Part shown: one piece after another, positions 1 through 64,000 of the stretch
Layout: each line of letters starts with the position of its first letter
Numbering within the stretch: position 1 is the first letter of the stretch
Origin: a virus
Length of the DNA: 64,000 bases
IMG/VR virus record: IMGVR_UViG_3300023174_000084
Location: 51,581-115,580 of that record
Strand: one strand, 5' to 3'
Program-made: the position numbers and the translations under genes
Notes under the pieces: generated by a model
Told to the model about the DNA's origin: nothing
The model's database searches: none
What the model saw: only the letters and a program-made list of their open reading frames with translations

Positions 1-898
1 GGCGGGTTTGCTTAGCGATAACGTTAGCATCACGCTCGATTTGGAAAATCAAGCCTTTGAAACGCTCAACAGACCAACGACCGTTGGAGTCTGTGTCGAG
101 GTCAAAGAAACCAGCAGTTGTTGTACCATACTGAGCACCTGGAACGGCAACAGTATAGATGGTACGGATAACTTCACGGTTGATTTCAGCGAGAACTTCT
201 GTAGACAGAATGTTAGACAATTCTGTTTCAGCATCAAGACCATGAATTGCTTTCAAGTCTTGTGCAAGTTCTAAAGAATACTCAGCTTTCAAAGCACGGC
301 TTTGAGCAGTTACAGTTACCTTCTCGATAGAGAAAGCCATCTGAGCAAATGCTGTATTGCCATCGGAACCGAGGAATTCAGCAGTAGCTGTTGGCATTGC
401 AATACCAGTTGTATAGCTGTTAGCAGCCAAAGATGCAGAAACAACAGGGTTTGTACCTGTGTCAGTTGCAGTTGTACCACGGAAACCGTATGGGTTGTTA
501 GCAGAACCAACACCGGAGAACATTGTGTTCGCCTCGTTGAAGAATGCCTCGTCACCACCTTGGTTAACATACTTGGCACGCATTGCAAAAATCAAACCGG
601 TAGGACCAGTCATTGGCTGAACGCCAGCAACGTCATAAGCGATAAGATTTGGCAATGCACGGCGTACCAACGAAATCAAGATTGGGTCAAAGTTTTGAAC
701 ACCACCAGTGATGTTTGTTGGGCCAGCAGACTGCTCGTTAAGAGCTTGCATTTGAGCAGCATCTTGACGCATTGCTTGTTGTTGGTTTTCCAAAACAAGA
801 GCTGTAACAGCTTTCTTGTATGGGTCTTTAATGGCGTCTAATTCTGGATGCTCCAGAACAGGTTGCCATTTCTTTTGTAGTTCTTCTGTCAAATACAT
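1..898 (-). CDS. 23: Major capsid protein gp23 (partial, 3' end outside window)
   Basis: This is the N-terminal ~299 residues of the T4-type major capsid protein, which forms the hexamers of the head shell; the C-terminus lies beyond the left edge. The segment around residues 82-110 (LPNLIAYDVAGVQPMTGPTG, then LIFAMRAKY) is a hallmark of gp23. Residues 53-55 (LNE, followed by QSAG) fit the [LI]-x-E rule for cleavage by the gp21 prohead protease, so mature protein may start near residue 56 (inference). The ATG at 898 is preceded by an AAAGGAA ribosome-binding site. It follows gp22 by 34 bases, the T4 order 21-22-23. No late octamer is visible directly upstream, so it is probably read from the gp22 promoter. 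Confidence 0.95.
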   Translation of the reverse strand, partial: MYLTEELQKKWQPVLEHPELDAIKDPYKKAVTALVLENQQQAMRQDAAQMQALNEQSAGPTNITGGVQNFDPILISLVRRALPNLIAYDVAGVQPMTGPTGLIFAMRAKYVNQGGDEAFFNEANTMFSGVGSANNPYGFRGTTATDTGTNPVVSASLAANSYTTGIAMPTATAEFLGSDGNTAFAQMAFSIEKVTVTAQSRALKAEYSLELAQDLKAIHGLDAETELSNILSTEVLAEINREVIRTIYTVAVPGAQYGTTTAGFFDLDTDSNGRWSVERFKGLIFQIERDANVIAKQTR

Positions 899-926
899 TT
901 TATTGTTCCTTTTGTTATGTATTAGT

Positions 927-942
927 GGTTAATTACTTAACC
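927..942. other. 16-bp palindrome at the gp22 stop codon
   Basis: GGTTAATTACTTAACC is a 6-bp inverted repeat around a 4-base loop. It overlaps the gp22 stop and lies ~28 bases before the gp23 ATG. It lacks a T-tract, so a terminator is unlikely; it could be a small mRNA hairpin between two highly expressed genes. Confidence 0.3.
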
Positions 943-2123
943 AATGTTTGTGAAATGGTTTTTGCGTAGATACTGATAGAAGGATCTTCGGAAACGATTT
1001 TATCTTTCTTCTCTTCCTCAACCAATACTTCGTCTAAAGCAGATGAATCAGCAACTTTAACATCAGCCTTGAAATATGATTCTTTCAATGTTGATAGTTT
1101 GGTAGCAAATTCTTCATCAGTAGTAAACTCCACACCTTCTGCGAGTGATTTCAGTTTTTCTACTTGAGTCTGCGTAAGGCCTTCACAAGCTGCGTAAATA
1201 GCCTCAAACTTTTTGTGCTCATTGAGTTCTTTTTTCATCTCAATAGCAGATTGAATTTGTTGATTGTAAGCTTCTTCGAGTTCTTCTACTTTAGCGGTGA
1301 GTTCTTCAACAACATCCACTTTCTCAGCAGGAATATCGATGTAATGCTCTTCAAACAAATCTTTCAAACCGGTAATAAAATCTTCAACGATTTCGGCACG
1401 GAGACCTTTTTCGATAGCGATTTCATTGTCTTTGACCCATTCTTCAACCATGTAGTTGAGATAGTCATCAACCTTAGCTGCCAAATCTTCTTTGATTTCT
1501 TCAACAGCAGCTTCAAATTGTTCTGTTAATTCAGCTTCAGCTTCAGCAATAACTTCTTCGGCACGAGCAAGAACGGCAGCTTCAAAAATAGTAGAAGCTT
1601 TTTGAACAAATTCCTCAGAGAGATTTTCGCCTGTAAACAGAGCGTCCATATCTTCTTTCATTTTTTCTTTCATCTTCATTTTTTTCATCATTGCTTTGTC
1701 TTGAGCTTCATCTTCATGACCTTCTTCTTTTTCAGCTTCAGCAATAACTTCTTCTTCAGCTTCTGTTTCTTCGTAAGTCTGAACACCAACTGAACCTTTG
1801 TTTAAAGGCATTTGGTTTTTACCAGTCTTACCTTCTGGTTGTTCAACAGAACCTTGCTCAGCAGGTTGACCTTTGAGTTTCTTTGCTGGCTCAGAACCAA
1901 CAGGTGGTTTTGCACCTGGAGGAGTTGCTGTTGGTACGCCTTTAGTAGCGTCTGGACCAGCATCGGTTGTTTTAGTAACTTCTGTGCCAATGTCGCCCAC
2001 TTCTTGTGTACCGTAAGCTACATCGCCAGATAATTTGGCTGGTTTATCTTGGCCACTTTGTTTACCAGAAACATTACCCGAAAGAATGTCTTTAGCGGCT
2101 TCGGACAGATTAAATTTTCCCAT
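933..2123 (-). CDS. 22: Prohead scaffold (core) protein gp22
   Basis: The 396-residue product is the T4-type internal scaffold on which gp23 assembles; it is later degraded by gp21. Residues 1-125 are low-complexity (G, P, K, T-rich). The rest is strongly acidic and helical with long Glu/Lys/Ala heptad-like stretches (about 110-305), typical of a coiled-coil scaffold. The phrase HYIDIPAEKVDVVEEL near residue 255 is characteristic of gp22 in T4-like phages. It is longer than T4 gp22 (269 aa), mainly through the N-terminal low-complexity part. A strong AAGGAGAT ribosome-binding site precedes ATG 2123, and an exact TATAAATA lies 28 bases upstream. Many LxE-like sites would suit gp21 processing (inference). 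Confidence 0.93.
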   Translation of the reverse strand: MGKFNLSEAAKDILSGNVSGKQSGQDKPAKLSGDVAYGTQEVGDIGTEVTKTTDAGPDATKGVPTATPPGAKPPVGSEPAKKLKGQPAEQGSVEQPEGKTGKNQMPLNKGSVGVQTYEETEAEEEVIAEAEKEEGHEDEAQDKAMMKKMKMKEKMKEDMDALFTGENLSEEFVQKASTIFEAAVLARAEEVIAEAEAELTEQFEAAVEEIKEDLAAKVDDYLNYMVEEWVKDNEIAIEKGLRAEIVEDFITGLKDLFEEHYIDIPAEKVDVVEELTAKVEELEEAYNQQIQSAIEMKKELNEHKKFEAIYAACEGLTQTQVEKLKSLAEGVEFTTDEEFATKLSTLKESYFKADVKVADSSALDEVLVEEEKKDKIVSEDPSISIYAKTISQTLVK

Positions 2124-2151
2124 TTTAAAAATCTCCTTGATTTATATTGGA

Positions 2152-2159
2152 TATTTATA
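2152..2159 (-). promoter_or_regulatory. T4-type late promoter octamer (exact TATAAATA) before gp22
   Basis: The minus strand reads TATAAATA exactly, 28 bases upstream of the gp22 ATG and just before the gp21 stop codon. In T4 this octamer is recognised by gp55 with gp33 and the gp45 clamp; gp33 is encoded in this window. It would drive 22 and 23. Confidence 0.75.
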
Positions 2160-2160
2160 T

Positions 2161-2805
2161 TTAAAGTTTTTTTACGAGTGATTCCCAAATGCGTAGACTT
2201 ACTTCTTCAATTTCTCTTTGAGAAGCCTTTTTAATTGCTTGTTTGGCTTCAGAGTATTGCTGTTCAGTCCATACACCATTGACCATCACCCATTCTTTGC
2301 CTTCCATAATACCTTGAACGAAAGCATTTGGAGCAGAAGGGTCTGCTACAATATCCGCCGCTGTGGCTAGATGAAAATCATCTTGAACTACATTGACACC
2401 ATTGACAGATTTGAGAGAACCCATACCACGAGATGATACTCCAATCTGAGCACCACCTTCGATAAGGCTCTTAACAATCTGACCCATAGGTGTGTCAAGA
2501 ATCTTTGCTTTGCCTATCCAATCATTTCCCTCTTGACGAAGGCTCACAACCATGTGGGAAACTCTGTCAAGATTGATTGATGGGGTGTCTGGATGACCCA
2601 GCTCACCAAAGGCACGATTTTTATTGATATATTGTTCTGTGTATCTTTCTACTTCTTTGGCCATGGTCTCTTTGAGATATTTACGGCCATTACGGTTTAC
2701 CACTTCTGCTTGGAGAAATGGACCCTCAATGTAAAGATTACGCTTGCCGTCTTTATCTTCAGCAAGATATTGTAGTGTTTCGGTGACTTCTGTTATTAAC
2801 TTCAT
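2161..2805 (-). CDS. 21: Prohead maturation protease gp21
   Basis: This is the T4-type serine protease (MEROPS family S77) that cleaves scaffold and capsid proteins during head maturation. The 214-residue protein shows the family's conserved blocks: N-terminal IEGPFLQAEVVNRNGR (27-42), GELGHP with His71, and IGVSSRGMG (121-129) with the nucleophile Ser at 124 or 125. An acidic residue near 151-155 (DIVAD) may complete the site; assignment of exact catalytic residues is inferred. Length matches T4 gp21 (212 aa). It overlaps the upstream basic protein gene by one base, indicating translational coupling, and sits directly before gp22 as in T4. Confidence 0.95.
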   Translation of the reverse strand: MKLITEVTETLQYLAEDKDGKRNLYIEGPFLQAEVVNRNGRKYLKETMAKEVERYTEQYINKNRAFGELGHPDTPSINLDRVSHMVVSLRQEGNDWIGKAKILDTPMGQIVKSLIEGGAQIGVSSRGMGSLKSVNGVNVVQDDFHLATAADIVADPSAPNAFVQGIMEGKEWVMVNGVWTEQQYSEAKQAIKKASQREIEEVSLRIWESLVKKL

Positions 2806-3224
2806 TATAGTCCCATTGCCTTTCTTTTTCTTAATGTCATCTGGCGTTTTCTTAACGCTTGACGCAATTTAGACCGTCTTTTAAATTTAGACCGTCTTGC
2901 AGCTAACTTTCGTTTTCTGCGTTCTACGGGTGACATTCTTGTTAACTTGCCACCACGAATTGTGAAACCTGGTACTGCTGACTTCTTAACTCTCCGTTGT
3001 AGTTTACCACCACGGAAACGCACACGAATAAGTTTTGTTCGACCCATTCGTTGCACATTGGCTTCGTTTACTTCTTCAAACTCAACATTATCATACATCT
3101 CTGTTGCCAACCGAATTTTAACTTGGTTAACTTTTTCATTAACCAAGTCTTGTATTCGTTGAACTAAAACTTCTTTTGCTTCAACTATTTTATTTTGTAA
3201 TAGTTTGGAAACAAATTCTTGCAT
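2805..3224 (-). CDS. Basic prohead core protein, gp68-like by position
   Basis: The 139-residue product has an acidic/helical N-terminal half (about 1-60) and a strikingly basic C-terminus: residues 95-139 are almost entirely Arg/Lys with MSPVERRKRKLAARR. Proteins with a basic R/K tail occur immediately before gp21 in T4-like phages, where T4 has gp68, a minor prohead core protein. It overlaps gp21 by one base and abuts the upstream gene with a one-base overlap. The basic tail could bind DNA or the acidic scaffold gp22 (inference). I assign gp68 mainly on position and composition. Confidence 0.6.
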   Translation of the reverse strand: MQEFVSKLLQNKIVEAKEVLVQRIQDLVNEKVNQVKIRLATEMYDNVEFEEVNEANVQRMGRTKLIRVRFRGGKLQRRVKKSAVPGFTIRGGKLTRMSPVERRKRKLAARRSKFKRRSKLRQALRKRQMTLRKRKAMGL

Positions 3225-3760
3225 TATGTCCTCGATGTTGGAGTTACACCATAAGGAGGATAGTTAAATGCAGCTGGATCAGTAAACTGACCAGAACTAT
3301 AAAAACGATTGTCTTTGTGTAATTCAATAATTAATGTGTAAGCGGCATTACCTGTTGTACCAACGGTTGTAATTGTTACATTGCCTGTAGGACCAACAGC
3401 ATTATTTGTAATTGCAGGCATTTGATATTGTGGGTTTGTATCACCAGCACCAACACCTAATGCATAAATTGTGGCATCAGCAGTTGTGCCTTGCCATTTT
3501 AATTGTAAATGACCAACTTCAGCATCAACATTATAAATGACACGAGAAATTGTAAATGCAGAATTAGCAAAACCAGGAGCGGTTGTATTACCTGTCTGAT
3601 ATGGTAAGTTATTAGCATTTAAAGCACCAGACAAAGCTCGTGGATCAATAACAACTGTCAACGCTTCATTTCCGCCAGCGGCATCAAAAATACCTACTCG
3701 TTTAATTACGGTACGCTTTGTTGTATCAACTAAAATTTGTGTGCTATTTGATGTTGCCAT
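3224..3760 (-). CDS. Putative head-associated protein, paralogue A
   Basis: I do not recognise a named family. The 178-residue protein is beta-rich, with no membrane segment. It is a tandem paralogue of the next upstream gene: both begin with a stretch of VKDTT/VDTTKR...VIK type, share ALxANNxP near residue 50, and end in GQFxDPAAFNYPPYG. Together they lie inside the head gene cluster between gp67 and the gp68-like gene, so a capsid accessory, decoration or internal role is likely (inference). A TTAGGATA ribosome-binding site precedes ATG 3760. It has a one-base overlap with the downstream basic protein gene. Confidence 0.7.
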   Translation of the reverse strand: MATSNSTQILVDTTKRTVIKRVGIFDAAGGNEALTVVIDPRALSGALNANNLPYQTGNTTAPGFANSAFTISRVIYNVDAEVGHLQLKWQGTTADATIYALGVGAGDTNPQYQMPAITNNAVGPTGNVTITTVGTTGNAAYTLIIELHKDNRFYSSGQFTDPAAFNYPPYGVTPTSRT

Positions 3761-3773
3761 TTTTTTATCCTAA

Positions 3774-4313
3774 TTATTTTGTACCAGTTAATCCGTATGG
3801 TGGATAGTTAAATGCAGCTGGATCATTAAACTGTCCACGCTGATAATATTCATTTAACTTTCTCAATTCCATAATAATTGTATAACTTGATGTGTTGCAA
3901 TTTGGTGCTAAACGACTTCTAATACCAATATCGCCATTTGTATTAGCGATAGCAGTATTAGGATTCGGTATTGTTACCCAATTTCCGTTACCATCGTATT
4001 CTCCATTACCATTCATCAATAGAATAGTTTGTGGATCATCAGAATACCAATACAGCTCAACATCACCTTCATATGGCCATGTGTCGTACCAAACTCGGTT
4101 GACAGTTAAACCATAATATGGCTTGGCTGTATTACTTAAACTTAAATGTGTCTTTAAAGGCACATTGTTTGCATCTAACGCACCGTATAGTGTATTTGCT
4201 TGTATACGATGTGCATTATCTTCATTTGTAGAACCGTCAAACGAACCTGTTATTTTAATAACGGCGTGTTCTGTGGTATCTTTAACAACCTGATATGTAA
4301 ACTTATTCGGCAT
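3774..4313 (-). CDS. Putative head-associated protein, paralogue B
   Basis: The 179-residue product is the diverged duplicate of the gene at 3224-3760, sharing its start (VVKDTTEHAVIK), the LYGALDANNVP segment and the C-terminal GQFNDPAAFNYPPYG. The middle part is rich in aromatic residues (YDTWPYEGDVELYWYSDD) and differs from paralogue A. Such paired paralogues may occupy different capsid sites, as vertex and shell versions of one fold often do in T4-like heads (inference). It overlaps the upstream small gene by 11 bases. Confidence 0.7.
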   Translation of the reverse strand: MPNKFTYQVVKDTTEHAVIKITGSFDGSTNEDNAHRIQANTLYGALDANNVPLKTHLSLSNTAKPYYGLTVNRVWYDTWPYEGDVELYWYSDDPQTILLMNGNGEYDGNGNWVTIPNPNTAIANTNGDIGIRSRLAPNCNTSSYTIIMELRKLNEYYQRGQFNDPAAFNYPPYGLTGTK

Positions 4314-4533
4314 TTACTTCTTCATCCATGGAACCTGTTGAGGACCATTGCATGGCAGTATATGGAACGGTTACATATTTATTAATCTTATCAACATAAT
4401 AAAGAGCTACTCTCTGATTGTTTGGAAACTGACGAATCGATTTTCGTTTCATAATCAATACCGCAGGTGGATCCATGGGAGCACTATGGTCTTCCTTTTC
4501 ATTCAAAGATCGTAGTTCTTTAAGTGTTTTCAC
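4303..4533 (-). CDS. Small conserved head-cluster protein, GTG start
   Basis: A 76-residue protein of unknown function. The longest open frame extends to 4623, but its first part lies inside gp67 and reads as Lys/Gln-rich noise. I choose the GTG at 4533: an AGAGGAA ribosome-binding site lies about 7 bases before it, and the resulting 14-base overlap with gp67 is a normal coupling arrangement. Recognisable segments are MDPPAVLIMKRKSIRQFPNN (about 19-38) and VALYYVDKINKYVTVPY (about 41-57). Its place between 67 and the head paralogues suggests a core or head-assembly role; nothing more can be said. Confidence 0.65.
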   Translation of the reverse strand: MKTLKELRSLNEKEDHSAPMDPPAVLIMKRKSIRQFPNNQRVALYYVDKINKYVTVPYTAMQWSSTGSMDEEVNAE

Positions 4534-4726
4534 TTGTATTTTCCTCTGGTTGAATTTCTGTTTCAACTTCTTCTGTTTCTTCTGGCGCAAACATATTCTG
4601 TGCAACAGCTTGTTTGGCAGCATCTAAATGTGCAGTAACACGGTCATGAATGTTAGCATATAATGCATCACGCATTTCTTTAGCATTATCATTAACTGCA
4701 TAATCTATAATTTGTCTTGTGTCCAT
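4520..4726 (-). CDS. 67: Prohead core protein gp67
   Basis: The 68-residue protein matches T4 gp67 in size (80 aa), position between 20 and 21, and architecture: a helical N-terminus (MDTRQIIDYAVNDNAKEMRD, then ALYANIHDRVTAHLDAAK) followed by a very acidic Glu-rich tail from about residue 49. gp67 is a component of the prohead scaffold needed for correct head shape and is cut by gp21. An exact TATAAATA late octamer lies 17 bases upstream of the ATG. Assignment rests on motif and synteny. Confidence 0.85.
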   Translation of the reverse strand: MDTRQIIDYAVNDNAKEMRDALYANIHDRVTAHLDAAKQAVAQNMFAPEETEEVETEIQPEENTSENT

Positions 4727-4743
4727 TTTATCTCCAATCTCAA

Positions 4744-4751
4744 TATTTATA
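4744..4751 (-). promoter_or_regulatory. T4-type late promoter octamer (exact TATAAATA) before gp67
   Basis: The minus strand reads TATAAATA, overlapping the last codons of gp20 and ending 17 bases before the gp67 ATG. Sequence and distance match T4 late promoters. It would transcribe the 67-to-21 head-core group. Confidence 0.7.
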
Positions 4752-6414
4752 ATAACTGTTTCAATTTAACAAATGTTCCTGCTGACTCTTGGCGCATACC
4801 AGCATCTTGTGCTTGTTGCAATTCATTTTGATGAGTTGCTAAAGCTGCTTGTTGGTCGGCTTGTATATCACCAACCATTTGTTGTTGAGCTACCGTATTG
4901 GTAACATCAACAGGTAAACCTAAACCGGCTTCTTTTTCTTCATCAATCTCACTTTGCATTTCTTTAATCTGGTCGTCTGTCATGCGTAATACATTACGTT
5001 GAATCCATGCTTGTGAGAAGTACCGACCGGTGTATGGATCTACCGAAGCCAAAAGAGATAATCTTTCTCTCATTAATTCAGCTTCTTTAAGTTCACTAAA
5101 GTTATTATCTTTAACAAAGTCGTAAATAATACTTTCTTTAAATTGATCCCATTCATCAGCGGTACAAATACCTTTTAATACACACTGCACACGGAGTGCC
5201 TGATTAAAGATATCAGAGAACTTACTACGCAAACGGTCTACAAACTTTGCAAACTTTAATTCGTCACGAGTAACTTCTGCAACACGACCAATTGAGAAAC
5301 CTTGATTAGGTTCCAAACGAGAGATTGGCACCGAAAGTGATTGATACAATTTCTTTTGGAAATACTTAACATCTTCTAACTCACCTAAGTTTTGACCACC
5401 AGGTAAGGTAGAAATTTCGGTGCCTTTGCCACCTTCACGGCGAGGTAACCAGAAATCTTCCATCATTGATAAGAATTTACGGTCATCACGAACTTCACCG
5501 GTGTTTGCATCATATACCAGTTTGTTCTTATACTTGACCATAATATCACGCAGATATTGTTCTGCTTTTAGTTTAGGTAAATTACCTACATCAATATAAA
5601 AAATACGGCGTTCTGGTGCTCGTGAGATACGATAGATAACTGTCGCATCTTCAATCATGCGTAACTGGTTTAACGGCTTTATAGCTTTGTGTAAATATGA
5701 TAAAACAACAGCACGGCGGCTGTCCATGAGACCAGAAACAACAGATATGATTGAGTCAGTAGTGATCCGAACGCCAACAGGACCATAGTTGCTTGAACTA
5801 CCAGTAACGACTTTATCGTTAAAGATGTAATATTCGTTAAATACATCAACAACTTCTGCACCTGTTCTTTCATCTTTCTTCTTCTTTATTTCTCTAACTT
5901 TACGAAGTTTGCGTGGATCAATGTATCTTAATTCTTTAATACCAGCAATTGGATTTTCTTTATCAATAATAATGTTATAATACATTCTGCCGTCAATATA
6001 AAAACGGCGAAAGATATCTTGTGCCATGTGTTTGTAATTTAACAAACGAAGAATGGTATTAAATTCTTCTTTAATGGCCTTTTTAATTTTTTCTGGTTGT
6101 TCTAATTTATCTAAAACAATCTGTGTAACGATACCATCTTCATCTTGGCAAATAGCTTCATTCATAATATCGTCTATCGCTGATTCAATTTCTGGCTGCA
6201 TAGCCATTTCACGATAACGAGAGATGAGTTCTACTTCATTTTTTGCCGTGCCGTCTAAATCAACATATGTACCGTAATATGCGGCCGAAGAAATGGTAAG
6301 AGCACCATCTTCATTTGAAGGTGGTGTAAAGGATGGTTGTAGAGCCTGTTCTTCCTCGGTTTTTCTCCGAGAAATCTCAAAACCAAAGAGAGAGAATTTA
6401 TTTTGAGCTGCCAT
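4747..6414 (-). CDS. 20: Portal vertex protein gp20
   Basis: The 555-residue product is the T4-type portal, the dodecameric ring at one capsid vertex that nucleates head assembly, passes DNA during packaging and joins the neck. T4 gp20 is 524 aa. Characteristic stretches are seen throughout: the N-terminal YYGTYVDLDG, RYREMAMQPEIESAIDDIMN (about 66-85), FYIDGRMYYNIIID (about 141-154), YIDPRKLRKVRE and LPGGQNLGELEDVKYFQKKL, then SRLEPNQGFSIGRVAEVTRD. The final ~60 residues are Gln/Ala-rich. It is preceded by gp19 and a hairpin terminator, and only a weak GGAAT-type ribosome site is visible before the ATG. Confidence 0.97.
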   Translation of the reverse strand: MAAQNKFSLFGFEISRRKTEEEQALQPSFTPPSNEDGALTISSAAYYGTYVDLDGTAKNEVELISRYREMAMQPEIESAIDDIMNEAICQDEDGIVTQIVLDKLEQPEKIKKAIKEEFNTILRLLNYKHMAQDIFRRFYIDGRMYYNIIIDKENPIAGIKELRYIDPRKLRKVREIKKKKDERTGAEVVDVFNEYYIFNDKVVTGSSSNYGPVGVRITTDSIISVVSGLMDSRRAVVLSYLHKAIKPLNQLRMIEDATVIYRISRAPERRIFYIDVGNLPKLKAEQYLRDIMVKYKNKLVYDANTGEVRDDRKFLSMMEDFWLPRREGGKGTEISTLPGGQNLGELEDVKYFQKKLYQSLSVPISRLEPNQGFSIGRVAEVTRDELKFAKFVDRLRSKFSDIFNQALRVQCVLKGICTADEWDQFKESIIYDFVKDNNFSELKEAELMRERLSLLASVDPYTGRYFSQAWIQRNVLRMTDDQIKEMQSEIDEEKEAGLGLPVDVTNTVAQQQMVGDIQADQQAALATHQNELQQAQDAGMRQESAGTFVKLKQLL

Positions 6415-6440
6415 ATTTTATAGATTCCAATTCAATTAAA

Positions 6441-6466
6441 CATAAAGAGAGGACCGAAGTCCTCTC
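6441..6466 (-). terminator. Rho-independent terminator after gp19 with UUCG tetraloop
   Basis: On the minus strand an 8-bp stem GAGAGGAC / GTCCTCTC closes a TTCG loop and is followed by TTTATGTTT. It lies 15 bases after the gp19 stop and before gp20. UUCG-capped hairpins are typical of T4-type terminators. It would set gp19 and sheath transcripts apart from the portal gene, probably with partial read-through. Confidence 0.85.
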
Positions 6467-6480
6467 GAAACAAAAACATA

Positions 6481-7023
6481 TTAAGTAGTAGTGTTGGATT
6501 CCCAATATTGGAAAGCGAATGTGGCCGAGTATTCTTCAATCACATCATTTGAACCCCAATCTAAATCAATTGGTGCGATATCCAATGGGAAAACACCTAC
6601 AAACTTATAAGATTTCAATTCGTTACCAGCTTTTCCGTATTGTGTAACAACTGCATCTACGGTATAACCTGTTGGGTTAACTGCTCCAGTATTACGAACA
6701 TTAGTTGTATGACTGTTGATTGCGTTCATCCACGATTCGAGAGCGTTACGAACTACAAAGTCCTCGTCATTGATAATCTGTAATGTCCAGTCTGTAAATG
6801 TTCTGTTACCAGCAAATTTTAATTCACGACCAAAATAAAACACAGGCACAGTACCTACGGTAGAACCTGGTAACTGTGCTGATTTTGCCATGAATGTTGT
6901 TTTAGCACCTGCGGCTGTGCCGTTGGTTGCAACTGTTGGAAATGTTAGAGTAACTTGGAATAGATTAGGACGGGCACCGTCACCAATCATATTCGCTCTA
7001 AATTCTGCTACATTGAATGCCAT
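6481..7023 (-). CDS. 19: Tail tube protein gp19
   Basis: The 180-residue protein is the T4-type tail tube subunit (T4 163 aa), which stacks as hexamers to form the inner tube inside the sheath. The N-terminus MAFNVAEFRANMIGDGARPN followed by LFQVTLTFP, the LPGSTVGTVPVFYFGRELKF block (about 52-71), and the C-terminal IDLDWGSNDVIEEYSATFAF block are all gp19 signatures. An AGGAGA ribosome-binding site precedes ATG 7023. An AATAAATA late-like octamer 22 bases upstream and a strong terminator downstream frame it as a highly expressed single unit. Confidence 0.96.
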   Translation of the reverse strand: MAFNVAEFRANMIGDGARPNLFQVTLTFPTVATNGTAAGAKTTFMAKSAQLPGSTVGTVPVFYFGRELKFAGNRTFTDWTLQIINDEDFVVRNALESWMNAINSHTTNVRNTGAVNPTGYTVDAVVTQYGKAGNELKSYKFVGVFPLDIAPIDLDWGSNDVIEEYSATFAFQYWESNTTT

Positions 7024-7045
7024 TTGTATTCTCCTATATCGTGGT

Positions 7046-7053
7046 TATTTATT
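7046..7053 (-). promoter_or_regulatory. Late-like promoter octamer AATAAATA before gp19
   Basis: AATAAATA (one change from TATAAATA) starts inside the TAA stop of gp18 and ends 22 bases before the gp19 ATG. The same TAATAAATA arrangement recurs upstream of several late genes here. Confidence 0.55.
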
Positions 7054-8737
7054 AAGCTGCACCAACGATTGTTGTGAAGTCAACACCAGTTCCAACTGCA
7101 ACAAAGTTCAACTGAATGAAGTTGATAGAACGAGCAGGTTTGATGTAAATATCACCAACAAATTGATTACTGTCAATGACTTGTGGTGTATTGTTGGTTG
7201 TATCACAAACCACACGGAAGTCATAGATACCACGGCGACCTTGAACATCACGCAGATACGGAGTTACTAGTGCTACAAACTGAGCACGAGTAAATTCATC
7301 ATTGAATTCAAATAACGAGAACTGAGCAGCTTGAGAAATTGCTTTTTCAAGAACAATGAATAATCTACGGACATTGATGCGGTCAAATGCAGATGGTTTG
7401 TTTTGTAAAGTCTTATCACCAAACAGAACAATGCCTTGGCCAGGAAACGACACAACTGGATTTACGCCTGCTGCATATAATACATCTCGTTGTGTTTTAT
7501 TTGGATTCCATGCCAGTTTAATAGCATTTTTAATTTGACCACGGTTGAAACCAGCTGGCGAGAACCATGGATCACGAACCGTATCAGTATTAACACAAAG
7601 ACCGGCTACATCACCATTTAATGGAATATAACGATATACATTGTTATACTTGTCGTACATATATTTGTAACCAGAATCAGCTACAACATAAGAACTGGAA
7701 CGAGCCAAACTTGTTAACCAAGCTTGAATACCAGCTGTTGGTGTTGTGTTGATGCTATCAATTGCTGTTCGTGGAGGCGAAATAAATGCTACGCAGTCTT
7801 TACGAGAATTGACAATATTATCAATTACATATTGTTGAACTACTGTATTTGCATTACCAGTTAACACCAATGAAATATCAATTGTTTCTTTGTTAGCAAA
7901 CAAATCATAAGCAGTTTGAATATTAGCATTAGTTGGAATAGTTTCTGAACCGCCAGCCAAAGTGATTGTTGGATTTGTTGTCAATGTGGCAAAATTTGTA
8001 TTTGCTGCTGGACGACCCCAAGTAGAATTAGTTGTGCTATAACTTACTGGATCAGTTGCATAAACATATTGTGAATTATCAAATATGACTTGTTCATAAA
8101 AATTTGATACACCATTAATGCTTGCATCAGAAGCTTTAGATAAGAATGGATAAACTTCTAATACTGTACCTTGTTGGCCAGTAAATTGACCGCCAGCGTC
8201 AATAACGACTACGTGCATTTCGTCATTAGAACCTCCAACAGCCGCTGCATAATTTGAAGTACCAGGAGCAGAAGTAAAGTAAGAACTATAAGACCAGCTG
8301 CTGAACAAACTGGTATTAGCACAAACAGCTACTGATAAAGAATTACCAATTATGCCTGGATATTTGGCCATAAATGCACCAAAAAAGTTATTATTATCTC
8401 TATTTAAATATAGGTACTCAAATTCTTCTGAATTAGGAATTTGAAATGCTGTGTTTGCAGCTGCATTGTTTGAGTTAGCATTAACGGCACGAACAACACT
8501 TAGATTGTTACCGTAGGCTAAGAAAGAAGCAGATGTAAAAAATGAAATTGCAGAGTTTGAATCTGGTTTACCAAAATATTTGGTTAATGTAATTTCGTTG
8601 TCAACCAGAATTACTTGTCGTGCTGGACCCCACGAAAAGTTTCCAGCATAAGCACCGGCCGTAGTTAGAACCGAAGGAACGACTGTTGTTAAGTCTACTT
8701 CGGAAACATTTACGCCTGGAGAGATTTGAAACGCCAT
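7052..8737 (-). CDS. 18: Tail sheath protein gp18
   Basis: The 561-residue product is the contractile sheath subunit (T4 659 aa; shorter forms are common in other T4-like phages). Family signatures include the N-terminal SPGVNVSEVDLTTVVP and GAYAGNFSWGPA, VNSRKDCVAFISPPR (about 311-325), WFSPAGFNRGQIKNA, and the C-terminal INVRRLFIVLEKAISQA and FEFNDEFTRAQFVALVTPYL block that forms the core handshake domain. A strong AAGGAGAA site precedes the ATG, with a CATAAATA octamer 52 bases upstream. It lies between terminase and tube genes as in T4. Confidence 0.97.
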   Translation of the reverse strand: MAFQISPGVNVSEVDLTTVVPSVLTTAGAYAGNFSWGPARQVILVDNEITLTKYFGKPDSNSAISFFTSASFLAYGNNLSVVRAVNANSNNAAANTAFQIPNSEEFEYLYLNRDNNNFFGAFMAKYPGIIGNSLSVAVCANTSLFSSWSYSSYFTSAPGTSNYAAAVGGSNDEMHVVVIDAGGQFTGQQGTVLEVYPFLSKASDASINGVSNFYEQVIFDNSQYVYATDPVSYSTTNSTWGRPAANTNFATLTTNPTITLAGGSETIPTNANIQTAYDLFANKETIDISLVLTGNANTVVQQYVIDNIVNSRKDCVAFISPPRTAIDSINTTPTAGIQAWLTSLARSSSYVVADSGYKYMYDKYNNVYRYIPLNGDVAGLCVNTDTVRDPWFSPAGFNRGQIKNAIKLAWNPNKTQRDVLYAAGVNPVVSFPGQGIVLFGDKTLQNKPSAFDRINVRRLFIVLEKAISQAAQFSLFEFNDEFTRAQFVALVTPYLRDVQGRRGIYDFRVVCDTTNNTPQVIDSNQFVGDIYIKPARSINFIQLNFVAVGTGVDFTTIVGAA

Positions 8738-8789
8738 TTTATTCTCCTTGAATTATTATGTGTTCTTGGCAGTTAAAATACCATACTGA

Positions 8790-8797
8790 TATTTATG
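8790..8797 (-). promoter_or_regulatory. Late-like promoter octamer CATAAATA before gp18
   Basis: CATAAATA on the minus strand lies 52 bases upstream of the gp18 ATG in the only 71-base gap of this cluster. It differs from the T4 late octamer at the first base, as does the octamer before gp48. Confidence 0.55.
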
Positions 8798-8808
8798 ATT
8801 CATAGGAT

Positions 8809-10488
8809 TTACAAGTCCCTAAAGAAACTACGATGATATGAAGCATAGGTGTCACCTCCACCTGCCACTTCCCATACATCACCACCTTCCACCATAAAGT
8901 CAGTCTTTAAACCATCTTCAATGATAGGTGCAGGTAGAACTTCTTCATCAAATTGATTCATATTTTCTAATTGAATTTGTTTTCTTAAATCATGATTTAC
9001 TATTTCTCTGAAGTATTTCTGCGTGGTTGCCCATGCAAAAATTACTAAAGTCATTGCCATATCATCATTTGCACCTTCTGCGGCCGCAAATGAAGTCTTA
9101 TATTGTTCAAATGTTGTTAACTCCGAATAGGTGTCAAAATCATTTATCAGTAGTTTATCACCTTCTATTAATGTTTTAAGGTTAGAACAACCTACAGATT
9201 TTACTTGAGGCGACATTTTTAGACCCATCTGGACACCACGAGCAAATCCAGCGGACAATTGTTGAGGTTTTTTATTACCAGTAAAGACTTTTAATAGATT
9301 TTCATACTCTAAATCTGTGTGAATAAAGTCTGCCACCTGAGGATTATTGTTTATTTCTACCAAAATGTAAGCGTCATTATAAACTCTGGCTGCATTGACT
9401 ATCACCGTTGGAAATAAAATAGGTGAAATAGATGAACTTGCATAGGATGCTACTTGTTTATATGGTGTAGATGATATATCAAATACTGAGAATGCCGAGG
9501 AGTCTAAGTTTTTACCTTCTGATACATCCACAGTAATACAGTAAATGTGGTCAGTCAGAGAACCATTGACACCTTCTTTGACAGGATGTTCATAGATTTT
9601 CATCTTGTCGTGTTCTGCGATTGGGTTCATGTACCTCAATTGTTGCAGTTTATAACCAGAGATAAGGGTATTGGAAGAACCCAAGAACTCGGTTTCAAAC
9701 TCTTGTGCAAATTGCCGTTCAGAAGTATTACGGATGGTTTCTTCTTTCCACGCATCATCACGACCTGGTACCATCGACCAATGAATCTCAAAGTTTTTGT
9801 AATTGTTTCGACCTTCTAGTGAATCCATCCACAACTTGTAGAATAGATTCATACCATTTGGTGTGGAAACAATGATAATCTTTGATGACTTACCGGATGA
9901 TATTACCGGATAGACTGAGTTAAAGAACTCATTGGCAATATTGTTTGGCACGAAAGCAAATTCGTCTAAGAACACAATGTTAAACGAACCGCCTCGGATT
10001 GCAGAGGACGAGGTGGAGGCCGCAATGACCTTAGAACCGTTCTCTAATTCTACATTACCCTTGTTCCATGTCACCACGCCTTGTTGGAGCCATTGTGGTA
10101 AATTCTCGTATGCCAATTGATACTTGGCCAAAATATCACGAGCCAAAGAACCTTTGTTTGCCAGTACCGCCACATTCTGCGAATCGGTAAAAATGGTTGC
10201 CCAAAGAAGATAACCAACGGTTGTGGTAGTTTTACCAACCTGACGAGGACATTTGGTAATAACGAAACGATTATCTTTAAATAGATTAATCATTTCTTTT
10301 TGAAAGTCCCACATCTTAAAGTTGATGAGGCCTTCATCCACGTTTACAATCTTAATGTAGTTCATACAGAAGTAAACTGGATCCTTAGAACACTTTACAT
10401 ATTCTTGTACCTGTTCTTCGGTATACTCGTGTGCAACTCCTACTTTTTTGAGTAGAGGATTATCACGGTAAGAATCTTTAGTGTTCAT
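8809..10488 (-). CDS. 17: Terminase large subunit gp17 (packaging ATPase and nuclease)
   Basis: The 559-residue protein is the DNA-packaging motor (T4 610 aa). The ATPase half shows Walker A PRQVGKTT (81-88), Walker B IVFLDEFAF with Asp175-Glu176, and the coupling motif STPNG (208-212). The nuclease half shows the RNase H-like acidic site at ITVDVSEGKNLDSSAFSVFD and the second acidic cluster ANDDMAMTLVIFAW near residue 500. The ATG overlaps the stop of the upstream glycosyltransferase-like gene as TAATG, so translation is coupled to that gene rather than to gp16, which is unusual. Confidence 0.97.
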   Translation of the reverse strand: MNTKDSYRDNPLLKKVGVAHEYTEEQVQEYVKCSKDPVYFCMNYIKIVNVDEGLINFKMWDFQKEMINLFKDNRFVITKCPRQVGKTTTTVGYLLWATIFTDSQNVAVLANKGSLARDILAKYQLAYENLPQWLQQGVVTWNKGNVELENGSKVIAASTSSSAIRGGSFNIVFLDEFAFVPNNIANEFFNSVYPVISSGKSSKIIIVSTPNGMNLFYKLWMDSLEGRNNYKNFEIHWSMVPGRDDAWKEETIRNTSERQFAQEFETEFLGSSNTLISGYKLQQLRYMNPIAEHDKMKIYEHPVKEGVNGSLTDHIYCITVDVSEGKNLDSSAFSVFDISSTPYKQVASYASSSISPILFPTVIVNAARVYNDAYILVEINNNPQVADFIHTDLEYENLLKVFTGNKKPQQLSAGFARGVQMGLKMSPQVKSVGCSNLKTLIEGDKLLINDFDTYSELTTFEQYKTSFAAAEGANDDMAMTLVIFAWATTQKYFREIVNHDLRKQIQLENMNQFDEEVLPAPIIEDGLKTDFMVEGGDVWEVAGGGDTYASYHRSFFRDL

Positions 10489-11207
10489 TAAAATAGATGT
10501 TCAATCTTTATTTTGGCATGAGGTGAACCGGCATCACCGTGGTAGTCGGTACCAAAGTGTGTCACCCATGTGTCGGAGAAATTATTTAGTGGTAACATAC
10601 ATCTGTGACCAAATCCTACAGGTATGTTTATAAACATATTGCCTAGATTGGCTGATTCACGAATACCCCATGAACCTTTTTGACCAAAAATAAAGTAATC
10701 AGATTGAATATGTTCTTCTACTAATTCTCTATCCATGATAAACATACCTTGATATGGATCAGATAGTGAAATAAACCTTTGACCTTCTACTGTAATTGTT
10801 GGTCGATGGCCTTGATGATGTGTGCAATCTAATGAAAACACTTCACCATTTACTTTTTGAACTCGATGAGTGGCAGGTATAAAATTTAGATTATTGCGTT
10901 GAAAGAGTTCTCTGGTGTTTACCCAATAATCAAATGTTTTCTTTTCTACTTCGATATTACCTTCAAGGTATGCAAAGTGCGTGTAATCTGATTTGAGAAA
11001 CTCTGGCATATACTTCTTATGTTCCCATGTATGCCAATATGGATGTTCTAAATCTACAACATGAATAGGTAAACTAGAATCAAAATTAACATTGCTGTTA
11101 ATAATGAGTTTGATGTTTGGTATAGCAGATAATGTTTTTATTACTTTCTTGAACCGCTCTAATCTTTCTTCAACATAATAAAAACAAACATTCACCCAAA
11201 GTTTCAT
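10488..11207 (-). CDS. Putative glycosyltransferase-like protein inserted between terminase subunits
   Basis: The 239-residue protein carries features seen in GT-A-like proteins: HPYWHTWEHKKYMPEFLKS (55-73), then FAYLEGNIEVEKKTFDYWVN (78-97), where the acidic turn sits where related proteins have a YLEDD-type motif, and NFIPATHRVQK. There is no signal peptide or membrane segment. The motif Asp is replaced by Gly-Asn (LEGN), so metal binding may be altered or the protein may not be catalytic. It overlaps gp16 by 4 bases and gp17 by one, so it is cotranslated with the terminase. The assignment is from recalled motif similarity; function and acceptor are unknown. Confidence 0.5.
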   Translation of the reverse strand: MKLWVNVCFYYVEERLERFKKVIKTLSAIPNIKLIINSNVNFDSSLPIHVVDLEHPYWHTWEHKKYMPEFLKSDYTHFAYLEGNIEVEKKTFDYWVNTRELFQRNNLNFIPATHRVQKVNGEVFSLDCTHHQGHRPTITVEGQRFISLSDPYQGMFIMDRELVEEHIQSDYFIFGQKGSWGIRESANLGNMFINIPVGFGHRCMLPLNNFSDTWVTHFGTDYHGDAGSPHAKIKIEHLF

Positions 11208-11620
11208 TCTTTTCCTTTGATTAGTTTATTCAATTCTGCGGTACTACCAACAAAGATAGCTTTATCAATATTGGTGCCAGTATTTTTTTTCTTTTCTTCA
11301 TCCATCTCACGCATTTGTTTTTGAATGTTGAGAAGTTCTTTATTGGCATCTACCATATTTTTCAATAGAGTGCCATAGACTTCAAATGCTCGTGGATGTT
11401 GGCCTGCTTTGGCAATATTAAGTATTTCTTCCATGGCTTCTTGGCCTTGGTCAATAATACCTTGTAGATTTTCTTTTGACTGTTGATATGCATCAGTCAA
11501 ATCTTGTTTCAAATCTGGTTGATTGTATTTTACCGACACCGTAGGAAGTTTTTCTTTTTTAGGTTCTTCAATTGGCATCACATCAAATACATCTGCTAAA
11601 GTTTTATTTAAATCACTCAT
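11204..11620 (-). CDS. 16: Terminase small subunit gp16
   Basis: The 138-residue product is the T4-type small terminase (T4 164 aa), which recognises concatemeric DNA and stimulates gp17. The central coiled-coil block IAKAGQHPRAFEVYGTLLKN (about 88-107) followed by MVDANKELLNIQKQM is a clear gp16 signature; the C-terminus NKLIKGKE is a typical short basic tail. The ATGA overlap with the next gene (4 bases) shows tight coupling. It is separated from gp17 by a 720-base enzyme-like gene. Confidence 0.93.
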   Translation of the reverse strand: MSDLNKTLADVFDVMPIEEPKKEKLPTVSVKYNQPDLKQDLTDAYQQSKENLQGIIDQGQEAMEEILNIAKAGQHPRAFEVYGTLLKNMVDANKELLNIQKQMREMDEEKKKNTGTNIDKAIFVGSTAELNKLIKGKE

Positions 11621-11623
11621 AGA

Positions 11624-12616
11624 TTAAGGATATTCAGTAATAATAGTGTTGGCTGTCCAAGTGTTTGCTAGTGCCACATTTGCATTTGCTGGATCAGGTC
11701 TCACATCAATTTGTACCAATTTTTGTGGTACTGGATTATATGTAGTAAACTTATAATTTGCGTTTGAACTGGAGGATTGAATTGGCAAATTAGAAACAAA
11801 ATTACCATTAATATTTTTTAATTGTAATATATTATTATTGAACGATACGACCTTACCTGTTGCAATGGCCAATGGTGCCGAATATCCTTGATATACAATT
11901 TCACCAATTTGATATGTTCCAACACCTGATGATGGATTGACATAAAATTCAATTATATCATTTTCGCTTATTTGATTATAAATTGATGTAATTGAATGTG
12001 TAATAAGTCCTGTGCCAGAATCATTAATTTTACCAAAAATATATCCTTTGACCGTAAATGAAAGAGTCCAAATAATAACACGAGTATCTCTTTCATAATT
12101 ACCTTCATAGTCAATATCTTGAGCCGTTGAATTTAATACAACAGGAATATTCTTAACAATACCCATTTCAGGTATCATGTTAAGTTTCATTGTATAATCT
12201 GGTGTGAAGTAGGAAAGAATATGTTCAATAATTTGTGTACCATCTTCGATATTTCTTACATACAAATAAAGATTAAAATCAAAATTATATGGTACTGGAT
12301 TATATTGTGAAACTAATCCTTTTGATGTCTGTGCAAATTGTTTTGTATTTGTATTTTGTTTACGGCTTGCATCATAATTAAAACCAAGCAATTCAAATGA
12401 CATTCTTGGTAATGTAATTTGTGTTTTTTTATCTAAATTTGGATCAGTTTCTAAACGAGTAACATAATCTTCTTTTGGTGCGTAGACGATTGGCACAATC
12501 ATACGTTGTGCTTCAGAATAATCTGGATTATATCGAACTAAAGTAATCTCATTAAATAGATTACCAAAACCTATTACATACTTACGAAGCGCTCGGTTAT
12601 AAAATACGTTTGCCAT
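11624..12616 (-). CDS. 15: Tail sheath stabiliser / tail terminator gp15
   Basis: The 330-residue protein is gp15, which caps the tail and joins it to the neck (T4 272 aa). The N-terminal ~200 residues carry family signatures: VFYNRALRKYVIGFGNLFN (4-22), QRMIVPIVYAPKEDYVTRL and ITLPRMSFELLGFNYD (67-82). The C-terminal extension (about 230-295) holds a small beta module, YQIGEIVYQG with a following NGNF and SSNANYKF, that also occurs in gp14, gp8 and gp7 here. It overlaps gp14 by one base. The tail-terminator role follows from T4. Confidence 0.93.
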   Translation of the reverse strand: MANVFYNRALRKYVIGFGNLFNEITLVRYNPDYSEAQRMIVPIVYAPKEDYVTRLETDPNLDKKTQITLPRMSFELLGFNYDASRKQNTNTKQFAQTSKGLVSQYNPVPYNFDFNLYLYVRNIEDGTQIIEHILSYFTPDYTMKLNMIPEMGIVKNIPVVLNSTAQDIDYEGNYERDTRVIIWTLSFTVKGYIFGKINDSGTGLITHSITSIYNQISENDIIEFYVNPSSGVGTYQIGEIVYQGYSAPLAIATGKVVSFNNNILQLKNINGNFVSNLPIQSSSSNANYKFTTYNPVPQKLVQIDVRPDPANANVALANTWTANTIITEYP

Positions 12617-13518
12617 TAGATGTTACCAAAAGGATTTGTTTCAGAGAAATTCACAATAGAATTCGCTGAGTTTTCAATAATATAATTATCATAACTATCA
12701 TCTTCAACTACATCACGCAATGAATCATATGTAGACAATATGTATTGTGCATTACTGGTAGCACCTACAATCTTAATTGGCCCCTCAATAAACTCACCAG
12801 CAATATTAGAAACAATTAATGTATTAGATGTTTGTGTGTTGGCTGATTTAATCCAAGTTTGAACAATTGCCACAGCAGCTGCATTGGCTTGTGTATTTGC
12901 AGAAGATTGATATACAATTTCACCGTATTGATAGTTACCGGTACCTGCACCAAGGTTAAGTTCAATTGAATATGTGGCTTGTTTGGCTGCATCATCAATT
13001 TCTGCCACACCTGTTGCCAACAATTCACTAGAAAACTTGAACTTCTCTAAGTGTAACTCATAGAAGTATGGTGCTGGCCGACCAAGCATATAGAAGTCTT
13101 TGTCTTGGTCAGTAAATGTAATTTCATACAATTCACCTTCACCATTCAAAAATGGAATCCAAATCAAATCACCTTCTCGTGGTCGTGTAAATGTGTTTTG
13201 TGGAACTCGTTGTGAAAAAGACCTTTTTGTGATAAGAACTTTAGTATGATTTTTAATTTCTAAACCAAACTTAGAGAAGAATTCTTTTTCGCCGGTATAA
13301 TTAAGTGCTTCTGAAAGATAGAATTCAACAGGAAAAGCAGAAGTAAATTTTTTAACTGGATCTTCACCAAATAATAAATCACGAGCTTGGTCGTTATCAT
13401 TAGGCAAATAATAACCATCAAAACCCATAATTTTTATGGATTCTACAATTAAATCCTCTACTAATCGTTGTTCTTGAAAGCGAGAATTGTAGTTATTAAA
13501 ATATTGAGAAGTTGCCAT
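12616..13518 (-). CDS. 14: Neck protein gp14
   Basis: The 300-residue product is the T4-type head-closure/neck protein gp14 (T4 256 aa) that, with gp13, seals the filled head and docks the tail. Signatures: QRLVEDLIVESIKIMGFDGY (17-36), ALNYTGEKEFFSKFGLEI (71-88), and GDLIWIPFLNGEGELYEI (116-133). Residues ~194-262 contain the inserted module beginning YQYGEIVYQS and ending in SNAQYIL, matching the one in gp15. Start ATG 13518 lies 12 bases after the gp13 stop. Confidence 0.93.
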   Translation of the reverse strand: MATSQYFNNYNSRFQEQRLVEDLIVESIKIMGFDGYYLPNDNDQARDLLFGEDPVKKFTSAFPVEFYLSEALNYTGEKEFFSKFGLEIKNHTKVLITKRSFSQRVPQNTFTRPREGDLIWIPFLNGEGELYEITFTDQDKDFYMLGRPAPYFYELHLEKFKFSSELLATGVAEIDDAAKQATYSIELNLGAGTGNYQYGEIVYQSSANTQANAAAVAIVQTWIKSANTQTSNTLIVSNIAGEFIEGPIKIVGATSNAQYILSTYDSLRDVVEDDSYDNYIIENSANSIVNFSETNPFGNI

Positions 13519-13530
13519 TGTGTTGTATAC

Positions 13531-14304
13531 TTAGTTCATCATAAACTCTAAAACGCCACCATAACTATTTTCCATATCATCTTCGAGCTCTTTAATTTCT
13601 TGCATTGCTTCTTCAAAGATTTTATCACCGTTTAATACAACACCACCTGGTAATTGAATGTTACCAAATTTTTTAAGGTTTTCACCCCATTGTCGTTTAA
13701 TTAAAGCAGTTGCATATAGTTTTAGCCAGCGGTCATTCCATACTCGACTGTATACATTTGGATTAACAATAGTGTAACATTCAACTACAACAATTTGGCC
13801 TACAGTAATATCTGTATCATCCCAACCCCAATCAATGAATAATTTTTCCATATGTCGTTGGTAACGAATTGGAACTTCACCTGTAAATAACTGTTCAAGC
13901 ATTCTTAGATGCTGCATAGTCATAGTATAGTTGATGTATGATGCAGAAGTAAAATCGTAGAGTTCGTTTAATCGTAATTGATACCGCAAGTCAAACATAC
14001 TGACGGTTGCTTGTGAATCAGAAAGTGGAAATATACGAGTAACACCTTCAACTCGTGTAACGTTATTAGAATTATCGGTAACATTACTTAAATCTAGGTA
14101 ACGATTATCAATATCTTGTTGTGTTACTGCGTGAATATAATAAGTTTTCTGTAGTCCATCAAAATGATAGTCTTGAAAATATTGTAAGGCATCATCAACA
14201 CGATCTTGAACTTGGTCTGGATCGACATTGATTTCGATAACCGGAAAGCCAAGTTTTCTAAGGCAGTAGTCGGTAAATTGGTCTCTATTGGTAACGGTTG
14301 CCAT
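13531..14304 (-). CDS. 13: Neck protein gp13
   Basis: The 257-residue protein is the T4-type connector gp13 (T4 309 aa), which binds below the portal. Signatures: [20 protein letters not shown] (8-27) with [21 protein letters not shown] (29-49), [20 protein letters not shown] and the [20 protein letters not shown] block. The 5' end overlaps the 3' end of the collagen-like fibre gene by 20 bases, and an AATAAATA octamer sits 27 bases upstream inside that gene, so neck and packaging genes could be transcribed independently of the fibres. Confidence 0.95.
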
Positions 14305-15535
14305 TTTTTTCTTTCAATTTTTGTCTAATGGTATTTATTTGAACTTGACGTTCTTTAATCGCTTGTATTAATAAAGGCACCAAACGTTCATATCTAACCG
14401 TCAAATAATTTTCACCCGATTTACTATTACCATCTTTATCCATATCAAATGGAGCAATAGCAACCGCTTCGGGCATAATTGCTTGTATCTCTTGAGCTAT
14501 CACACCAACTTGTTTTTTATAATCATTATAACCAAATTGTTCAGCAAATTTATTTTGATTGAAAAATACTCCAGAAATTTGATTTAAAAGTGTTAAAGCA
14601 TCTCTTATTTCAACTATATCTTCTTTTAGTCTTTTATCTGAAAAATAAGCGGTAATATTATTTGTAGCTATAATTTCACCAGCAGTACCTGAAGCAGCAG
14701 TATTAACACCAAGTGAATTGATATTAGGATTATCACCTGTTGTTGTTCCTCCAGTTGGGCCAGTAGGTCCTGTTGGGCCTGTAGGACCTGCAGGTCCTGC
14801 TGATCCAGCCGGACTAGGACCTGTAACACCAGCTGATCCAGCTGGCCCTGTTGGTCCTGTTACGCCTGTTGTACCTGCTGGACTAGGACCTGTAAGACCA
14901 GCTGATCCATTTGGTCCTGTTGGTCCTGCTGATCCAGCCGGACTAGGACCTGTTGGTCCTGTAACACCAGCTGATCCATCTGGTCCTGTTGGTCCTGTTA
15001 CACCTGTTGTACCTGCTGGACTAGGACCTGTAAGACCAGTTTGTCCTGTGGTTCCATTTGATCCTGTTGGTCCTGTTACGCCTGTTGGACTAGGACCTGT
15101 TGGTCCTGCTGAGCCTGGACCGCCGGCCGAACCTTGTGATCCAGTTACACCTGTAGGACTAGGACCTGTTGGTCCTGTAACACCAGCTGATCCATTTGAT
15201 CCTGTTGGGCCTGCTGATCCAGCCGGACTAGGACCTGTTGGTCCTGTAACACCAGCTGATCCATCTGGTCCTGTTGGTCCTGTATTACCTTGAGGTCCAT
15301 TTGGTCCTGTTGGTCCTGTGTTGCCTTGGGATCCATTTGGTCCTGTTGGGCCTGCTGATCCAGCTGGACTAGAACCTGTAGAACCAGTTTGTCCTGTGTT
15401 GCCTTGGGATCCATTTGGTCCTGTAGGTCCTGGGTTGTTTGAAGCTTGTCCTGTCCAATTTCCAGCAGAATCTACAATATCTGTTGCACCAACAGATATG
15501 CCATTTTTAATTCTAAAATTTGAGTTAGTGGCCAT
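14285..15535 (-). CDS. Collagen-like tail fibre with S74 chaperone domain (fibre A)
   Basis: The 416-residue protein has three parts: a 35-residue head ([20 protein letters not shown]), a Gly-X-Y collagen-like shaft (36-261; GPTGP, GPSPAG and GPNGSQG units), and a C-terminal intramolecular chaperone of the Peptidase S74 family (about 290-416). The S74 dyad is visible at Ser299 and Lys304 in SDKRLK, so self-cleavage before Ser299 after trimerisation is expected from the family. The collagen shaft would be a triple helix. Fibre B upstream is a paralogue. A GTGGAGTG ribosome site precedes the ATG. It is probably a receptor-binding or whisker-like fibre (inference). Confidence 0.9.
14332..14339 (-). 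promoter_or_regulatory. Late-like promoter octamer AATAAATA before gp13
   Basis: AATAAATA on the minus strand lies 27 bases before the gp13 ATG, within the coding end of the collagen-like fibre gene. Distance matches the other candidate late promoters. Confidence 0.45.
14753..15430 (-). repeat. Collagen-like Gly-X-Y repeat, fibre A
   Basis: About 75 Gly-X-Y triplets encoded by imperfect 9-base-multiple repeats. Pro dominates position X and Thr, Ala, Asn or Ser fill Y. Interruptions such as GPSPAG are regular and longer units recur. The repetitive DNA is prone to slippage and unequal exchange with fibre B. Confidence 0.9.
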
Positions 15536-15538
15536 TTA

Positions 15539-16842
<1,304 letters not shown>

Positions 16843-16848
16843 AAAAAT

Positions 16849-17979
16849 TTAAATAGGTAATTGTTTTTTCAACCAATTTAATTCTGATCGATTTTCGTTT
16901 GATTGATACCAACCTTTACCTTCATAAACATTCAATACAGATTGAAAATATTCTTCATACATTTTACCAACTTTTTCTAATGTAAAGTTCTCAGCAAATT
17001 GCCTACAATTTTTAGGATCAATTTTGTCAATATTTTTGGCTGCCCAAGTAAAATGTTCAAAAGTTCTGCATCGATATCCAGTAACACCATGAATATTGTT
17101 TTCAGTAAATGATCCCCAATCTGTGGTAATCGTTGGAGTACCAGAAAATAATAATTCCATTTGCACACCACCAAAAGGTTCTGTATATAAAGATGCTACA
17201 AAAGCACCTTTTGCATTAGACATTAATTTTCTTCGTGTTTCAACATCTGCATAACCTAGTTCGGTAACATGAGAAGGAGTTTCTTTATAACCCATTTGTT
17301 TTAAAGAATTTTGGCCAGCAATAATTAATTTAGCACCAATTGCTTCGGTTGCCTGAACTGCAATATTAACACCTTTACCTTCATATACTCTACCTAAAAA
17401 TAAAAAATAATCTTCTTTTTTATCATTAAAAGTAAAATCATCAGGATCAAAATAGTTTGGAATAACTATATCATACCAATCTTGTTTACAAGTACCAACA
17501 GATGATATGCCATAGTAAGCATGATAGATGGCATACGATTCAAATATTTTCCATCGAGCCCAATGACCACCAGCATAACCAATTCCCGGTTCCACACAAA
17601 TTAAATCTGGATGTGCATCACAAATTGGCCTAACTCCTGAACCCCAAAATGGAAGAATAAAATCGTTTTTTCTTTTTCTTTTATCAACTTCTACAATTCC
17701 ATTTTTATAAAAGGTTTGATAAGCATGGTCTGCTGTATTAAACTTATAAAAGTTTTTTCGCCAATCGTAATTACCATAAGCAATTTCTAAATCTTTATTT
17801 GTTGTAATAGTAACATGTTCTGTGCATTGCAAATCGGAATCTTCATGGCCATAATGTATGACTTCGTGGCCAAGATTTGTCATCATCTTACCAAACTTAA
17901 CAACCTTTTGTGTATATGCACAAGCATTATATTCTTTAGAAGATACTGTATGTGGTAATCCTAAAATATGAAATCTCAC
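16849..17979 (-). CDS. GT4-family glycosyltransferase
   Basis: The 376-residue protein has the GT-B fold features of group 1 (GT4) glycosyltransferases: FLFLGRVYEGKGVNIAVQAT (about 193-212), the Rossmann strand AKLIIAGQNS, and the nucleotide-sugar site EPFGGVQMELLFSGTPTITT (about 262-281) with the conserved E-x7-E spacing. The N-terminal acceptor domain begins FHILGLPHTV. No membrane anchor is seen, so it acts in the cytoplasm. It is translationally coupled (4-base overlap) to the methyltransferase and 51 bases before collagen-like fibre B. A role in glycosylating fibres or other phage/host glycan is possible; donor and acceptor are unknown. Confidence 0.85.
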   Translation of the reverse strand: MRFHILGLPHTVSSKEYNACAYTQKVVKFGKMMTNLGHEVIHYGHEDSDLQCTEHVTITTNKDLEIAYGNYDWRKNFYKFNTADHAYQTFYKNGIVEVDKRKRKNDFILPFWGSGVRPICDAHPDLICVEPGIGYAGGHWARWKIFESYAIYHAYYGISSVGTCKQDWYDIVIPNYFDPDDFTFNDKKEDYFLFLGRVYEGKGVNIAVQATEAIGAKLIIAGQNSLKQMGYKETPSHVTELGYADVETRRKLMSNAKGAFVASLYTEPFGGVQMELLFSGTPTITTDWGSFTENNIHGVTGYRCRTFEHFTWAAKNIDKIDPKNCRQFAENFTLEKVGKMYEEYFQSVLNVYEGKGWYQSNENRSELNWLKKQLPI

Positions 17980-18542
17980 TGTGTAAATACTCCGTAATAT
18001 GCTCTACCATAACAACCAGATTCAGATAGTGTTGTTATCATACCTCTAGCTCCAATCCATTCATTTAAATTCTTTTCTGTAAGTTCGTGTGGATGGCCAT
18101 CATGTGCTGGTATATCAATCCATTCAAACAATCTTAATGTTGGTGCCGCTGCTTTGGCATTGGCAATAATTTTACCTGGATCTATTGCATGTTGCATACA
18201 ATTATAAATCCAAACTTCATCCCAACCTCTTTCTACAACCTCTTCACCAGGTTTAATATCAACATCTATATTATGAAAAGCATATCTCATTAATGTCCAT
18301 TCAGGATATTCTATAGGATCAACAACTTTACCTTTTTTTAAGTTGATTGTTTTTAATAACATTGAAGTTGGACCACCACCAATATCTAAAATTGATTTAT
18401 TAAAAACATTAAATGAATAATGTTCTCTGTGTAATCCCATTAATTTACCATAGATGTAATGCTTTTGATCTTCATCAAATGTATTACAACAATTTCCCCA
18501 ATAATCTTTTTCAAATTCATAATCTTCCATAATTATACCCAT
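17976..18542 (-). CDS. SAM-dependent methyltransferase-like protein
   Basis: The 188-residue protein has a class I methyltransferase core: motif I ILDIGGGPTS (51-60), the acidic end of strand 2 at VVDP (Asp75), and a VWIYNCMQHAIDP segment matching the motif IV region of small-molecule methyltransferases. Two starts are possible; ATG 18542 has a GAAGG site and overlaps the previous stop by 10 bases, while ATG 18530 has none. It is coupled to the oxygenase upstream and the glycosyltransferase downstream, so the three act as one module. The substrate is unknown; sugar O-methylation would fit (inference). Confidence 0.75.
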   Translation of the reverse strand: MGIIMEDYEFEKDYWGNCCNTFDEDQKHYIYGKLMGLHREHYSFNVFNKSILDIGGGPTSMLLKTINLKKGKVVDPIEYPEWTLMRYAFHNIDVDIKPGEEVVERGWDEVWIYNCMQHAIDPGKIIANAKAAAPTLRLFEWIDIPAHDGHPHELTEKNLNEWIGARGMITTLSESGCYGRAYYGVFTQ

Positions 18543-19108
18543 TTAGGACCTTCAAACCAAACTGCAATAGAATATCTTGTACCTTTTGTTACTGGATGTG
18601 CTTGATGTGGAATAAAAGATGGAATGAAAATTGCTGTACCTTGTTGACGAATTTCTTCTTTATTTGGATATTGGCCACAAGTTAAATCAAAAATTTCAAA
18701 ATCACCACCTTCATATTCATCTGGATCGGATAATTGAATAAGACAAGTTAATTTTCTGTGATATGAATCATTATTAATCCAGAATACATCATGATGTTTT
18801 TTATATTCTCCTTGATAAGAAGAATCATATTCAGCTAGTTGAATAAAAGATAGATTGGTAATATGAAAATTGAACCATTCACGGTTCGCTTGAATACCCA
18901 TTTTCCAAATTTCTTCAAAAAGAAATTGAAAGTCTGGATCATTTGATTGAACAAAACGAACTTTACTTCTTCGCCAATTATTATCTAAAGTGTTACCATC
19001 AACACCTAATACAGCATCTTTAGAAGATTTTTTTAAACCTAAATCAAGAATTTTTTGGCAAGTTTCTTTTGAGAAATGCTTGCCAAAATAACACCATTCA
19101 CCTTTCAT
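18533..19108 (-). CDS. 2-oxoglutarate/Fe(II)-dependent dioxygenase (PKHD/prolyl-hydroxylase-like)
   Basis: The 191-residue protein has the double-stranded beta-helix signature: iron ligands His105-x-Asp107 (HHDVFW), distal His168, and 2OG-binding Arg178 in HQAHPVTKGTR, the H-x3-PVT-x-G-x-R pattern of PKHD-type hydroxylases. The segment GGDFEIF (134-140) is also typical. T4-like marine phages often carry such enzymes with unknown targets. Here it is the first gene of a three-enzyme group next to collagen-like fibres, so hydroxylation of fibre residues or of a sugar is a testable idea. An AATAAATA octamer lies 29 bases upstream. Confidence 0.88.
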   Translation of the reverse strand: MKGEWCYFGKHFSKETCQKILDLGLKKSSKDAVLGVDGNTLDNNWRRSKVRFVQSNDPDFQFLFEEIWKMGIQANREWFNFHITNLSFIQLAEYDSSYQGEYKKHHDVFWINNDSYHRKLTCLIQLSDPDEYEGGDFEIFDLTCGQYPNKEEIRQQGTAIFIPSFIPHQAHPVTKGTRYSIAVWFEGPKWV

Positions 19109-19137
19109 AACAACCTCACTTATTTACATGATAAAAC

Positions 19138-19145
19138 TATTTATT
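19138..19145 (-). promoter_or_regulatory. Late-like promoter octamer AATAAATA before the enzyme trio
   Basis: AATAAATA is fused to the TAA stop of the giant fibre gene (TAATAAATAG) and ends 29 bases before the dioxygenase ATG. It suggests that the oxygenase, methyltransferase and glycosyltransferase genes are late genes expressed with the virion proteins. Confidence 0.55.
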
Positions 19146-22100
19146 ATAAGTCCACTACAGTTCTGAGTAACTTAACTGTTGAAACAGCATTTGTTCCAGT
19201 AAACAACAACCGAACTGTTCCACCAGAAATATCAGCATCAAAAGTTCCTAAAGAAGAATTGGTTATTACTTCACCATACTGTGCTAAGAATACTGTTGTA
19301 CCATTATGCACTAAATTCAGTTCAATAATATGATATTCTATTCCAGAAGAAATCTGCACAAAATATTTTGCTGAACGATAAGTGGTTGTTGGCCATGCAT
19401 CAACAGAAATTTGTGAAGTGGACGATGTGGTAAATGTATTACTTGTTGTGTCTACTTCAGCCAAACTAATTGTAGTTGCACCAAGCGTTGTTACACCAGT
19501 CAACGAACCACTCATAGTGTCGCCAGACTTTAATACAGTAGAGAACGCTCTTGTGTTAGCTGTATTAGCTTGTATATAAGCAGAAGATGCAAAGTCATTA
19601 ACTGCTATAATATTGGTATTCTGTGTTAAATCCACACCTTGTATAATGCTGATGGCTGAATTTTGTGCCAAATCCACACCTTCAATAATGGATATTCTAG
19701 TATTTTGTCCAGCATCAACACCTTGAATAATCGTAATTGCACCTGCATTGGTGTTCGCTTGTACAAAAGCACCAGCAGCATAGTTATTAACTGCTGTAAT
19801 ATTAGTATTTTGTGTTAAATCCACACCTTGAATAATAGCTATCGCATCAGCATTAGTATTTGCTTTATTAAATGCACCAGCAGCATAGTTATTAACTGCT
19901 GTAATATTAGTATTTTGAGTAAGGTCTACACCTTGAATAATACTAATAGCTGAGTTCTGTGCTAAATCAACACCTTCAATAATAGACATTCTAGTATTTT
20001 GACTGGTATTAACACCTTGTGCATATGTTAATATATTTGTTTGACCGGAATATACTGCATCCGCATAAACATTACCAGCAACACCAACACCACCAATAAC
20101 TTGTAATGATCCTGTTGAGTTTGATGAACTTGGATTATTAGATTTAATTACTAAATTGTTAGCAGAAGTAAATCTAGCAACTTCATTCTCAGTATTAATT
20201 CCATTTACTGCAAATATAATATCATTTTGAAGTTGTGTTCCAAGTATTAAATCGCCACCACCTGTATTAGCTTTTCCAGAAACAAACAAATAACCATCGT
20301 TTGGTCCTAAAAGGCTAAAACCTGGATAATTATAGTTACTACCTGCAAGACCTAAATCTAGATAACCATCTATAATTGATCCGTTGTCTGCGGTTATAAA
20401 ATAATCACCAGAAGAATTTGCACCAGAATTAATATTTTGTATTTGGAGTGCAGCATAACCATCATAATCAGCAGCTAAATTCATTACTGTTTGTGGTTCA
20501 ATGAGATAACCTGTTGGAATACCAGCATACAAAGCATTGAAACCATTAGCCGCATAACCAAAGAATTGGCCAGTATTACCTGTAACTTGCACAGAAGTAA
20601 CATTACCTACAAATGAAACGTTACCATTGACAGTTAAATCGTTTGTAACAGTAACGGAACCAGTAATTGTGCCACCAGAAGAACTAAACTTACTGTTGGC
20701 GGCACTATAAGCACCAGCAGCCAGACCATTAGCACCGTTAGCAGTATTAAATGCTGACTGAGCAAAATTATTAACGGCAGTAATATTATTATTCTGTGTT
20801 AAATCCACACCTTGTATAATGCTGATGGCACCAGCATTGGTGTTTGCTTGTGCATATGCAGAAGCCGCATAGTTGTTTACCGCTGTAATATTAGTTGCAT
20901 TTGTGTTTGCTTGGTTATAAGCACCAGCAGCCAGACCATTAGCACCATTGGCTGTGTTATAAGCTGATTGAGCAAAATTATTAACGGCAGTAATATTGGT
21001 ATTTTGAGTAAGGTCTACACCTTGAATAATACTGATAGCTGAATTTTGTGCTAAATCCACACCTTGAATACCAGCAATTTGAGTATTCTGTGTTAAATCT
21101 ACACCTTGAATAATACTGATAGCTGAATTTTGTGCTAAATCCACACCTTGAATACCAGCAATTTGAGTATTCTGTGTTAAATCTACACCTTGAATTATTG
21201 AAATGTTACTGGCATTTGTATTTGCTTGTGCATAAGCACCAGCAGCCAGACCATTAGCACCGTTAGCAGTATTAAATGCTGACTGAGTAAATTGATTTAC
21301 AGCATTAGAAGAATCAAAAGCTGCATTTGCTTTATTATAAGCATTTCCAGCAATTATTTCTACTTGAGTTGTGTATGAATATGCTGTATTAGCTTGATTA
21401 TAAGCAGAAGCAGCAAATTGGTTTACTTCTGTAATTCTGGTGTTCTGACCTAAATCTACACTTTGAATAATGCTAATAGTAGTATTTTGGTCACTATTAA
21501 TGGTCTCAATAGAATTTAGACGTGTATTTTGTGTGGCATCCACACCTTGTATAATTGTTATAACACCTGCATTGGTGTTTGCTTGGTTATAAGCACCAGC
21601 AGCCAATCCATTGGCACCATTGGCAGTATTGAAAGCACCAGCAGCTAAACCATTGGCACCATTAGCAGTATTATAAGCTGACTGAGCAAAATTGTTAACC
21701 TCTGTAATTGTGGTATTTTGGCCTAAATTTACAGCTTGAATAATAGCAATAGAACCAGCATTTGTATTTGCTAAAGCAAAAGCAGAATTTACCCTACCTG
21801 TATCAGCAATTCTAAAGAAATTTGTGCCATCATTAGTGAATTCCCACGCATGGTCTGTTTCACTCCATTTCAATACTGTGTTCGTTTCACTTCCACGATT
21901 AACTTCAATACCAGCATCAAGTGTTGGAACACCAGTTACATTTGAATTCAATGTAATGATGTTATCTTTAACATGTAATTGTTCTGTATTTGCGTAGAAT
22001 GTTGTTCCAGTAACACTTAAATTACCAGTAACATTTACATCACCAGAGATTGTTCCACCAGAAGAATTAAATTTACTATTGGCTGTGTTGTAAGCACTAG

Positions 22101-24216
22101 CAGCAAATTGATTTACTTCTGTAATTCTGGTGTTCTGACCTAAATCTACACCTTGTATGACAGCGATAGCACCAGCATTGGTGTTTGCTTGGTTATAAGC
22201 ACCGGCAGCCAGACCGTTAGCACCATTGGCAGTATTATAAGCACTAGCGGCAAATTGATTTACTAAATTACTAGAATTATAGGCAGATTGTGCTAAAGCT
22301 CTTGCCACATTATCTGTTGCAGATCCGACTGATAGTGTGTTTGCAAAAGCAAAAGCAGCTTGAGCTATGCCAGTTCCAGTATTTGCTTGGTTATAAGCAC
22401 CGGCAGCCAGACCATTAGCACCGTTAGCAGTATTAAATGCCGATTGTGCAAATTGATTTACGGCATTAGATGAAGCAAAAGCGGCATTAGCTCTATCATA
22501 GGCATTATTTGCTTTATTTGAAATATCGCCTGTTGATGGTACACTTGAACCAGAAATAACAAAATCTGAAGCACCAGTTATAACTAATTGACCATTATTG
22601 TTACTTAAAACTATGTTATCAATATCAACAGAACCTGGACCAACATATAAACTATGCCAACGTTTAGTTGAACTTCCTAAGTATTGTGTATTGGTTATTG
22701 AAGGTAAAGCATTACCATAAAATATTGTGGATAAATCGTCATTAAATTGTATAACAACATTTGATTCTTCTTGTCCGCCAGCAACAATTTTGGTGTGTTG
22801 ACCTGTAGTATCAGACAAGGTACCAATAATTAAATTGCCACCAACTTGACCTGTGTTACCTTGTACCAATAAAAAACCATCTAATGGATATAAAACACCA
22901 TCTGATGCTTGAGAGTTTTGTATACCTAAATCAATATAAAATGTGGTGTCTGTACCAACATCTGCCGTTACAACAAAGTCTGCTGATCCATTTGGATCAA
23001 TATTTTCAGCATTTATTTGAACATAAGTTGCAGCATTACCAGTGAACTGTGCAATTAAATCCGGCAGAGGTGTGGAGAGTTGTGGAGAAATACCAGCATA
23101 TAATTTATTACTTATATATGCATTGGATGTATTAGACCATTCTGTTGTATTGATCGAACCATTAATGATTAGATTGCCATTTAATGTTTGATTTCCTGAA
23201 TTTTGTAATGAAGTATTTGCTTTATTAAATGCACCAGAAGCCAGACCATTAGCACCATTGGCTGTATTGAAAGCACCAGCAGCCAGTCCGTTTGCGCCAT
23301 TTGCGGTGTTAAATGCTGATTGGGCAAATTGATTTACGGGAGTAATGTTTGTTGCAACGTAAGATTGAGAGGCTATAGTTTCATCATTTTGTAAATCATC
23401 TGTGTATTCCCAAGTTTTGTTAGCTTCATTCCAATAAATTAAAACATTATTTGCTGTACCACGGTCGACTTCGATACCAGCATCAAATACTGGAGCTCCA
23501 ACAGTATTTGCGTTTAGAGTTATAAAACTATCATCAACATTAATATTGGTAACATTTGCATAAAATGTTTGACCGGTTACTGTTAAGTTGCCAGTAACGG
23601 ATACATCTCCTGAAATTGTTCCTCCAGAAGAATTAAATTTACTATTGGCAGTATTAAATGCTGACTGAGTAAATTGATTTACAGCTGTAATTGTGTTGTT
23701 CTGGCCTAAATTTACACCTTGAATAATTGCAATGGCAGTATTCTGGTCTACATTAACGGTCTCAATAGAATTTAATCTAGTGTTCTGAGTATTATCAACA
23801 CTCTCAATGATAGACATCCGAGTGTTCTGGTCTTGATTGACTGTTTCGATAGAACCTAAACGGACGTTCTGTGTTAAGTTTACACCTTGAATAATGGAAA
23901 TTGAGCCAGCATTAGTATTTGCTTGGTTATAAGCACCAGCAGCTAGACCATTAGCACCATTGGCTGTATTATAAGATGACTGAGTAAATTGATTTACAGC
24001 TGTAATTGTGTTGTTTTGACTAGTGTTTATACCTTGAATAATGGATAAATTGGCATCAAACTGTGTTTTGTTGATGATATAATTACCACCGACCGTAACA
24101 TTATCATGAACGGTAAGAGTTTTCTGATCGGTATCAACGGTAACTTCTCCAACTGCTCCCGTAAATACAGCAGTTTGTGCTGTATTACCTCTTCTAAGTT
24201 GTAATTGTGTGGCCAT
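19144..24216 (-). CDS. Giant repetitive tail fibre (1,690 aa)
   Basis: The N-terminus (MATQLQLRRGNTAQTAVFTG, then AVGEVTVDTDQ) is a common phage fibre head domain. The body alternates two repeat types: IIQGVDLxQNT units (14-residue, heptad-compatible) and NQFAQSAYNTANGANGLAAGA units. Between these sit two copies of a FYAN...ITLN...DAGIEV-RG domain (about 220-280 and 745-800) and two copies of a GNxxxYIDLG...DGYLxVxG domain. The C-terminal ~110 residues (YRSAKYFVQISSGIEYHIIE) match the end of the next upstream fibre and probably form the trimer tip. It is likely a long trimeric fibre for host binding (inference). Confidence 0.88.
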   Translation of the reverse strand: MATQLQLRRGNTAQTAVFTGAVGEVTVDTDQKTLTVHDNVTVGGNYIINKTQFDANLSIIQGINTSQNNTITAVNQFTQSSYNTANGANGLAAGAYNQANTNAGSISIIQGVNLTQNVRLGSIETVNQDQNTRMSIIESVDNTQNTRLNSIETVNVDQNTAIAIIQGVNLGQNNTITAVNQFTQSAFNTANSKFNSSGGTISGDVSVTGNLTVTGQTFYANVTNINVDDSFITLNANTVGAPVFDAGIEVDRGTANNVLIYWNEANKTWEYTDDLQNDETIASQSYVATNITPVNQFAQSAFNTANGANGLAAGAFNTANGANGLASGAFNKANTSLQNSGNQTLNGNLIINGSINTTEWSNTSNAYISNKLYAGISPQLSTPLPDLIAQFTGNAATYVQINAENIDPNGSADFVVTADVGTDTTFYIDLGIQNSQASDGVLYPLDGFLLVQGNTGQVGGNLIIGTLSDTTGQHTKIVAGGQEESNVVIQFNDDLSTIFYGNALPSITNTQYLGSSTKRWHSLYVGPGSVDIDNIVLSNNNGQLVITGASDFVISGSSVPSTGDISNKANNAYDRANAAFASSNAVNQFAQSAFNTANGANGLAAGAYNQANTGTGIAQAAFAFANTLSVGSATDNVARALAQSAYNSSNLVNQFAASAYNTANGANGLAAGAYNQANTNAGAIAVIQGVDLGQNTRITEVNQFAASAYNTANSKFNSSGGTISGDVNVTGNLSVTGTTFYANTEQLHVKDNIITLNSNVTGVPTLDAGIEVNRGSETNTVLKWSETDHAWEFTNDGTNFFRIADTGRVNSAFALANTNAGSIAIIQAVNLGQNTTITEVNNFAQSAYNTANGANGLAAGAFNTANGANGLAAGAYNQANTNAGVITIIQGVDATQNTRLNSIETINSDQNTTISIIQSVDLGQNTRITEVNQFAASAYNQANTAYSYTTQVEIIAGNAYNKANAAFDSSNAVNQFTQSAFNTANGANGLAAGAYAQANTNASNISIIQGVDLTQNTQIAGIQGVDLAQNSAISIIQGVDLTQNTQIAGIQGVDLAQNSAISIIQGVDLTQNTNITAVNNFAQSAYNTANGANGLAAGAYNQANTNATNITAVNNYAASAYAQANTNAGAISIIQGVDLTQNNNITAVNNFAQSAFNTANGANGLAAGAYSAANSKFSSSGGTITGSVTVTNDLTVNGNVSFVGNVTSVQVTGNTGQFFGYAANGFNALYAGIPTGYLIEPQTVMNLAADYDGYAALQIQNINSGANSSGDYFITADNGSIIDGYLDLGLAGSNYNYPGFSLLGPNDGYLFVSGKANTGGGDLILGTQLQNDIIFAVNGINTENEVARFTSANNLVIKSNNPSSSNSTGSLQVIGGVGVAGNVYADAVYSGQTNILTYAQGVNTSQNTRMSIIEGVDLAQNSAISIIQGVDLTQNTNITAVNNYAAGAFNKANTNADAIAIIQGVDLTQNTNITAVNNYAAGAFVQANTNAGAITIIQGVDAGQNTRISIIEGVDLAQNSAISIIQGVDLTQNTNIIAVNDFASSAYIQANTANTRAFSTVLKSGDTMSGSLTGVTTLGATTISLAEVDTTSNTFTTSSTSQISVDAWPTTTYRSAKYFVQISSGIEYHIIELNLVHNGTTVFLAQYGEVITNSSLGTFDADISGGTVRLLFTGTNAVSTVKLLRTVVDL
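19560..24050 (-). repeat. Modular IIQGVD / ANGANGLAAGA coding repeats
   Basis: Dozens of ~42-base units encode IIQGVDLTQNT-type 14-mers, interleaved with ~60-75-base units encoding SAYNTANGANGLAAGAYNQA. Related copies occur in the fibres at 28935-30929, 38805-41414 and 46787-48016. The DNA similarity offers many sites for recombination that would lengthen or shorten fibres. Confidence 0.9.
21014..21181 (-). repeat. Exact 84-bp tandem duplication
   Basis: Positions 21014-21097 and 21098-21181 are identical over all 84 bases, encoding two 28-residue units (IQGVDLTQNTQIAG plus IQGVDLAQNSAISI). Exact identity, against divergence elsewhere in the repeat field, points to a very recent duplication. 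Confidence 0.93.
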
Positions 24217-24245
24217 GTTTTATCCTAAAATTCTAATTTATATAC

Positions 24246-24253
24246 TATTTATT
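24246..24253 (-). promoter_or_regulatory. Late-like promoter octamer AATAAATA before the giant fibre
   Basis: The TAA stop of the upstream fibre continues as TAATAAATAG; the octamer ends 29 bases before the giant fibre ATG. Same arrangement as at 19138 and 28109. Confidence 0.55.
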
Positions 24254-25322
24254 ACGCCAAGGATCCATAATCGAAAGAATCTGTAACTGGTTGATCATCA
24301 AAACCAGCATCAAAAATAATTGTAACTGGTTGGCCAATATAACCCAAATCAGCAGAAGGAACATCAGGAATGTTTGATGACTGAGCGATTGCATTTCTAA
24401 TAAATGTTACAGTTGTACCATCTACGGAAGGCGTAAACAACAACCTTACATTATTTCCAACAATGTCTGATGAAAAACTTCCTAAAGAATTTAAAGAATA
24501 TACTTCACCAAAAACTGAAGTAAAAGTGTTACTTCCACTTTGCAATATATTTAAATTTAATATGTGATACGATAAGCCAGATTCAATTTGTAATTGGTAG
24601 AAAGCACTTCTGTAAACTAATTTGGAAAAAGAATCAATTGTAACCTGACTTGTTCCTGTAGCATTATAACTTTTTGATGATATATTTGAATTTGCCGTTA
24701 CATCTAAAGATTTAACATTTAATACACCTGTACTCGGATTAAATGTTAAATTATTATTTGAGGTGAATAAAGTATTTGTGTTACCAGAAGTATTATTGGC
24801 AAAGTTAATATAGTAAACATTATTTGAACTATTATCATTTACAATCTCTAAAGATCCACCAGATCCACTAGGTCCAGTTGGTCCAGTTGGTCCTGTGGCA
24901 CCTTCAGATCCACTAGGTCCAGTTGGTCCTGTGGCACCTTGAGATCCACTAGGTCCAGTAGGTCCAGTAGGTCCAGTTGGTCCAGTTGGTCCAGTTGGTC
25001 CTGTGGCACCTGTTGTACTCGATGCAGTTGCATTAATTGTGATTGTTTTTGTTACGGTGCAGGCTGAAATGGTAATATTATTACCGGCTGCAATAGATAG
25101 AGTATCTGTTGGTGATGTTGCAAGAATTAACGAACTATTTGCGTTGATAGTTGCAAATGAGTCGGTTGTTGAACCACTTTGAATAAAAGTGATTGTATTA
25201 TTAGAATTGCGATAATACAGTTTTCCATCAGCGTAGTTTAACGCCAACTCACCATATTCTAGTGAAGAAGGTACATTACCTGTTACGCCTGATTTTTTTA
25301 CCTGTAATATTGTATTTGCCAT
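24252..25322 (-). CDS. Tail fibre with short collagen-like segment
   Basis: The 356-residue protein has a fibre head ([20 protein letters not shown], then [19 protein letters not shown]), a short Gly-X-Y collagen segment (105-156; GPTGPTG and [10 protein letters not shown] units), and a C-terminal beta domain ([20 protein letters not shown] to VRLLFTP) shared with the end of the giant fibre. It ends with a 35-residue tail containing [12 protein letters not shown]. There is no S74 chaperone, so trimerisation probably relies on the shared C-terminal domain. It lies 6 bases after the coiled-coil gene. Confidence 0.85.
24855..25010 (-). repeat. Short collagen-like repeat
   Basis: About 17 Gly-X-Y triplets (GPTGPT, then [19 protein letters not shown]), a third collagen tract in the same fibre cluster. 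Confidence 0.85.
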
Positions 25323-25328
25323 CTACTT

Positions 25329-25904
25329 TTAAAAACTTCCGCCATCTTTCGTTATATCGTCTATTAAAGGTAAAACTGACGACTGATTTGTTATTTCTAA
25401 ATCTTTATCTTTTTCTTCGTCTAATTTTTTACGCTTGGCAGGAGTTAATTGCAAATACTCAATTTGATCATTCAGTTTTTTAATTTTTAATTCATATTCA
25501 TCATGAGTTTTTTTATGATTCTCACGTTCTTTATTTAATTCATTTCTAAAAGTGTCAAGATGATTTACTTGATGTTTAACATTTTCATATTCATTTTTTA
25601 AATTATTTAAGTCATTTAACTGTTTTTCTAATTCACCAATTCTTTCTAAATGACCTCTAATAACATTTTCTAAGTTTAAAATTTTAGAATCAGACTCTTG
25701 ATTTTTATTACTTTTAATCAATTCCAATTCATTTTTTAAATTTTCAATAATTTTTTCAAATTCATTATTTTTTTTAACCTGTTCATTAATAACATCTTCA
25801 GTAACTCGTGCATTAGCTTGTAGAGATATATTCCTAATGACTGCATCTGTCATTGTACCGGTCAATACCTCTACATAATAATTCAAATATTTTTCATTTC
25901 CCAT
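25329..25904 (-). CDS. Coiled-coil structural protein ending in DGGSF
   Basis: The 191-residue protein is not a recognised family. Residues ~40-165 are a continuous coiled coil rich in Glu, Lys, Asn and Leu (for example LENVIRGHLERIGELEKQLN). It starts with MGNEKYLNYYVEVLTGTMTD and ends in KDGGSF. Similar C-terminal DGG/DAG-x-F endings occur on the next three upstream proteins in the array, which suggests a common partner. It sits among fibre genes and is probably a fibre-associated rod or chaperone (inference). An AATAGGAG site precedes the ATG. Confidence 0.7.
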   Translation of the reverse strand: MGNEKYLNYYVEVLTGTMTDAVIRNISLQANARVTEDVINEQVKKNNEFEKIIENLKNELELIKSNKNQESDSKILNLENVIRGHLERIGELEKQLNDLNNLKNEYENVKHQVNHLDTFRNELNKERENHKKTHDEYELKIKKLNDQIEYLQLTPAKRKKLDEEKDKDLEITNQSSVLPLIDDITKDGGSF

Positions 25905-25942
25905 TTCAAACTCCTATTATAAAAAAATTATATAGTCATGAA

Positions 25943-28063
25943 TTAAAACTGACCTCCATCTAATGCTGTTGTCCAAACTGGAACACCAGCATTAGTAACG
26001 GTTAATATCTGATTAGACCAAGTTTGATCCGCAATACCGGCCGCAGCTGTTACTCCTAAATTACCTGTTCCATTACCGTATGTAATACCGTTTTGTGTAA
26101 TCGTGGATAGACCTGTACCACCTTGTCCAACAGTTAATCCTGAAATTGCACCAACTGTAGCAGCAGTGAATCTTCCAAATCCATCAACAGTAATCGATGT
26201 AATTGTATTATTGGAAGTTAAAGTGCCTGTTTGAGTGTATGTGGTATTTGCTAATGAAGCAATTTTTGTGCCATCAAAATATGTAATTTGATTATTAGTA
26301 AATGATGTACCGTTAGTACCACCACGATTTATTGGTAACGTACCTGAAGTAATTGCAGAAGCATCAATTGCAATAGATGTATTTGATACAGCAACAACAC
26401 GGCCATATACATCAGTTGAAAATGCAGCAACAGAAGAGGCTGAACCAAAGGTTTGACCAACAGCAACACTAGAGTTAGCGATTTGTGTTAAACCATTTAC
26501 ACCAGAACCAATAACAATTTGGCCAGAAGTGAATGATGTTTTACCTGTACCACCATTTGGTACTGTGAGAGCATTGGTGAGTGTTAATGTGTTTGCAGTA
26601 ATTGTATCAACTTGTAGGTCGTCAATTACAATATCACCAGTGACAACCAAATTACCAGTAACAGTTAAATTATCATCAATTGTTACTATGCCTGTTGAAG
26701 ATGTAATCGTACCAGGTAGGTTTAATACACCATCGTCTCCAAATGTCCAAAAATGAGCATTGTTTGCACGAATGTATACTTCTTTTGTAGCATCACTTAC
26801 TTGAACATTAGTTTGTTCACCACCCAAATATAATTCAGCACTAGAGGCATCAATTGTACCACCAGCACGAACATGAATATGATTTGGTGCTGTTGGATCA
26901 AGAATGATGTATTGGTCATTGACACCTGGACCATAATTGACACTTGGTGCTAATAAGAGTGTGTTGTTGGTTGTGTCACCAAAAATACGGTTTGCAACAT
27001 ATATTGTATTGGCTTGAACCGTGTTACCAATTGTGTTGCCTTTAAAATATGCTGCATGAACATTGGCTTCACGATATGATGGGTCACTTAGGTTGATGTT
27101 ATTGTTTGCATCAAGTTCACCAGTATAACCTTGGAAGAAATGATATTCTTTTGTGCCGGCATCACGAATCAAACCTGTGTGAGCATTTGAACCATCATTG
27201 TAGTGTGAGGCAAAACCAATATCAAATGTGTCGGAGAAATAGTTTCCTGTACCTAAAAGAAGTAATGGATCTTCAATTTCAAATTGGTCAATGGCAAATG
27301 TTGTAGTATTACCAAATACAAATAAGTTACCTGTTACAGTTAAATCATTGTTTGCACCAATCGTCAATCCTGTATTAATTGTCTGTGTACCACCAGTAAA
27401 TGCGTTAGCACGAACAACAGTATTATCAACATCAAAAGTTACTGTGTCGGTTGCACTTGCAACAGAAGTAATACCGGCACCACCAACGAGTGTTAGTGTG
27501 TCACCACCAGAAACGGTTTGTGATGCACCAGAATCGGCTGCAACAGTAAATGATGTAGAAATTGCTGCAGTTGTAACATTCATTACACGGCCGTTAGCGG
27601 CCACTTGAATGACTGGAATTGCCGTTGTGGATCCATAGGTACCAGCACCAAGACTAGGAACCGCATCGAGAGAAGCGTTAAGTATCACATCACCGGTACC
27701 ATTAAAGGAAACAGCCGATGCGGTGATATCACCACCATCAATTGAGAAATTTCTAGAGTTCTCTAATTGAAGAGCAGCATTTGCGGTACCTTGAATAGTA
27801 CCAATAATGTTTGCAGTAATAAAGTTAAAGGATGCATTACCAGTTGCATCTCGTTTAACAATTGTTGAAGGAGTTGCTTGGCTCGTAGCATTATCAATTT
27901 GAGATGTATAATATTGACCACCAACATTGACAACACCATTGCCAGTAGGAGAACCAATAAAAATAGTATTTGAAGCGTAAGAATATGCTAATTCACCAGC
28001 AAGTAATGATCCTGGTCTTCCAACTGAATTGGAACGTTTGATTAAAATGTTGGTATTTGCCAT
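25943..28063 (-). CDS. Tail fibre protein (706 aa) ending in DGGQF
   Basis: The N-terminal head MANTNILIKRSNSVGRPGSL continuing LAGELAYSYASNTIFIG is almost the same as the 65-residue mini-protein upstream. The body is Asn/Thr/Gly-rich beta structure, with FVFGNTTTFAIDQFEIEDPL (about 245-265), an LGTGNYFSDTFDIGFASHYN segment, and repeated VTVDGFGRFTAATVG/DVYGRVVAVSNTSI-like motifs typical of phage fibres. The end is TTALDGGQF. No enzymatic motif is seen. A late-like octamer lies 45 bases upstream. Probably a baseplate-attached fibre. Confidence 0.83.
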   Translation of the reverse strand: MANTNILIKRSNSVGRPGSLLAGELAYSYASNTIFIGSPTGNGVVNVGGQYYTSQIDNATSQATPSTIVKRDATGNASFNFITANIIGTIQGTANAALQLENSRNFSIDGGDITASAVSFNGTGDVILNASLDAVPSLGAGTYGSTTAIPVIQVAANGRVMNVTTAAISTSFTVAADSGASQTVSGGDTLTLVGGAGITSVASATDTVTFDVDNTVVRANAFTGGTQTINTGLTIGANNDLTVTGNLFVFGNTTTFAIDQFEIEDPLLLLGTGNYFSDTFDIGFASHYNDGSNAHTGLIRDAGTKEYHFFQGYTGELDANNNINLSDPSYREANVHAAYFKGNTIGNTVQANTIYVANRIFGDTTNNTLLLAPSVNYGPGVNDQYIILDPTAPNHIHVRAGGTIDASSAELYLGGEQTNVQVSDATKEVYIRANNAHFWTFGDDGVLNLPGTITSSTGIVTIDDNLTVTGNLVVTGDIVIDDLQVDTITANTLTLTNALTVPNGGTGKTSFTSGQIVIGSGVNGLTQIANSSVAVGQTFGSASSVAAFSTDVYGRVVAVSNTSIAIDASAITSGTLPINRGGTNGTSFTNNQITYFDGTKIASLANTTYTQTGTLTSNNTITSITVDGFGRFTAATVGAISGLTVGQGGTGLSTITQNGITYGNGTGNLGVTAAAGIADQTWSNQILTVTNAGVPVWTTALDGGQF

Positions 28064-28108
28064 TTATTTTCTCTCTTTTATTATGTTTAATGTTTTACTA
28101 CTTTGATC

Positions 28109-28116
28109 TATTTATT
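28109..28116 (-). promoter_or_regulatory. Late-like promoter octamer AATAAATA before the 706-aa fibre
   Basis: The stop codon of the 65-residue gene continues as TAATAAATAG; the octamer ends 45 bases before the next ATG in a 51-base gap. Confidence 0.5.
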
Positions 28117-28312
28117 AAAATCTACCGCCGTCAATCAGATTAGGACTAACATTGGCAATAAAATTTGGTCCACCTATTTGTACAATCTGATTATTTGCTG
28201 TACCAATAAAAAGTGTATTGGAAACAAACGAGTACGCTAATTCACCATCATCTAACGATGTTGGTCTTGTGTTTGCATAAGAACGAAGTATTTGAATGAC
28301 TGTATTTGCCAT
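28115..28312 (-). CDS. Mini fibre-head protein (65 aa) ending in DGGRF
   Basis: The whole protein corresponds to the head domain of the 706-residue fibre (MANTVIQILRSYANTRPTSL with GELAYSFVSNTLFIG) followed directly by NLIDGGRF. It has no shaft. It may be a stand-alone attachment adaptor or cap that competes for or completes the fibre docking site (inference). It overlaps the upstream gene by one base, so it is translated in step with it. Truncation by internal deletion of a longer fibre is an alternative, but the reading frame and the C-terminal motif are intact. Confidence 0.72.
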   Translation of the reverse strand: MANTVIQILRSYANTRPTSLDDGELAYSFVSNTLFIGTANNQIVQIGGPNFIANVSPNLIDGGRF

Positions 28313-28536
28313 TAAAAGAATCCTGCATCTAGGTCTGGATTCAATTCTCCAATCGATTGAACCTTAAAACTATTAGTATTTGCTTGATAAGTTATAACAT
28401 CACCATCTTGCACACCAGTTAAGGATAAGTCAGTAGAACCTTTGAGTGACCTTATACCATAATTTAACTGGCGAACAGTTTTATCTTGCTGTTTATTTAC
28501 TTGAACATTGACTGTTCCAATTACTTGTCCTGGCAT
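28312..28536 (-). CDS. Small structural protein (74 aa) ending in DAGFF
   Basis: Unrecognised small protein. It carries LSLTGVQDGDVITYQANTNS (about 38-57), a DGDVL-type linker motif that occurs in many phage fibre and baseplate proteins, and ends in PDLDAGFF. No signal peptide or membrane segment. It is coupled by one base to the mini fibre-head gene. It is probably a virion adaptor (inference). Confidence 0.65.
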   Translation of the reverse strand: MPGQVIGTVNVQVNKQQDKTVRQLNYGIRSLKGSTDLSLTGVQDGDVITYQANTNSFKVQSIGELNPDLDAGFF

Positions 28537-28545
28537 ACTGGTTCC

Positions 28546-28887
28546 TTAAAACTTGGTGACTTGAGGAATAACATTTACAATTCCTTCTAATACTCTAGTC
28601 ACGGTGTTTGCAGTATCTTTAATTGCCACATCATATACATAACGACCAGCTGCAATATTAGCTGTTGTGTTGGGATTCAACAATAATAAAATGGTACCAT
28701 CTGTTGGATTATTGATTGTTACCACAAATTCAGCGGTTGTATTGGCTGAGTAATATGATTTACGAATTTGACTTTTAGCGATAACACCAGTTAGGTCAAA
28801 AGGCACTCCATTAATATCATCAAGGGTGATATTAGTGGTAAATGTTGTTCCTTGTTCTAAAAATAACTCTTGATATGCTGCGGCCAT
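28546..28887 (-). CDS. Beta-sandwich baseplate/fibre accessory protein (BppU-N-like)
   Basis: The 113-residue protein follows the pattern of a small phage beta-sandwich: FLEQGTTFTTNITLDDINGV, PFDLTGVIAKSQIRKSYYS, then AAGRYVYDVAIKD and a final VLEGIVNVIPQVTKF. This resembles the N-terminal domain of baseplate upper proteins and is common in the fibre clusters of T4-like phages. It probably anchors fibre parts. Family assignment is by motif recall only. An ACTAAATA sequence ~29 bases upstream is a poor late-octamer match. Confidence 0.65.
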   Translation of the reverse strand: MAAAYQELFLEQGTTFTTNITLDDINGVPFDLTGVIAKSQIRKSYYSANTTAEFVVTINNPTDGTILLLLNPNTTANIAAGRYVYDVAIKDTANTVTRVLEGIVNVIPQVTKF

Positions 28888-28934
28888 CTTATATCCTGTG
28901 TATAATTTCTCTTAGGTATTTAGTTACCAAAGGT

Positions 28935-30929
28935 TTATTTGGACTTTTTTAGTTCATCAATCTCTAGTTTAAGTTCTTTGATGGCTTCAACTAAAAGAGG
29001 AATAACCCTTTCGTATTTAATTGTTAAATATTGTTCATCAATTGGAGCTGGTACCACAACTTGTGGTAAAACTTTTTGTACCTCTTGAGCGGATAAACCA
29101 ACCTCATCTTTTACTGCATAACCTAAAGCTTGAGCTGTTTCATTTGGTTTGTAATGAAAACCATTTAAAGTCATTAACTTATTCAAAGCGTTTTCTATAT
29201 TACCTAACTTTGTTTTTAACCTATCATCTGAGAAATAACCAGAAATATCTCCTGTAGCACGAATTTCACCCGTGGTTCCTGAAGCAGCCGTACCAACACC
29301 TAAAGAACCAAACTGAACAGAAGCACCTGTGTTTATATTTTGTGGTAAAGATAAAGTTGGAGTGGTTGTTCCTGTTACAGTAATTTGATTCGTTGTACCA
29401 GTAATTGATGTCACTGGTGCGGTACCAGAGCTTAGTGCGGTTACACGACCATAAGCATCAATTGTCAAAGAAGCGTTCGTTGCTGAAGTTGCACCTGGAC
29501 CAGCAGTTGCAAGATCAATTGTTGGAGTTAATCCACCAGAAGATGTGATACGACCTGATGTACCTGATACAGAACTTACACGGTTATTAGCGGTATTGTA
29601 TGAACCTTGAGCTAAACCATTAGCACCATTAGCCGTTGCATAAGCACCTCCAGCAAATTGATTGATATGGGTAATGCTGGTGTTCTGATTAGTATTAACG
29701 GTCTCAATAGAATTTAGACGTGTATTTTGTGTGGCATCTACACCTTGTATAATAGAAATGGCTGTATTTTGTGCAATATCTACTGTTTCAATAGAACCTA
29801 ATCTGGTGTTTTGAGTTATATCCACACCTTGTATAATACTGATTGCAGTATTTTGTGCAATATCTACTGTTTCGATACTATTCAACCTAGTATTCTGTGT
29901 ATTATCCACACCTTGAATAATACCAATACTGGTATTCTGATTGCTATTAATGGTCTCAATACTTTGAATACGAGTATTCTGTGTATTATCTACATTCTGT
30001 AAATAACTAACAGCTGCAGATGTAGCTACATTTGTTGCATTTGGATTTGTTGTTGAACTACTGAGATACTCATCAGTTAATATGCGATAGTAAATACCAC
30101 TAACCACATCATTCATATCAAAGTATGTGTTAGCTTCATTCCAACGAATTGCAGCATTGGCACCAGATAATCCACGATTTACTGTAAATGAACTGTTTAA
30201 ACCTGATGCACTATTCGCATTAATTGTAAAATTGTTTGTGTTATAAATGGTTGTACCAACAATAACAAAATTACCACCAACGGATAATTGTCCACCAACT
30301 GAAGCATTATTTGTTACACTTAAAGATGCCGTAGAAGTTGAGTTGAAAGCAGTTAAATCGGAAGCAGAAACATCTTCAATTGCTGTTAAATTTTTACTGA
30401 CAAATACATTAGAAGAAAGCGTTGTATCACCAGAAACAGAAAGAGTATTACTAACTACTGTTACTCCAGATACAGATAAACTACTACTCAATGTTGTTGC
30501 ACCAGTAACATTTAATGTTCCACCTACAGTTTCATTACCACCAACAGCTAAAGTGCCACCAATAGTTGTATTGTTTGCAACAGCCAAACCAGTACCAGAG
30601 CCCGAAGCGGTGATTCTTCCGTTAGAAATTAATTGACCAGAGTTGGTCAAACCTAATACGGTGTTTTGAAAGTATACTTGTGTGTCAACACGCAGATTGT
30701 TTTGAATATAAGCTGATGAACCAATACCTTGTACCTGTAATTGACCAGCAATAATAGCATTGTTTGCAATCTGTAGACCTAAATTTGGATCATTAAGATA
30801 TAATGTTCCAGTTGGTTTGATATAGTTATTGGCCGCCAAGTCATTGTTTTCTTTTGCAAGATTATTTGTCGTAACGACCCAATCGCCAAATGTATTGGCA
30901 TAGGTAAGATAATTAACTGTGTTGGCCAT
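28935..30929 (-). CDS. Tail fibre with IIQGVD repeats and S74 chaperone (664 aa)
   Basis: The head begins MANTVNYLTYANTFGDWVVT. The middle has VGGTLAVGGNETVGG-like beta repeats, one INANSASGLNSSFTVNRG domain of the kind duplicated in the giant fibre, and five or more IIQGVD-x-TQNT units (about 325-425). The C-terminus is an S74 chaperone with Ser567/Lys572 in SDDRLK, so release of the final ~98 residues is expected. It is closest to the fibre at 46787-48016 in its S74 domain. It overlaps the upstream 79-residue gene by 17 bases. Confidence 0.88.
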   Translation of the reverse strand: MANTVNYLTYANTFGDWVVTTNNLAKENNDLAANNYIKPTGTLYLNDPNLGLQIANNAIIAGQLQVQGIGSSAYIQNNLRVDTQVYFQNTVLGLTNSGQLISNGRITASGSGTGLAVANNTTIGGTLAVGGNETVGGTLNVTGATTLSSSLSVSGVTVVSNTLSVSGDTTLSSNVFVSKNLTAIEDVSASDLTAFNSTSTASLSVTNNASVGGQLSVGGNFVIVGTTIYNTNNFTINANSASGLNSSFTVNRGLSGANAAIRWNEANTYFDMNDVVSGIYYRILTDEYLSSSTTNPNATNVATSAAVSYLQNVDNTQNTRIQSIETINSNQNTSIGIIQGVDNTQNTRLNSIETVDIAQNTAISIIQGVDITQNTRLGSIETVDIAQNTAISIIQGVDATQNTRLNSIETVNTNQNTSITHINQFAGGAYATANGANGLAQGSYNTANNRVSSVSGTSGRITSSGGLTPTIDLATAGPGATSATNASLTIDAYGRVTALSSGTAPVTSITGTTNQITVTGTTTPTLSLPQNINTGASVQFGSLGVGTAASGTTGEIRATGDISGYFSDDRLKTKLGNIENALNKLMTLNGFHYKPNETAQALGYAVKDEVGLSAQEVQKVLPQVVVPAPIDEQYLTIKYERVIPLLVEAIKELKLEIDELKKSK

Positions 30930-31152
30930 TTGAACCTTTATCTATTAGTTGCATCATCAGTTTTTTAATGTCCTGCATATCACCTCTAATGCTTTCAATT
31001 TCTGATTTTATATTATTTATTTCTTGTTTTTGAGCCAATAAAACATTACGTTGTTTCATGTAGGCATCGAGTCCACTCTTATCTTGATTGATGAGAGCCA
31101 TAGATGTCGTATCACGAACAAAAGTAGTTTCTGGTATTTGAACTAAACTCAT
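30913..31152 (-). CDS. Small coiled-coil virion-cluster protein (79 aa)
   Basis: An unrecognised small protein: an N-terminal extended part (MSLVQIPETTFVRDTTSMAL) and a helical, heptad-like C-terminal half (NNIKSEIESIRGDMQDIKKL). Such short proteins lie next to the DUF4815 gene in other T4-like phages as I recall, and could link fibres to the baseplate. It starts 4 bases after the DUF4815 stop and overlaps the next fibre gene by 17 bases. Confidence 0.65.
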   Translation of the reverse strand: MSLVQIPETTFVRDTTSMALINQDKSGLDAYMKQRNVLLAQKQEINNIKSEIESIRGDMQDIKKLMMQLIDKGSNGQHS

Positions 31153-31156
31153 TTTA

Positions 31157-34100
31157 TTATAGTGTTACGTTAACATTTGGTGGCAAAGCAATCGCTCTCA
31201 TGTCAATCAAAACAGGTACTGCTGTATTATCCGTTGTCGTAAGAACAATCTTTATTGCAAATTGGCTAAATGTAGTATATGTCTGACCATTTTTAGAAGT
31301 ATACTGAACATAACCTTGGCCAACATTACCTGAACCAGGTGCAAAGCTATACTCATAATATTCATCTCGTGTTTGTGAATATAATGATTCAGAGTTATTA
31401 ATCATTGTCATCAATTGCCAAGAAGAATCATCCAATATTTGTGTATCATTACGATTCAGTATCTTATAGTATACTTGAATTTCAGTATTGACTGGACGAT
31501 ATGCAGTTGTGTAAACAATTAAATCACCAGAATCAAAACCAGCATCTAATACAACTTTTTTAGTCAGATACTTAGCACGACCTGGACCACCAGCTGGTGA
31601 TGTTTCACCTGCAATTGTTACAGAAGCACCGGTACCAGGTGATGTATTTGCATCAGTAATAGTTACTGTCGGCGTAGTGATATAACCAGAACCTGGATTA
31701 ATTAAGTATACAGAATTAATTATACCACCAGAAACGTTGGCAGCTGCCGTAGCTTGAACACCGCCTGGACCTGTTGGTGCGGATACAGTTACAGATGTCA
31801 GTGCTGCATTATATCCCGAACCACCATTGACCACAGTAATTAATGAATTCGATAACTCACAGTTATTTACATTCCATGTAATTGCATAAGCAGTTAAACC
31901 GGCATCAGAAATCATTGGTGATACAGCATCATCATTAGATGACAATTGAGCCAATACTGAGAACGATGCTGTCGAGTTGGCAACCAATACTCGTTGACCA
32001 TTACCATCATTGAGATAGATATTATCGGAAGAAGATGTAGCAAACTTACCAGGATTAATTGGTGTTGTTGTTGTGATTGTGCCGTTTACCAATGAAGCAT
32101 TATATGAGTAATTAATATTTGTTGTTGTAGGCACCAAATCAGTTGTTGTTACGTTAAATGCATCAACAAGCACATTAGTATTTGCAACAGTGTTTGTAAT
32201 ATCAGGTATTGCATTAGCGTTTAAGAAGTATTCAACTGATTCATCTACCAATGTTCTTTGTGGTAATTTTTTAGGTACAACAAACTGAATTGTTGGTGAT
32301 GCAGATGTATTGAATACACAACGATCAATTACAAACATCAAACTTTGATTTTGATCCGCAGTCCATGTCTGTGAATTCTGAGAAATAAACAAAGCACCAA
32401 CAGAAGGTGCACCACCAACTTTAGTAACAGAAGAAGGTGTTGGATCAGTTGGTAAATTCTTAACAGAAGATGCTACGGCAGTATCACCATTAAATGCTGT
32501 CCATAAAATATATTGATTACTATTTGATTTAACAATGAAAGCATATAATAGACCAGGTTGAATGTATACTGGTGCATTAAATGTAAACTCGGTGTAGGCT
32601 GTTGGATCCAAATATTGTGGATTCTCTGATACTACCACTTGGTCTGGCGTTAATGTAACAACAGAATTATCAAGAACATCACCATTTGGATAACCATTCA
32701 ATGTGCCAACCATATACAAACTAATTGGTGAACTATCATTTGTAGGTTTATTTCTAAAGAATACTTTAACAGAATTCAAGAACATACCGTTTGGATAGTT
32801 ATCTTTAGAAATGATGAATGTCTGTGCAACAGGGTCCCATTGATTAAATATAGTTGATACAGTTGTTGTCGAAGCGGTACGAGTTGATGTGAATGTTCCT
32901 TTTGCACCAGACGGTGAAGCACCAAAGTCCACACGCTGAGATGTGGTTTGTAAACCTTGGGCATAGTAAGTGCCTTCTGCAAATGTGGTGGCAGTGTCAA
33001 TATTACCATTGATGCCGTTATTAATATTCAGAACTCTTTCACCAGTATGAAAAGTATTTTCTGGAATAATGAATACACCATATAAAGCTCCTGCTTCATC
33101 GGTTCTTAATGTACCTATAGAATAGATGTCGCCATTAGCTGCTGTTACTGTGCTAGCCAACAATGCGGTTTGATTGGCACCATAGTATGCCGAGATAGAT
33201 GCTGACTGGCCTGCACCCGTACCAGCATTAATATAAATTGTATTACCTGTGTAATAATTATTTGTTGTGCTAGCTAAAGTGGATAATCTAATTCTATTGG
33301 ACGAAACAGCGTTAACGATTCGACCACCAAAGTGTGAAGAAGATGCAATTGTGCCACTTGCTGTAGAGTTCTGATACACACCTGCGGTGTTATAGAAACC
33401 ATTTTGCAATACTGTTGAATTACTGTATTGTGTTGAAGTGGCATCACCAGCAACATATAAACGAACATTGTTTGTGCCTGGATAACGATAGGTACCCAAT
33501 ACTCGGCCTGTAGGTGTAAACAAACCACCACTAAAGTAACCAATGATATCATTCTCATTGAATGTACCAGAAACACCAGTCAATTCGATATGGTTACCTT
33601 TACGAATATAATTTGTAACATCAATATTATCAAATTGGCCTGTGACCAATGTATTGATTAATAAACCTTTAGTGCGAACAACAATTTCTTGTGAACGAAT
33701 GTATGGTAGAATGCTAACATCGGTAATATATCCGTTGTCTAATGCATATGTATTACCAATGCGGTCATATGGACCTACAATATCACTTGCAGCAAAATTT
33801 GTTGTGCGAACTGTTGTTGTAAGATTCCAATTTCTACCCCATTGTGTAGAACTAAATGATGTACCTGAAACGGCTTGCCAATCGCCTGCAGAAAGAACAT
33901 TAATCTGTCCTTGATTTGCACGGAATACTTGTAAATTTGGATCTGTAATCAATAGAGCAGGTGCATAATTTGTATCAACCCAGTTGTCTACGTTTGGTGA
34001 TAGACTTACAACACCTTCTTTTGTATTGAAAGCAAATGGATTTACATTGACTGTGCGTGATGCAATACGTTGTGTAATTGCATTGGCTGTTGTGTATGGT

Positions 34101-37100
34101 AATGTAAAATAGTTAATGTAACTATCGGTACTAATATTATAACCTAATGCTGTTGATGTGTCAGCAGAAGGCATATTCATATTATATGCCAAAGCCAATG
34201 ATTTTAATGGAAAGTTGCGAACATTTTGCGTTGCCGTCATCTTGCGTTCACGGCGATTGATAGCAGCGAAGTAGTCTAAATTTTGTGTATCAGCTGTTGC
34301 ATAACTAGAGAAGTCATCAACTACAATACCATTTTTGAATCGGTTTAAACCAAATGAATCAGTGATTTGTAACGAACTTGCTTTTTGTTCTAACAAATTT
34401 AATGATGCATAATATTCAATCTGATTAATACGATTCTCTAATCCAGCAATGTCTTGCATTGTATATCGTTTGTGCTTAACCTTTTGAATTGATAGGTCAG
34501 CGATTGTACCTGCAGGTGCTTCTGTTGGAATATAACCCGTATAAGGTGTATGAATCAATTGTGCAATGACTAATGCACCATCTGGTTCTGTTGGATAAAT
34601 TGGATTAAGAGATGGAGCACCTTCAACGATTTGAAAGCTTCTATCTTTGCTCAAAACTAATTTATCTTTACGGCCAAGATAATAAGAATAATCACCTAAG
34701 AATGTGGTTAAATCAACAGGCAAAAAGATACCACGATTAGTATCGGAGTTTGAATAACGGAATTGAAAGGCGGTTGTAGCATTGACACGAGCTGGACGAA
34801 AATCGACACAATCTCTTAAACTATAAAGTGTTCCGTAAGTGCTAGTGTATTGTGGTATTTCTTGATACTGTTCATTTGAGTATGAAAGAATACTAAAATA
34901 TCCGTCACCACCTGAGTGTTGATAGTAATCAACTAATACAAGAATGTTACCAATAGGTTGAGAGGCACCAGGTTTTAATGTGATGCTGGCATGGTCGTAG
35001 TATGAATCTCGTTGGCCATTATCAAAATTATAATTGTTTGTGATGTCATATGCTGGGTTAGTTATCATAGCTACCGTAGCACGAACACTTGGGCTCTTTG
35101 TGTCAATAATCTTGACAATTTGTTTCACATCAGAAAGATATAAACTTTGTGGATTACCAGGTGTAACAAGACCTGGTTGTTCAATATAGATTTGACCTGT
35201 CGATGTTAAACTGGTATCATCAACAAATGTGTATGTACCAATTTGCGTGTTACTGGTACTGATAGCTGTTGTGTTAGCAGTAATGAGATACTTATTCTTT
35301 AATATACGACCTGTATCTTGACCATTTTCAACAAACACTTTTGCATATACAGTAGCAGTAAATGTTCCACCCACATCAGAACCGGATAGTGTGGCGGTGG
35401 AGCCTGTTGAGTTAAGCGTGACGGTTCTGCCTACTGTGGTCCAAGGAACATTATCACCAACATTTAGTGTCGAACTACCTTTATTTGTAACAATTATTGT
35501 ATAATTTTGTCTAACAAGTTCAGTAGATAATGTGGAGCTTGGAGTACCAAAATGACGAATCACATTGTTGTAATCGCCTGTGTATGGTAGTGTTGCAACA
35601 AAGGCACCACCAGAGGGTGTAAATGACACATTACGCCACACTTGTTGAGTTGTAAATGATGTATCTGTAATTGTTTCAACATAAGGATTACCAACCGTGA
35701 ATACCAGTTCAGGCACATTTGGATTTTGTAAAACTGTGTCACCACTTTCAAGACCGCCTACCTTACCTTGCTCAGCATCAATCTCAGCCTTTGCATAGAG
35801 TGTGGCTGGATATGAGTCTTTGTTTGCGTAGATGATTGATTCTATATCTTTTGTGTCGAAGTTTAATGTAAATACAGATGAGGTTGTTGGTGTAGCTGTC
35901 CAGTTTTGATTGACTGTTGCAACTTTTGTTGTACCATTGTATGCTGTGATAGTTCTAAAATCTCCAGCACCAGGTCCAGAATTAATAGTAATATTCACAC
36001 CAACATAAGAATCACCAAAACGAGAAAAATAATTTGGGAATGTAATAGTGGATGTGGTACCGCCTGTGGCAGTTGCAACTTGTGTTCTATTTAAAAGATT
36101 AGCAACGTAGGCTTTATAAACATAAGTGTTTGCGCCTGTACCTGTTGCACTATCATATATCAAAGCACGAACATTCGCTGTTGCAACTACGGTAGCATTG
36201 TATGTGTTAGAGTTTGCATATGATACATTGGCCGAATCAACGCAATGTAAATCAATCTGTGAATATGATGTTGTATCAAAGAAAGAGGTGTTTGATCCAT
36301 TTACATTATCAACATAAAAATAACTACCAAAATTAATAAAGACTGGATTATTATTCTGTGATTCTGTTGTTCTTGCACGATTGGATGTCAAGTCAACACT
36401 TGTTAGATTTTCTAAACGATAACCATGAACATATGCTAAACCTTTACCTACGTTCATAATGTAGGTGTCTGGATCTAAAGTGTTTGCTCGTGGAGTTAAT
36501 TTGAAATCAGATACAACATAGTCACCATTTGTTTCATAGTCACGTTTGGCAAAGTAATCATCAATCACACCATATACAGAACCATCAACCAACTTAACGG
36601 TATTACCATCCTCTACACGAACCAATTCAATAAAACCATCATCATCACCAAATGTAATTGGTCGACTTTCTAATGTTAGAGTAACTTTATAACGGTCTGC
36701 ACCAGGCGCTTGATAGTTGGATGCACCAACGGCAGGATCTAACAATGATGTATCGTTTACATAATCAGTAATCGATTCGGTAATGTTTAAACCAATCCGT
36801 TTTGTTGGAGTGTTGTCATACTTATCAACAACAACAGTCTGTGGGTTTACTTGAACAAATAGACCATCAGAAATAGTAATACCATCTGAACGAGTATAGT
36901 TGCTAGACACATAGAATACACCTTGTGCAATTGAAGCAACCGATGAAAGACCCGTGGCATCCAATGCCTGTGCTTGTGCAGCTAAATTAGAACTTACATC
37001 ATAAACAATGTCATCATCTTGAAACTGATCACCGGATTTATAAGATACAATTAATGTTGGTGGATCACCAACACCTGCAGTACCTGTAGCAGCCACAACG

Positions 37101-37426
37101 GCAATAACTTGTGCAAGAACGGTACCTGAAGCATTACGAATTAGTTTGTTTGTAAATGCATTGATGTCAATAGCAGAATTATTATAAGTTGGTTGTAATT
37201 TAATATAAGAACAATTAAAGTTTGTTGTTACTTGTCCACCTGTAACCGGTGAATTTTGCTTGAAAATATTATCAGCAAACTTAGTGATTTGATCTTGAAG
37301 AATACTTTGAGATTGAGTTAATTCTCTTGCTTGAACCGCAAATCCTGGCTTAAAAAGAATTCGATGAAAATTCTTAGCAGGATCAAAGTCATCATAGTAT
37401 GGATCAACGTTAAAATTAAGCGGCAT
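31157..37426 (-). CDS. Very large DUF4815 baseplate/fibre structural protein (2,089 aa)
   Basis: The N-terminus (NVDPYYDDFDPAKNFHRILF and KPGFAVQARELTQSQSILQD) is the clear signature of DUF4815, found in large structural proteins of T4-like marine phages, placed downstream of gp8 where T4 has gp9-gp10. Later parts contain repeated beta domains, a KVKHKRYTMQDIAGLENRIN segment (about 970-990) and MFLNSVKVFFRNKP carbohydrate-module-like beta sheets. Residues ~1860-1940 contain two GGSGY/PGSGY units like those in gp6, gp7 and gp8. It is probably a baseplate-rim or fibre-attachment protein. Length well over 2,000 residues makes it the largest gene here. Confidence 0.85.
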   Translation of the reverse strand: MPLNFNVDPYYDDFDPAKNFHRILFKPGFAVQARELTQSQSILQDQITKFADNIFKQNSPVTGGQVTTNFNCSYIKLQPTYNNSAIDINAFTNKLIRNASGTVLAQVIAVVAATGTAGVGDPPTLIVSYKSGDQFQDDDIVYDVSSNLAAQAQALDATGLSSVASIAQGVFYVSSNYTRSDGITISDGLFVQVNPQTVVVDKYDNTPTKRIGLNITESITDYVNDTSLLDPAVGASNYQAPGADRYKVTLTLESRPITFGDDDGFIELVRVEDGNTVKLVDGSVYGVIDDYFAKRDYETNGDYVVSDFKLTPRANTLDPDTYIMNVGKGLAYVHGYRLENLTSVDLTSNRARTTESQNNNPVFINFGSYFYVDNVNGSNTSFFDTTSYSQIDLHCVDSANVSYANSNTYNATVVATANVRALIYDSATGTGANTYVYKAYVANLLNRTQVATATGGTTSTITFPNYFSRFGDSYVGVNITINSGPGAGDFRTITAYNGTTKVATVNQNWTATPTTSSVFTLNFDTKDIESIIYANKDSYPATLYAKAEIDAEQGKVGGLESGDTVLQNPNVPELVFTVGNPYVETITDTSFTTQQVWRNVSFTPSGGAFVATLPYTGDYNNVIRHFGTPSSTLSTELVRQNYTIIVTNKGSSTLNVGDNVPWTTVGRTVTLNSTGSTATLSGSDVGGTFTATVYAKVFVENGQDTGRILKNKYLITANTTAISTSNTQIGTYTFVDDTSLTSTGQIYIEQPGLVTPGNPQSLYLSDVKQIVKIIDTKSPSVRATVAMITNPAYDITNNYNFDNGQRDSYYDHASITLKPGASQPIGNILVLVDYYQHSGGDGYFSILSYSNEQYQEIPQYTSTYGTLYSLRDCVDFRPARVNATTAFQFRYSNSDTNRGIFLPVDLTTFLGDYSYYLGRKDKLVLSKDRSFQIVEGAPSLNPIYPTEPDGALVIAQLIHTPYTGYIPTEAPAGTIADLSIQKVKHKRYTMQDIAGLENRINQIEYYASLNLLEQKASSLQITDSFGLNRFKNGIVVDDFSSYATADTQNLDYFAAINRRERKMTATQNVRNFPLKSLALAYNMNMPSADTSTALGYNISTDSYINYFTLPYTTANAITQRIASRTVNVNPFAFNTKEGVVSLSPNVDNWVDTNYAPALLITDPNLQVFRANQGQINVLSAGDWQAVSGTSFSSTQWGRNWNLTTTVRTTNFAASDIVGPYDRIGNTYALDNGYITDVSILPYIRSQEIVVRTKGLLINTLVTGQFDNIDVTNYIRKGNHIELTGVSGTFNENDIIGYFSGGLFTPTGRVLGTYRYPGTNNVRLYVAGDATSTQYSNSTVLQNGFYNTAGVYQNSTASGTIASSSHFGGRIVNAVSSNRIRLSTLASTTNNYYTGNTIYINAGTGAGQSASISAYYGANQTALLASTVTAANGDIYSIGTLRTDEAGALYGVFIIPENTFHTGERVLNINNGINGNIDTATTFAEGTYYAQGLQTTSQRVDFGASPSGAKGTFTSTRTASTTTVSTIFNQWDPVAQTFIISKDNYPNGMFLNSVKVFFRNKPTNDSSPISLYMVGTLNGYPNGDVLDNSVVTLTPDQVVVSENPQYLDPTAYTEFTFNAPVYIQPGLLYAFIVKSNSNQYILWTAFNGDTAVASSVKNLPTDPTPSSVTKVGGAPSVGALFISQNSQTWTADQNQSLMFVIDRCVFNTSASPTIQFVVPKKLPQRTLVDESVEYFLNANAIPDITNTVANTNVLVDAFNVTTTDLVPTTTNINYSYNASLVNGTITTTTPINPGKFATSSSDNIYLNDGNGQRVLVANSTASFSVLAQLSSNDDAVSPMISDAGLTAYAITWNVNNCELSNSLITVVNGGSGYNAALTSVTVSAPTGPGGVQATAAANVSGGIINSVYLINPGSGYITTPTVTITDANTSPGTGASVTIAGETSPAGGPGRAKYLTKKVVLDAGFDSGDLIVYTTAYRPVNTEIQVYYKILNRNDTQILDDSSWQLMTMINNSESLYSQTRDEYYEYSFAPGSGNVGQGYVQYTSKNGQTYTTFSQFAIKIVLTTTDNTAVPVLIDMRAIALPPNVNVTL

Positions 37427-37429
37427 TTT

Positions 37430-38794
37430 TTAGTATCCTAATACAAATTTAAATTGTTCAACACCGTCAGCACTTCTTTGGACACTTTCTCTATTCTCAA
37501 CATATGTCAAATAACCTGAGAATAATACAAAGTCTGGTGTGCTAACAGTTAATACGGTTCTTGCAGTTAAAGATGAACTACCAAAAATAGGAGCATTTAC
37601 TGTATAATCTCCTACTGTATTTATGAGCCTAATTAGGTTGGATGCTGCATCAAAACTTAATACCGTTGCAGTAAATGTAGCAGTTTCTAAAGAAGAACCT
37701 TGAAAAACTGTTTCATCTTCGGCAAAGAGGCCAAAACCTGGAGCAACTACGATGTCAGTAGTTGTTCTGTAAATGGTACTATTAGCCGGTGCTGGATAGG
37801 TACTAAGTGCGGTAGGATTAACCAACAATCCAACTTGCCTAAAATCAATGTCAGTTGGTAAATTACCAGATTCACTTGAATTGAATTCTACAGTTACCAT
37901 TGTATGGCTGGCGCCAAGTTCATCAATTGGATCATATCCGTGGCCACCAATAGGAGAAATTGGAGCAATGAAGGTTGCATTTGAACCTAGTGTAGAAGTC
38001 ACCGCTACGTTTGCAAAGGTATAATCTGATCCTGTGTTCGTTACAATGATATCGGTAATTTCACCTGAGGTCACACTTGCCGTTCCTGTTGCACCGGTGC
38101 CATCACCAGTTATCACAACAGTAATTTCGGCATTAGCTGGATCGTAACCACTTCCACCATTAACAACATTGATAACTTCAACATCACCATAACCTGCTGT
38201 TGTAGCAATAGGATTTAATGTTTCAACGCCAACCGGAACAGGAATCCAAGATGGGTCCATGAACTTTGTTTTGGAACCAACATCAATAGTATACATATAT
38301 TTCCATTTGTAACCATCGGCGCCTTTGTAAATGTTATTGGTGCCATAACTTCCTGGTTGAAAGAATGGTTCATCGGTGGATTCGGCATTGTTATTGTTCC
38401 AGAGGCACTTGAATACTTGGTCATATTTGTTACGCACATAAAACTGTCTAACTAATCGACCAATAACATTGAGCTCAAACATATCAACATCATCACGATA
38501 ATAATCATAAACAGTACCTGTTGTCCAGTCAATACGCTGAATTACTGGACTAATGTTTGATGAGTTGACCAATTTAGCCACAAACATATTCTTAAATATA
38601 GATTTGATGGCTTTTTGGTCTTGTGTAGGAGTTGTTGGATCTCCTTCATTTGGCCATGGCAAAACACGGGCTAAGAAACAATACATCGTGCTGATTGGTC
38701 TATTTGTACCAGATATTGAAGCCACAGGTGCAAAATAGTCCTGTTCAACCTGAGTTACTTTTGCATTGTATGTTAATAGATTTTTATTAGCCAT
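37430..38794 (-). CDS. 8: Baseplate wedge protein gp8
   Basis: The 454-residue protein is a T4-type gp8 (T4 334 aa). The N-terminal half carries the signature YCFLARVLPWPNEGDPTTPT, then WTTGTVYDYYRDDVDM, RQFYVRNKYDQVFKCLWNNN and KGADGYKWKYMYTIDVGSKT. Residues ~206-277 are an inserted GGSGY-type beta module and ~350-413 are a second insert of the VFQG type; these account for the extra length. The ATG lacks an obvious Shine-Dalgarno sequence but is preceded at 4 bases by AATAAATA overlapping the upstream stop codon. Confidence 0.93.
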   Translation of the reverse strand: MANKNLLTYNAKVTQVEQDYFAPVASISGTNRPISTMYCFLARVLPWPNEGDPTTPTQDQKAIKSIFKNMFVAKLVNSSNISPVIQRIDWTTGTVYDYYRDDVDMFELNVIGRLVRQFYVRNKYDQVFKCLWNNNNAESTDEPFFQPGSYGTNNIYKGADGYKWKYMYTIDVGSKTKFMDPSWIPVPVGVETLNPIATTAGYGDVEVINVVNGGSGYDPANAEITVVITGDGTGATGTASVTSGEITDIIVTNTGSDYTFANVAVTSTLGSNATFIAPISPIGGHGYDPIDELGASHTMVTVEFNSSESGNLPTDIDFRQVGLLVNPTALSTYPAPANSTIYRTTTDIVVAPGFGLFAEDETVFQGSSLETATFTATVLSFDAASNLIRLINTVGDYTVNAPIFGSSSLTARTVLTVSTPDFVLFSGYLTYVENRESVQRSADGVEQFKFVLGY

Positions 38795-38798
38795 GATT

Positions 38799-38806
38799 TA
38801 TTTATT
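38799..38806 (-). promoter_or_regulatory. Late-like octamer AATAAATA four bases before the gp8 start
   Basis: AATAAATA is fused to the stop codon of the 869-residue fibre and lies only 4 bases before the gp8 ATG. If used as a T4 late promoter, transcription would start at about the A of the ATG, giving a leaderless message. A chance AT-rich match is possible. Confidence 0.3.
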
Positions 38807-41414
38807 AAGCGTATTGAATTGCTACAAAAGTATTTGCATTGTCACCATCAATACTGAAGTATCTCAAGTAAGCTGAACTGGTACCAGACATAGTAAATGT
38901 GGTTGAATTGTCAGTTGAATTGGTTGCTGTGCATCCGTGTGTAACTGTTCTTGCCGGTCCACCAGTATTCGTCAACCAAACTTCAACAACTTTACCTGGC
39001 ACATAATTTGAAAGTGATATGGTACAATCTGCGGCAAGTGTAGCTTTAATTAATGATGTTGTTGAAAAATCAATTGTAAAGGCTGTCTGAGCACCAGCCA
39101 AAATAGTAGGTGCATAAATGAATCCTTTTTGTGGTGCCACAATACCAGTAAAATATACAGAATCGGCATTGAATGAAGCAATTTCATTAACAACATTTGA
39201 ACCCGTTGGTGTATTCCAGAATCTTATTCTAGAACCACGATTTGTGTCCGAATGATTTTCAGTAGCAATAAAATCGATTCTTGCATCACCAAATGGTGCA
39301 TATCCTGTAGTACCATATGAGTTACCAGCAATACGCAACAGAATATCATTGTTCTGTGTCGCTGTTGGTGCATCTACTGTACCTCTGGCGGCTCTACCAG
39401 CAATAATAGGATATGCTGTATTTGATGCCCCAAAAGAATCAATCAACACTCTAGCTGGTGTGTTTGCTTTGCTAGTCAGTTGCATCAACGTGCCAGCTTG
39501 TGTTGGAGTCTGTGAACTTCCTGATGCTGTGATTCTAAAGGCTGCTTCTGTTGCTGAGAAGTTTGAATTGGCTAAAACAACAATACCATTGACGGTTAGG
39601 TTTTTATTGACATTTAAATCTCTAACGACTGTGTTTGCATTATTAACAACTAAACCATTTGGTATAGTCAAACTTCCGTCTGAACCAAATTCAAATTGTC
39701 GTGCTGTGTTTATGCCATCTGTGATTATTCTCACATTAGAAACGGCTGTCACTATAGCAGTGTTGTTATTAGAAATTAATGCTGAATCATCTGTTAATGA
39801 GAGATAAACAGGTTCAGAACCTTTATTGAAATATACGCCACCGTTGGTACCAATGTATATACCTCTAGCGATACCATTAACTGAATCAAAAGATTGTAAT
39901 GTGATTGTGTCATCGTTGCTTCTTATAACACCTTCACCTGGTACTGTGAATGTACCTTCTTGATTAAAACTCCAGCTATATGGACTGGCATGTCTGTTTG
40001 TAACAATTTGAAAAATACCAGTAGTGTTTGCAGTCATTACAGATGGACTTGCAGTTTCTTGATAAATTCCACCGGCAGTATTGAGTGTAATAAAACCATT
40101 AACATTTAAATTACTTTCAATGGTATTTTCACTTATTGATTCAATAACATATGTGTTGGCTAAATCGGAATTTACTGTAAAATATTTTAAATGTTTGGTA
40201 CTATATGGAGAAATTTTTATTGTTGATGCTTTGGTTGTAGAGTTGTTTGCAGGAACACCATGAGTAATTGTTCGAACTGCAGCCGAATCATTATAAACAA
40301 ACAAATCAATATACTTACCAAGAACAATACCTGTATGTGAAACAACCAAATCACTAGTAACATTGGTCTTAACAATATTGGCTTGTTGATAGTTAAGTGT
40401 GATGGCAGTTTGTGGTGAAGAATATGTGGTTGGTATCGACATTGCATTGGCCACATAGGTTGCACCATTTGCATATACCAAACCATCAATTACTAGTGTA
40501 CCAGGAATATAAATGCTATTGTTTACTGTAATTGCAAATGTATTTGCAAGAGCATTGTTTGCTTTATTAAATGCACCAGCAGCTAAACCATTGGCACCAT
40601 TAGCAGCATTATATGCACCAGCAGCCAAACCATTGGCACCATTGGCTGTGTTGTATGCACTCGTGGCGTATCCATTAACGTCATTGGCTTTTGCAAAACC
40701 TGATTGTGCATATTGATTTACTGCGGTAATTTGAGTGTTTTGCCAAGCATTAACGCCTTGAATGATAATTGTGTTGGCTGATGCTGAATTGGCCGTGTTT
40801 GCAGCCAATTGTGATAGAGATGCAGGTGCAGCCGCAACAGTTTGTATTGAACCATCAGTAAACTCTAAACGACTTGAGTTGTTAAGTGTGATACCAAACT
40901 TGGTAATTTTTGCAATCACATTTGCCGTTGTTGTACCACCAGCAACAAAAGATACATTTGCGCCAGCTGAAGCAGTACCAATCACCAAGTTTCCGTCAGA
41001 AGAATTATCTAAAGAACCTGAAACATAAAGATAACCATCAAGGCGTTTTGTGGCTGAGTATTCTGGATCATTATAAGTTGAATTGTTGATACCCAAATCA
41101 ATATAATTGTTTGCATTGGTACCAATATCAGCTGTTGCAACATAGTCAGCAGAACCATTACCAGTTAAATTTTGTAAATTGGTTTGTAAAAATGTTTGGC
41201 TATTGCCGCTAAATTGTGCAACTGTATTGGTCAATAAAATTTCATTAGGTCCAACTTTTAAAGAATCGTTGTGAAACAAACCATCAGCCAAAGTTCGAAC
41301 GGTGATTCTAGCTGTTTCATCGGTTGATATATCTACAACAGGAATAATAGTTGCAGCTGTATTTCCATTTATGGTTGATATTATTGGGAGGTCTGATATT
41401 TTTACTGTTGCCAT
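38805..41414 (-). CDS. Tail fibre/structural protein (869 aa) between gp7 and gp8
   Basis: The head MATVKISDLPIISTINGNTA is a ISDLP-type fibre or baseplate attachment domain. Residues ~75-170 hold the GNGSADYVATADIG / YIDLGI / DGYLYVSG domain also present twice in the giant fibre. Residues ~230-280 contain ANGANGLAAGAYN repeats. Two similar domains (about 330-410 and 785-869; PGKVVEVWLTNTGGPARTVT) bear a YLRYFSIDGDNANTF-type end. No S74 domain or enzyme motif is found. It interrupts the T4 order 7-8, so it may be attached near those wedge proteins. Confidence 0.82.
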   Translation of the reverse strand: MATVKISDLPIISTINGNTAATIIPVVDISTDETARITVRTLADGLFHNDSLKVGPNEILLTNTVAQFSGNSQTFLQTNLQNLTGNGSADYVATADIGTNANNYIDLGINNSTYNDPEYSATKRLDGYLYVSGSLDNSSDGNLVIGTASAGANVSFVAGGTTTANVIAKITKFGITLNNSSRLEFTDGSIQTVAAAPASLSQLAANTANSASANTIIIQGVNAWQNTQITAVNQYAQSGFAKANDVNGYATSAYNTANGANGLAAGAYNAANGANGLAAGAFNKANNALANTFAITVNNSIYIPGTLVIDGLVYANGATYVANAMSIPTTYSSPQTAITLNYQQANIVKTNVTSDLVVSHTGIVLGKYIDLFVYNDSAAVRTITHGVPANNSTTKASTIKISPYSTKHLKYFTVNSDLANTYVIESISENTIESNLNVNGFITLNTAGGIYQETASPSVMTANTTGIFQIVTNRHASPYSWSFNQEGTFTVPGEGVIRSNDDTITLQSFDSVNGIARGIYIGTNGGVYFNKGSEPVYLSLTDDSALISNNNTAIVTAVSNVRIITDGINTARQFEFGSDGSLTIPNGLVVNNANTVVRDLNVNKNLTVNGIVVLANSNFSATEAAFRITASGSSQTPTQAGTLMQLTSKANTPARVLIDSFGASNTAYPIIAGRAARGTVDAPTATQNNDILLRIAGNSYGTTGYAPFGDARIDFIATENHSDTNRGSRIRFWNTPTGSNVVNEIASFNADSVYFTGIVAPQKGFIYAPTILAGAQTAFTIDFSTTSLIKATLAADCTISLSNYVPGKVVEVWLTNTGGPARTVTHGCTATNSTDNSTTFTMSGTSSAYLRYFSIDGDNANTFVAIQYA

Positions 41415-41417
41415 TTG

Positions 41418-44222
41418 TTAACCTATTAAGAGTATTTCATTGTCTTGAGTTATAATAGTTTGGTTGTTTTGTGTTACTAGTTCTGGATTTGAAGCCAATC
41501 CAATTGGACCATAGATGATTACATCTGTGGTTGATACTGTTCTTTGTACCGACATTAATGAATTGACTGTATTGGCCAAATTACTTGTTAATGTGATTGT
41601 ACCACCTTCCCAATCAACACTTTGCACCGTTTTCTCGGTATTATTGGCAACCAGAACTTTATCACCAGCAAAAACAATATCTTTTAATGGATACTGAGTA
41701 TTGCTATACTCACCATTATTGACAATATTATAAGAACCAGTTAATGATATTATATTTATGACATTACTTCCAGAATTTGCTGTGACCGAAGCAACATTTG
41801 CATAGGTCAACCAAACATTGTCTTTTAGAATTACGGTATTGGCAGATGGTCCAACAATGATTTCATCTACATCGGAAGCAATTTGAAATCCATTACTTAA
41901 AGTAATAAGAAGATTACTATTAGAAGCAATAAAGTTTTGTAGATTGGCACCAACCAAAGAGTAGAAATTAACAATATTATTACTTGCATTGGTCCATGTA
42001 GAACTCATGGTCACATAGGAACCTGTATCACCAGTATAATATCCTAGTGGTTGACCAGTTTCTAAAGCACTCTCTGATGTAAAGTCTACACTTGAATTAG
42101 ATTTCATAGCATAACGGCCAATTACTTTCATACCAGCTGGGTGAACCAGGTTTAGGAGTGTATCACGATACTTAGCAATCTCCGCTTCTAATGTAATCTG
42201 ATAAGTGAAGTTGTTGTAAATTTCAGATTGCAATACATCAAACGAACTTGGTTGGCCTGTAGTATCTAAGTATTGACCTTGACTGATAACCAGTCCGTTT
42301 AAAAATGTGGCAGTTGCATTGGCCGTGCCGTCACCATAATTAATTATACCAGTAGAACCAAATCGTGTAGCTGCATTAAATGTATTATATTGGGTTGATA
42401 GTTGAATAATTGTATTTACATCACCATCAATTTTAATTGGTGTACCAGAAACAGGATTAGCATTGTAATTAAATACACGCAGACGGTAAAGTGTTTGTAG
42501 TGGATCACCATTAGGTACCAAAACGGATGTTGAATCAACGGTAGCACGATAACTGGAATTAGCTACATCAGGTCCTTGATATACAATTTGGCCTGTTGTC
42601 GGTAAATCACCAATCGCTACGTTAGAAATTACAATATCTTGAACTTTAAGTGATACTTGTGGTGCAGCAATATAATCTTCACCTGGATTATTAATATTAA
42701 TAGATGTAATAGAACCTACACGATCCACAGTTGTTGAGAATACTGCACCATCACCAAGAATACCTGGAACATAGATAGATGCATTAGCGCCACCAGAAGA
42801 TGTGATTGTAAGATTAGGTAAAGCATCGGCTTTGTATCCGAATCCACCCAAAGGATAAGATAAACTTCCAGGTGGATAAACATAACTTATCATTGTAATT
42901 GAACCGTTACCATTTACTGCTGTCACATTGGCAGCTGCACCGAAACCTGAACCACCAGTAAAGACAATCTTATTATTTACCGCATATCCAGAACCCGCAT
43001 TGGTGATTTGAATAGGTGCAAGAATACCAAGGTTTTGTAAATTGCCTGTGCCAGTATCGGTAGTAAACAATGATTGTGCTGTAACTGTCGGTACATCGGT
43101 AATACCTCCTCCGGAATTTTGAACAATCAATGATGAGATAGGATAAGTTGTAAATCCAGTAAATGTAAACGCTCGAGCCAATGTATTACTAACATTTGAT
43201 ATGGCCGTGTTAGCAAAATTATAATCAGCTGCACCAATTAATACAGAAGCTTTTAATCCAATTGTGTCAATAGGAACAAATGCAACATTAGCAATGCCAT
43301 TTGCAGAAGGATCAACAGATGATACTTGAACAACTGCACCTGGAGAATTCGTAATATTAATTACTGTGTTTGGATTTTCACGATAACCATAACCACCTGC
43401 AACAACACCAATACGCTGAATTGAACCTGATGTGGTTTGACCTACAGTAGCCGTAGCACCGAGACCTGTATTTGAACTTAAACCACCATACACGATAACG
43501 GGATCACCTGGACGATACAATAATCCACGATTAGTTGGGCTAATTAAAATCTGGCTAATCTGACCTACAATTTTACCGGTATGTGGCATGCCATCTTTCA
43601 TCAAAACATCTTGGTCATTGGCATCAACTACACGAACTGTTTCACCTGACTGAAATAGTCGTTGAATATCCGAAACGAATAATTGAATTTTGTTACCGGA
43701 AAGAACAACAGCTTCAATCGTTGCAATTGATTTGCTGGTTTCACCAAAAATTCTGTAGTTAACACAATCAAAAAAGTTTTGATTATCCGAATCTAATCTA
43801 AGACTTTTTGCAACATACCATTTACCAGCAGAAGCACGCAACACGGCATCTTTAGTATAAAAGAATTCTACATCAGAATTAAATAGTGTTTTAAATAAAA
43901 ACTTAAATGATGCCTGAGTACCTTTTGATTGGTAGAGTTGTCGAGCAACTTTAGCAACTTTTACTTTATCAGCTAGAATATCTTGTGGAAAATATGGTAG
44001 AAACTCGTCATAAAAGTAATCAAGGAATTCAGCCGATGTTTTATCGATGTCAACATAGTTTAATATGTTTTTGCTTCTGTCTGTTACTTGACCTGTCTGT
44101 TCCATCCACTCATAGTATGCTTGTAAAAACAATACAAAATTAGCATACGCAGGATCATCCCGAACAAATTCAGGAAGTTGCGATGGTATGAGTAGTGAGG
44201 TTTTTTGACCTGATTCTATCAT
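41418..44222 (-). CDS. 7: Baseplate wedge protein gp7-like
   Basis: The 934-residue protein occupies the gp7 position between gp6 and gp8 (T4 gp7 is 1,032 aa). The first ~160 residues (LPEFVRDDPAYANFVLFLQA, YYEWMEQTGQ, and KGTQASFKFLFKTLFNSDVE) are strongly conserved among T4-like phages. The centre carries several inserted beta modules of the AGSGY/GGYGY type and one of the QIVYQG type. A helical ITLEAEIAKYRDTLLNLVHP segment and GMKVIGRYAM close the conserved part. The gp7 name relies on position and partial similarity. It overlaps gp6 by 4 bases. Confidence 0.78.
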   Translation of the reverse strand: MIESGQKTSLLIPSQLPEFVRDDPAYANFVLFLQAYYEWMEQTGQVTDRSKNILNYVDIDKTSAEFLDYFYDEFLPYFPQDILADKVKVAKVARQLYQSKGTQASFKFLFKTLFNSDVEFFYTKDAVLRASAGKWYVAKSLRLDSDNQNFFDCVNYRIFGETSKSIATIEAVVLSGNKIQLFVSDIQRLFQSGETVRVVDANDQDVLMKDGMPHTGKIVGQISQILISPTNRGLLYRPGDPVIVYGGLSSNTGLGATATVGQTTSGSIQRIGVVAGGYGYRENPNTVINITNSPGAVVQVSSVDPSANGIANVAFVPIDTIGLKASVLIGAADYNFANTAISNVSNTLARAFTFTGFTTYPISSLIVQNSGGGITDVPTVTAQSLFTTDTGTGNLQNLGILAPIQITNAGSGYAVNNKIVFTGGSGFGAAANVTAVNGNGSITMISYVYPPGSLSYPLGGFGYKADALPNLTITSSGGANASIYVPGILGDGAVFSTTVDRVGSITSININNPGEDYIAAPQVSLKVQDIVISNVAIGDLPTTGQIVYQGPDVANSSYRATVDSTSVLVPNGDPLQTLYRLRVFNYNANPVSGTPIKIDGDVNTIIQLSTQYNTFNAATRFGSTGIINYGDGTANATATFLNGLVISQGQYLDTTGQPSSFDVLQSEIYNNFTYQITLEAEIAKYRDTLLNLVHPAGMKVIGRYAMKSNSSVDFTSESALETGQPLGYYTGDTGSYVTMSSTWTNASNNIVNFYSLVGANLQNFIASNSNLLITLSNGFQIASDVDEIIVGPSANTVILKDNVWLTYANVASVTANSGSNVINIISLTGSYNIVNNGEYSNTQYPLKDIVFAGDKVLVANNTEKTVQSVDWEGGTITLTSNLANTVNSLMSVQRTVSTTDVIIYGPIGLASNPELVTQNNQTIITQDNEILLIG

Positions 44223-46294
44223 GTTTTGGCCGTAACATTAACGGTGATTGCTGTTACATCATACGGATCGATTGTAATGATTCGATTGTAAGTGGATGAA
44301 ACAATGGAAGTAGTTGGTGTTGTGGTGACTGCAAGACGACCAAAAGTATCATCTACTCCAATTGGACTAAACGAATTCAAAGTGATAACACCTTCTTGAT
44401 AATCGATTGTACCAATATTCGAATTGAAAATATTCTTGACGTTGTTCGTATCGTAGTAGTAACTTCTCAATGTACCATAACGACCTTCAAGATTTACAAT
44501 AGCTGCACCAAGTTGGCCTGTCGTATCACCATCAGCAGGCGTAATTGTTGCTATTGCACTGGTGTAACCATTTCCTGGTGTATCTACTGTGATACTTTGA
44601 ATTGTGCCACCAGAAATGACAGCTGTTGCTGTTGCACCTGTGCCATCACCCAATATGGTAACTGTAGGTGGTGATTGATAACCAAAACCAGGATTTAAAA
44701 CAGCCAAACTTTCAACACCGTTGGTAGTTGATGGCACTTCTTCAATGTAAACGCCGTCAACAATATTAGCTAAATTTTGCGGATCTCTAAACTGTAACGC
44801 TGGTGAACTACTTGTACCGGACAAATATCTTCCTGCCTGTAATGAAGAATTATAATACAGTTTATATGTTGTTGGTATTGTTAAGTTAGGTAAAAACTTC
44901 TTTTGTAATTTTAAATCAAACTCACTAGTAATCACAGCAGAACTATAAGTTTGTACCGTATTCAACAAGTCATAAGTATTGAATGTTGAATTAAATGTAT
45001 TGAGTGTATTGTTACCAAAGGTTTGAATGGCTGATTTTATGCCGGCAGCCAATTGTGTGGCTGTCTGAGTTGTTTTGGTTGGATCATAAACCACATTAAC
45101 ATTAAGTTGTATATATGTGTAATCGGGATCAACAATCGTAGGTGTAACAGTCAAAACAGAGATTGGTTTTAAAATTTCTTCAGTAATTCGTTGTTTTTGC
45201 ACCTGCGTTAACGTAAATGCTCCTGTTGGTTTTAAAGAAACAAACACTTGACCATAAACCGGCGGAACATTTTCTTCTCCACCCCATACATTAACTGCAT
45301 CAAACTGTAAACCTAAATTGTTTTGTTGAATGGCGGTAATGTAATCGTTCTTATTAACTGCACGATTTTGTGCTGAATAAGATTTTGGTGCTTGAAACTT
45401 GATAGATTCAATGGTTTCTTTTTCATTGCCTGATGTTGCAGAAGTAACAGGAAATACTGATGTGTTTGAATAACCAACAATTGTGTCCATTAATACAAAA
45501 TTGTTTGCACCGGCGGCCAATGTTCCAGAAGTAACTACATATGAAACGATGACAATATTACCATCAACAAGTTGTTTACCAATTACACCATCACCAAAAT
45601 AAATCTCATAAGTGTTATTCAAACTCTCTTGTAAAAAATATACTTTTGAATCACTAGTCACAGAAAGAAAATCGGTGGCCAAAGTATATACATCACTGGC
45701 TGCATTTGAAGAAGATTGTTGAACAATGACCGTAATGGTTGATGTATCAACATTCTCATCAGGTATTTCAAATGTATATGAAGGATTATTAATAGAATCA
45801 ACAGTAAAATTAAGTGTTGTGGCCAAACCTTGTTTTAAAGTAATATTATTAAAGTTAACTACACCACTTACTGTGTTTTCGGTATAAGCATCTGCCGTTA
45901 CAAAATTATAGTTTATGCCATCGATGGCTTCTGACATGAAAGAAGTAAATTTTGGTAACGTTAATGATGATTGAATCACACCATTAACTCGTAAATTGAT
46001 GGTGGCTGTAGGCGCAACGGCAGAACGAGGTGTATAATTTAACATTTTTGCTTGAGATACGACAGAACCTCGCTGAATAGCTGTATCTAAGAACATCTCA
46101 TTACCTACCATATTGAGGTAATAAGCATTGTATTGTGTATTGTAAGCAAGAATGTCTAATAGAGTAGAAAGTGCAGAACCTTCATAATTATAATCTTTTA
46201 ACACATCTTGAGATTGTAGATATGTTTTAAGGTTATTTTTTATTGTATTAAAATCCAAATCGGTCATTTGGATATTCGAATTTGCGCCTGCCAT
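44219..46294 (-). CDS. 6: Baseplate wedge protein gp6 (baseplate J-like)
   Basis: The 691-residue protein is gp6 (T4 660 aa), which dimerises to form the inner iris of the baseplate. Signatures: SALSTLLDILAYNTQYNAYY (41-60) with LNMVGNEMFLDTAIQRGSVV, AKMLNYTPRSAVAPTATINL, and IKFQAPKSYSAQNRAVNKND (about 302-321). Residues 531-590 hold a GFGY/GNGY beta module with DGTGATATAVISGG absent from T4. It abuts gp25 (1 base apart) as in T4's 25-6 pair, reading in the same direction. Confidence 0.95.
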   Translation of the reverse strand: MAGANSNIQMTDLDFNTIKNNLKTYLQSQDVLKDYNYEGSALSTLLDILAYNTQYNAYYLNMVGNEMFLDTAIQRGSVVSQAKMLNYTPRSAVAPTATINLRVNGVIQSSLTLPKFTSFMSEAIDGINYNFVTADAYTENTVSGVVNFNNITLKQGLATTLNFTVDSINNPSYTFEIPDENVDTSTITVIVQQSSSNAASDVYTLATDFLSVTSDSKVYFLQESLNNTYEIYFGDGVIGKQLVDGNIVIVSYVVTSGTLAAGANNFVLMDTIVGYSNTSVFPVTSATSGNEKETIESIKFQAPKSYSAQNRAVNKNDYITAIQQNNLGLQFDAVNVWGGEENVPPVYGQVFVSLKPTGAFTLTQVQKQRITEEILKPISVLTVTPTIVDPDYTYIQLNVNVVYDPTKTTQTATQLAAGIKSAIQTFGNNTLNTFNSTFNTYDLLNTVQTYSSAVITSEFDLKLQKKFLPNLTIPTTYKLYYNSSLQAGRYLSGTSSSPALQFRDPQNLANIVDGVYIEEVPSTTNGVESLAVLNPGFGYQSPPTVTILGDGTGATATAVISGGTIQSITVDTPGNGYTSAIATITPADGDTTGQLGAAIVNLEGRYGTLRSYYYDTNNVKNIFNSNIGTIDYQEGVITLNSFSPIGVDDTFGRLAVTTTPTTSIVSSTYNRIITIDPYDVTAITVNVTAKT
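44525..44704 (-). other. GxGY beta-module insert within gp6
   Basis: Residues 531-590 of gp6 read NPGFGYQSPPTVTI, then DGTGATATAVISGG, then TPGNGY. The same order (GGSGY, strand, DGTGAT-A-V-GG, second GxGY) occurs in gp8 at 206-277 and in the DUF4815 protein at about 1860-1940, with looser copies in gp7. It looks like a transferable surface domain. Confidence 0.65.
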
Positions 46295-46295
46295 T

Positions 46296-46691
46296 TTATC
46301 TATTTCTCTCTAAAAGTAAGGTTACAGTTGTCGGTAATGTGGCATTCTCAATATAAAAACTGAGATAAACATTATATGCATTATTATCCGGTAAAGGAGT
46401 AACGATCACTTGATCTACACGAGCTCTCGGCTCATAGTTATCAATCATTGTAATAATTTCTCTCTCCAATGAAGTTGCTGTTAATGGAGATACCAATTCA
46501 AACAATAATGCGTTGAGATTTGAACCTAAATCTGGATTAAAAGGTCTTTCGAAATGATTAGTCAACAACAGATTTCTAATAGAACGAATAACCGCTTGGT
46601 CATCATAACTTAATGCGACATCCGCCGTTACCGGTTTCTTAGTAAAGGTAAAGTCGATGTCGGAATATATTTTTGTTATTGTAGTTGCCAT
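46296..46691 (-). CDS. 25: Baseplate wedge protein gp25
   Basis: The 131-residue protein is gp25 (T4 132 aa), the conserved lysozyme-like-named wedge core protein that starts sheath polymerisation. The signature NLLLTNHFERPFNPDLGSNL (43-62) and IDNYEPRARVDQVIVTP (103-119) are clear, including the EPR motif. The start ATG 46691 has an abutting AAGAAG but no ordinary ribosome site, and AATAAATA lies 5 bases upstream. It is 95 bases from the fibre gene upstream. Confidence 0.96.
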   Translation of the reverse strand: MATTITKIYSDIDFTFTKKPVTADVALSYDDQAVIRSIRNLLLTNHFERPFNPDLGSNLNALLFELVSPLTATSLEREIITMIDNYEPRARVDQVIVTPLPDNNAYNVYLSFYIENATLPTTVTLLLERNR

Positions 46692-46696
46692 CTTCT

Positions 46697-46704
46697 TATT
46701 TATT
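46697..46704 (-). promoter_or_regulatory. Late-like octamer AATAAATA five bases before gp25
   Basis: The octamer lies in a rare 95-base gap, the place expected for a promoter, yet only 5 bases from the ATG. Use as a T4-type late promoter would give a transcript starting on the initiation codon. The rest of the gap is AT-rich with a weak AAAATT/AATTTT hairpin just after the fibre stop. Confidence 0.35.
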
Positions 46705-46786
46705 CTGCTCTAGGAGTAAAATCGCTTTTTTAGTATTTGAAATTGACGCAAAAAATTTTTGGGCCGGAACGCAAAATTTCGAATTT

Positions 46787-48016
46787 TTAAGTTTTTATGT
46801 TCTTTTCCAAATTCTCTACTTTTTCAGTTAATTCTTTAATCGCCTCAACCAATAATGGTATGAGTTTTTCATAATATATCGTTAAATACTGTTCATCTAT
46901 TGGTGCCGGTACGACAATTTCGGGAAGAATTTTTTGTACCTCTTGAGCTGACAATCCAACTTCTTTTTTTGGTTTATAACCTAAAGATTGTGCAGTTTCA
47001 TTGGCCTCATAGTAAAATCCAGTCAAAGTATTGACTTTTTGTAAAGCATTATCTATAATACCTAACCTTTTTTTCAATCTGTCATCAGAGTAATAAGCTG
47101 TAATATTATCCGTAGCACGAATTTCACCAGACACACCGGATGCTGGCGTTCCTACACCAAAAGAACCAAATTGAACAGAAGCACCAGTATTAATATCTTG
47201 AGGTAAAGATAATTGTGGAATCGTAGTTGTACCACCTACAGTAATTTGGTTTGTGGTACCCGTAATCGATGAAACTTTGTTATTTGCTACGTTAAATGCA
47301 CCTTGAGCCAAACCATTTGCACCGTTGGCTGTTTCTCTCGCAACTGAGTCAATTGCAGAGATACCACCAGAAGAAATTGAAGCGAGAGCAGTATTTGCAG
47401 CTCCATAAGCTGAGGATGCATAACTATTTACCGCAGTAATTTGAGTATTCTGCCAAGTATCAACTCCTTGGATAACAGTAATACTAGTATTTTGATTACT
47501 ATTGATTGTTTCGATACTATTCAACCTAGTATTCTGTGTATTATCCACACCTTGTATAATACTAATAGAAGTATTTTGATTAGTATTAATGGTTTCAATA
47601 CTATCGAGTCTTGTATTTTGAGTTACATCAACACCTTGAATAATAGAAATACTAGTATTTTGTGTAATATTTACACCTTGTAATATAATAGTATTGGCCT
47701 GAGCTGATATAGCTATCTGCCTTGCTACGTTGTCGACCGCAGCACCACCTTGAATAGTATTTGCATAATCATAAACGGTTTGTGCTAAATTAGTTGCTGT
47801 ATTGGCTTGATTGTATCCTGCTGTGGCAATACCTGTGGCCACGTTAGCTTGATTGTATGCAGGATCTTCTACTGGAGGTAAATCAGGATACAACGAAGTA
47901 ATCGTAATTGTTCCGTTAGCAACAGAAACTCCACCACTCACACTGGCAATTGACGGTATTCCGTAATTTAATACTTTTTGTATAGAAGATGACGGAACGG
48001 CTATTGTATAATTCAT
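46787..48016 (-). CDS. Tail fibre with IIQGVD repeats and S74 chaperone (409 aa)
   Basis: The protein begins MNYTIAVPSSSIQKVLNYGI, then has helical AYNQANVATGIATAGYNQAN repeats, about five IIQGVD-x-TQNT units (100-190), a single NQITVGGTTTIPQLSLPQDI segment, and a C-terminal S74 chaperone (Ser310/Lys315 in SDDRLK). Domain order and S74 sequence are closest to the fibre at 28935-30929, a likely duplication. It overlaps the upstream gene by 4 bases. Its place in the baseplate operon (5-25) suggests a fibre joined near the hub or wedge. Confidence 0.87.
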   Translation of the reverse strand: MNYTIAVPSSSIQKVLNYGIPSIASVSGGVSVANGTITITSLYPDLPPVEDPAYNQANVATGIATAGYNQANTATNLAQTVYDYANTIQGGAAVDNVARQIAISAQANTIILQGVNITQNTSISIIQGVDVTQNTRLDSIETINTNQNTSISIIQGVDNTQNTRLNSIETINSNQNTSITVIQGVDTWQNTQITAVNSYASSAYGAANTALASISSGGISAIDSVARETANGANGLAQGAFNVANNKVSSITGTTNQITVGGTTTIPQLSLPQDINTGASVQFGSFGVGTPASGVSGEIRATDNITAYYSDDRLKKRLGIIDNALQKVNTLTGFYYEANETAQSLGYKPKKEVGLSAQEVQKILPEIVVPAPIDEQYLTIYYEKLIPLLVEAIKELTEKVENLEKNIKT

Positions 48017-48813
48017 GATGTAAATCCTAAATCATCTTTTAATTTATCTGTGCCAACAATTTCAATTAAACTGTTTTGTGTTGCACCAGTATTTGAGAAT
48101 TGTAATATATACGAATATTCATTTAATATTTCATATGAATTTGTATAAAATGTAATGTCGCCACTAGTTCGTGCATTAATTTCATTTGTAAATACTTGAA
48201 CATCAGAAATAATTGTATTCATTGCAGAATTTGTTATATTACTGTTGGCACCAATAAATGAGTTGGCTAATGTAATATAGTCGTTGCGTATTTTTGTGGT
48301 AGAATCAGAAATTGTATTTGCAATATACAAACTAGTAAAATTACCAAGAATTGGCACATTGTTTTGCACACCATCAGATTTATTAACAATTTGTAATATT
48401 TGACGACCAACATTAAGTCCAGAATTTAAATCTGGAAAAGCTGCCGTATTGGATGACTGTGTTACACCGGATAGATTATTTGTATGGTTTGTAAAGTTTG
48501 TAAGCGCTGTTTGTGCAGAACTAGCCGCAGCTAACATTGTATTTGCTAAATCCGGATTATCATAACCATATGCTTCTGTATTGGCATAAGCAACAATCCC
48601 TGTAATAAACACAGCCAATTCACCAATATTATCATTATATGGATTTTCATAATAACCACCCACAGCAGTATTGGCAATATCATCAATTTGCCATGTGGAC
48701 AAATCAATTGAAGAATTTTTAAGAAAGTTTTCTACACCAGGTGTGAGAGCATCATCACCTTTAAAATTGGTGGTATCAAAATTAAATCCTAAGCGTCCGT
48801 ATATACTTCCCAT
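48013..48813 (-). CDS. Baseplate-cluster protein of unknown function (266 aa)
   Basis: I do not recognise a family. The sequence is Asn/Thr/Ala-rich and mostly helical, e.g. NTMLAAASSAQTALTNFTNH (89-108), opening with MGSIYGRLGFNFDTTNFKGD. No catalytic motif, signal peptide or membrane segment is visible. One-base overlap with the gp5 C-terminal gene upstream and four-base overlap with the fibre downstream place it in the hub operon, so it is likely a virion protein, perhaps attaching the adjacent fibre (inference). Confidence 0.7.
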   Translation of the reverse strand: MGSIYGRLGFNFDTTNFKGDDALTPGVENFLKNSSIDLSTWQIDDIANTAVGGYYENPYNDNIGELAVFITGIVAYANTEAYGYDNPDLANTMLAAASSAQTALTNFTNHTNNLSGVTQSSNTAAFPDLNSGLNVGRQILQIVNKSDGVQNNVPILGNFTSLYIANTISDSTTKIRNDYITLANSFIGANSNITNSAMNTIISDVQVFTNEINARTSGDITFYTNSYEILNEYSYILQFSNTGATQNSLIEIVGTDKLKDDLGFTS

Positions 48814-49553
48814 TATGTCTCCATTGGCTTAGTTGGTGGTGATGTCGGCCGACCTTTGTTACCAATATGAACGTGTTGATTGACTTTCATGCGGAACATT
48901 TGTACCGAGCCAAACATATCAGACACCATTGGAGCAAACATTGAAACACCTGCATTAATTGTTGTACCAGCAATCATATAACCAATCGTTTCAACCGATT
49001 TAGTTGCTGATAATGAAATCTTAGCGGTAATATTACCATCTGCTTGTATCGATTGTGAACAACCAATATCACCACGAACCATTAAGTCTGCATTAATATT
49101 AACTGTTGAGGCACCCAAATTAATGTCACCTGAAGCATCAATATCTAAATCACCATTGACAATTTGCCTAGAATCACCTTGCACAATTTGTTTAACACTA
49201 CCTTTAATATTTTCATAGGCGTCACCATCAATCTGTGTATATGCATCACCTTTTACATTTAATACCGAATCACCTTCAATCGTAATGTTACAGACACCTT
49301 TAATTAATACATTTTTATCAGAAGCAATAATCTCATAACCTTTGCCAATAATTTTGTGTACCTCATCACCATTTGGATGCATTTCAATAAATGAACCAGA
49401 ACGGTGTTGTATACGAACACGCTCACGAGTTGGTGTATCATCCATTTCAAATGAATGGCCAGATTCAGTTTGCTGAATTGTGTTATACGGATATATCGGC
49501 TGATAATCGGTATTGGCTGCTGATTCGGGTTCAGTCCATGCGTATATTGTCAT
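48813..49553 (-). CDS. 5: Cell-puncturing needle protein, gp5 C-terminal beta-helix equivalent
   Basis: The 246-residue protein corresponds to the C-terminal part of T4 gp5: a conserved collar (TESGHSFEMDDTPTRERVRI, QHRSGSFIEMHPNGDEV, about 30-66) followed by the repeats of the triple-stranded beta-helix (GVCNITIEGDSVLNVKGDAY and similar, about 86-150). The final ~45 residues (VNQHVHIGNKGRPTSPPTKP) include a His pair possibly marking the tip. In T4 this region is joined to OB-fold and lysozyme domains in one chain; here it is a separate gene directly downstream of the OB-fold gene, with a one-base overlap. Confidence 0.9.
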   Translation of the reverse strand: MTIYAWTEPESAANTDYQPIYPYNTIQQTESGHSFEMDDTPTRERVRIQHRSGSFIEMHPNGDEVHKIIGKGYEIIASDKNVLIKGVCNITIEGDSVLNVKGDAYTQIDGDAYENIKGSVKQIVQGDSRQIVNGDLDIDASGDINLGASTVNINADLMVRGDIGCSQSIQADGNITAKISLSATKSVETIGYMIAGTTINAGVSMFAPMVSDMFGSVQMFRMKVNQHVHIGNKGRPTSPPTKPMET

Positions 49554-50482
49554 TATGGTTTTTGTGTATTACCTGTAGGTGATAAAGGTTTCTCATTTTC
49601 AATAATTAATTGTGCATCTTGAACAACTGCTAACTGGTCTTGTCGTATGCCTTCCACTTCTTTTGCAATATCTTTACCAACAGTAATTGCCTCCGAAATA
49701 CCTTGCGTAGCTGCACTTAAACACTCACTTAAAAATTTTGCAATTCGTGCTGGTAATGTAGCAATATATTGTATTAATTCTTGTAATGATTGTATAAATT
49801 TCTGTATATCTTGCAATGGTTCTAATTGATCACGAATAAATTTTTGTATTTGTTTTACTTTTGCTTTAATGGTTTTAATGGCATTACGGATCTCATCTGC
49901 AAATGGTGAAGAAGCTGTAGAAGCCCATAGACCTTCAATTGTTGTTCGTAATGTATTAATCAAACCACTTACTTGTATAGTTAGTTTTGCTATCTCAAAT
50001 TTAATGCCAGCAGGTATATCACACACATGAGCCAAATTAGAATTGGCCTGTGAAATGGCTGTATTTGCAACCACGCCTCGTGCTAGTGGTGCCAATGTTG
50101 GTTGACCCACTTGATACTGTATTTGACCTGCAGGTGGTTGTGCTGGTACTAGTTTACTTTGTGGTGAAAAACCTTTTGATTTATCATAAGATGTTTCAAA
50201 ACCAGGAAATACACCCAGCAATACTGGTGCCTGTGCCGATTCTCCATCAGAGAAAAATCCCATCACATAATCACCTAATCTTGGTGGACTAAATGTTTTT
50301 GAATTACTAGGTGATAACGATGGTTGAGCCCATGGTAAATCTTTAGTTGGTAGTTCTTGTAAATTATCAGTATGATAACCAAATATGCGAACACGCACTC
50401 GGCCAGTCTTTAAAGGATCAGCAATATCCTCTACAACACCGTACCACCAATTAAATCCGTCTTTACCTAGAAAATTATTCAT
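49553..50482 (-). CDS. 5: Baseplate hub OB-fold protein, gp5 N-terminal equivalent without lysozyme domain
   Basis: Residues ~1-105 form the gp5 OB-fold: WWYGVVEDIADPLKTGRVRV, RIFGYHTDNLQELPTKDLPW, and YVMGFFSDGESAQAPVLLGV. The remainder is not the T4L-like lysozyme domain but a helical region (about 140-300; KAKVKQIQKFIRDQLEPLQD and IQKFIQSLQELIQYIATLPA). The gene overlaps the hub gene upstream by 8 bases and the needle gene downstream by one. Together they would make the spike complex, with no peptidoglycan hydrolase activity in it. Confidence 0.88.
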   Translation of the reverse strand: MNNFLGKDGFNWWYGVVEDIADPLKTGRVRVRIFGYHTDNLQELPTKDLPWAQPSLSPSNSKTFSPPRLGDYVMGFFSDGESAQAPVLLGVFPGFETSYDKSKGFSPQSKLVPAQPPAGQIQYQVGQPTLAPLARGVVANTAISQANSNLAHVCDIPAGIKFEIAKLTIQVSGLINTLRTTIEGLWASTASSPFADEIRNAIKTIKAKVKQIQKFIRDQLEPLQDIQKFIQSLQELIQYIATLPARIAKFLSECLSAATQGISEAITVGKDIAKEVEGIRQDQLAVVQDAQLIIENEKPLSPTGNTQKP

Positions 50483-51863
50483 TTACAGCTTCTCTAAATT
50501 CTGAACTATTATTGTTAATTTGTGAATAGGCTGTTGGCGAACTATCTTTAGTAATCTCTAAAACAGTTTGATATGCTCCAGCTGATGTAATAATATGTCT
50601 TACAGCACTCACCAAATAAGTTCCTGAATAATATCTATCCAACTCTTTTTTGTTGGTTGACGGTTTCAATGTCAATAAATTAAAATTAATGGTGCGTCCA
50701 GCAGTGATACCAGGATCACCAGGTATGGTAATTTTAACCACAGTATAATTGACCAAACCAAGTTGTGCTGTTCTTAATGGTATATAATTCTCAATCGCAA
50801 TGTCTTTTGCAACAGAACCAGGAATGTCTTTAACATATTGTAATTGATTCTGAGAAGCATTTGATGTTAATACTTTAATACGAGAATCATAAGATTCGTT
50901 TTGTGTTTTGCCTAACCTATTTCTGAGTGGCACTAACACATCATTTTTATTCAGAGAAGATGTTTTCTTTTTTTCAAAGTAATCTTTATAATTAAACTCG
51001 GTTGTTTTATATGTTCTTGCTAATGGATCAATCGATATTAACTTATTGGCAAATGTACCAGAATTAATATCTTTTAATGCGTCATAAGTTTTAACAAACT
51101 CATAGTCCAATACTGTGATAGTTTTTTCTTGAAAATCTTGCACCGAATCTTCAATATTCTTGGCCTGATAACGATAAGTGGCATAAATTGGTTCTTTAAA
51201 CATTGATTGCAACGACCGGTAGTTGAAACCATTTTTAGTTTCAAAGAATAACATATCAGCGCCTACTGTTCCCGTTATCTTTGGTCTTGCATAAGTGGAC
51301 AACCAACTAATTGCTTCAAAAGGCTTCAAACGAGGTATAACAAAATTATACATGCCAATTGTTTGTTCTATTACTTGTATGTTTTTTTTCTTTACTTTTA
51401 ACTTCTCAACCAAAATATCTTCAATAATTTTGGATATTTCTACACCAGAATATGATTTACTGATTTTTATTTGTTCAGATAACAATAATTCTTCAGAACA
51501 AAAGTATAGTGTATATACTTCGCTGTTCATATTACCGCTAGGTTTTCTATCACTTGTCTTATAGATACGAAACAACTGATCGGTTGAATTGGTGCCTGTT
51601 CTTATTTTACCAAAATTAATTTCAATATATTCGTTGCCGGTTAACTGAAAGAGTTCTAGGAATCCTTGTGCATCAACCAATGTAACATAACCAGAAGTAA
51701 CAAAGCTGTAGATGTCCTCATAATATGATAATTCAACCAATAGTTTCTTCAACTCAAATTTTTGACCACTTGCGGTCAACAGATTGAGTGTCTGTATCGA
51801 AAAGTCTTGGGGATAATATGCACCAGGAGATTCAACCACTGGAACTTGTTGATTGTTTTCCAT
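50475..51863 (-). CDS. Baseplate hub protein, gp27-like
   Basis: The 462-residue protein is upstream of gp5 and has the layout of hub proteins (gp27/gpD type): YYPQDFSIQTLNLLTASGQK then an LVELSYYEDIYSFVTSGYVT strand pair (about 45-64), the VEISKIIEDILVEKLKV helix, and PRLKPFEAISWLSTYARP (about 172-189), which is the conserved pattern of a FDLM-type hub domain. The C-terminal part carries ITIPGDPGITAGRTINFNLL and YYSGTYLVSAVRHIITSAGA, typical of such hubs. It is longer than T4 gp27 (391 aa). Assignment is by fold pattern and neighbours. Confidence 0.7.
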   Translation of the reverse strand: MENNQQVPVVESPGAYYPQDFSIQTLNLLTASGQKFELKKLLVELSYYEDIYSFVTSGYVTLVDAQGFLELFQLTGNEYIEINFGKIRTGTNSTDQLFRIYKTSDRKPSGNMNSEVYTLYFCSEELLLSEQIKISKSYSGVEISKIIEDILVEKLKVKKKNIQVIEQTIGMYNFVIPRLKPFEAISWLSTYARPKITGTVGADMLFFETKNGFNYRSLQSMFKEPIYATYRYQAKNIEDSVQDFQEKTITVLDYEFVKTYDALKDINSGTFANKLISIDPLARTYKTTEFNYKDYFEKKKTSSLNKNDVLVPLRNRLGKTQNESYDSRIKVLTSNASQNQLQYVKDIPGSVAKDIAIENYIPLRTAQLGLVNYTVVKITIPGDPGITAGRTINFNLLTLKPSTNKKELDRYYSGTYLVSAVRHIITSAGAYQTVLEITKDSSPTAYSQINNNSSEFREAVNE

Positions 51864-51864
51864 A

Positions 51865-52464
51865 TTATTGTGACATCAATGATTTAAATTGTGATTCTAA
51901 TTGGTCAACGTAAATAGAATTAAGTATGTTTATTTTTCTTTTTGATTCATTTAGTTCATATTCATAATCATAAACAGAAACAATTCTTTTTGTTGTTTGA
52001 ACAGTAACAGTAGAATTGCCTATTGTATATGTTCTTGTGTTAGTCAATAAAGTATTATACTCAGCTTCATCAATATCAATGGTGTTAATAGTTACTGTAT
52101 TAGTAGAATTGTCAGTCTGTGTTAATTTCTTTTCATAACTATAAACAGTTGTGGTTGTATTACCAGATGGATACTTTTCTGCCATATAATTATCAAACAC
52201 ATTTGAATCCATTGGCCACGACCATTGTGGATCCAACAGTTCATTTGCAAACAAAACAATCCAATACCGATACGAATCACCATAATATTTGTATGCAATA
52301 GTTTCTGGCGTATCACCTTCTTGTATATCATATGAATAATATACAAGAGGATTTTTTAACACATCAGGTATGATACTGGCTCGTGCCAAAATGTTGGTGA
52401 ATACTCGTGAAACACCAACATTGTCAGTTTGAATTATTTTTGGTAAAGTATCAAAGTATTGCAT
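51865..52464 (-). CDS. 53: Baseplate wedge protein gp53
   Basis: The 199-residue protein is gp53 (T4 196 aa), which joins wedges to each other and to the hub. The signature NPLVYYSYDIQEGDTPETIA, YKYYGDSYRYWIVLFANELL, DPQWSWPMDSNVFDNYM (about 39-95) matches the LysM-like gp53 family. The C-terminal ~90 residues are helical with YEYELNESKRKINILNSIYV. It overlaps gp48 by one base, and sits next to gp5/hub genes as in T4 (53-5). Confidence 0.93.
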   Translation of the reverse strand: MQYFDTLPKIIQTDNVGVSRVFTNILARASIIPDVLKNPLVYYSYDIQEGDTPETIAYKYYGDSYRYWIVLFANELLDPQWSWPMDSNVFDNYMAEKYPSGNTTTTVYSYEKKLTQTDNSTNTVTINTIDIDEAEYNTLLTNTRTYTIGNSTVTVQTTKRIVSVYDYEYELNESKRKINILNSIYVDQLESQFKSLMSQ

Positions 52465-53405
52465 TAATAGCCTGCCTTAATCTTATCTTTATCAATGAGT
52501 TCGATTTCTTTAAAGTTCATTGTTAATGTTGTCTGAACTGGTGCACCATTATCATATGCAGCCCAACCATTAGGTGCATAGTTAACATCAATACTCTCAA
52601 TTACACTTTCAGCAACTCGTGTTACATTTTTGTTTTGTTGGCCATTGAAAAGAAAATCTAAATCAAATGTAGATGGCGGTACAAAAAACATACCAGCAGC
52701 TGCTGTTGTAATTTGTGGTGCGGCATGATATCTAAACAGTTTGATAATTTCTTTCACAGCTTCAGCTTCTTGTCGAGAATATGGTGTGAAAGTAAATGCC
52801 ATTTGATAGGTTCTGAAATCTATACCATCAAACAGTAATTGTTGTTGAGGATTAATTGCAAGACCTTGTGTTGATAATGCAAGCTTGGCCGCATTAGATT
52901 GTGCAACAGTTAAACCCAATGATGCAGTTTTTGCTAAAGTACCTAAAATAGGTTTATTTCCTACTACAGAATTGACCGCAACAGCCGCTTCATTTGCTAC
53001 TTCTACTAAACTTAAATTTCCATAACCTGCGTTGTACTGAAAATTTAATGTATCAGGAATATATAGAGAGATGGTTGCAACTTTTCGTTTCTTCTTTGGT
53101 TTGAAATTTAGTGTTTTTTGTGCATCACCAGCAAAGAAGTTTTTGACAGAATTAAATTGTTCTTTTAAACCTTCAAGTGATGTGGATTTATTAATAAATG
53201 TTTTAGCTTCTTCATAAGTAATGGGTTGAATCTCATTAATTGAAAATTGAACAATGTGACCTTTTGTCGCTGAACCCAAATCTCTAGGATATTGATAACT
53301 GTTTATGCCAAATTTATTACCAAATAATGCTCCAAGAGGACCATTAATGATATTACCCGGAATCGATACGCCGCCGATTGATGTTGGTATAGAAATGATA
53401 GCCAT
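52464..53405 (-). CDS. 48: Baseplate tail-tube cap gp48
   Basis: I take the ATG at 53405 (313 residues), not the 51-codon-longer open frame, because the extension would run into gp4 on the other strand and an AGGA site lies 6 bases before this ATG. Signatures: GHIVQFSINEIQPITYEEAK, VATISLYIPDTLNFQYNAGY, FRTYQMAFTFTPYSRQEAEA, and VKEIIKLFRYHAAPQIT, all typical of the gp48/tube-initiator family. gp48 (T4 364 aa) caps the hub before tube growth. A CATAAATA late-like octamer ends 25 bases upstream. It is the first gene of the long minus-strand array. Confidence 0.88.
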   Translation of the reverse strand: MAIISIPTSIGGVSIPGNIINGPLGALFGNKFGINSYQYPRDLGSATKGHIVQFSINEIQPITYEEAKTFINKSTSLEGLKEQFNSVKNFFAGDAQKTLNFKPKKKRKVATISLYIPDTLNFQYNAGYGNLSLVEVANEAAVAVNSVVGNKPILGTLAKTASLGLTVAQSNAAKLALSTQGLAINPQQQLLFDGIDFRTYQMAFTFTPYSRQEAEAVKEIIKLFRYHAAPQITTAAAGMFFVPPSTFDLDFLFNGQQNKNVTRVAESVIESIDVNYAPNGWAAYDNGAPVQTTLTMNFKEIELIDKDKIKAGY

Positions 53406-53422
53406 GGTTGTCCTAAAAAGAA

Positions 53423-53430
53423 TATAAGTA
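53423..53430 (+). promoter_or_regulatory. Late-like octamer TATAAGTA five bases before gp4
   Basis: TATAAGTA differs from TATAAATA at one base and lies 5 bases upstream of the gp4 ATG. A T4-like start site about six bases downstream would fall on the ATG itself. There is no good Shine-Dalgarno sequence for gp4. Confidence 0.35.
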
Positions 53431-53438
53431 TATTTATG
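53431..53438 (-). promoter_or_regulatory. Late-like promoter octamer CATAAATA before gp48
   Basis: CATAAATA on the minus strand overlaps the ATG of the divergent gp4 gene and ends 25 bases before the gp48 ATG, a normal late-promoter distance. It makes the 30-base gap a compact divergent control point for the whole baseplate array. Confidence 0.55.
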
Positions 53439-53870
53439 GCATATTCTGGACGATTTACACCTTCTAACCCTCAAAAATACATTGGGGATTATAACAATAT
53501 TATCTACCGGTCGAGCTGGGAAGTAAAAGTAATGAACTGGCTCGATAAGAATCCACAAATTATATCATGGGCTTCAGAAGAACTTATCATTCCTTATAAG
53601 TCACCAGTTGATGGACAATGGCACCGTTACTTTCCCGACTTTTTAGTGAAGATGCGAACCCGTGACGGTAAACTTAAAACCATGTTATTAGAGGTCAAAC
53701 CCAAAAAACAAGCACAACCACCAGAACCACGCAAACGAATCACTAAACAATACATTCAAGAGGTAATCACATGGGGTGTCAACCAATCGAAATGGAAAGC
53801 CGCCACCGAGTTTTGTTTAGATCGTGGTTGGGAATTCAAAGTTCTCACGGAAGATCATCTCGGACTGTAA
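53436..53870 (+). CDS. 4: Head completion protein gp4 (PD-(D/E)xK nuclease-like)
   Basis: The 144-residue protein is gp4 (T4 150 aa; also called 50), needed to complete packaged heads. Signatures: MAYSGRFTPSNPQKYIGD, YRSSWEVKVMNWLDKNPQII (24-43), and WASEELIIPYKSPVDGQWHR (45-64). The PD-(D/E)xK nuclease pattern is visible as FPDF (Asp68) followed by LLEVKPK (Glu86, Lys88). It opens the plus-strand block, reading away from gp48; in T4, 4 and 53 are codirectional, so this is an inversion relative to T4. Confidence 0.92.
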   Translation: MAYSGRFTPSNPQKYIGDYNNIIYRSSWEVKVMNWLDKNPQIISWASEELIIPYKSPVDGQWHRYFPDFLVKMRTRDGKLKTMLLEVKPKKQAQPPEPRKRITKQYIQEVITWGVNQSKWKAATEFCLDRGWEFKVLTEDHLGL

Positions 53871-53881
53871 CTAAATAGTAG

Positions 53882-54466
53882 ATGGCATCTAAACTTACAC
53901 AATTAGCAAGACAAAAAACTGCTTCTGAACTTCAAACGATGAGCCGTGAATCTTATCGTTGGATGACTAAGAAAATTGGTGAACTCAGCAATCCAACAGG
54001 GATCGCTTCTACGATTGCACGAGAAGATAGAGGAAATCATTTTCACAATGGAGGACTATATTTTTTCTATTATGACCCAAAGACCAAAGCAGACTTACCA
54101 TATTATGATAGATTCCCTTTGGTATTGGTATTAAACATTGACAATGATGGTTTTACTGGTTTGAACCTGCATTACTTGCCAATCCAGTATCGAGTCGCCT
54201 TTTTGGATAAATTGATGGATTTCGCTGTGGTTGACGGCAATAAAGACATTCAGCGTATGAGTGTCACCTATGATATATTAAACGCCTCCAGGCGGTTTAA
54301 AGAGTTCAAACCATGTTTTAAAAAGTATTTGAAGAACCACGTTCAATCAAAAATACTTGCCGTGCAGCCAAACGAATGGGATATTGCAGCATTCTTGCCA
54401 ATACAACAGTTTAGGAAAGCTTCCACATCTCAAGTGTGGCAAGAATCACTAGAACAGATACGATAA
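53882..54466 (+). CDS. 2: Putative gp2-like DNA end protector
   Basis: The 194-residue protein has the conserved block YFFYYDPKTKADLPYYDRFP, LVLVLNIDNDGFTGLNLHYL, PIQYRVAFLDKL (60-111). I associate this with the T4 gp2 type head-completion protein that binds packaged DNA ends; T4 also has 2 beside 4. It is shorter than T4 gp2 (274 aa), and my family recall is not firm. The C-terminus is basic (RRFKEFKPCFKKYLKNH). Start at 53882 lies 11 bases after gp4 and has no clear ribosome site; ACTAAATA sits 4 bases upstream. Confidence 0.6.
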   Translation: MASKLTQLARQKTASELQTMSRESYRWMTKKIGELSNPTGIASTIAREDRGNHFHNGGLYFFYYDPKTKADLPYYDRFPLVLVLNIDNDGFTGLNLHYLPIQYRVAFLDKLMDFAVVDGNKDIQRMSVTYDILNASRRFKEFKPCFKKYLKNHVQSKILAVQPNEWDIAAFLPIQQFRKASTSQVWQESLEQIR

Positions 54467-54475
54467 GGAAATAAA

Positions 54476-55141
54476 ATGGCGGGTTCAATTACCGAATTTA
54501 AATCTAGCTTTCAAAAAGATTTATCTCGTCCACATAAATTTGATGTGAACATTCCTATTCCTTTAACATTAATACCATACATTAAATCGGCAAAATCTCT
54601 TACATATCGTTGCGAGAATGCTAATTTACCTGGCAGAACCTTTGCTACAGCTGAACAAAAAACATATGGACCTGTAGAAAAATATCCATATCTTAACACA
54701 TACACCGATATTGATATGACATTTATTGTTGATGATGACATGACACAAAAGATTTTCTTTGATGCGTGGTTAAACTACATCAATCCATTATACAATAACA
54801 ATATACGATATAAAGGTGATTACTCAACCGTTATTACAGTAAATCAATATGATGTTACTAATCAAATATCATATTCTTGTAATCTCTATGATGCTTATCC
54901 TATTTCCATGAATCAAATGGATTTAGATTGGTCATCTGATGGATATCATAAATTGAATGTAACTTTTGCATATACTTACTGGCAAAACAACTCTCTGCAG
55001 GCTCTTGGTATGGAGTTTGTCGATGCTGGTATCAATGCAGTAAACAATATTGTTGGTGGCCTTGGTGGTAATGCCGTTGGTGCTGCCGGCACAGGAGTAA
55101 ATAATTTTATTAATGATATATCGTCTACATTTCGTAGATAA
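54476..55141 (+). CDS. 54: Baseplate tail-tube initiator gp54-like (tail-tube fold)
   Basis: The 221-residue protein follows the gp19/gp54 tail-tube pattern: RPHKFDVNIPIP, CENANLPGRTFATAEQKTYG (45-64), IDMTFIVDDDMTQKIFFDAW, and MNQMDLDWSSDGYHKLNVTF, AYTYWQ (about 144-171). This half-tube fold is used by gp54, which caps the baseplate and starts tube assembly with gp48. A Gly/Ala/Asn-rich tail (INAVNNIVGGLGGNAVGAAG) follows. An AAGGAAA ribosome site precedes ATG 54476. T4 gp54 is longer (320 aa), so the name is provisional. Confidence 0.75.
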   Translation: MAGSITEFKSSFQKDLSRPHKFDVNIPIPLTLIPYIKSAKSLTYRCENANLPGRTFATAEQKTYGPVEKYPYLNTYTDIDMTFIVDDDMTQKIFFDAWLNYINPLYNNNIRYKGDYSTVITVNQYDVTNQISYSCNLYDAYPISMNQMDLDWSSDGYHKLNVTFAYTYWQNNSLQALGMEFVDAGINAVNNIVGGLGGNAVGAAGTGVNNFINDISSTFRR

Positions 55142-55164
55142 TTTTAAAATGGAGTGAAAATACC

Positions 55165-55890
55165 ATGGCTTTACCTAAACTTGATATACCAACTTATGAA
55201 ATTGAATTGCCAATTTCTAAAAAGAAAATTAAGTTTCGACCATTTCTTGTAAAAGAACAACGAAACCTATTAATGGCACTAGAATCGAATGAAACTAGTA
55301 CCGTGCAACAAAACATCCGTGATATACTCAATAATTGCACATTGACCGAGAATGTTGATATTGATAGATTACCTATTATTGATATTGAATATTACTTTGT
55401 TAATCTACGAGCCAAATCAGTTGGTGAAGTAGTAGAGGCTCGTTATCGGTGTAATAATATTGTTAATGATACTGAATGTAACAATGTTATGGAAACAAAT
55501 ATTAATTTACAAGACATTAAGGTTACACAAGAAAAGACCATTAGTCCTGAAATACAAATTACACCAAAGATTACCATTAAACTAAAGTATCCAGAATTTG
55601 GCATGGTCAAAGATTCTTTACAGTATGATGATATCAATACAATCACATTTAATATGATTGCAAGTAGTATTGAATACATTTATGATGGTGAACAATTTTA
55701 TTATGGTCATGAAACATCACCACAAGAAATGTTACAGTTTGTTGAAACACTAAATGCTGAGCAGTTTAAAAAGATTGAAGAATTTTTTGAGAATCTACCA
55801 AAATTAAAAGAAAATGTTAATATTACCTGTAGTAAGTGTGGTTTTCACCACACGATAGAGGTGGAAGGGTTAGAGAATTTTTTCGGTTAA
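55165..55890 (+). CDS. 26: Baseplate hub assembly protein gp26
   Basis: The 241-residue protein matches the T4 gp26/baseplate family (T4 208 aa): LDIPTYEIELPISKKKIKFR, PFLVKEQRNLLMALES (26-41), and IEYYFVNLRAKSVGEVVEAR (74-93). Cys96 and Cys105 plus Cys222-x2-Cys225 suggest a zinc ribbon. A GGAGTGA ribosome site precedes the ATG. The last sense codons are TTT TTC GGT; the heptamer T TTT TTC at 55878-55884 in this frame is a canonical -1 slippery site leading into the next open frame. Its role is a hub assembly factor, possibly a tail-assembly chaperone for the tape-measure-like genes downstream. Confidence 0.88.
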   Translation: MALPKLDIPTYEIELPISKKKIKFRPFLVKEQRNLLMALESNETSTVQQNIRDILNNCTLTENVDIDRLPIIDIEYYFVNLRAKSVGEVVEARYRCNNIVNDTECNNVMETNINLQDIKVTQEKTISPEIQITPKITIKLKYPEFGMVKDSLQYDDINTITFNMIASSIEYIYDGEQFYYGHETSPQEMLQFVETLNAEQFKKIEEFFENLPKLKENVNITCSKCGFHHTIEVEGLENFFG

Positions 55891-56075
55891 TATTTCGTCA
55901 TGACAATCTGAGTAATTATTACAAAACGAATTTTTCGTTAATGCAACACCATAAGTATAGCTTGACCGAACTTGAAAATATGATGCCTTGGGAAAGAGAT
56001 ATTTACATCTCCCTTTTGATACAATATATTGAAGAAGAAAATCAAAAGATAAAAGAACGGCAGAAGAAGCGTTAA
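55836..56075 (+). CDS. Minus-1 frame extension of gp26 (likely made by ribosomal frameshift)
   Basis: This open frame is -1 to gp26 and overlaps its last 55 bases. As an independent gene it would start with GTG at 55836 without a ribosome site, inside the Cys-ribbon codons of gp26. A more likely product is a 303-residue fusion: gp26 residues 1-240, then RLIFRHDNLSNYYKTNFSLM and QHHKYSLTELENMMPWERDI, ending with KIKERQKKR. The continuity of a protein-like sequence from just after the slippery site supports this. It lies just upstream of two tape-measure-like genes, the position of G/GT-type frameshift chaperones in other phages. Confidence 0.8.
   Translation: MWFSPHDRGGRVREFFRLIFRHDNLSNYYKTNFSLMQHHKYSLTELENMMPWERDIYISLLIQYIEEENQKIKERQKKR
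55878..55884 (+). promoter_or_regulatory. Programmed -1 frameshift slippery heptamer T TTT TTC
   Basis: In the gp26 frame the codons are AAT TTT TTC GGT TAA, so T-TTT-TTC has exactly the X-XXY-YYZ phase. The purine-rich GGTGGAAGGG about 8-17 bases upstream could act as an internal Shine-Dalgarno stimulator. A gp26 stop follows 3 bases after the heptamer and the -1 frame stays open for 63 more codons. Confidence 0.75.
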
Positions 56076-56078
56076 TAA

Positions 56079-57629
56079 ATGGATTATCAAAAGGCCAAAG
56101 ACATTAGAGGCAAATCTCTAAGTTCACTTATCACCGATAATATTGTCGCTGGTGGTAGTGTTAGTTCGTCTATTCGTCAGGCATTATCTGATAGAAGTAA
56201 AGCACGCTCGACAGGCATCAAAGAGAAATTTGATCCATTAAACATCGTTAAAGCACTTACAGGCGGTTCTCGCCTAGCACCTGCAATACTTGGTCGTTTA
56301 ACAGGTAGAAGTCCAGAAACCATCAAATATTTTACCAAAGACCCAAAGAAAAGAGAAAATTTTGGTGGTATCAGTTCTCAAGATTTAACTGCTGCCACAC
56401 AGAAATTAGGTTCTATCTATACCATGATGGTTAAGATGGAAGAAGAAAGAAAATTATTAGAAGAAGAAAATACTCGTAATCAGGTTACAGAACAAGAGGA
56501 AGAAGATGCTCGCAACAAGCAACTTATCAAAGCTCTAACGGCTCGTGTTAGACCTAAAAAGAAAGTTAAAAAAGAACCTGAGGAAAGAAAACAAGAGCAA
56601 CAACAAAAAACAACAGAAAAAAAACAAGAACAAGAACAAAAAAAGACCGAAAAAAAAGAAGAAGGTAAAGTAAAGAAAAAAGAAAAAGAAGTTAAAAAGG
56701 AACAAGAAGCCAAAAAAGAAACAATAAAAAAGGCAGAAGAAAAAAAACCTGAAGTTGTTCCACCAAAAGAGGTAAAACCTAAACCTACTGCAAAACCTGA
56801 AGCGCCACCTGTTGCCAAACCACCAACAGCAGCAAAAATTCCACCCGTTGTTGTGAGTGGCACGAAAGGTTTAGTTTTAGGTGCTTTGGTCGCAGCAGGT
56901 TATTCCAAACAAGCCCAAGCCAATGTAATGGCCAGTGTGGAAAAAGAATCTAATTTTAAACCAAGAAGTGAAGAACTAGGTAAATATTCAGCAAAAACAT
57001 TATATAAACTATATGGCCCACCTGGTGCTGTAGACGGTCAGCCTGTTGGCGGTAAAAACAAAGTTCGTTTTAATACAATAGAAGAAGCACAAGCCGTTGT
57101 CAGTAAAGGACCTGAAGCTGTAGGTGATGTAATCTATGGTGGTCGTATGGGCAACACGGCACCAGGAGATGGTTTTAAATATCGTGGTCGTGGATTCATA
57201 CAGATAACAGGCAAAGAAAATTATGATAAGATTGGTAAAGCCATTGGTGTTGATTTAGTTAATAATCCAGACTTAGCAAATGATCCTGAAATTGCTGCCA
57301 AAATTATACCAGCATTCTTTAAACTAAGAATTAAAAAACCAGAAGATTTAGAAAACATCGATAAAGTCAATGCAGCAGTTGGTTCTGCCAGTGTAGAATC
57401 GAGAGAGAAAAGAAAAACATTGGCAGCTGCCTATGCCGCAGAGTTAAATACTGGTGGTCAAATCAATGCAGCTTCTACTGAAAACAAAGAATTGAAAAAG
57501 GATATGGCCGATACTACACCGGCTCAAGTTATTGTAAATAATAATACCACAAGTCAAATAAAAAAAGAAAAACCTATGCCAGCTGCTGGTGGTGATGATC
57601 GTTCGGCCTATACAAAGAAAATAAACTAG
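56079..57629 (+). CDS. Hub/tape-measure-like protein with GH19 hydrolase domain
   Basis: The 516-residue protein has an N-terminal domain (1-85; TGIKEKFDPLNIVKALTGGS, LGRLTGRSPETIKYFT) shared with the next gene, a long charged Lys/Glu/Gln linker (120-230), a Pro/Ala/Lys segment (228-258), and a GH19 (chitinase/lysozyme) domain at about 262-455. The GH19 marks are ASVEKESNF with candidate catalytic Glu288/Glu290, GGRMGNTAPGDGFKYRGRGF and IQITGKENYDKIG. The C-terminus has VIVNNNTTSQI. No signal peptide is present, so it is probably a virion-borne peptidoglycan hydrolase rather than a free endolysin (inference), filling the role of the lysozyme domain missing from gp5. Confidence 0.82.
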   Translation: MDYQKAKDIRGKSLSSLITDNIVAGGSVSSSIRQALSDRSKARSTGIKEKFDPLNIVKALTGGSRLAPAILGRLTGRSPETIKYFTKDPKKRENFGGISSQDLTAATQKLGSIYTMMVKMEEERKLLEEENTRNQVTEQEEEDARNKQLIKALTARVRPKKKVKKEPEERKQEQQQKTTEKKQEQEQKKTEKKEEGKVKKKEKEVKKEQEAKKETIKKAEEKKPEVVPPKEVKPKPTAKPEAPPVAKPPTAAKIPPVVVSGTKGLVLGALVAAGYSKQAQANVMASVEKESNFKPRSEELGKYSAKTLYKLYGPPGAVDGQPVGGKNKVRFNTIEEAQAVVSKGPEAVGDVIYGGRMGNTAPGDGFKYRGRGFIQITGKENYDKIGKAIGVDLVNNPDLANDPEIAAKIIPAFFKLRIKKPEDLENIDKVNAAVGSASVESREKRKTLAAAYAAELNTGGQINAASTENKELKKDMADTTPAQVIVNNNTTSQIKKEKPMPAAGGDDRSAYTKKIN

Positions 57630-58907
57630 ATGGATTACTATAAAGCTCAAAGTATCAGGAAAACAGCACTATCCGATTTGATTGCAGATCAAATTGCATC
57701 AGGTGGTGGCATTGGTTCTTCCATTGGTAAAAGTATTTCACAAAAGACATCGGCTGCAATGACTGGTATCAAACAACGATTTGATCCTTTAAACATTGCT
57801 AAGTTTGTGACTGGTGGTTCTAATTTGGGTCCTGCTGTATTGGGCCGTTTGACTGGTAGAAAACAAAGAGATATTAAATTCTTTACAGGCAAGAAAGTTT
57901 ATGATACTGCATCTAAAATAAAACCTGTCGAGGAAGGTGACGGACTTAATGATATTCTAAGTAAAATGTTAGGTTTCATGCAAAATATCAGTGAAGCTGA
58001 AAAAACAAGACGAAATGAAGCTAAACAATTTGCAGAAGAAAATGCATTAGAAAAAGCAAGGCGACATAAAGAACTCATTGAAGCCATTACAGGCAAACCT
58101 TTTACAGGCAATGAAAAGACAGTAACAGCAACAAAAGTACCTGAAGGTCCTCAAAGAAGTTTCTTAGATGATATATTGGATGCTTTTGGTCTTGGCCGTG
58201 ATGCATTATCGATATTAAAAACTGTTGGTAAAGTAGGATTGTTCTTCACTGGTCCTGTTGGTTTGGCCATTCTTGGTGCCACATCTATTATTGGTTTTGG
58301 CATTCTTTTGCGTAAAGCATTACAAGCTGAACCAAGTTATGAAGATGAACAAGCAGCCAAAGGATTAGACCAAGCCAAATCTGTTGGTGGCCTAGCTGGT
58401 GTTTCTGATGAAAGAGCTGCACGACAAAAAATGCCAGAGTATGATAGAACAATGGCAGAACTTAAAGATTTTGAAACATATCAAAATGAAGGTGAGAAAC
58501 TCACCAATAAACAATTAGAAGGCTTTGGTAAACGAGGACCAGGTGCTTTAGAAGCGGTTGAAGATTACAAAGTGGCTCGTGATAAGTATAAGAAAATTGT
58601 TGGTGAACCTGTTGAAACTGCCACACCTGCAGCTGCGCCAATAGAAACACCATCAGCAACACCAACATCATCACCGGCTTCTGAAGTTCCAACTGAAGCA
58701 CCGGCTGCTAGTGCAAAACTCAGCCAAGTTCAAAATGAAAATTTAAATCTAAACATTCCTGAAAGTAAAGAAGATCCATCATCTGTCATTAACAATAATT
58801 CGGTCAAGAGTTATGCAGAAGGTGGTGGAAAGATTCCAATGCCTCCTGTGAGGAATTTGGAACCTACATTTCAAAATATGATATTATATAGCACACGAGT
58901 TGTATAA
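57630..58907 (+). CDS. Tape-measure/hub-like protein with hydrophobic segment
   Basis: The 425-residue protein starts immediately after the GH19 gene's stop and shares its N-terminal domain (MDYYKAQSIR; TGIKQRFDPLNIAKF; LGRLTGRKQRDIKFFTG). A helical region (105-155) is followed by a hydrophobic stretch at 192-228 (LSILKTVGKVGLFFTGPVGL, AILGATSIIGFGILL), the kind of segment seen in tape-measure and gp29-type proteins that enter the host membrane. A Pro/Ala/Thr linker then leads to a C-terminal SSVINNNSVKSYAEGGGKIP and PPVRNLEPTFQNMIL. It may be the gp29 equivalent, but the gene is shorter than T4 29 (590 aa). Confidence 0.65.
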   Translation: MDYYKAQSIRKTALSDLIADQIASGGGIGSSIGKSISQKTSAAMTGIKQRFDPLNIAKFVTGGSNLGPAVLGRLTGRKQRDIKFFTGKKVYDTASKIKPVEEGDGLNDILSKMLGFMQNISEAEKTRRNEAKQFAEENALEKARRHKELIEAITGKPFTGNEKTVTATKVPEGPQRSFLDDILDAFGLGRDALSILKTVGKVGLFFTGPVGLAILGATSIIGFGILLRKALQAEPSYEDEQAAKGLDQAKSVGGLAGVSDERAARQKMPEYDRTMAELKDFETYQNEGEKLTNKQLEGFGKRGPGALEAVEDYKVARDKYKKIVGEPVETATPAAAPIETPSATPTSSPASEVPTEAPAASAKLSQVQNENLNLNIPESKEDPSSVINNNSVKSYAEGGGKIPMPPVRNLEPTFQNMILYSTRVV

Positions 58908-58910
58908 TAA

Positions 58911-58940
58911 AAAACCCACCATAAAGGTGGGTTTCTTTTA
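58911..58940. terminator. Bidirectional Rho-independent terminator
   Basis: AAACCCACC and GGTGGGTTT pair around an ATAAA loop. The plus strand continues as TTTCTTTT, and the minus strand as GGTGGGTTTTTTATT. It lies directly after the plus-strand block and after the end of the small minus-strand gene, so it can end convergent transcripts from both sides. Confidence 0.92.
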
Positions 58941-58952
58941 AGTGAGAAAAGA

Positions 58953-59084
58953 TTATTTCTTCTTTTCGTCTTTCTTAACTTCTGCTTTAGGTGCTTCTTT
59001 CTTTGGTTCTTCTTTCTTAGCAGGTGCCTGAGCAAATGCTGCAACAGCGAACATAGAAGCTACGAGTGCGGTAAGATACTTCAT
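58953..59084 (-). CDS. Small secreted Lys/Glu/Pro-rich protein (43 aa)
   Basis: Reverse strand from ATG 59084 encodes MKYLTALVASMFAVAAFA, a good signal peptide, with likely cleavage after AFA, then QAPAKKEEPKKEAPK and a Lys/Asp/Glu tail ending KKDEKKK. A clear AAGGAAG ribosome site stands 6 bases before the ATG. I associate small exported proteins of this composition (AFAQAPA-KKEEPKKE) with Betaproteobacteria, so it may be host-derived; its function is unknown. It is the last gene of the gp32 minus-strand unit, 46 bases after the gp32 stop, and is followed by the terminator. Confidence 0.8.
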   Translation of the reverse strand: MKYLTALVASMFAVAAFAQAPAKKEEPKKEAPKAEVKKDEKKK

Positions 59085-59130
59085 TTTACTTCCTTTCAAT
59101 CAAAGTTAAAAATTCACAAACAACTCATTA

Positions 59131-60015
59131 TTAATCTTCTTCAGCGAGTTTGCTGAAGTATGCCATATCATCATCTTCAGAATCGTCCTTAAATGGAGAA
59201 TCTTCTGCTACTGCCTTAGGTGCAGGTTTAGCTTTGGCTTGTTCTACGGTTGTCTTTGGTGCTTCACCATTGAGACCTAGAACCTTATCTAAGCGTTGTT
59301 TCAATGCATCATATGATTTGAATTCTTTATCAGAAATCATTTCAGCCAAAGAGAACTCTGACTTCCAAATCTTTTCTAATTCATCATCATCACCCAACAA
59401 TGGTGATGGTGATTCAAATTCAGACTTGTCATAGTTCTGATAGCCTTCAACTTTACGAATCTTTAATTTGAAGTTAGCACCTTTCCATAAATCAAATGGA
59501 TTGATTGCTTGTTCATCCGCAAATTGTGGATTCATGGCTTCAGAAATCTTATCAAAGATTTTCTTACCGAACTTAAACAATTTAACCTGACCTTCATTCT
59601 CAGGATGTTTTGGGTCGGATATAATATAAACGTTGGCAATATAATTTAGTTTACGTTTTTGCTTACGAACAATGTCTTTATTCGCTTCTATACCAGAATT
59701 CCATAATGTAGAATTGTGTTCACATACAGGACATTGCTCATTCTTGGTAGTTAAACAGTTATCAATTAACCAACCACCAGGACCTTGGAATCCATGTGAG
59801 AATACTTTGACCCATGGTAATGCATCATCACCATCAGCTGCAGGTGCAGGCAGAAAACGAATCGTAGCCATGCCATTGCCAGCTTTGTCTACTTCTGGTC
59901 GCCAGAAATTGTCGGTTTTTTCGTTACCCTCGGATGAGGTATTGAGTGCCTCGATTGCCTTTGATAGTTTGTCGAGGTTGCCAGATTGGCGTTTGAGGTT
60001 CGCAAATGAACTCAT
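59131..60015 (-). CDS. 32: Single-stranded DNA-binding protein gp32
   Basis: The 294-residue protein is gp32 (T4 301 aa), which coats ssDNA in replication, recombination and repair. The N-terminal B domain has the basic LKRQSGNLDKL cooperativity motif (7-17; compare LAST in T4). The zinc site is His74-x12-Cys87-x7-Cys95-x2-Cys98 (T4: H64, C77, C87, C90). The OB-fold core runs to about residue 235 and the tail is acidic (DDSEDDDMAYFSKLAEED). A GAAAGGAAG ribosome site precedes the ATG. A consensus sigma-70 promoter ~60 bases upstream gives it its own early transcript. The leader could also host gp32 autoregulation as in T4 (inference). Confidence 0.97.
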   Translation of the reverse strand: MSSFANLKRQSGNLDKLSKAIEALNTSSEGNEKTDNFWRPEVDKAGNGMATIRFLPAPAADGDDALPWVKVFSHGFQGPGGWLIDNCLTTKNEQCPVCEHNSTLWNSGIEANKDIVRKQKRKLNYIANVYIISDPKHPENEGQVKLFKFGKKIFDKISEAMNPQFADEQAINPFDLWKGANFKLKIRKVEGYQNYDKSEFESPSPLLGDDDELEKIWKSEFSLAEMISDKEFKSYDALKQRLDKVLGLNGEAPKTTVEQAKAKPAPKAVAEDSPFKDDSEDDDMAYFSKLAEED

Positions 60016-60080
60016 AATTACTTCCTTTCGTATAAACGGATTATTAACGGTGTATAAAACGACTTGTCCACATACTTCTC

Positions 60081-60109
60081 ATTATATAATAGTATTTAGG
60101 CGTTGTCAA
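60081..60109 (-). promoter_or_regulatory. Consensus sigma-70 promoter for gp32
   Basis: The minus strand has TTGACA (60109-60104), a 17-base spacer and TATAAT (60086-60081), a perfect match in both boxes and spacing. The start would be near 60074, leaving a ~60-base leader. The -35 overlaps the 3' end of the miniprotein gene. This points to host RNA polymerase use early in infection. Confidence 0.88.
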
Positions 60110-60272
60110 GGCCTGAATTCTCATTTAATAATTGTTTACCAGTAGAATTGTTCCACTCATGTAAACGAATTTTAAATTCTTCATTAGTTAGATTATGCCA
60201 ACCAATACATTCACCTGTAGGACTACGGCCACATCCACAAGGTGTAATTACTTCTTTCAACATTTCTTTCAT
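60096..60272 (-). CDS. Cys-rich miniprotein (58 aa), likely metal-binding
   Basis: From ATG 60272, preceded by AGGA, the reverse strand encodes MKEMLKEVITPCGCGRSPTG, then ECIGWHNLTNEEFKIRLHEW and a short tail. Cys12, Cys14, Cys22 and His26 are arranged like a small zinc or iron-sulfur knuckle (CGCGRSPTGxCIGWH). I recall similar CGCGRSPTG proteins in other phages and bacteria but can name no family. It lies between the carbamoyltransferase and gp32, and its last codons overlap the gp32 promoter -35. Confidence 0.72.
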   Translation of the reverse strand: MKEMLKEVITPCGCGRSPTGECIGWHNLTNEEFKIRLHEWNNSTGKQLLNENSGLDNA

Positions 60273-60279
60273 TTTTTTC

Positions 60280-61947
60280 CTATTTTTTCATAATTAATTT
60301 GCCTAATTCTGGTAAATAAAGATATTTTAAGTCTGAATTCCGAATGGTTCGTAATGCATCATCCATGGTTTCAACTAAAGTATCTCCTGCTAAATTAAAA
60401 CTGGTATTAAGAAGAATAGGCACTCCAGTTTTTTTGTAAAAACATTCAATGAGTTTATAATAATGTTTGTTTTGTTCTTTGGTTAAAGTTTGTATTCTAC
60501 AAGTATTGTCCACATGTGTGATTGCTGGTATAATTTTTTCTTTACCCTCTCTGACTTTAACGGCATACATCATAAAAGGTGATTCTTCCAAAGAACACAT
60601 TTCAAAATATTCATCAGCATATTCTTTTAATATTGTACCAGCAAATGGCCTAAACCATTCTCTTTGTTTCACAACATTAACAATATCTTTTCCATTTTTA
60701 TTTCTTGGATCAAATAACAAAGAACGATTGCCTAAAGCTCTTGGACCAGCTTCTGACCTTCCTTGATATAACGCCACAATGTTTTGTTCTTCTAGTAATT
60801 TAACAACATAATCATGGTCAACTTCAATTTCTTCTTCATCATCATTTAGTGTGTAATTATATTCGGGTAAAGGGCCGAGATAATAGGCTTTTTGTTTTCT
60901 TATTGTTTTATCAGAAAACAACTTATGGTGTAACCACTTTGCTGCACCTAAAGATAGTCCACCATCATGAGCGATCGGATCAATAAAGACTTTTACATCC
61001 GATGGTATATTTTTTATAAATTCATAGTTTGCAACAACGTTTAAAAATAATCCACCAGATAAAACCAAATTTTTACAACTTGACATTTGTAATGATTTAT
61101 TGACCATTTCTACAACATATTCTTCTGTTGCTTTTTGAATGGTAAAACATAGATTTTCTTTATCATATTTTTCAAAACCTACAATATTTGGATTATTAAA
61201 ATCCTCAACGAGTTGTCCTGTTTCGTCTTTATATAAATGCATGTTGTATAAATTTTTATTTAATAATTTTTCTCCGGCTATATTAACAAATATTTCTGGT
61301 ATAGAATTATCTTTTTGACCATAAGCACTAAGTCCCATAGTTTTACCACAATCCAGATTACAAAAACCTAACTGCCTGGTTAGTCCTGAATAAAGGCAGG
61401 CTATGTTTGGTTGAGATACAAAATTATGTATCGATTTATAGTTATAGATTGGATCAACTCCATATGTATTCATATACTTTTTATACATCGGAGTTAATCC
61501 ATCATTATAATTTGCTAGATAAACACTTTCACACTCGTTACCATTATGATATCTCTCAAATTGTTTAAATTGTCCACCACCATCAATCACCAAGCATATA
61601 GCTTCACTAAATCCTGAAGAATAAAAAGCACTGGATGCATGAAATATGTGGTGTTCATCAACAAAATGAGTAATTTGAAAATTAGTTGAAATTAATTTAA
61701 ATTTAACTAAAATACCTTTTACACATAAAAAATTGTAGCTATTACTTCCATTTTCTGCACCGACTATTACATAATCTAATTTTTTTGTATAACTGGTAAT
61801 TTTTGATAGTGTGTGATAAAGGTATTCATCATGTTTAACACGGCTCAATCTATCTTCTTCTAAGAAGAAAATCACCTCTCCGTTTTTTAATAGAGTAACA
61901 GAAGAATTATGATTTAAGTTTAATCCTAAAATCCAAATATCAGACAT
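60280..61947 (-). CDS. Carbamoyltransferase (NodU/TobZ family)
   Basis: The 555-residue protein transfers a carbamoyl group from carbamoyl phosphate via carbamoyl-AMP onto a hydroxyl group. The N-terminal ASKHA-type domain begins WILGLNLNHNSSVTLLKNGE, with FFLEEDRLSRVKHDE (27-41) and HHIFHASSAFYSSGF; LVIDGGGQF and CGKTMGLSAYGQ follow. The C-terminal YrdC-like domain has GRSEAGPRALGNRSLLFDPR, WFRPFAGTILKEYADEYFE and VPILLNTSFNLAGDTLVE. It is full length. The target may be a nucleotide, a glycan or a DNA hypermodification. There is no Shine-Dalgarno site before ATG 61947. Confidence 0.93.
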   Translation of the reverse strand: MSDIWILGLNLNHNSSVTLLKNGEVIFFLEEDRLSRVKHDEYLYHTLSKITSYTKKLDYVIVGAENGSNSYNFLCVKGILVKFKLISTNFQITHFVDEHHIFHASSAFYSSGFSEAICLVIDGGGQFKQFERYHNGNECESVYLANYNDGLTPMYKKYMNTYGVDPIYNYKSIHNFVSQPNIACLYSGLTRQLGFCNLDCGKTMGLSAYGQKDNSIPEIFVNIAGEKLLNKNLYNMHLYKDETGQLVEDFNNPNIVGFEKYDKENLCFTIQKATEEYVVEMVNKSLQMSSCKNLVLSGGLFLNVVANYEFIKNIPSDVKVFIDPIAHDGGLSLGAAKWLHHKLFSDKTIRKQKAYYLGPLPEYNYTLNDDEEEIEVDHDYVVKLLEEQNIVALYQGRSEAGPRALGNRSLLFDPRNKNGKDIVNVVKQREWFRPFAGTILKEYADEYFEMCSLEESPFMMYAVKVREGKEKIIPAITHVDNTCRIQTLTKEQNKHYYKLIECFYKKTGVPILLNTSFNLAGDTLVETMDDALRTIRNSDLKYLYLPELGKLIMKK

Positions 61948-61958
61948 TTTTTATTATT

Positions 61959-62444
61959 TTAAATATACATTTTCATAATACCGATTGTAGTCAGAGCATC
62001 AGTATGTAGTATACCGATACCACCATCTTCCCTCCATTGGTCAATGTTCTGTGTCGTATCATCAATCAATATATGGTCAGGCTTTGCATACTGTCTTTTC
62101 AGTCTTTTACCTGGTACCAGATTGATTGGATAATGTATACCATGCTCACGCAACCATTCTGTTTTTTGAGGAGCAATAGCATCATGTCTTTTTTCAGATG
62201 CAGTTGAAGATAAAATCTCTACAGGAATACCTGTGCTGTCTAAAAACTGTAACAATATTTTTGCATCTTGGGTCATGTCTAGTTTGGCAAATTGTCCAGT
62301 TTCAATAAAATTATCAAACAATTTATAGAATTCTTTTTTATCGTCTGCCTCTTTTGGTGACATTCTATACAATTCTTTGTATTGCTTATCGAAATCGGCA
62401 ATCACACCATCCATGTCCAAGTAAACTTTGGTAATCTTACGCAT
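61959..62444 (-). CDS. HAD-family phosphatase / 5'-nucleotidase-like
   Basis: The 161-residue protein begins KVYLDMDGVIADF, the HAD motif I with nucleophile Asp9 and Asp11. Motif II is EILSSTAS (Ser/Thr), and motif III/IV comes with the Lys of RQYAKPDHILIDDTTQNIDQ (about 117-136; two Asp). Size and motif DxDGVIADF match 5'(3')-deoxyribonucleotidase-like enzymes common in T4-like phages. It overlaps gp59 by 8 bases. A role in nucleotide turnover beside replication genes is likely (inference). Confidence 0.85.
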   Translation of the reverse strand: MRKITKVYLDMDGVIADFDKQYKELYRMSPKEADDKKEFYKLFDNFIETGQFAKLDMTQDAKILLQFLDSTGIPVEILSSTASEKRHDAIAPQKTEWLREHGIHYPINLVPGKRLKRQYAKPDHILIDDTTQNIDQWREDGGIGILHTDALTTIGIMKMYI

Positions 62445-63045
62445 GTTCTTTAATTCTTTCTTTCAAAATTTGTTTGAACTTATTTTTATCATAAGACAGA
62501 AACGGCTTGTATTTCACACATTTCATTTTAAAATTTGGCCAAACAATATCATCGTATATAATTTTTTGCCACATTGGGAAAAAATTCATCAAATCATCCA
62601 ATATAATTAATGTTTCTAATGTAATATCACCTTGTGATGCATACTGCATGAGTAATGGAAATTCATTTTTATTTACCATTAATAATTGATTTGGATTATC
62701 AACTCTATCTAACAACTTAATTATATCATTTTCAAAGGTATAAGTCAAGCTTTGTTGAGTTTTTAACCACTTTTTGTAATTCTCATCGGCTTCCGGTGTC
62801 ATTACATCACCAATCCATTGAATATTATCTACCACAAAGTTGGCAATAAAAAAGTCCCGTAATTCTGTCAATCCATATTTACGAGATAAACGGTAGAATG
62901 AGTATTTGTCTTTTCTGGTAGAGAATGTTGTTTTGGTAACGTTTGTCTTACCATTGTATTTGATATAGTCGTAACTATCTGATGTGAAATGCAACTTTAA
63001 CGCATGAAACATTGCGAAAGCGGCAAAACCTGAATTTTCAATCAT
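62437..63045 (-). CDS. 59: gp59 loader of gp41 DNA helicase
   Basis: The 202-residue protein aligns in layout with T4 gp59 (217 aa): SDSYDYIKYNGKTNVTKTTF with RKDKYSFYRLSRKYGLTELR, DFFIANFVVDNIQWIGDVMT (about 64-83), and the C-terminal ITLETLIILDDLMNFFP and DIVWPNFKMKCVKYKPFL segments. gp59 loads the replicative helicase onto gp32-coated forks. It overlaps gp33 by one base. The 33-59-32 order is that of T4, interrupted here by the HAD and carbamoyltransferase genes. Confidence 0.92.
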   Translation of the reverse strand: MIENSGFAAFAMFHALKLHFTSDSYDYIKYNGKTNVTKTTFSTRKDKYSFYRLSRKYGLTELRDFFIANFVVDNIQWIGDVMTPEADENYKKWLKTQQSLTYTFENDIIKLLDRVDNPNQLLMVNKNEFPLLMQYASQGDITLETLIILDDLMNFFPMWQKIIYDDIVWPNFKMKCVKYKPFLSYDKNKFKQILKERIKEHA

Positions 63046-63266
63046 TATAATGGGAGTTTGGAACTCTTTTTAATCAAATTTAATTCTTGTGCTTCTTCTT
63101 TAATTTTTGCTTTAAGTGCGGCTGAAATTAAAGTAGAGGCAACTTCAACTTCTAATCCTGTTTCTTTACAATGGTGAAGAATGGCATCCATACGATTGCA
63201 TTTAAGTTTGTCTGCCAATTCTTCTATCATTAAACTGAATTCTTTAATCTCACCTTTTGTTGGCAT
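63045..63266 (-). CDS. 33: Late-transcription co-activator gp33
   Basis: I choose ATG 63266 (73 residues); the longer open frame lies in the preceding hydrolase gene. The sequence MPTKGEIKEFSLMIEELADK, LKCNRMDAILHHCKETGLEV, EVASTLISAALKAK ends in NLIKKSSKLPL, a pattern I know from gp33 of T4-like cyanophages (T4 gp33 is 112 aa). gp33 bridges RNA polymerase and the gp45 clamp at late promoters. The short C-terminal hydrophobic end may contact the clamp, as in T4. The start follows the hydrolase stop by one base (TAATATG). Confidence 0.82.
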   Translation of the reverse strand: MPTKGEIKEFSLMIEELADKLKCNRMDAILHHCKETGLEVEVASTLISAALKAKIKEEAQELNLIKKSSKLPL

Positions 63267-63267
63267 A

Positions 63268-63810
63268 TTATATTCTATTTCGCTCTTTATAAAAAATGTG
63301 GTTACCAATCTGTGTAATTCTTGGCAAATTCCAACCAGGTTTAACATAGTTGGCATGATAATACATAGCTTTCTCTCTGTATAGTGTATCATGTGCAACA
63401 GCAGATGTCAAGGCTTTTTTTGCAACAAGTACCGATTCTTCCCATTGATATGGATTACGAACCATTGAATATACTTGGCCACAGAACCAAGAGAACTGGC
63501 ATACCATTCTGCCATTGATTTCATCTTTTTGTTTTACAACACCACAAACGGTCTTTGGAAATTTACCAGAGTTTACACGATTGAGTGTCACTTGTGCTAC
63601 TGCCAATTTACCCTCAAATGATTCACTTGCAGCTTCATAATAAATGTTTTCAGCTAAACATTGAATTTCGCTGCTGAAGTGCTGACCAGCTTTCTGTGCT
63701 GTGTGTTTATCTACTTGGGCTCGTGCAGTAGGGATTAATAGGTTAATTGCAATCAATACTGATGAGATTGTAATTAAAATTTTGTTTGTAAGTCTTTTGT
63801 TGAAATACAT
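63268..63810 (-). CDS. SleB-like cell wall hydrolase with signal sequence
   Basis: ATG 63810 (180 residues) is favoured over an earlier ATG because an AAGGAAG site precedes it and a signal-like N-terminus follows (ILITISSVLIAINLLIPTAR, ending near ARAQ). The catalytic domain is the SleB/Hydrolase_2 type: CLAENIYYEAASESFEGKLA (with Glu in the AENIYYEA motif), VAQVTLNRVNSGKFPKTVCG, VCQFSWFCG, and YHANYVKPGW. The product is probably an exported muralytic enzyme; it could be an endolysin of the signal-peptide class or act on the host wall (inference). It sits in the replication block, before gp33. Confidence 0.87.
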   Translation of the reverse strand: MYFNKRLTNKILITISSVLIAINLLIPTARAQVDKHTAQKAGQHFSSEIQCLAENIYYEAASESFEGKLAVAQVTLNRVNSGKFPKTVCGVVKQKDEINGRMVCQFSWFCGQVYSMVRNPYQWEESVLVAKKALTSAVAHDTLYREKAMYYHANYVKPGWNLPRITQIGNHIFYKERNRI

Positions 63811-63830
63811 TGTTCTTCCTTTTTGATTAC

Positions 63831-63852
63831 GGCGGTCCAACATCAGACCGCC
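63831..63852 (-). other. 7-bp GC-rich hairpin between truncated gene and hydrolase
   Basis: GGCGGTC and GACCGCC pair around an 8-base loop in the 53-base gap. No T-tract follows on either strand, so a simple terminator is unlikely. It stands about 21 bases upstream of the hydrolase start and could shape ribosome access or mRNA processing. Confidence 0.45.
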
Positions 63853-63863
63853 TTGGTCTCCAA

Positions 63864-64000
63864 TTACGAATTAGTTTTCGATTTTATTTTAACTTCAGGT
63901 TGTGGAGTGGTTTGAGAAACGAATTGATTGAGAGCTTCCGCTTTCTTTACAATTTCATCTTCATTGGGAAATGGCGGTAACGCCGGGAATTCAGGTGATT
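63864..64000 (-). CDS. Unidentified protein, C-terminal fragment (5' end outside window)
   Basis: Only the last ~45 codons lie in the window, reading SPEFPALPPFPNEDEIVKKA, EALNQFVSQTTPQPE and ending KIKSKTNS. The sequence is Pro-rich then charged, and no family is recognised. Its neighbour position (upstream of 33) is where T4 has dsbA and rnh, but nothing here supports either. No motif allows a function to be given. Confidence 0.55.
   Translation of the reverse strand, partial: SPEFPALPPFPNEDEIVKKAEALNQFVSQTTPQPEVKIKSKTNS

Follow-up and report, generated by a model that had tools for sequence, protein, structure and literature searches.

Comparative evidence for a -1 frameshift joining gp26 to a gp51 extension in T4-like phages

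Does translation of gp26 in this virus always stop where its reading frame stops, or do some ribosomes continue into the overlapping -1 frame? The window, the whole stretch of 64,000 nucleotides analysed here, comes from a virus record of 115,580 bases carrying T4-type late genes. Its gp26 homologue ends in the codons GAG AAT TTT TTC GGT TAA. As an earlier note, made from the letters alone, had pointed out, these contain a slippery heptamer, T TTT TTC, in the X-XXY-YYZ phase near the gp26 stop, from which it is separated by a single codon (GGT). The -1 frame is open from 55884 for 63 codons and terminates at a TAA at 56073-56075, and the product of a -1 slip would read ENFF-RLIFRHDNLSNYYKTNFSLMQHHKYSLTELENMMPWERDIYISLLIQYIEEENQKIKERQKKR. 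We favour, with a probability of about 0.92, a reading of the sequence in which gp26 is the short form of a tail assembly chaperone (TAC-N) and gp26-51 its frameshifted form (TAC-NC), which would be made by a -1 slip at T TTT TTC.

The gp26 locus and the relatives of its products

The features of the locus, all on the plus strand, are:

54476..55141 (+), tail tube protein gene, directly 5' of gp26 (phrog_45, 1e-42)
55165..55890 (+), gp26 homologue, 241 aa, proposed short tail assembly chaperone, TAC-N (PF12322, phrog_150, hhalign to T4-type gp26)
55860..55869 (+), Shine-Dalgarno-like (SD-like) purine tract GGTGGAAGGG, candidate stimulator, 8 nt 5' of the heptamer (motif enrichment in relatives)
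55878..55884 (+), slippery heptamer T TTT TTC in X-XXY-YYZ phase (wobble bases conserved in relatives)
55888..55890 (+), zero-frame stop codon TAA of gp26 (window sequence)
55884..56075 (+), -1 frame extension (TAC-C, 'gp51'), 63 codons plus stop; predicted fused product 303 aa (phrog_634, pN/pS)
56079..57629 (+), downstream gene, 516 aa, with a GH19-type lysozyme domain; its N-terminal 156 aa are common to the next gene
57630..58907 (+), downstream gene, 425 aa, without a match to any family and with one hydrophobic stretch; possible tape measure

The gp26 homologue matches PF12322 (T4_baseplate, 8e-63) and phrog_150 (2e-64), and its family aligned with T4-type gp26 by hhalign (99.7%, E 2e-25). 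The extension matches phrog_634, 'baseplate hub assembly catalyst', at 7e-30, in keeping with the earlier claim that the -1 frame reads as convincing protein for 63 codons. It also matches positions 234-276, the C-terminal part, of phrog_150, the gp26 family itself (8e-7), suggesting that in certain phages a single reading frame encodes the whole fusion. When the fused alignment was compared with three T4-type gp51 proteins, hhalign gave a probability of 98.1 and an E value of 8e-14, and the alignment ran through the junction, covering positions 13-287 of 303 and 7-245 of 250; the extension alone matched the gp51 C-terminus at E 6e-7. T4-type gp26 and T4-type gp51 are themselves mutually homologous (E 3e-12). 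As the fusion and gp51 align end to end, T4 gp51 is the unshifted equivalent of the fusion. In T4-type genomes, by contrast with the arrangement here, gp51 is a full-length gene of its own on the opposite strand beside gp26, without a slippery site.

An AlphaFold model of gp26 had a pLDDT of 88, and that of the isolated extension was all-helical with a pLDDT of 78. Foldseek placed the gp26 model near the HK97 TAC 2ob9 below significance (probability 0.25-0.28, E 1.9-3.4), and 3fgx was also among the non-significant matches. Neither sequence nor structure search returned a significant relative in the PDB; matches in the viral structure library were other gp26 proteins and one gp51.

Two genes downstream of the extension had been described in the earlier note as tape-measure-like. 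This was not borne out for either: they are paralogous over their N-terminal 156 residues (41% identity, 4e-24), one carries the lysozyme domain, and neither matches a tape measure family. A tape measure role is possible for the gene at 57630..58907.

Heptamer conservation and coding in the -1 frame

Relatives were gathered from IMG/VR together with named phages, giving 248 loci with a readable gp26 end, a count that leaves out one locus whose ORF is broken and six phages, three of them T4-type and three Ackermannviridae-like. Leaving aside the T4-type and Ackermannviridae-like groups, 248/248 of these relatives had in-phase T TTT TTN at the gp26 end (241 TTTTTTC, 6 TTTTTTT and 1 TTTTTTA). Loss of the heptamer from close relatives that keep the extension, an outcome that the earlier note had named as contrary to a frameshift, was thus not seen in this clade. 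Carriers include P-SSM2, S-PM2, Pelagibacter phage Mosig, Pseudomonas phage Milchi, Stenotrophomonas phage BUCT608, the KVP40-like V09 and Cronobacter phage LPCS28, and the heptamer was found in additional named phages such as Sinorhizobium phage phiM19 (TTTTTTT) and Desulfovibrio phage 7757. The distance from stop to heptamer was identical in 202 of the 209 unique sequences, and the extension was uninterrupted, at 53-80 codons (median 62). Mosig differs in that its zero-frame gp26 runs eight codons beyond the heptamer, its stop lying 30 nt downstream of where the first slippery codon begins, which indicates that proximity of the stop is not strictly required.

Synonymous-site conservation around the heptamer, the comparison that the earlier note had suggested as a check, was quantified on 138 representatives with <90% nucleotide identity to each other and on a FastTree phylogeny. 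The three codons of the heptamer ranked 2, 3 and 4 of 186 columns. On the tree, their third bases had changed 0, 0 and 6 times, compared with a median of 45 across 233 columns, and no column besides the heptamer's was without change. Judged from these alignments, the presence of the in-phase heptamer at the gp26 end is far beyond chance.

Protein coding in the -1 frame begins at the heptamer. Over the 15 codons immediately after it, a stretch that precedes any Met, pN/pS was 0.118, and it was 0.116 further downstream, whereas the other two frames of the same bases gave 1.07 and 0.75 and the -1 frame immediately upstream of the heptamer gave 1.53, a value without coding constraint. The extension is encoded in 546 phage records, with 70% identity per column, and in nearly all of the listed records it is encoded starting with the FF of the heptamer. 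Between the last -1 frame stop and the heptamer, ATG, GTG and TTG were absent in 194 of the 209 unique loci, in agreement with the earlier observation that the extension frame lacks a supported start, and in about 40% of loci the first start codon came 18-19 codons beyond the heptamer. Independent initiation is therefore disfavoured for most of the family, including at GTG 55836. The interval 55836-56075, given in the earlier note as the extension ORF with its GTG start, is misleading because the upstream -1 frame of relatives is usually stopped or startless and shows no protein constraint.

These data weigh against the reading, improbable in our view, that gp51 is a small gene in its own right and is translated by re-initiation after gp26, at GTG 55836, at a near-cognate start beside the gp26 stop or at an internal ATG. 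Databases do annotate it in this way for many cyanophages, and an ATG lies three codons 3' of the heptamer in 56/209 loci, mainly cyanophages, where it serves as the annotated gp51 start. Against this stand the unconstrained -1 frame 5' of the heptamer and the conservation of downstream codons even where 18-19 of them are startless; the SD-like tract, separated from the cyanophage ATG by about 25 nt, is too distant to initiate there, and separate initiation would leave unexplained why the wobble bases of TTT TTC are conserved. Because of the coding constraint and the missing starts, we rejected a start of the extension's own, both at GTG 55836 and at an ATG further on. The other outcome that the earlier note had named as contrary to a frameshift, relatives whose extension is a separate gene with its own start and ribosome site, does not refute the frameshift in this clade.

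Still less probable is slippage at the level of transcription, with RNA polymerase adding a base on the T run and normal translation then yielding the fusion. Transcriptional slippage makes -1 fusions in some bacteria and a run of six Ts is present here, but such a run is short for slippage to be efficient in bacteria. In 131/138 representatives a C follows the six Ts and so keeps the T run from growing, and the codon phase does not vary, a constancy for which a polymerase would have no need; we consider this explanation disfavoured by the conserved C. We give practically no credence to the idea that only gp26 matters, with TTTTTTC and an open -1 frame arising as by-products of a conserved FF and chance. 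The FF residues are indeed conserved in the gp26 protein, but the heptamer codons are 100% TTT and 95% TTC, whereas other gp26 Phe codons are TTT in 43-91% of sequences, and the extension is under purifying selection; codon bias and selection already contradict a by-product.

Candidate stimulator and proposed slip

The earlier note had placed a purine-rich tract just upstream of the heptamer. The tract is present, and its position was corrected to 55860-55869. An SD-like tract (GGAGG, GAGGG, GAAGG or AAGGA) ending 8-10 nt before the heptamer was found in about 127-130 of the 138 representatives, a spacing like that of the dnaX stimulator. At the two tract codons, GAG for Glu was over-used relative to the rest of gp26 (odds ratio 3.5, p 4e-11), as were GGA/GGG for Gly (odds ratio 4.3, p 1e-14), where both p values ignore relatedness. 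The mean anti-SD duplex energy was -6.9 at the tract versus -2.5 elsewhere in the gene. On this pattern, the tract is a probable stimulator of the slip. A search for conserved downstream RNA structure in relatives revealed no pseudoknot or hairpin (mean z -0.4), and Rfam gave no match at the site; lambda-type TAC sites need no downstream structure.

What the computation shows is that the heptamer is conserved, that coding in the -1 frame sets in there, that a start codon is lacking and that the fusion is homologous to T4-type gp51. We infer the ribosomal slippage, its efficiency, its stimulation by the SD-like tract and the chaperone role. In the proposed mechanism, a ribosome would hold TTT and TTC (55879-55884) in its P and A sites, and a fraction of ribosomes would then move back by one base as the two Phe tRNAs re-pair with TTT/TTT, an event that the SD-like tract probably promotes. 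Having slipped, they would bypass the TAA, which is one codon away from the heptamer, and the 63-residue 'gp51' domain would be added to make the 303-aa TAC-NC. If lambda gpG/gpGT is taken as the model, the tape measure protein may be coated by many short copies while a few long ones recruit tail tube subunits. This likeness is one of arrangement rather than of demonstrated sequence homology, and the role of the long form here is inferred; the lambda heptamer is G GGA AAG, unlike T TTT TTC. A short form and a C-terminally extended long form are present here by sequence and by homology to full-length T4-type gp51. Taken as comparative evidence, these results strongly support both main proposals of the earlier note, a programmed -1 frameshift joining gp26 to the extension and a G/GT-like chaperone pair.

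Relation to described chaperones and their annotation

The TACs of T4-like phages were reportedly identified by Vladimirov, Gautam and Davidson (Virology 2022, 566:9-15), with frameshifting in several groups, and T4 is said to have been proposed there to use separate genes 26 and 51. These are reportedly the same family as here (gp26 as TAC-N, the gp51 region as TAC-C), with the same -1 frameshift in several groups. Passages of two later papers cite that study, one for TAC-N genes of T4-like phages with poly-T slippery sequences (PMC12846349), the other for T4-like phages with a short gene and a separate longer fusion gene (PMC10885494). As these passages cite it consistently, the principle of the frameshift is already published, and the suggestion that a frameshifted T4-type chaperone may be new falls away. 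On the sequence evidence, the present locus is a well-supported further case of the published T4-like TAC frameshift. Our analysis reproduces it independently, extends it to a clade of uncultured phages and adds constraint statistics and the SD-like tract, which may have been described before. A passage of PMC12846349 also describes, for the TAC of Vandenendeviridae and Andersonviridae, a conserved -1 frameshift whose site is T-rich and lies at the end of TAC-N; that site, GTTTTT, differs from T TTT TTC.

In cyanophages, gp51 was described as only about 20% as long as, and lacking the first ~200 residues of, other gp51 proteins (Sullivan et al. 2010, PMC3037559). This 'short gp51' belongs to the same gene pair as here, and it would look truncated because gp26 supplies the first ~200 residues, through the frameshift. 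The main text of PMC3037559 does not mention frameshifting, and a literature search on programmed frameshifting and cyanophages found no report.

Ackermannviridae gp26 ends in ATT TTC AT(T/C) TAA, with the motif ATTTTCAT and without the heptamer. Its -1 frame runs on into a conserved extension (LIFEIDLLSYFVMCDELK...MPWHLDLL) that is kept in five sampled genomes. Members of Kuttervirus and Taipeivirus have no start codon before the conserved residues of this extension, and Agtrevirus and two Vibrio phages show a TAATG-type overlap at the gp26 end. Tentatively, and with the odds somewhat against it, Ackermannviridae might make the same fusion via a non-canonical slip site or near-cognate initiation; if so, this would be a third route, next to T TTT TTC and the T4 gene pair, by which the long chaperone is made.

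The conservation of T TTT TTC where gp26 ends is sufficient for automatic correction of annotations in this very abundant aquatic virus group, in whose public records gp51 starts are arbitrary or gp51 is unannotated. The extension carries inconsistent starts, or is left out, in the records of ACG-2014d, MC09, DSL-LC02 and phiM19.
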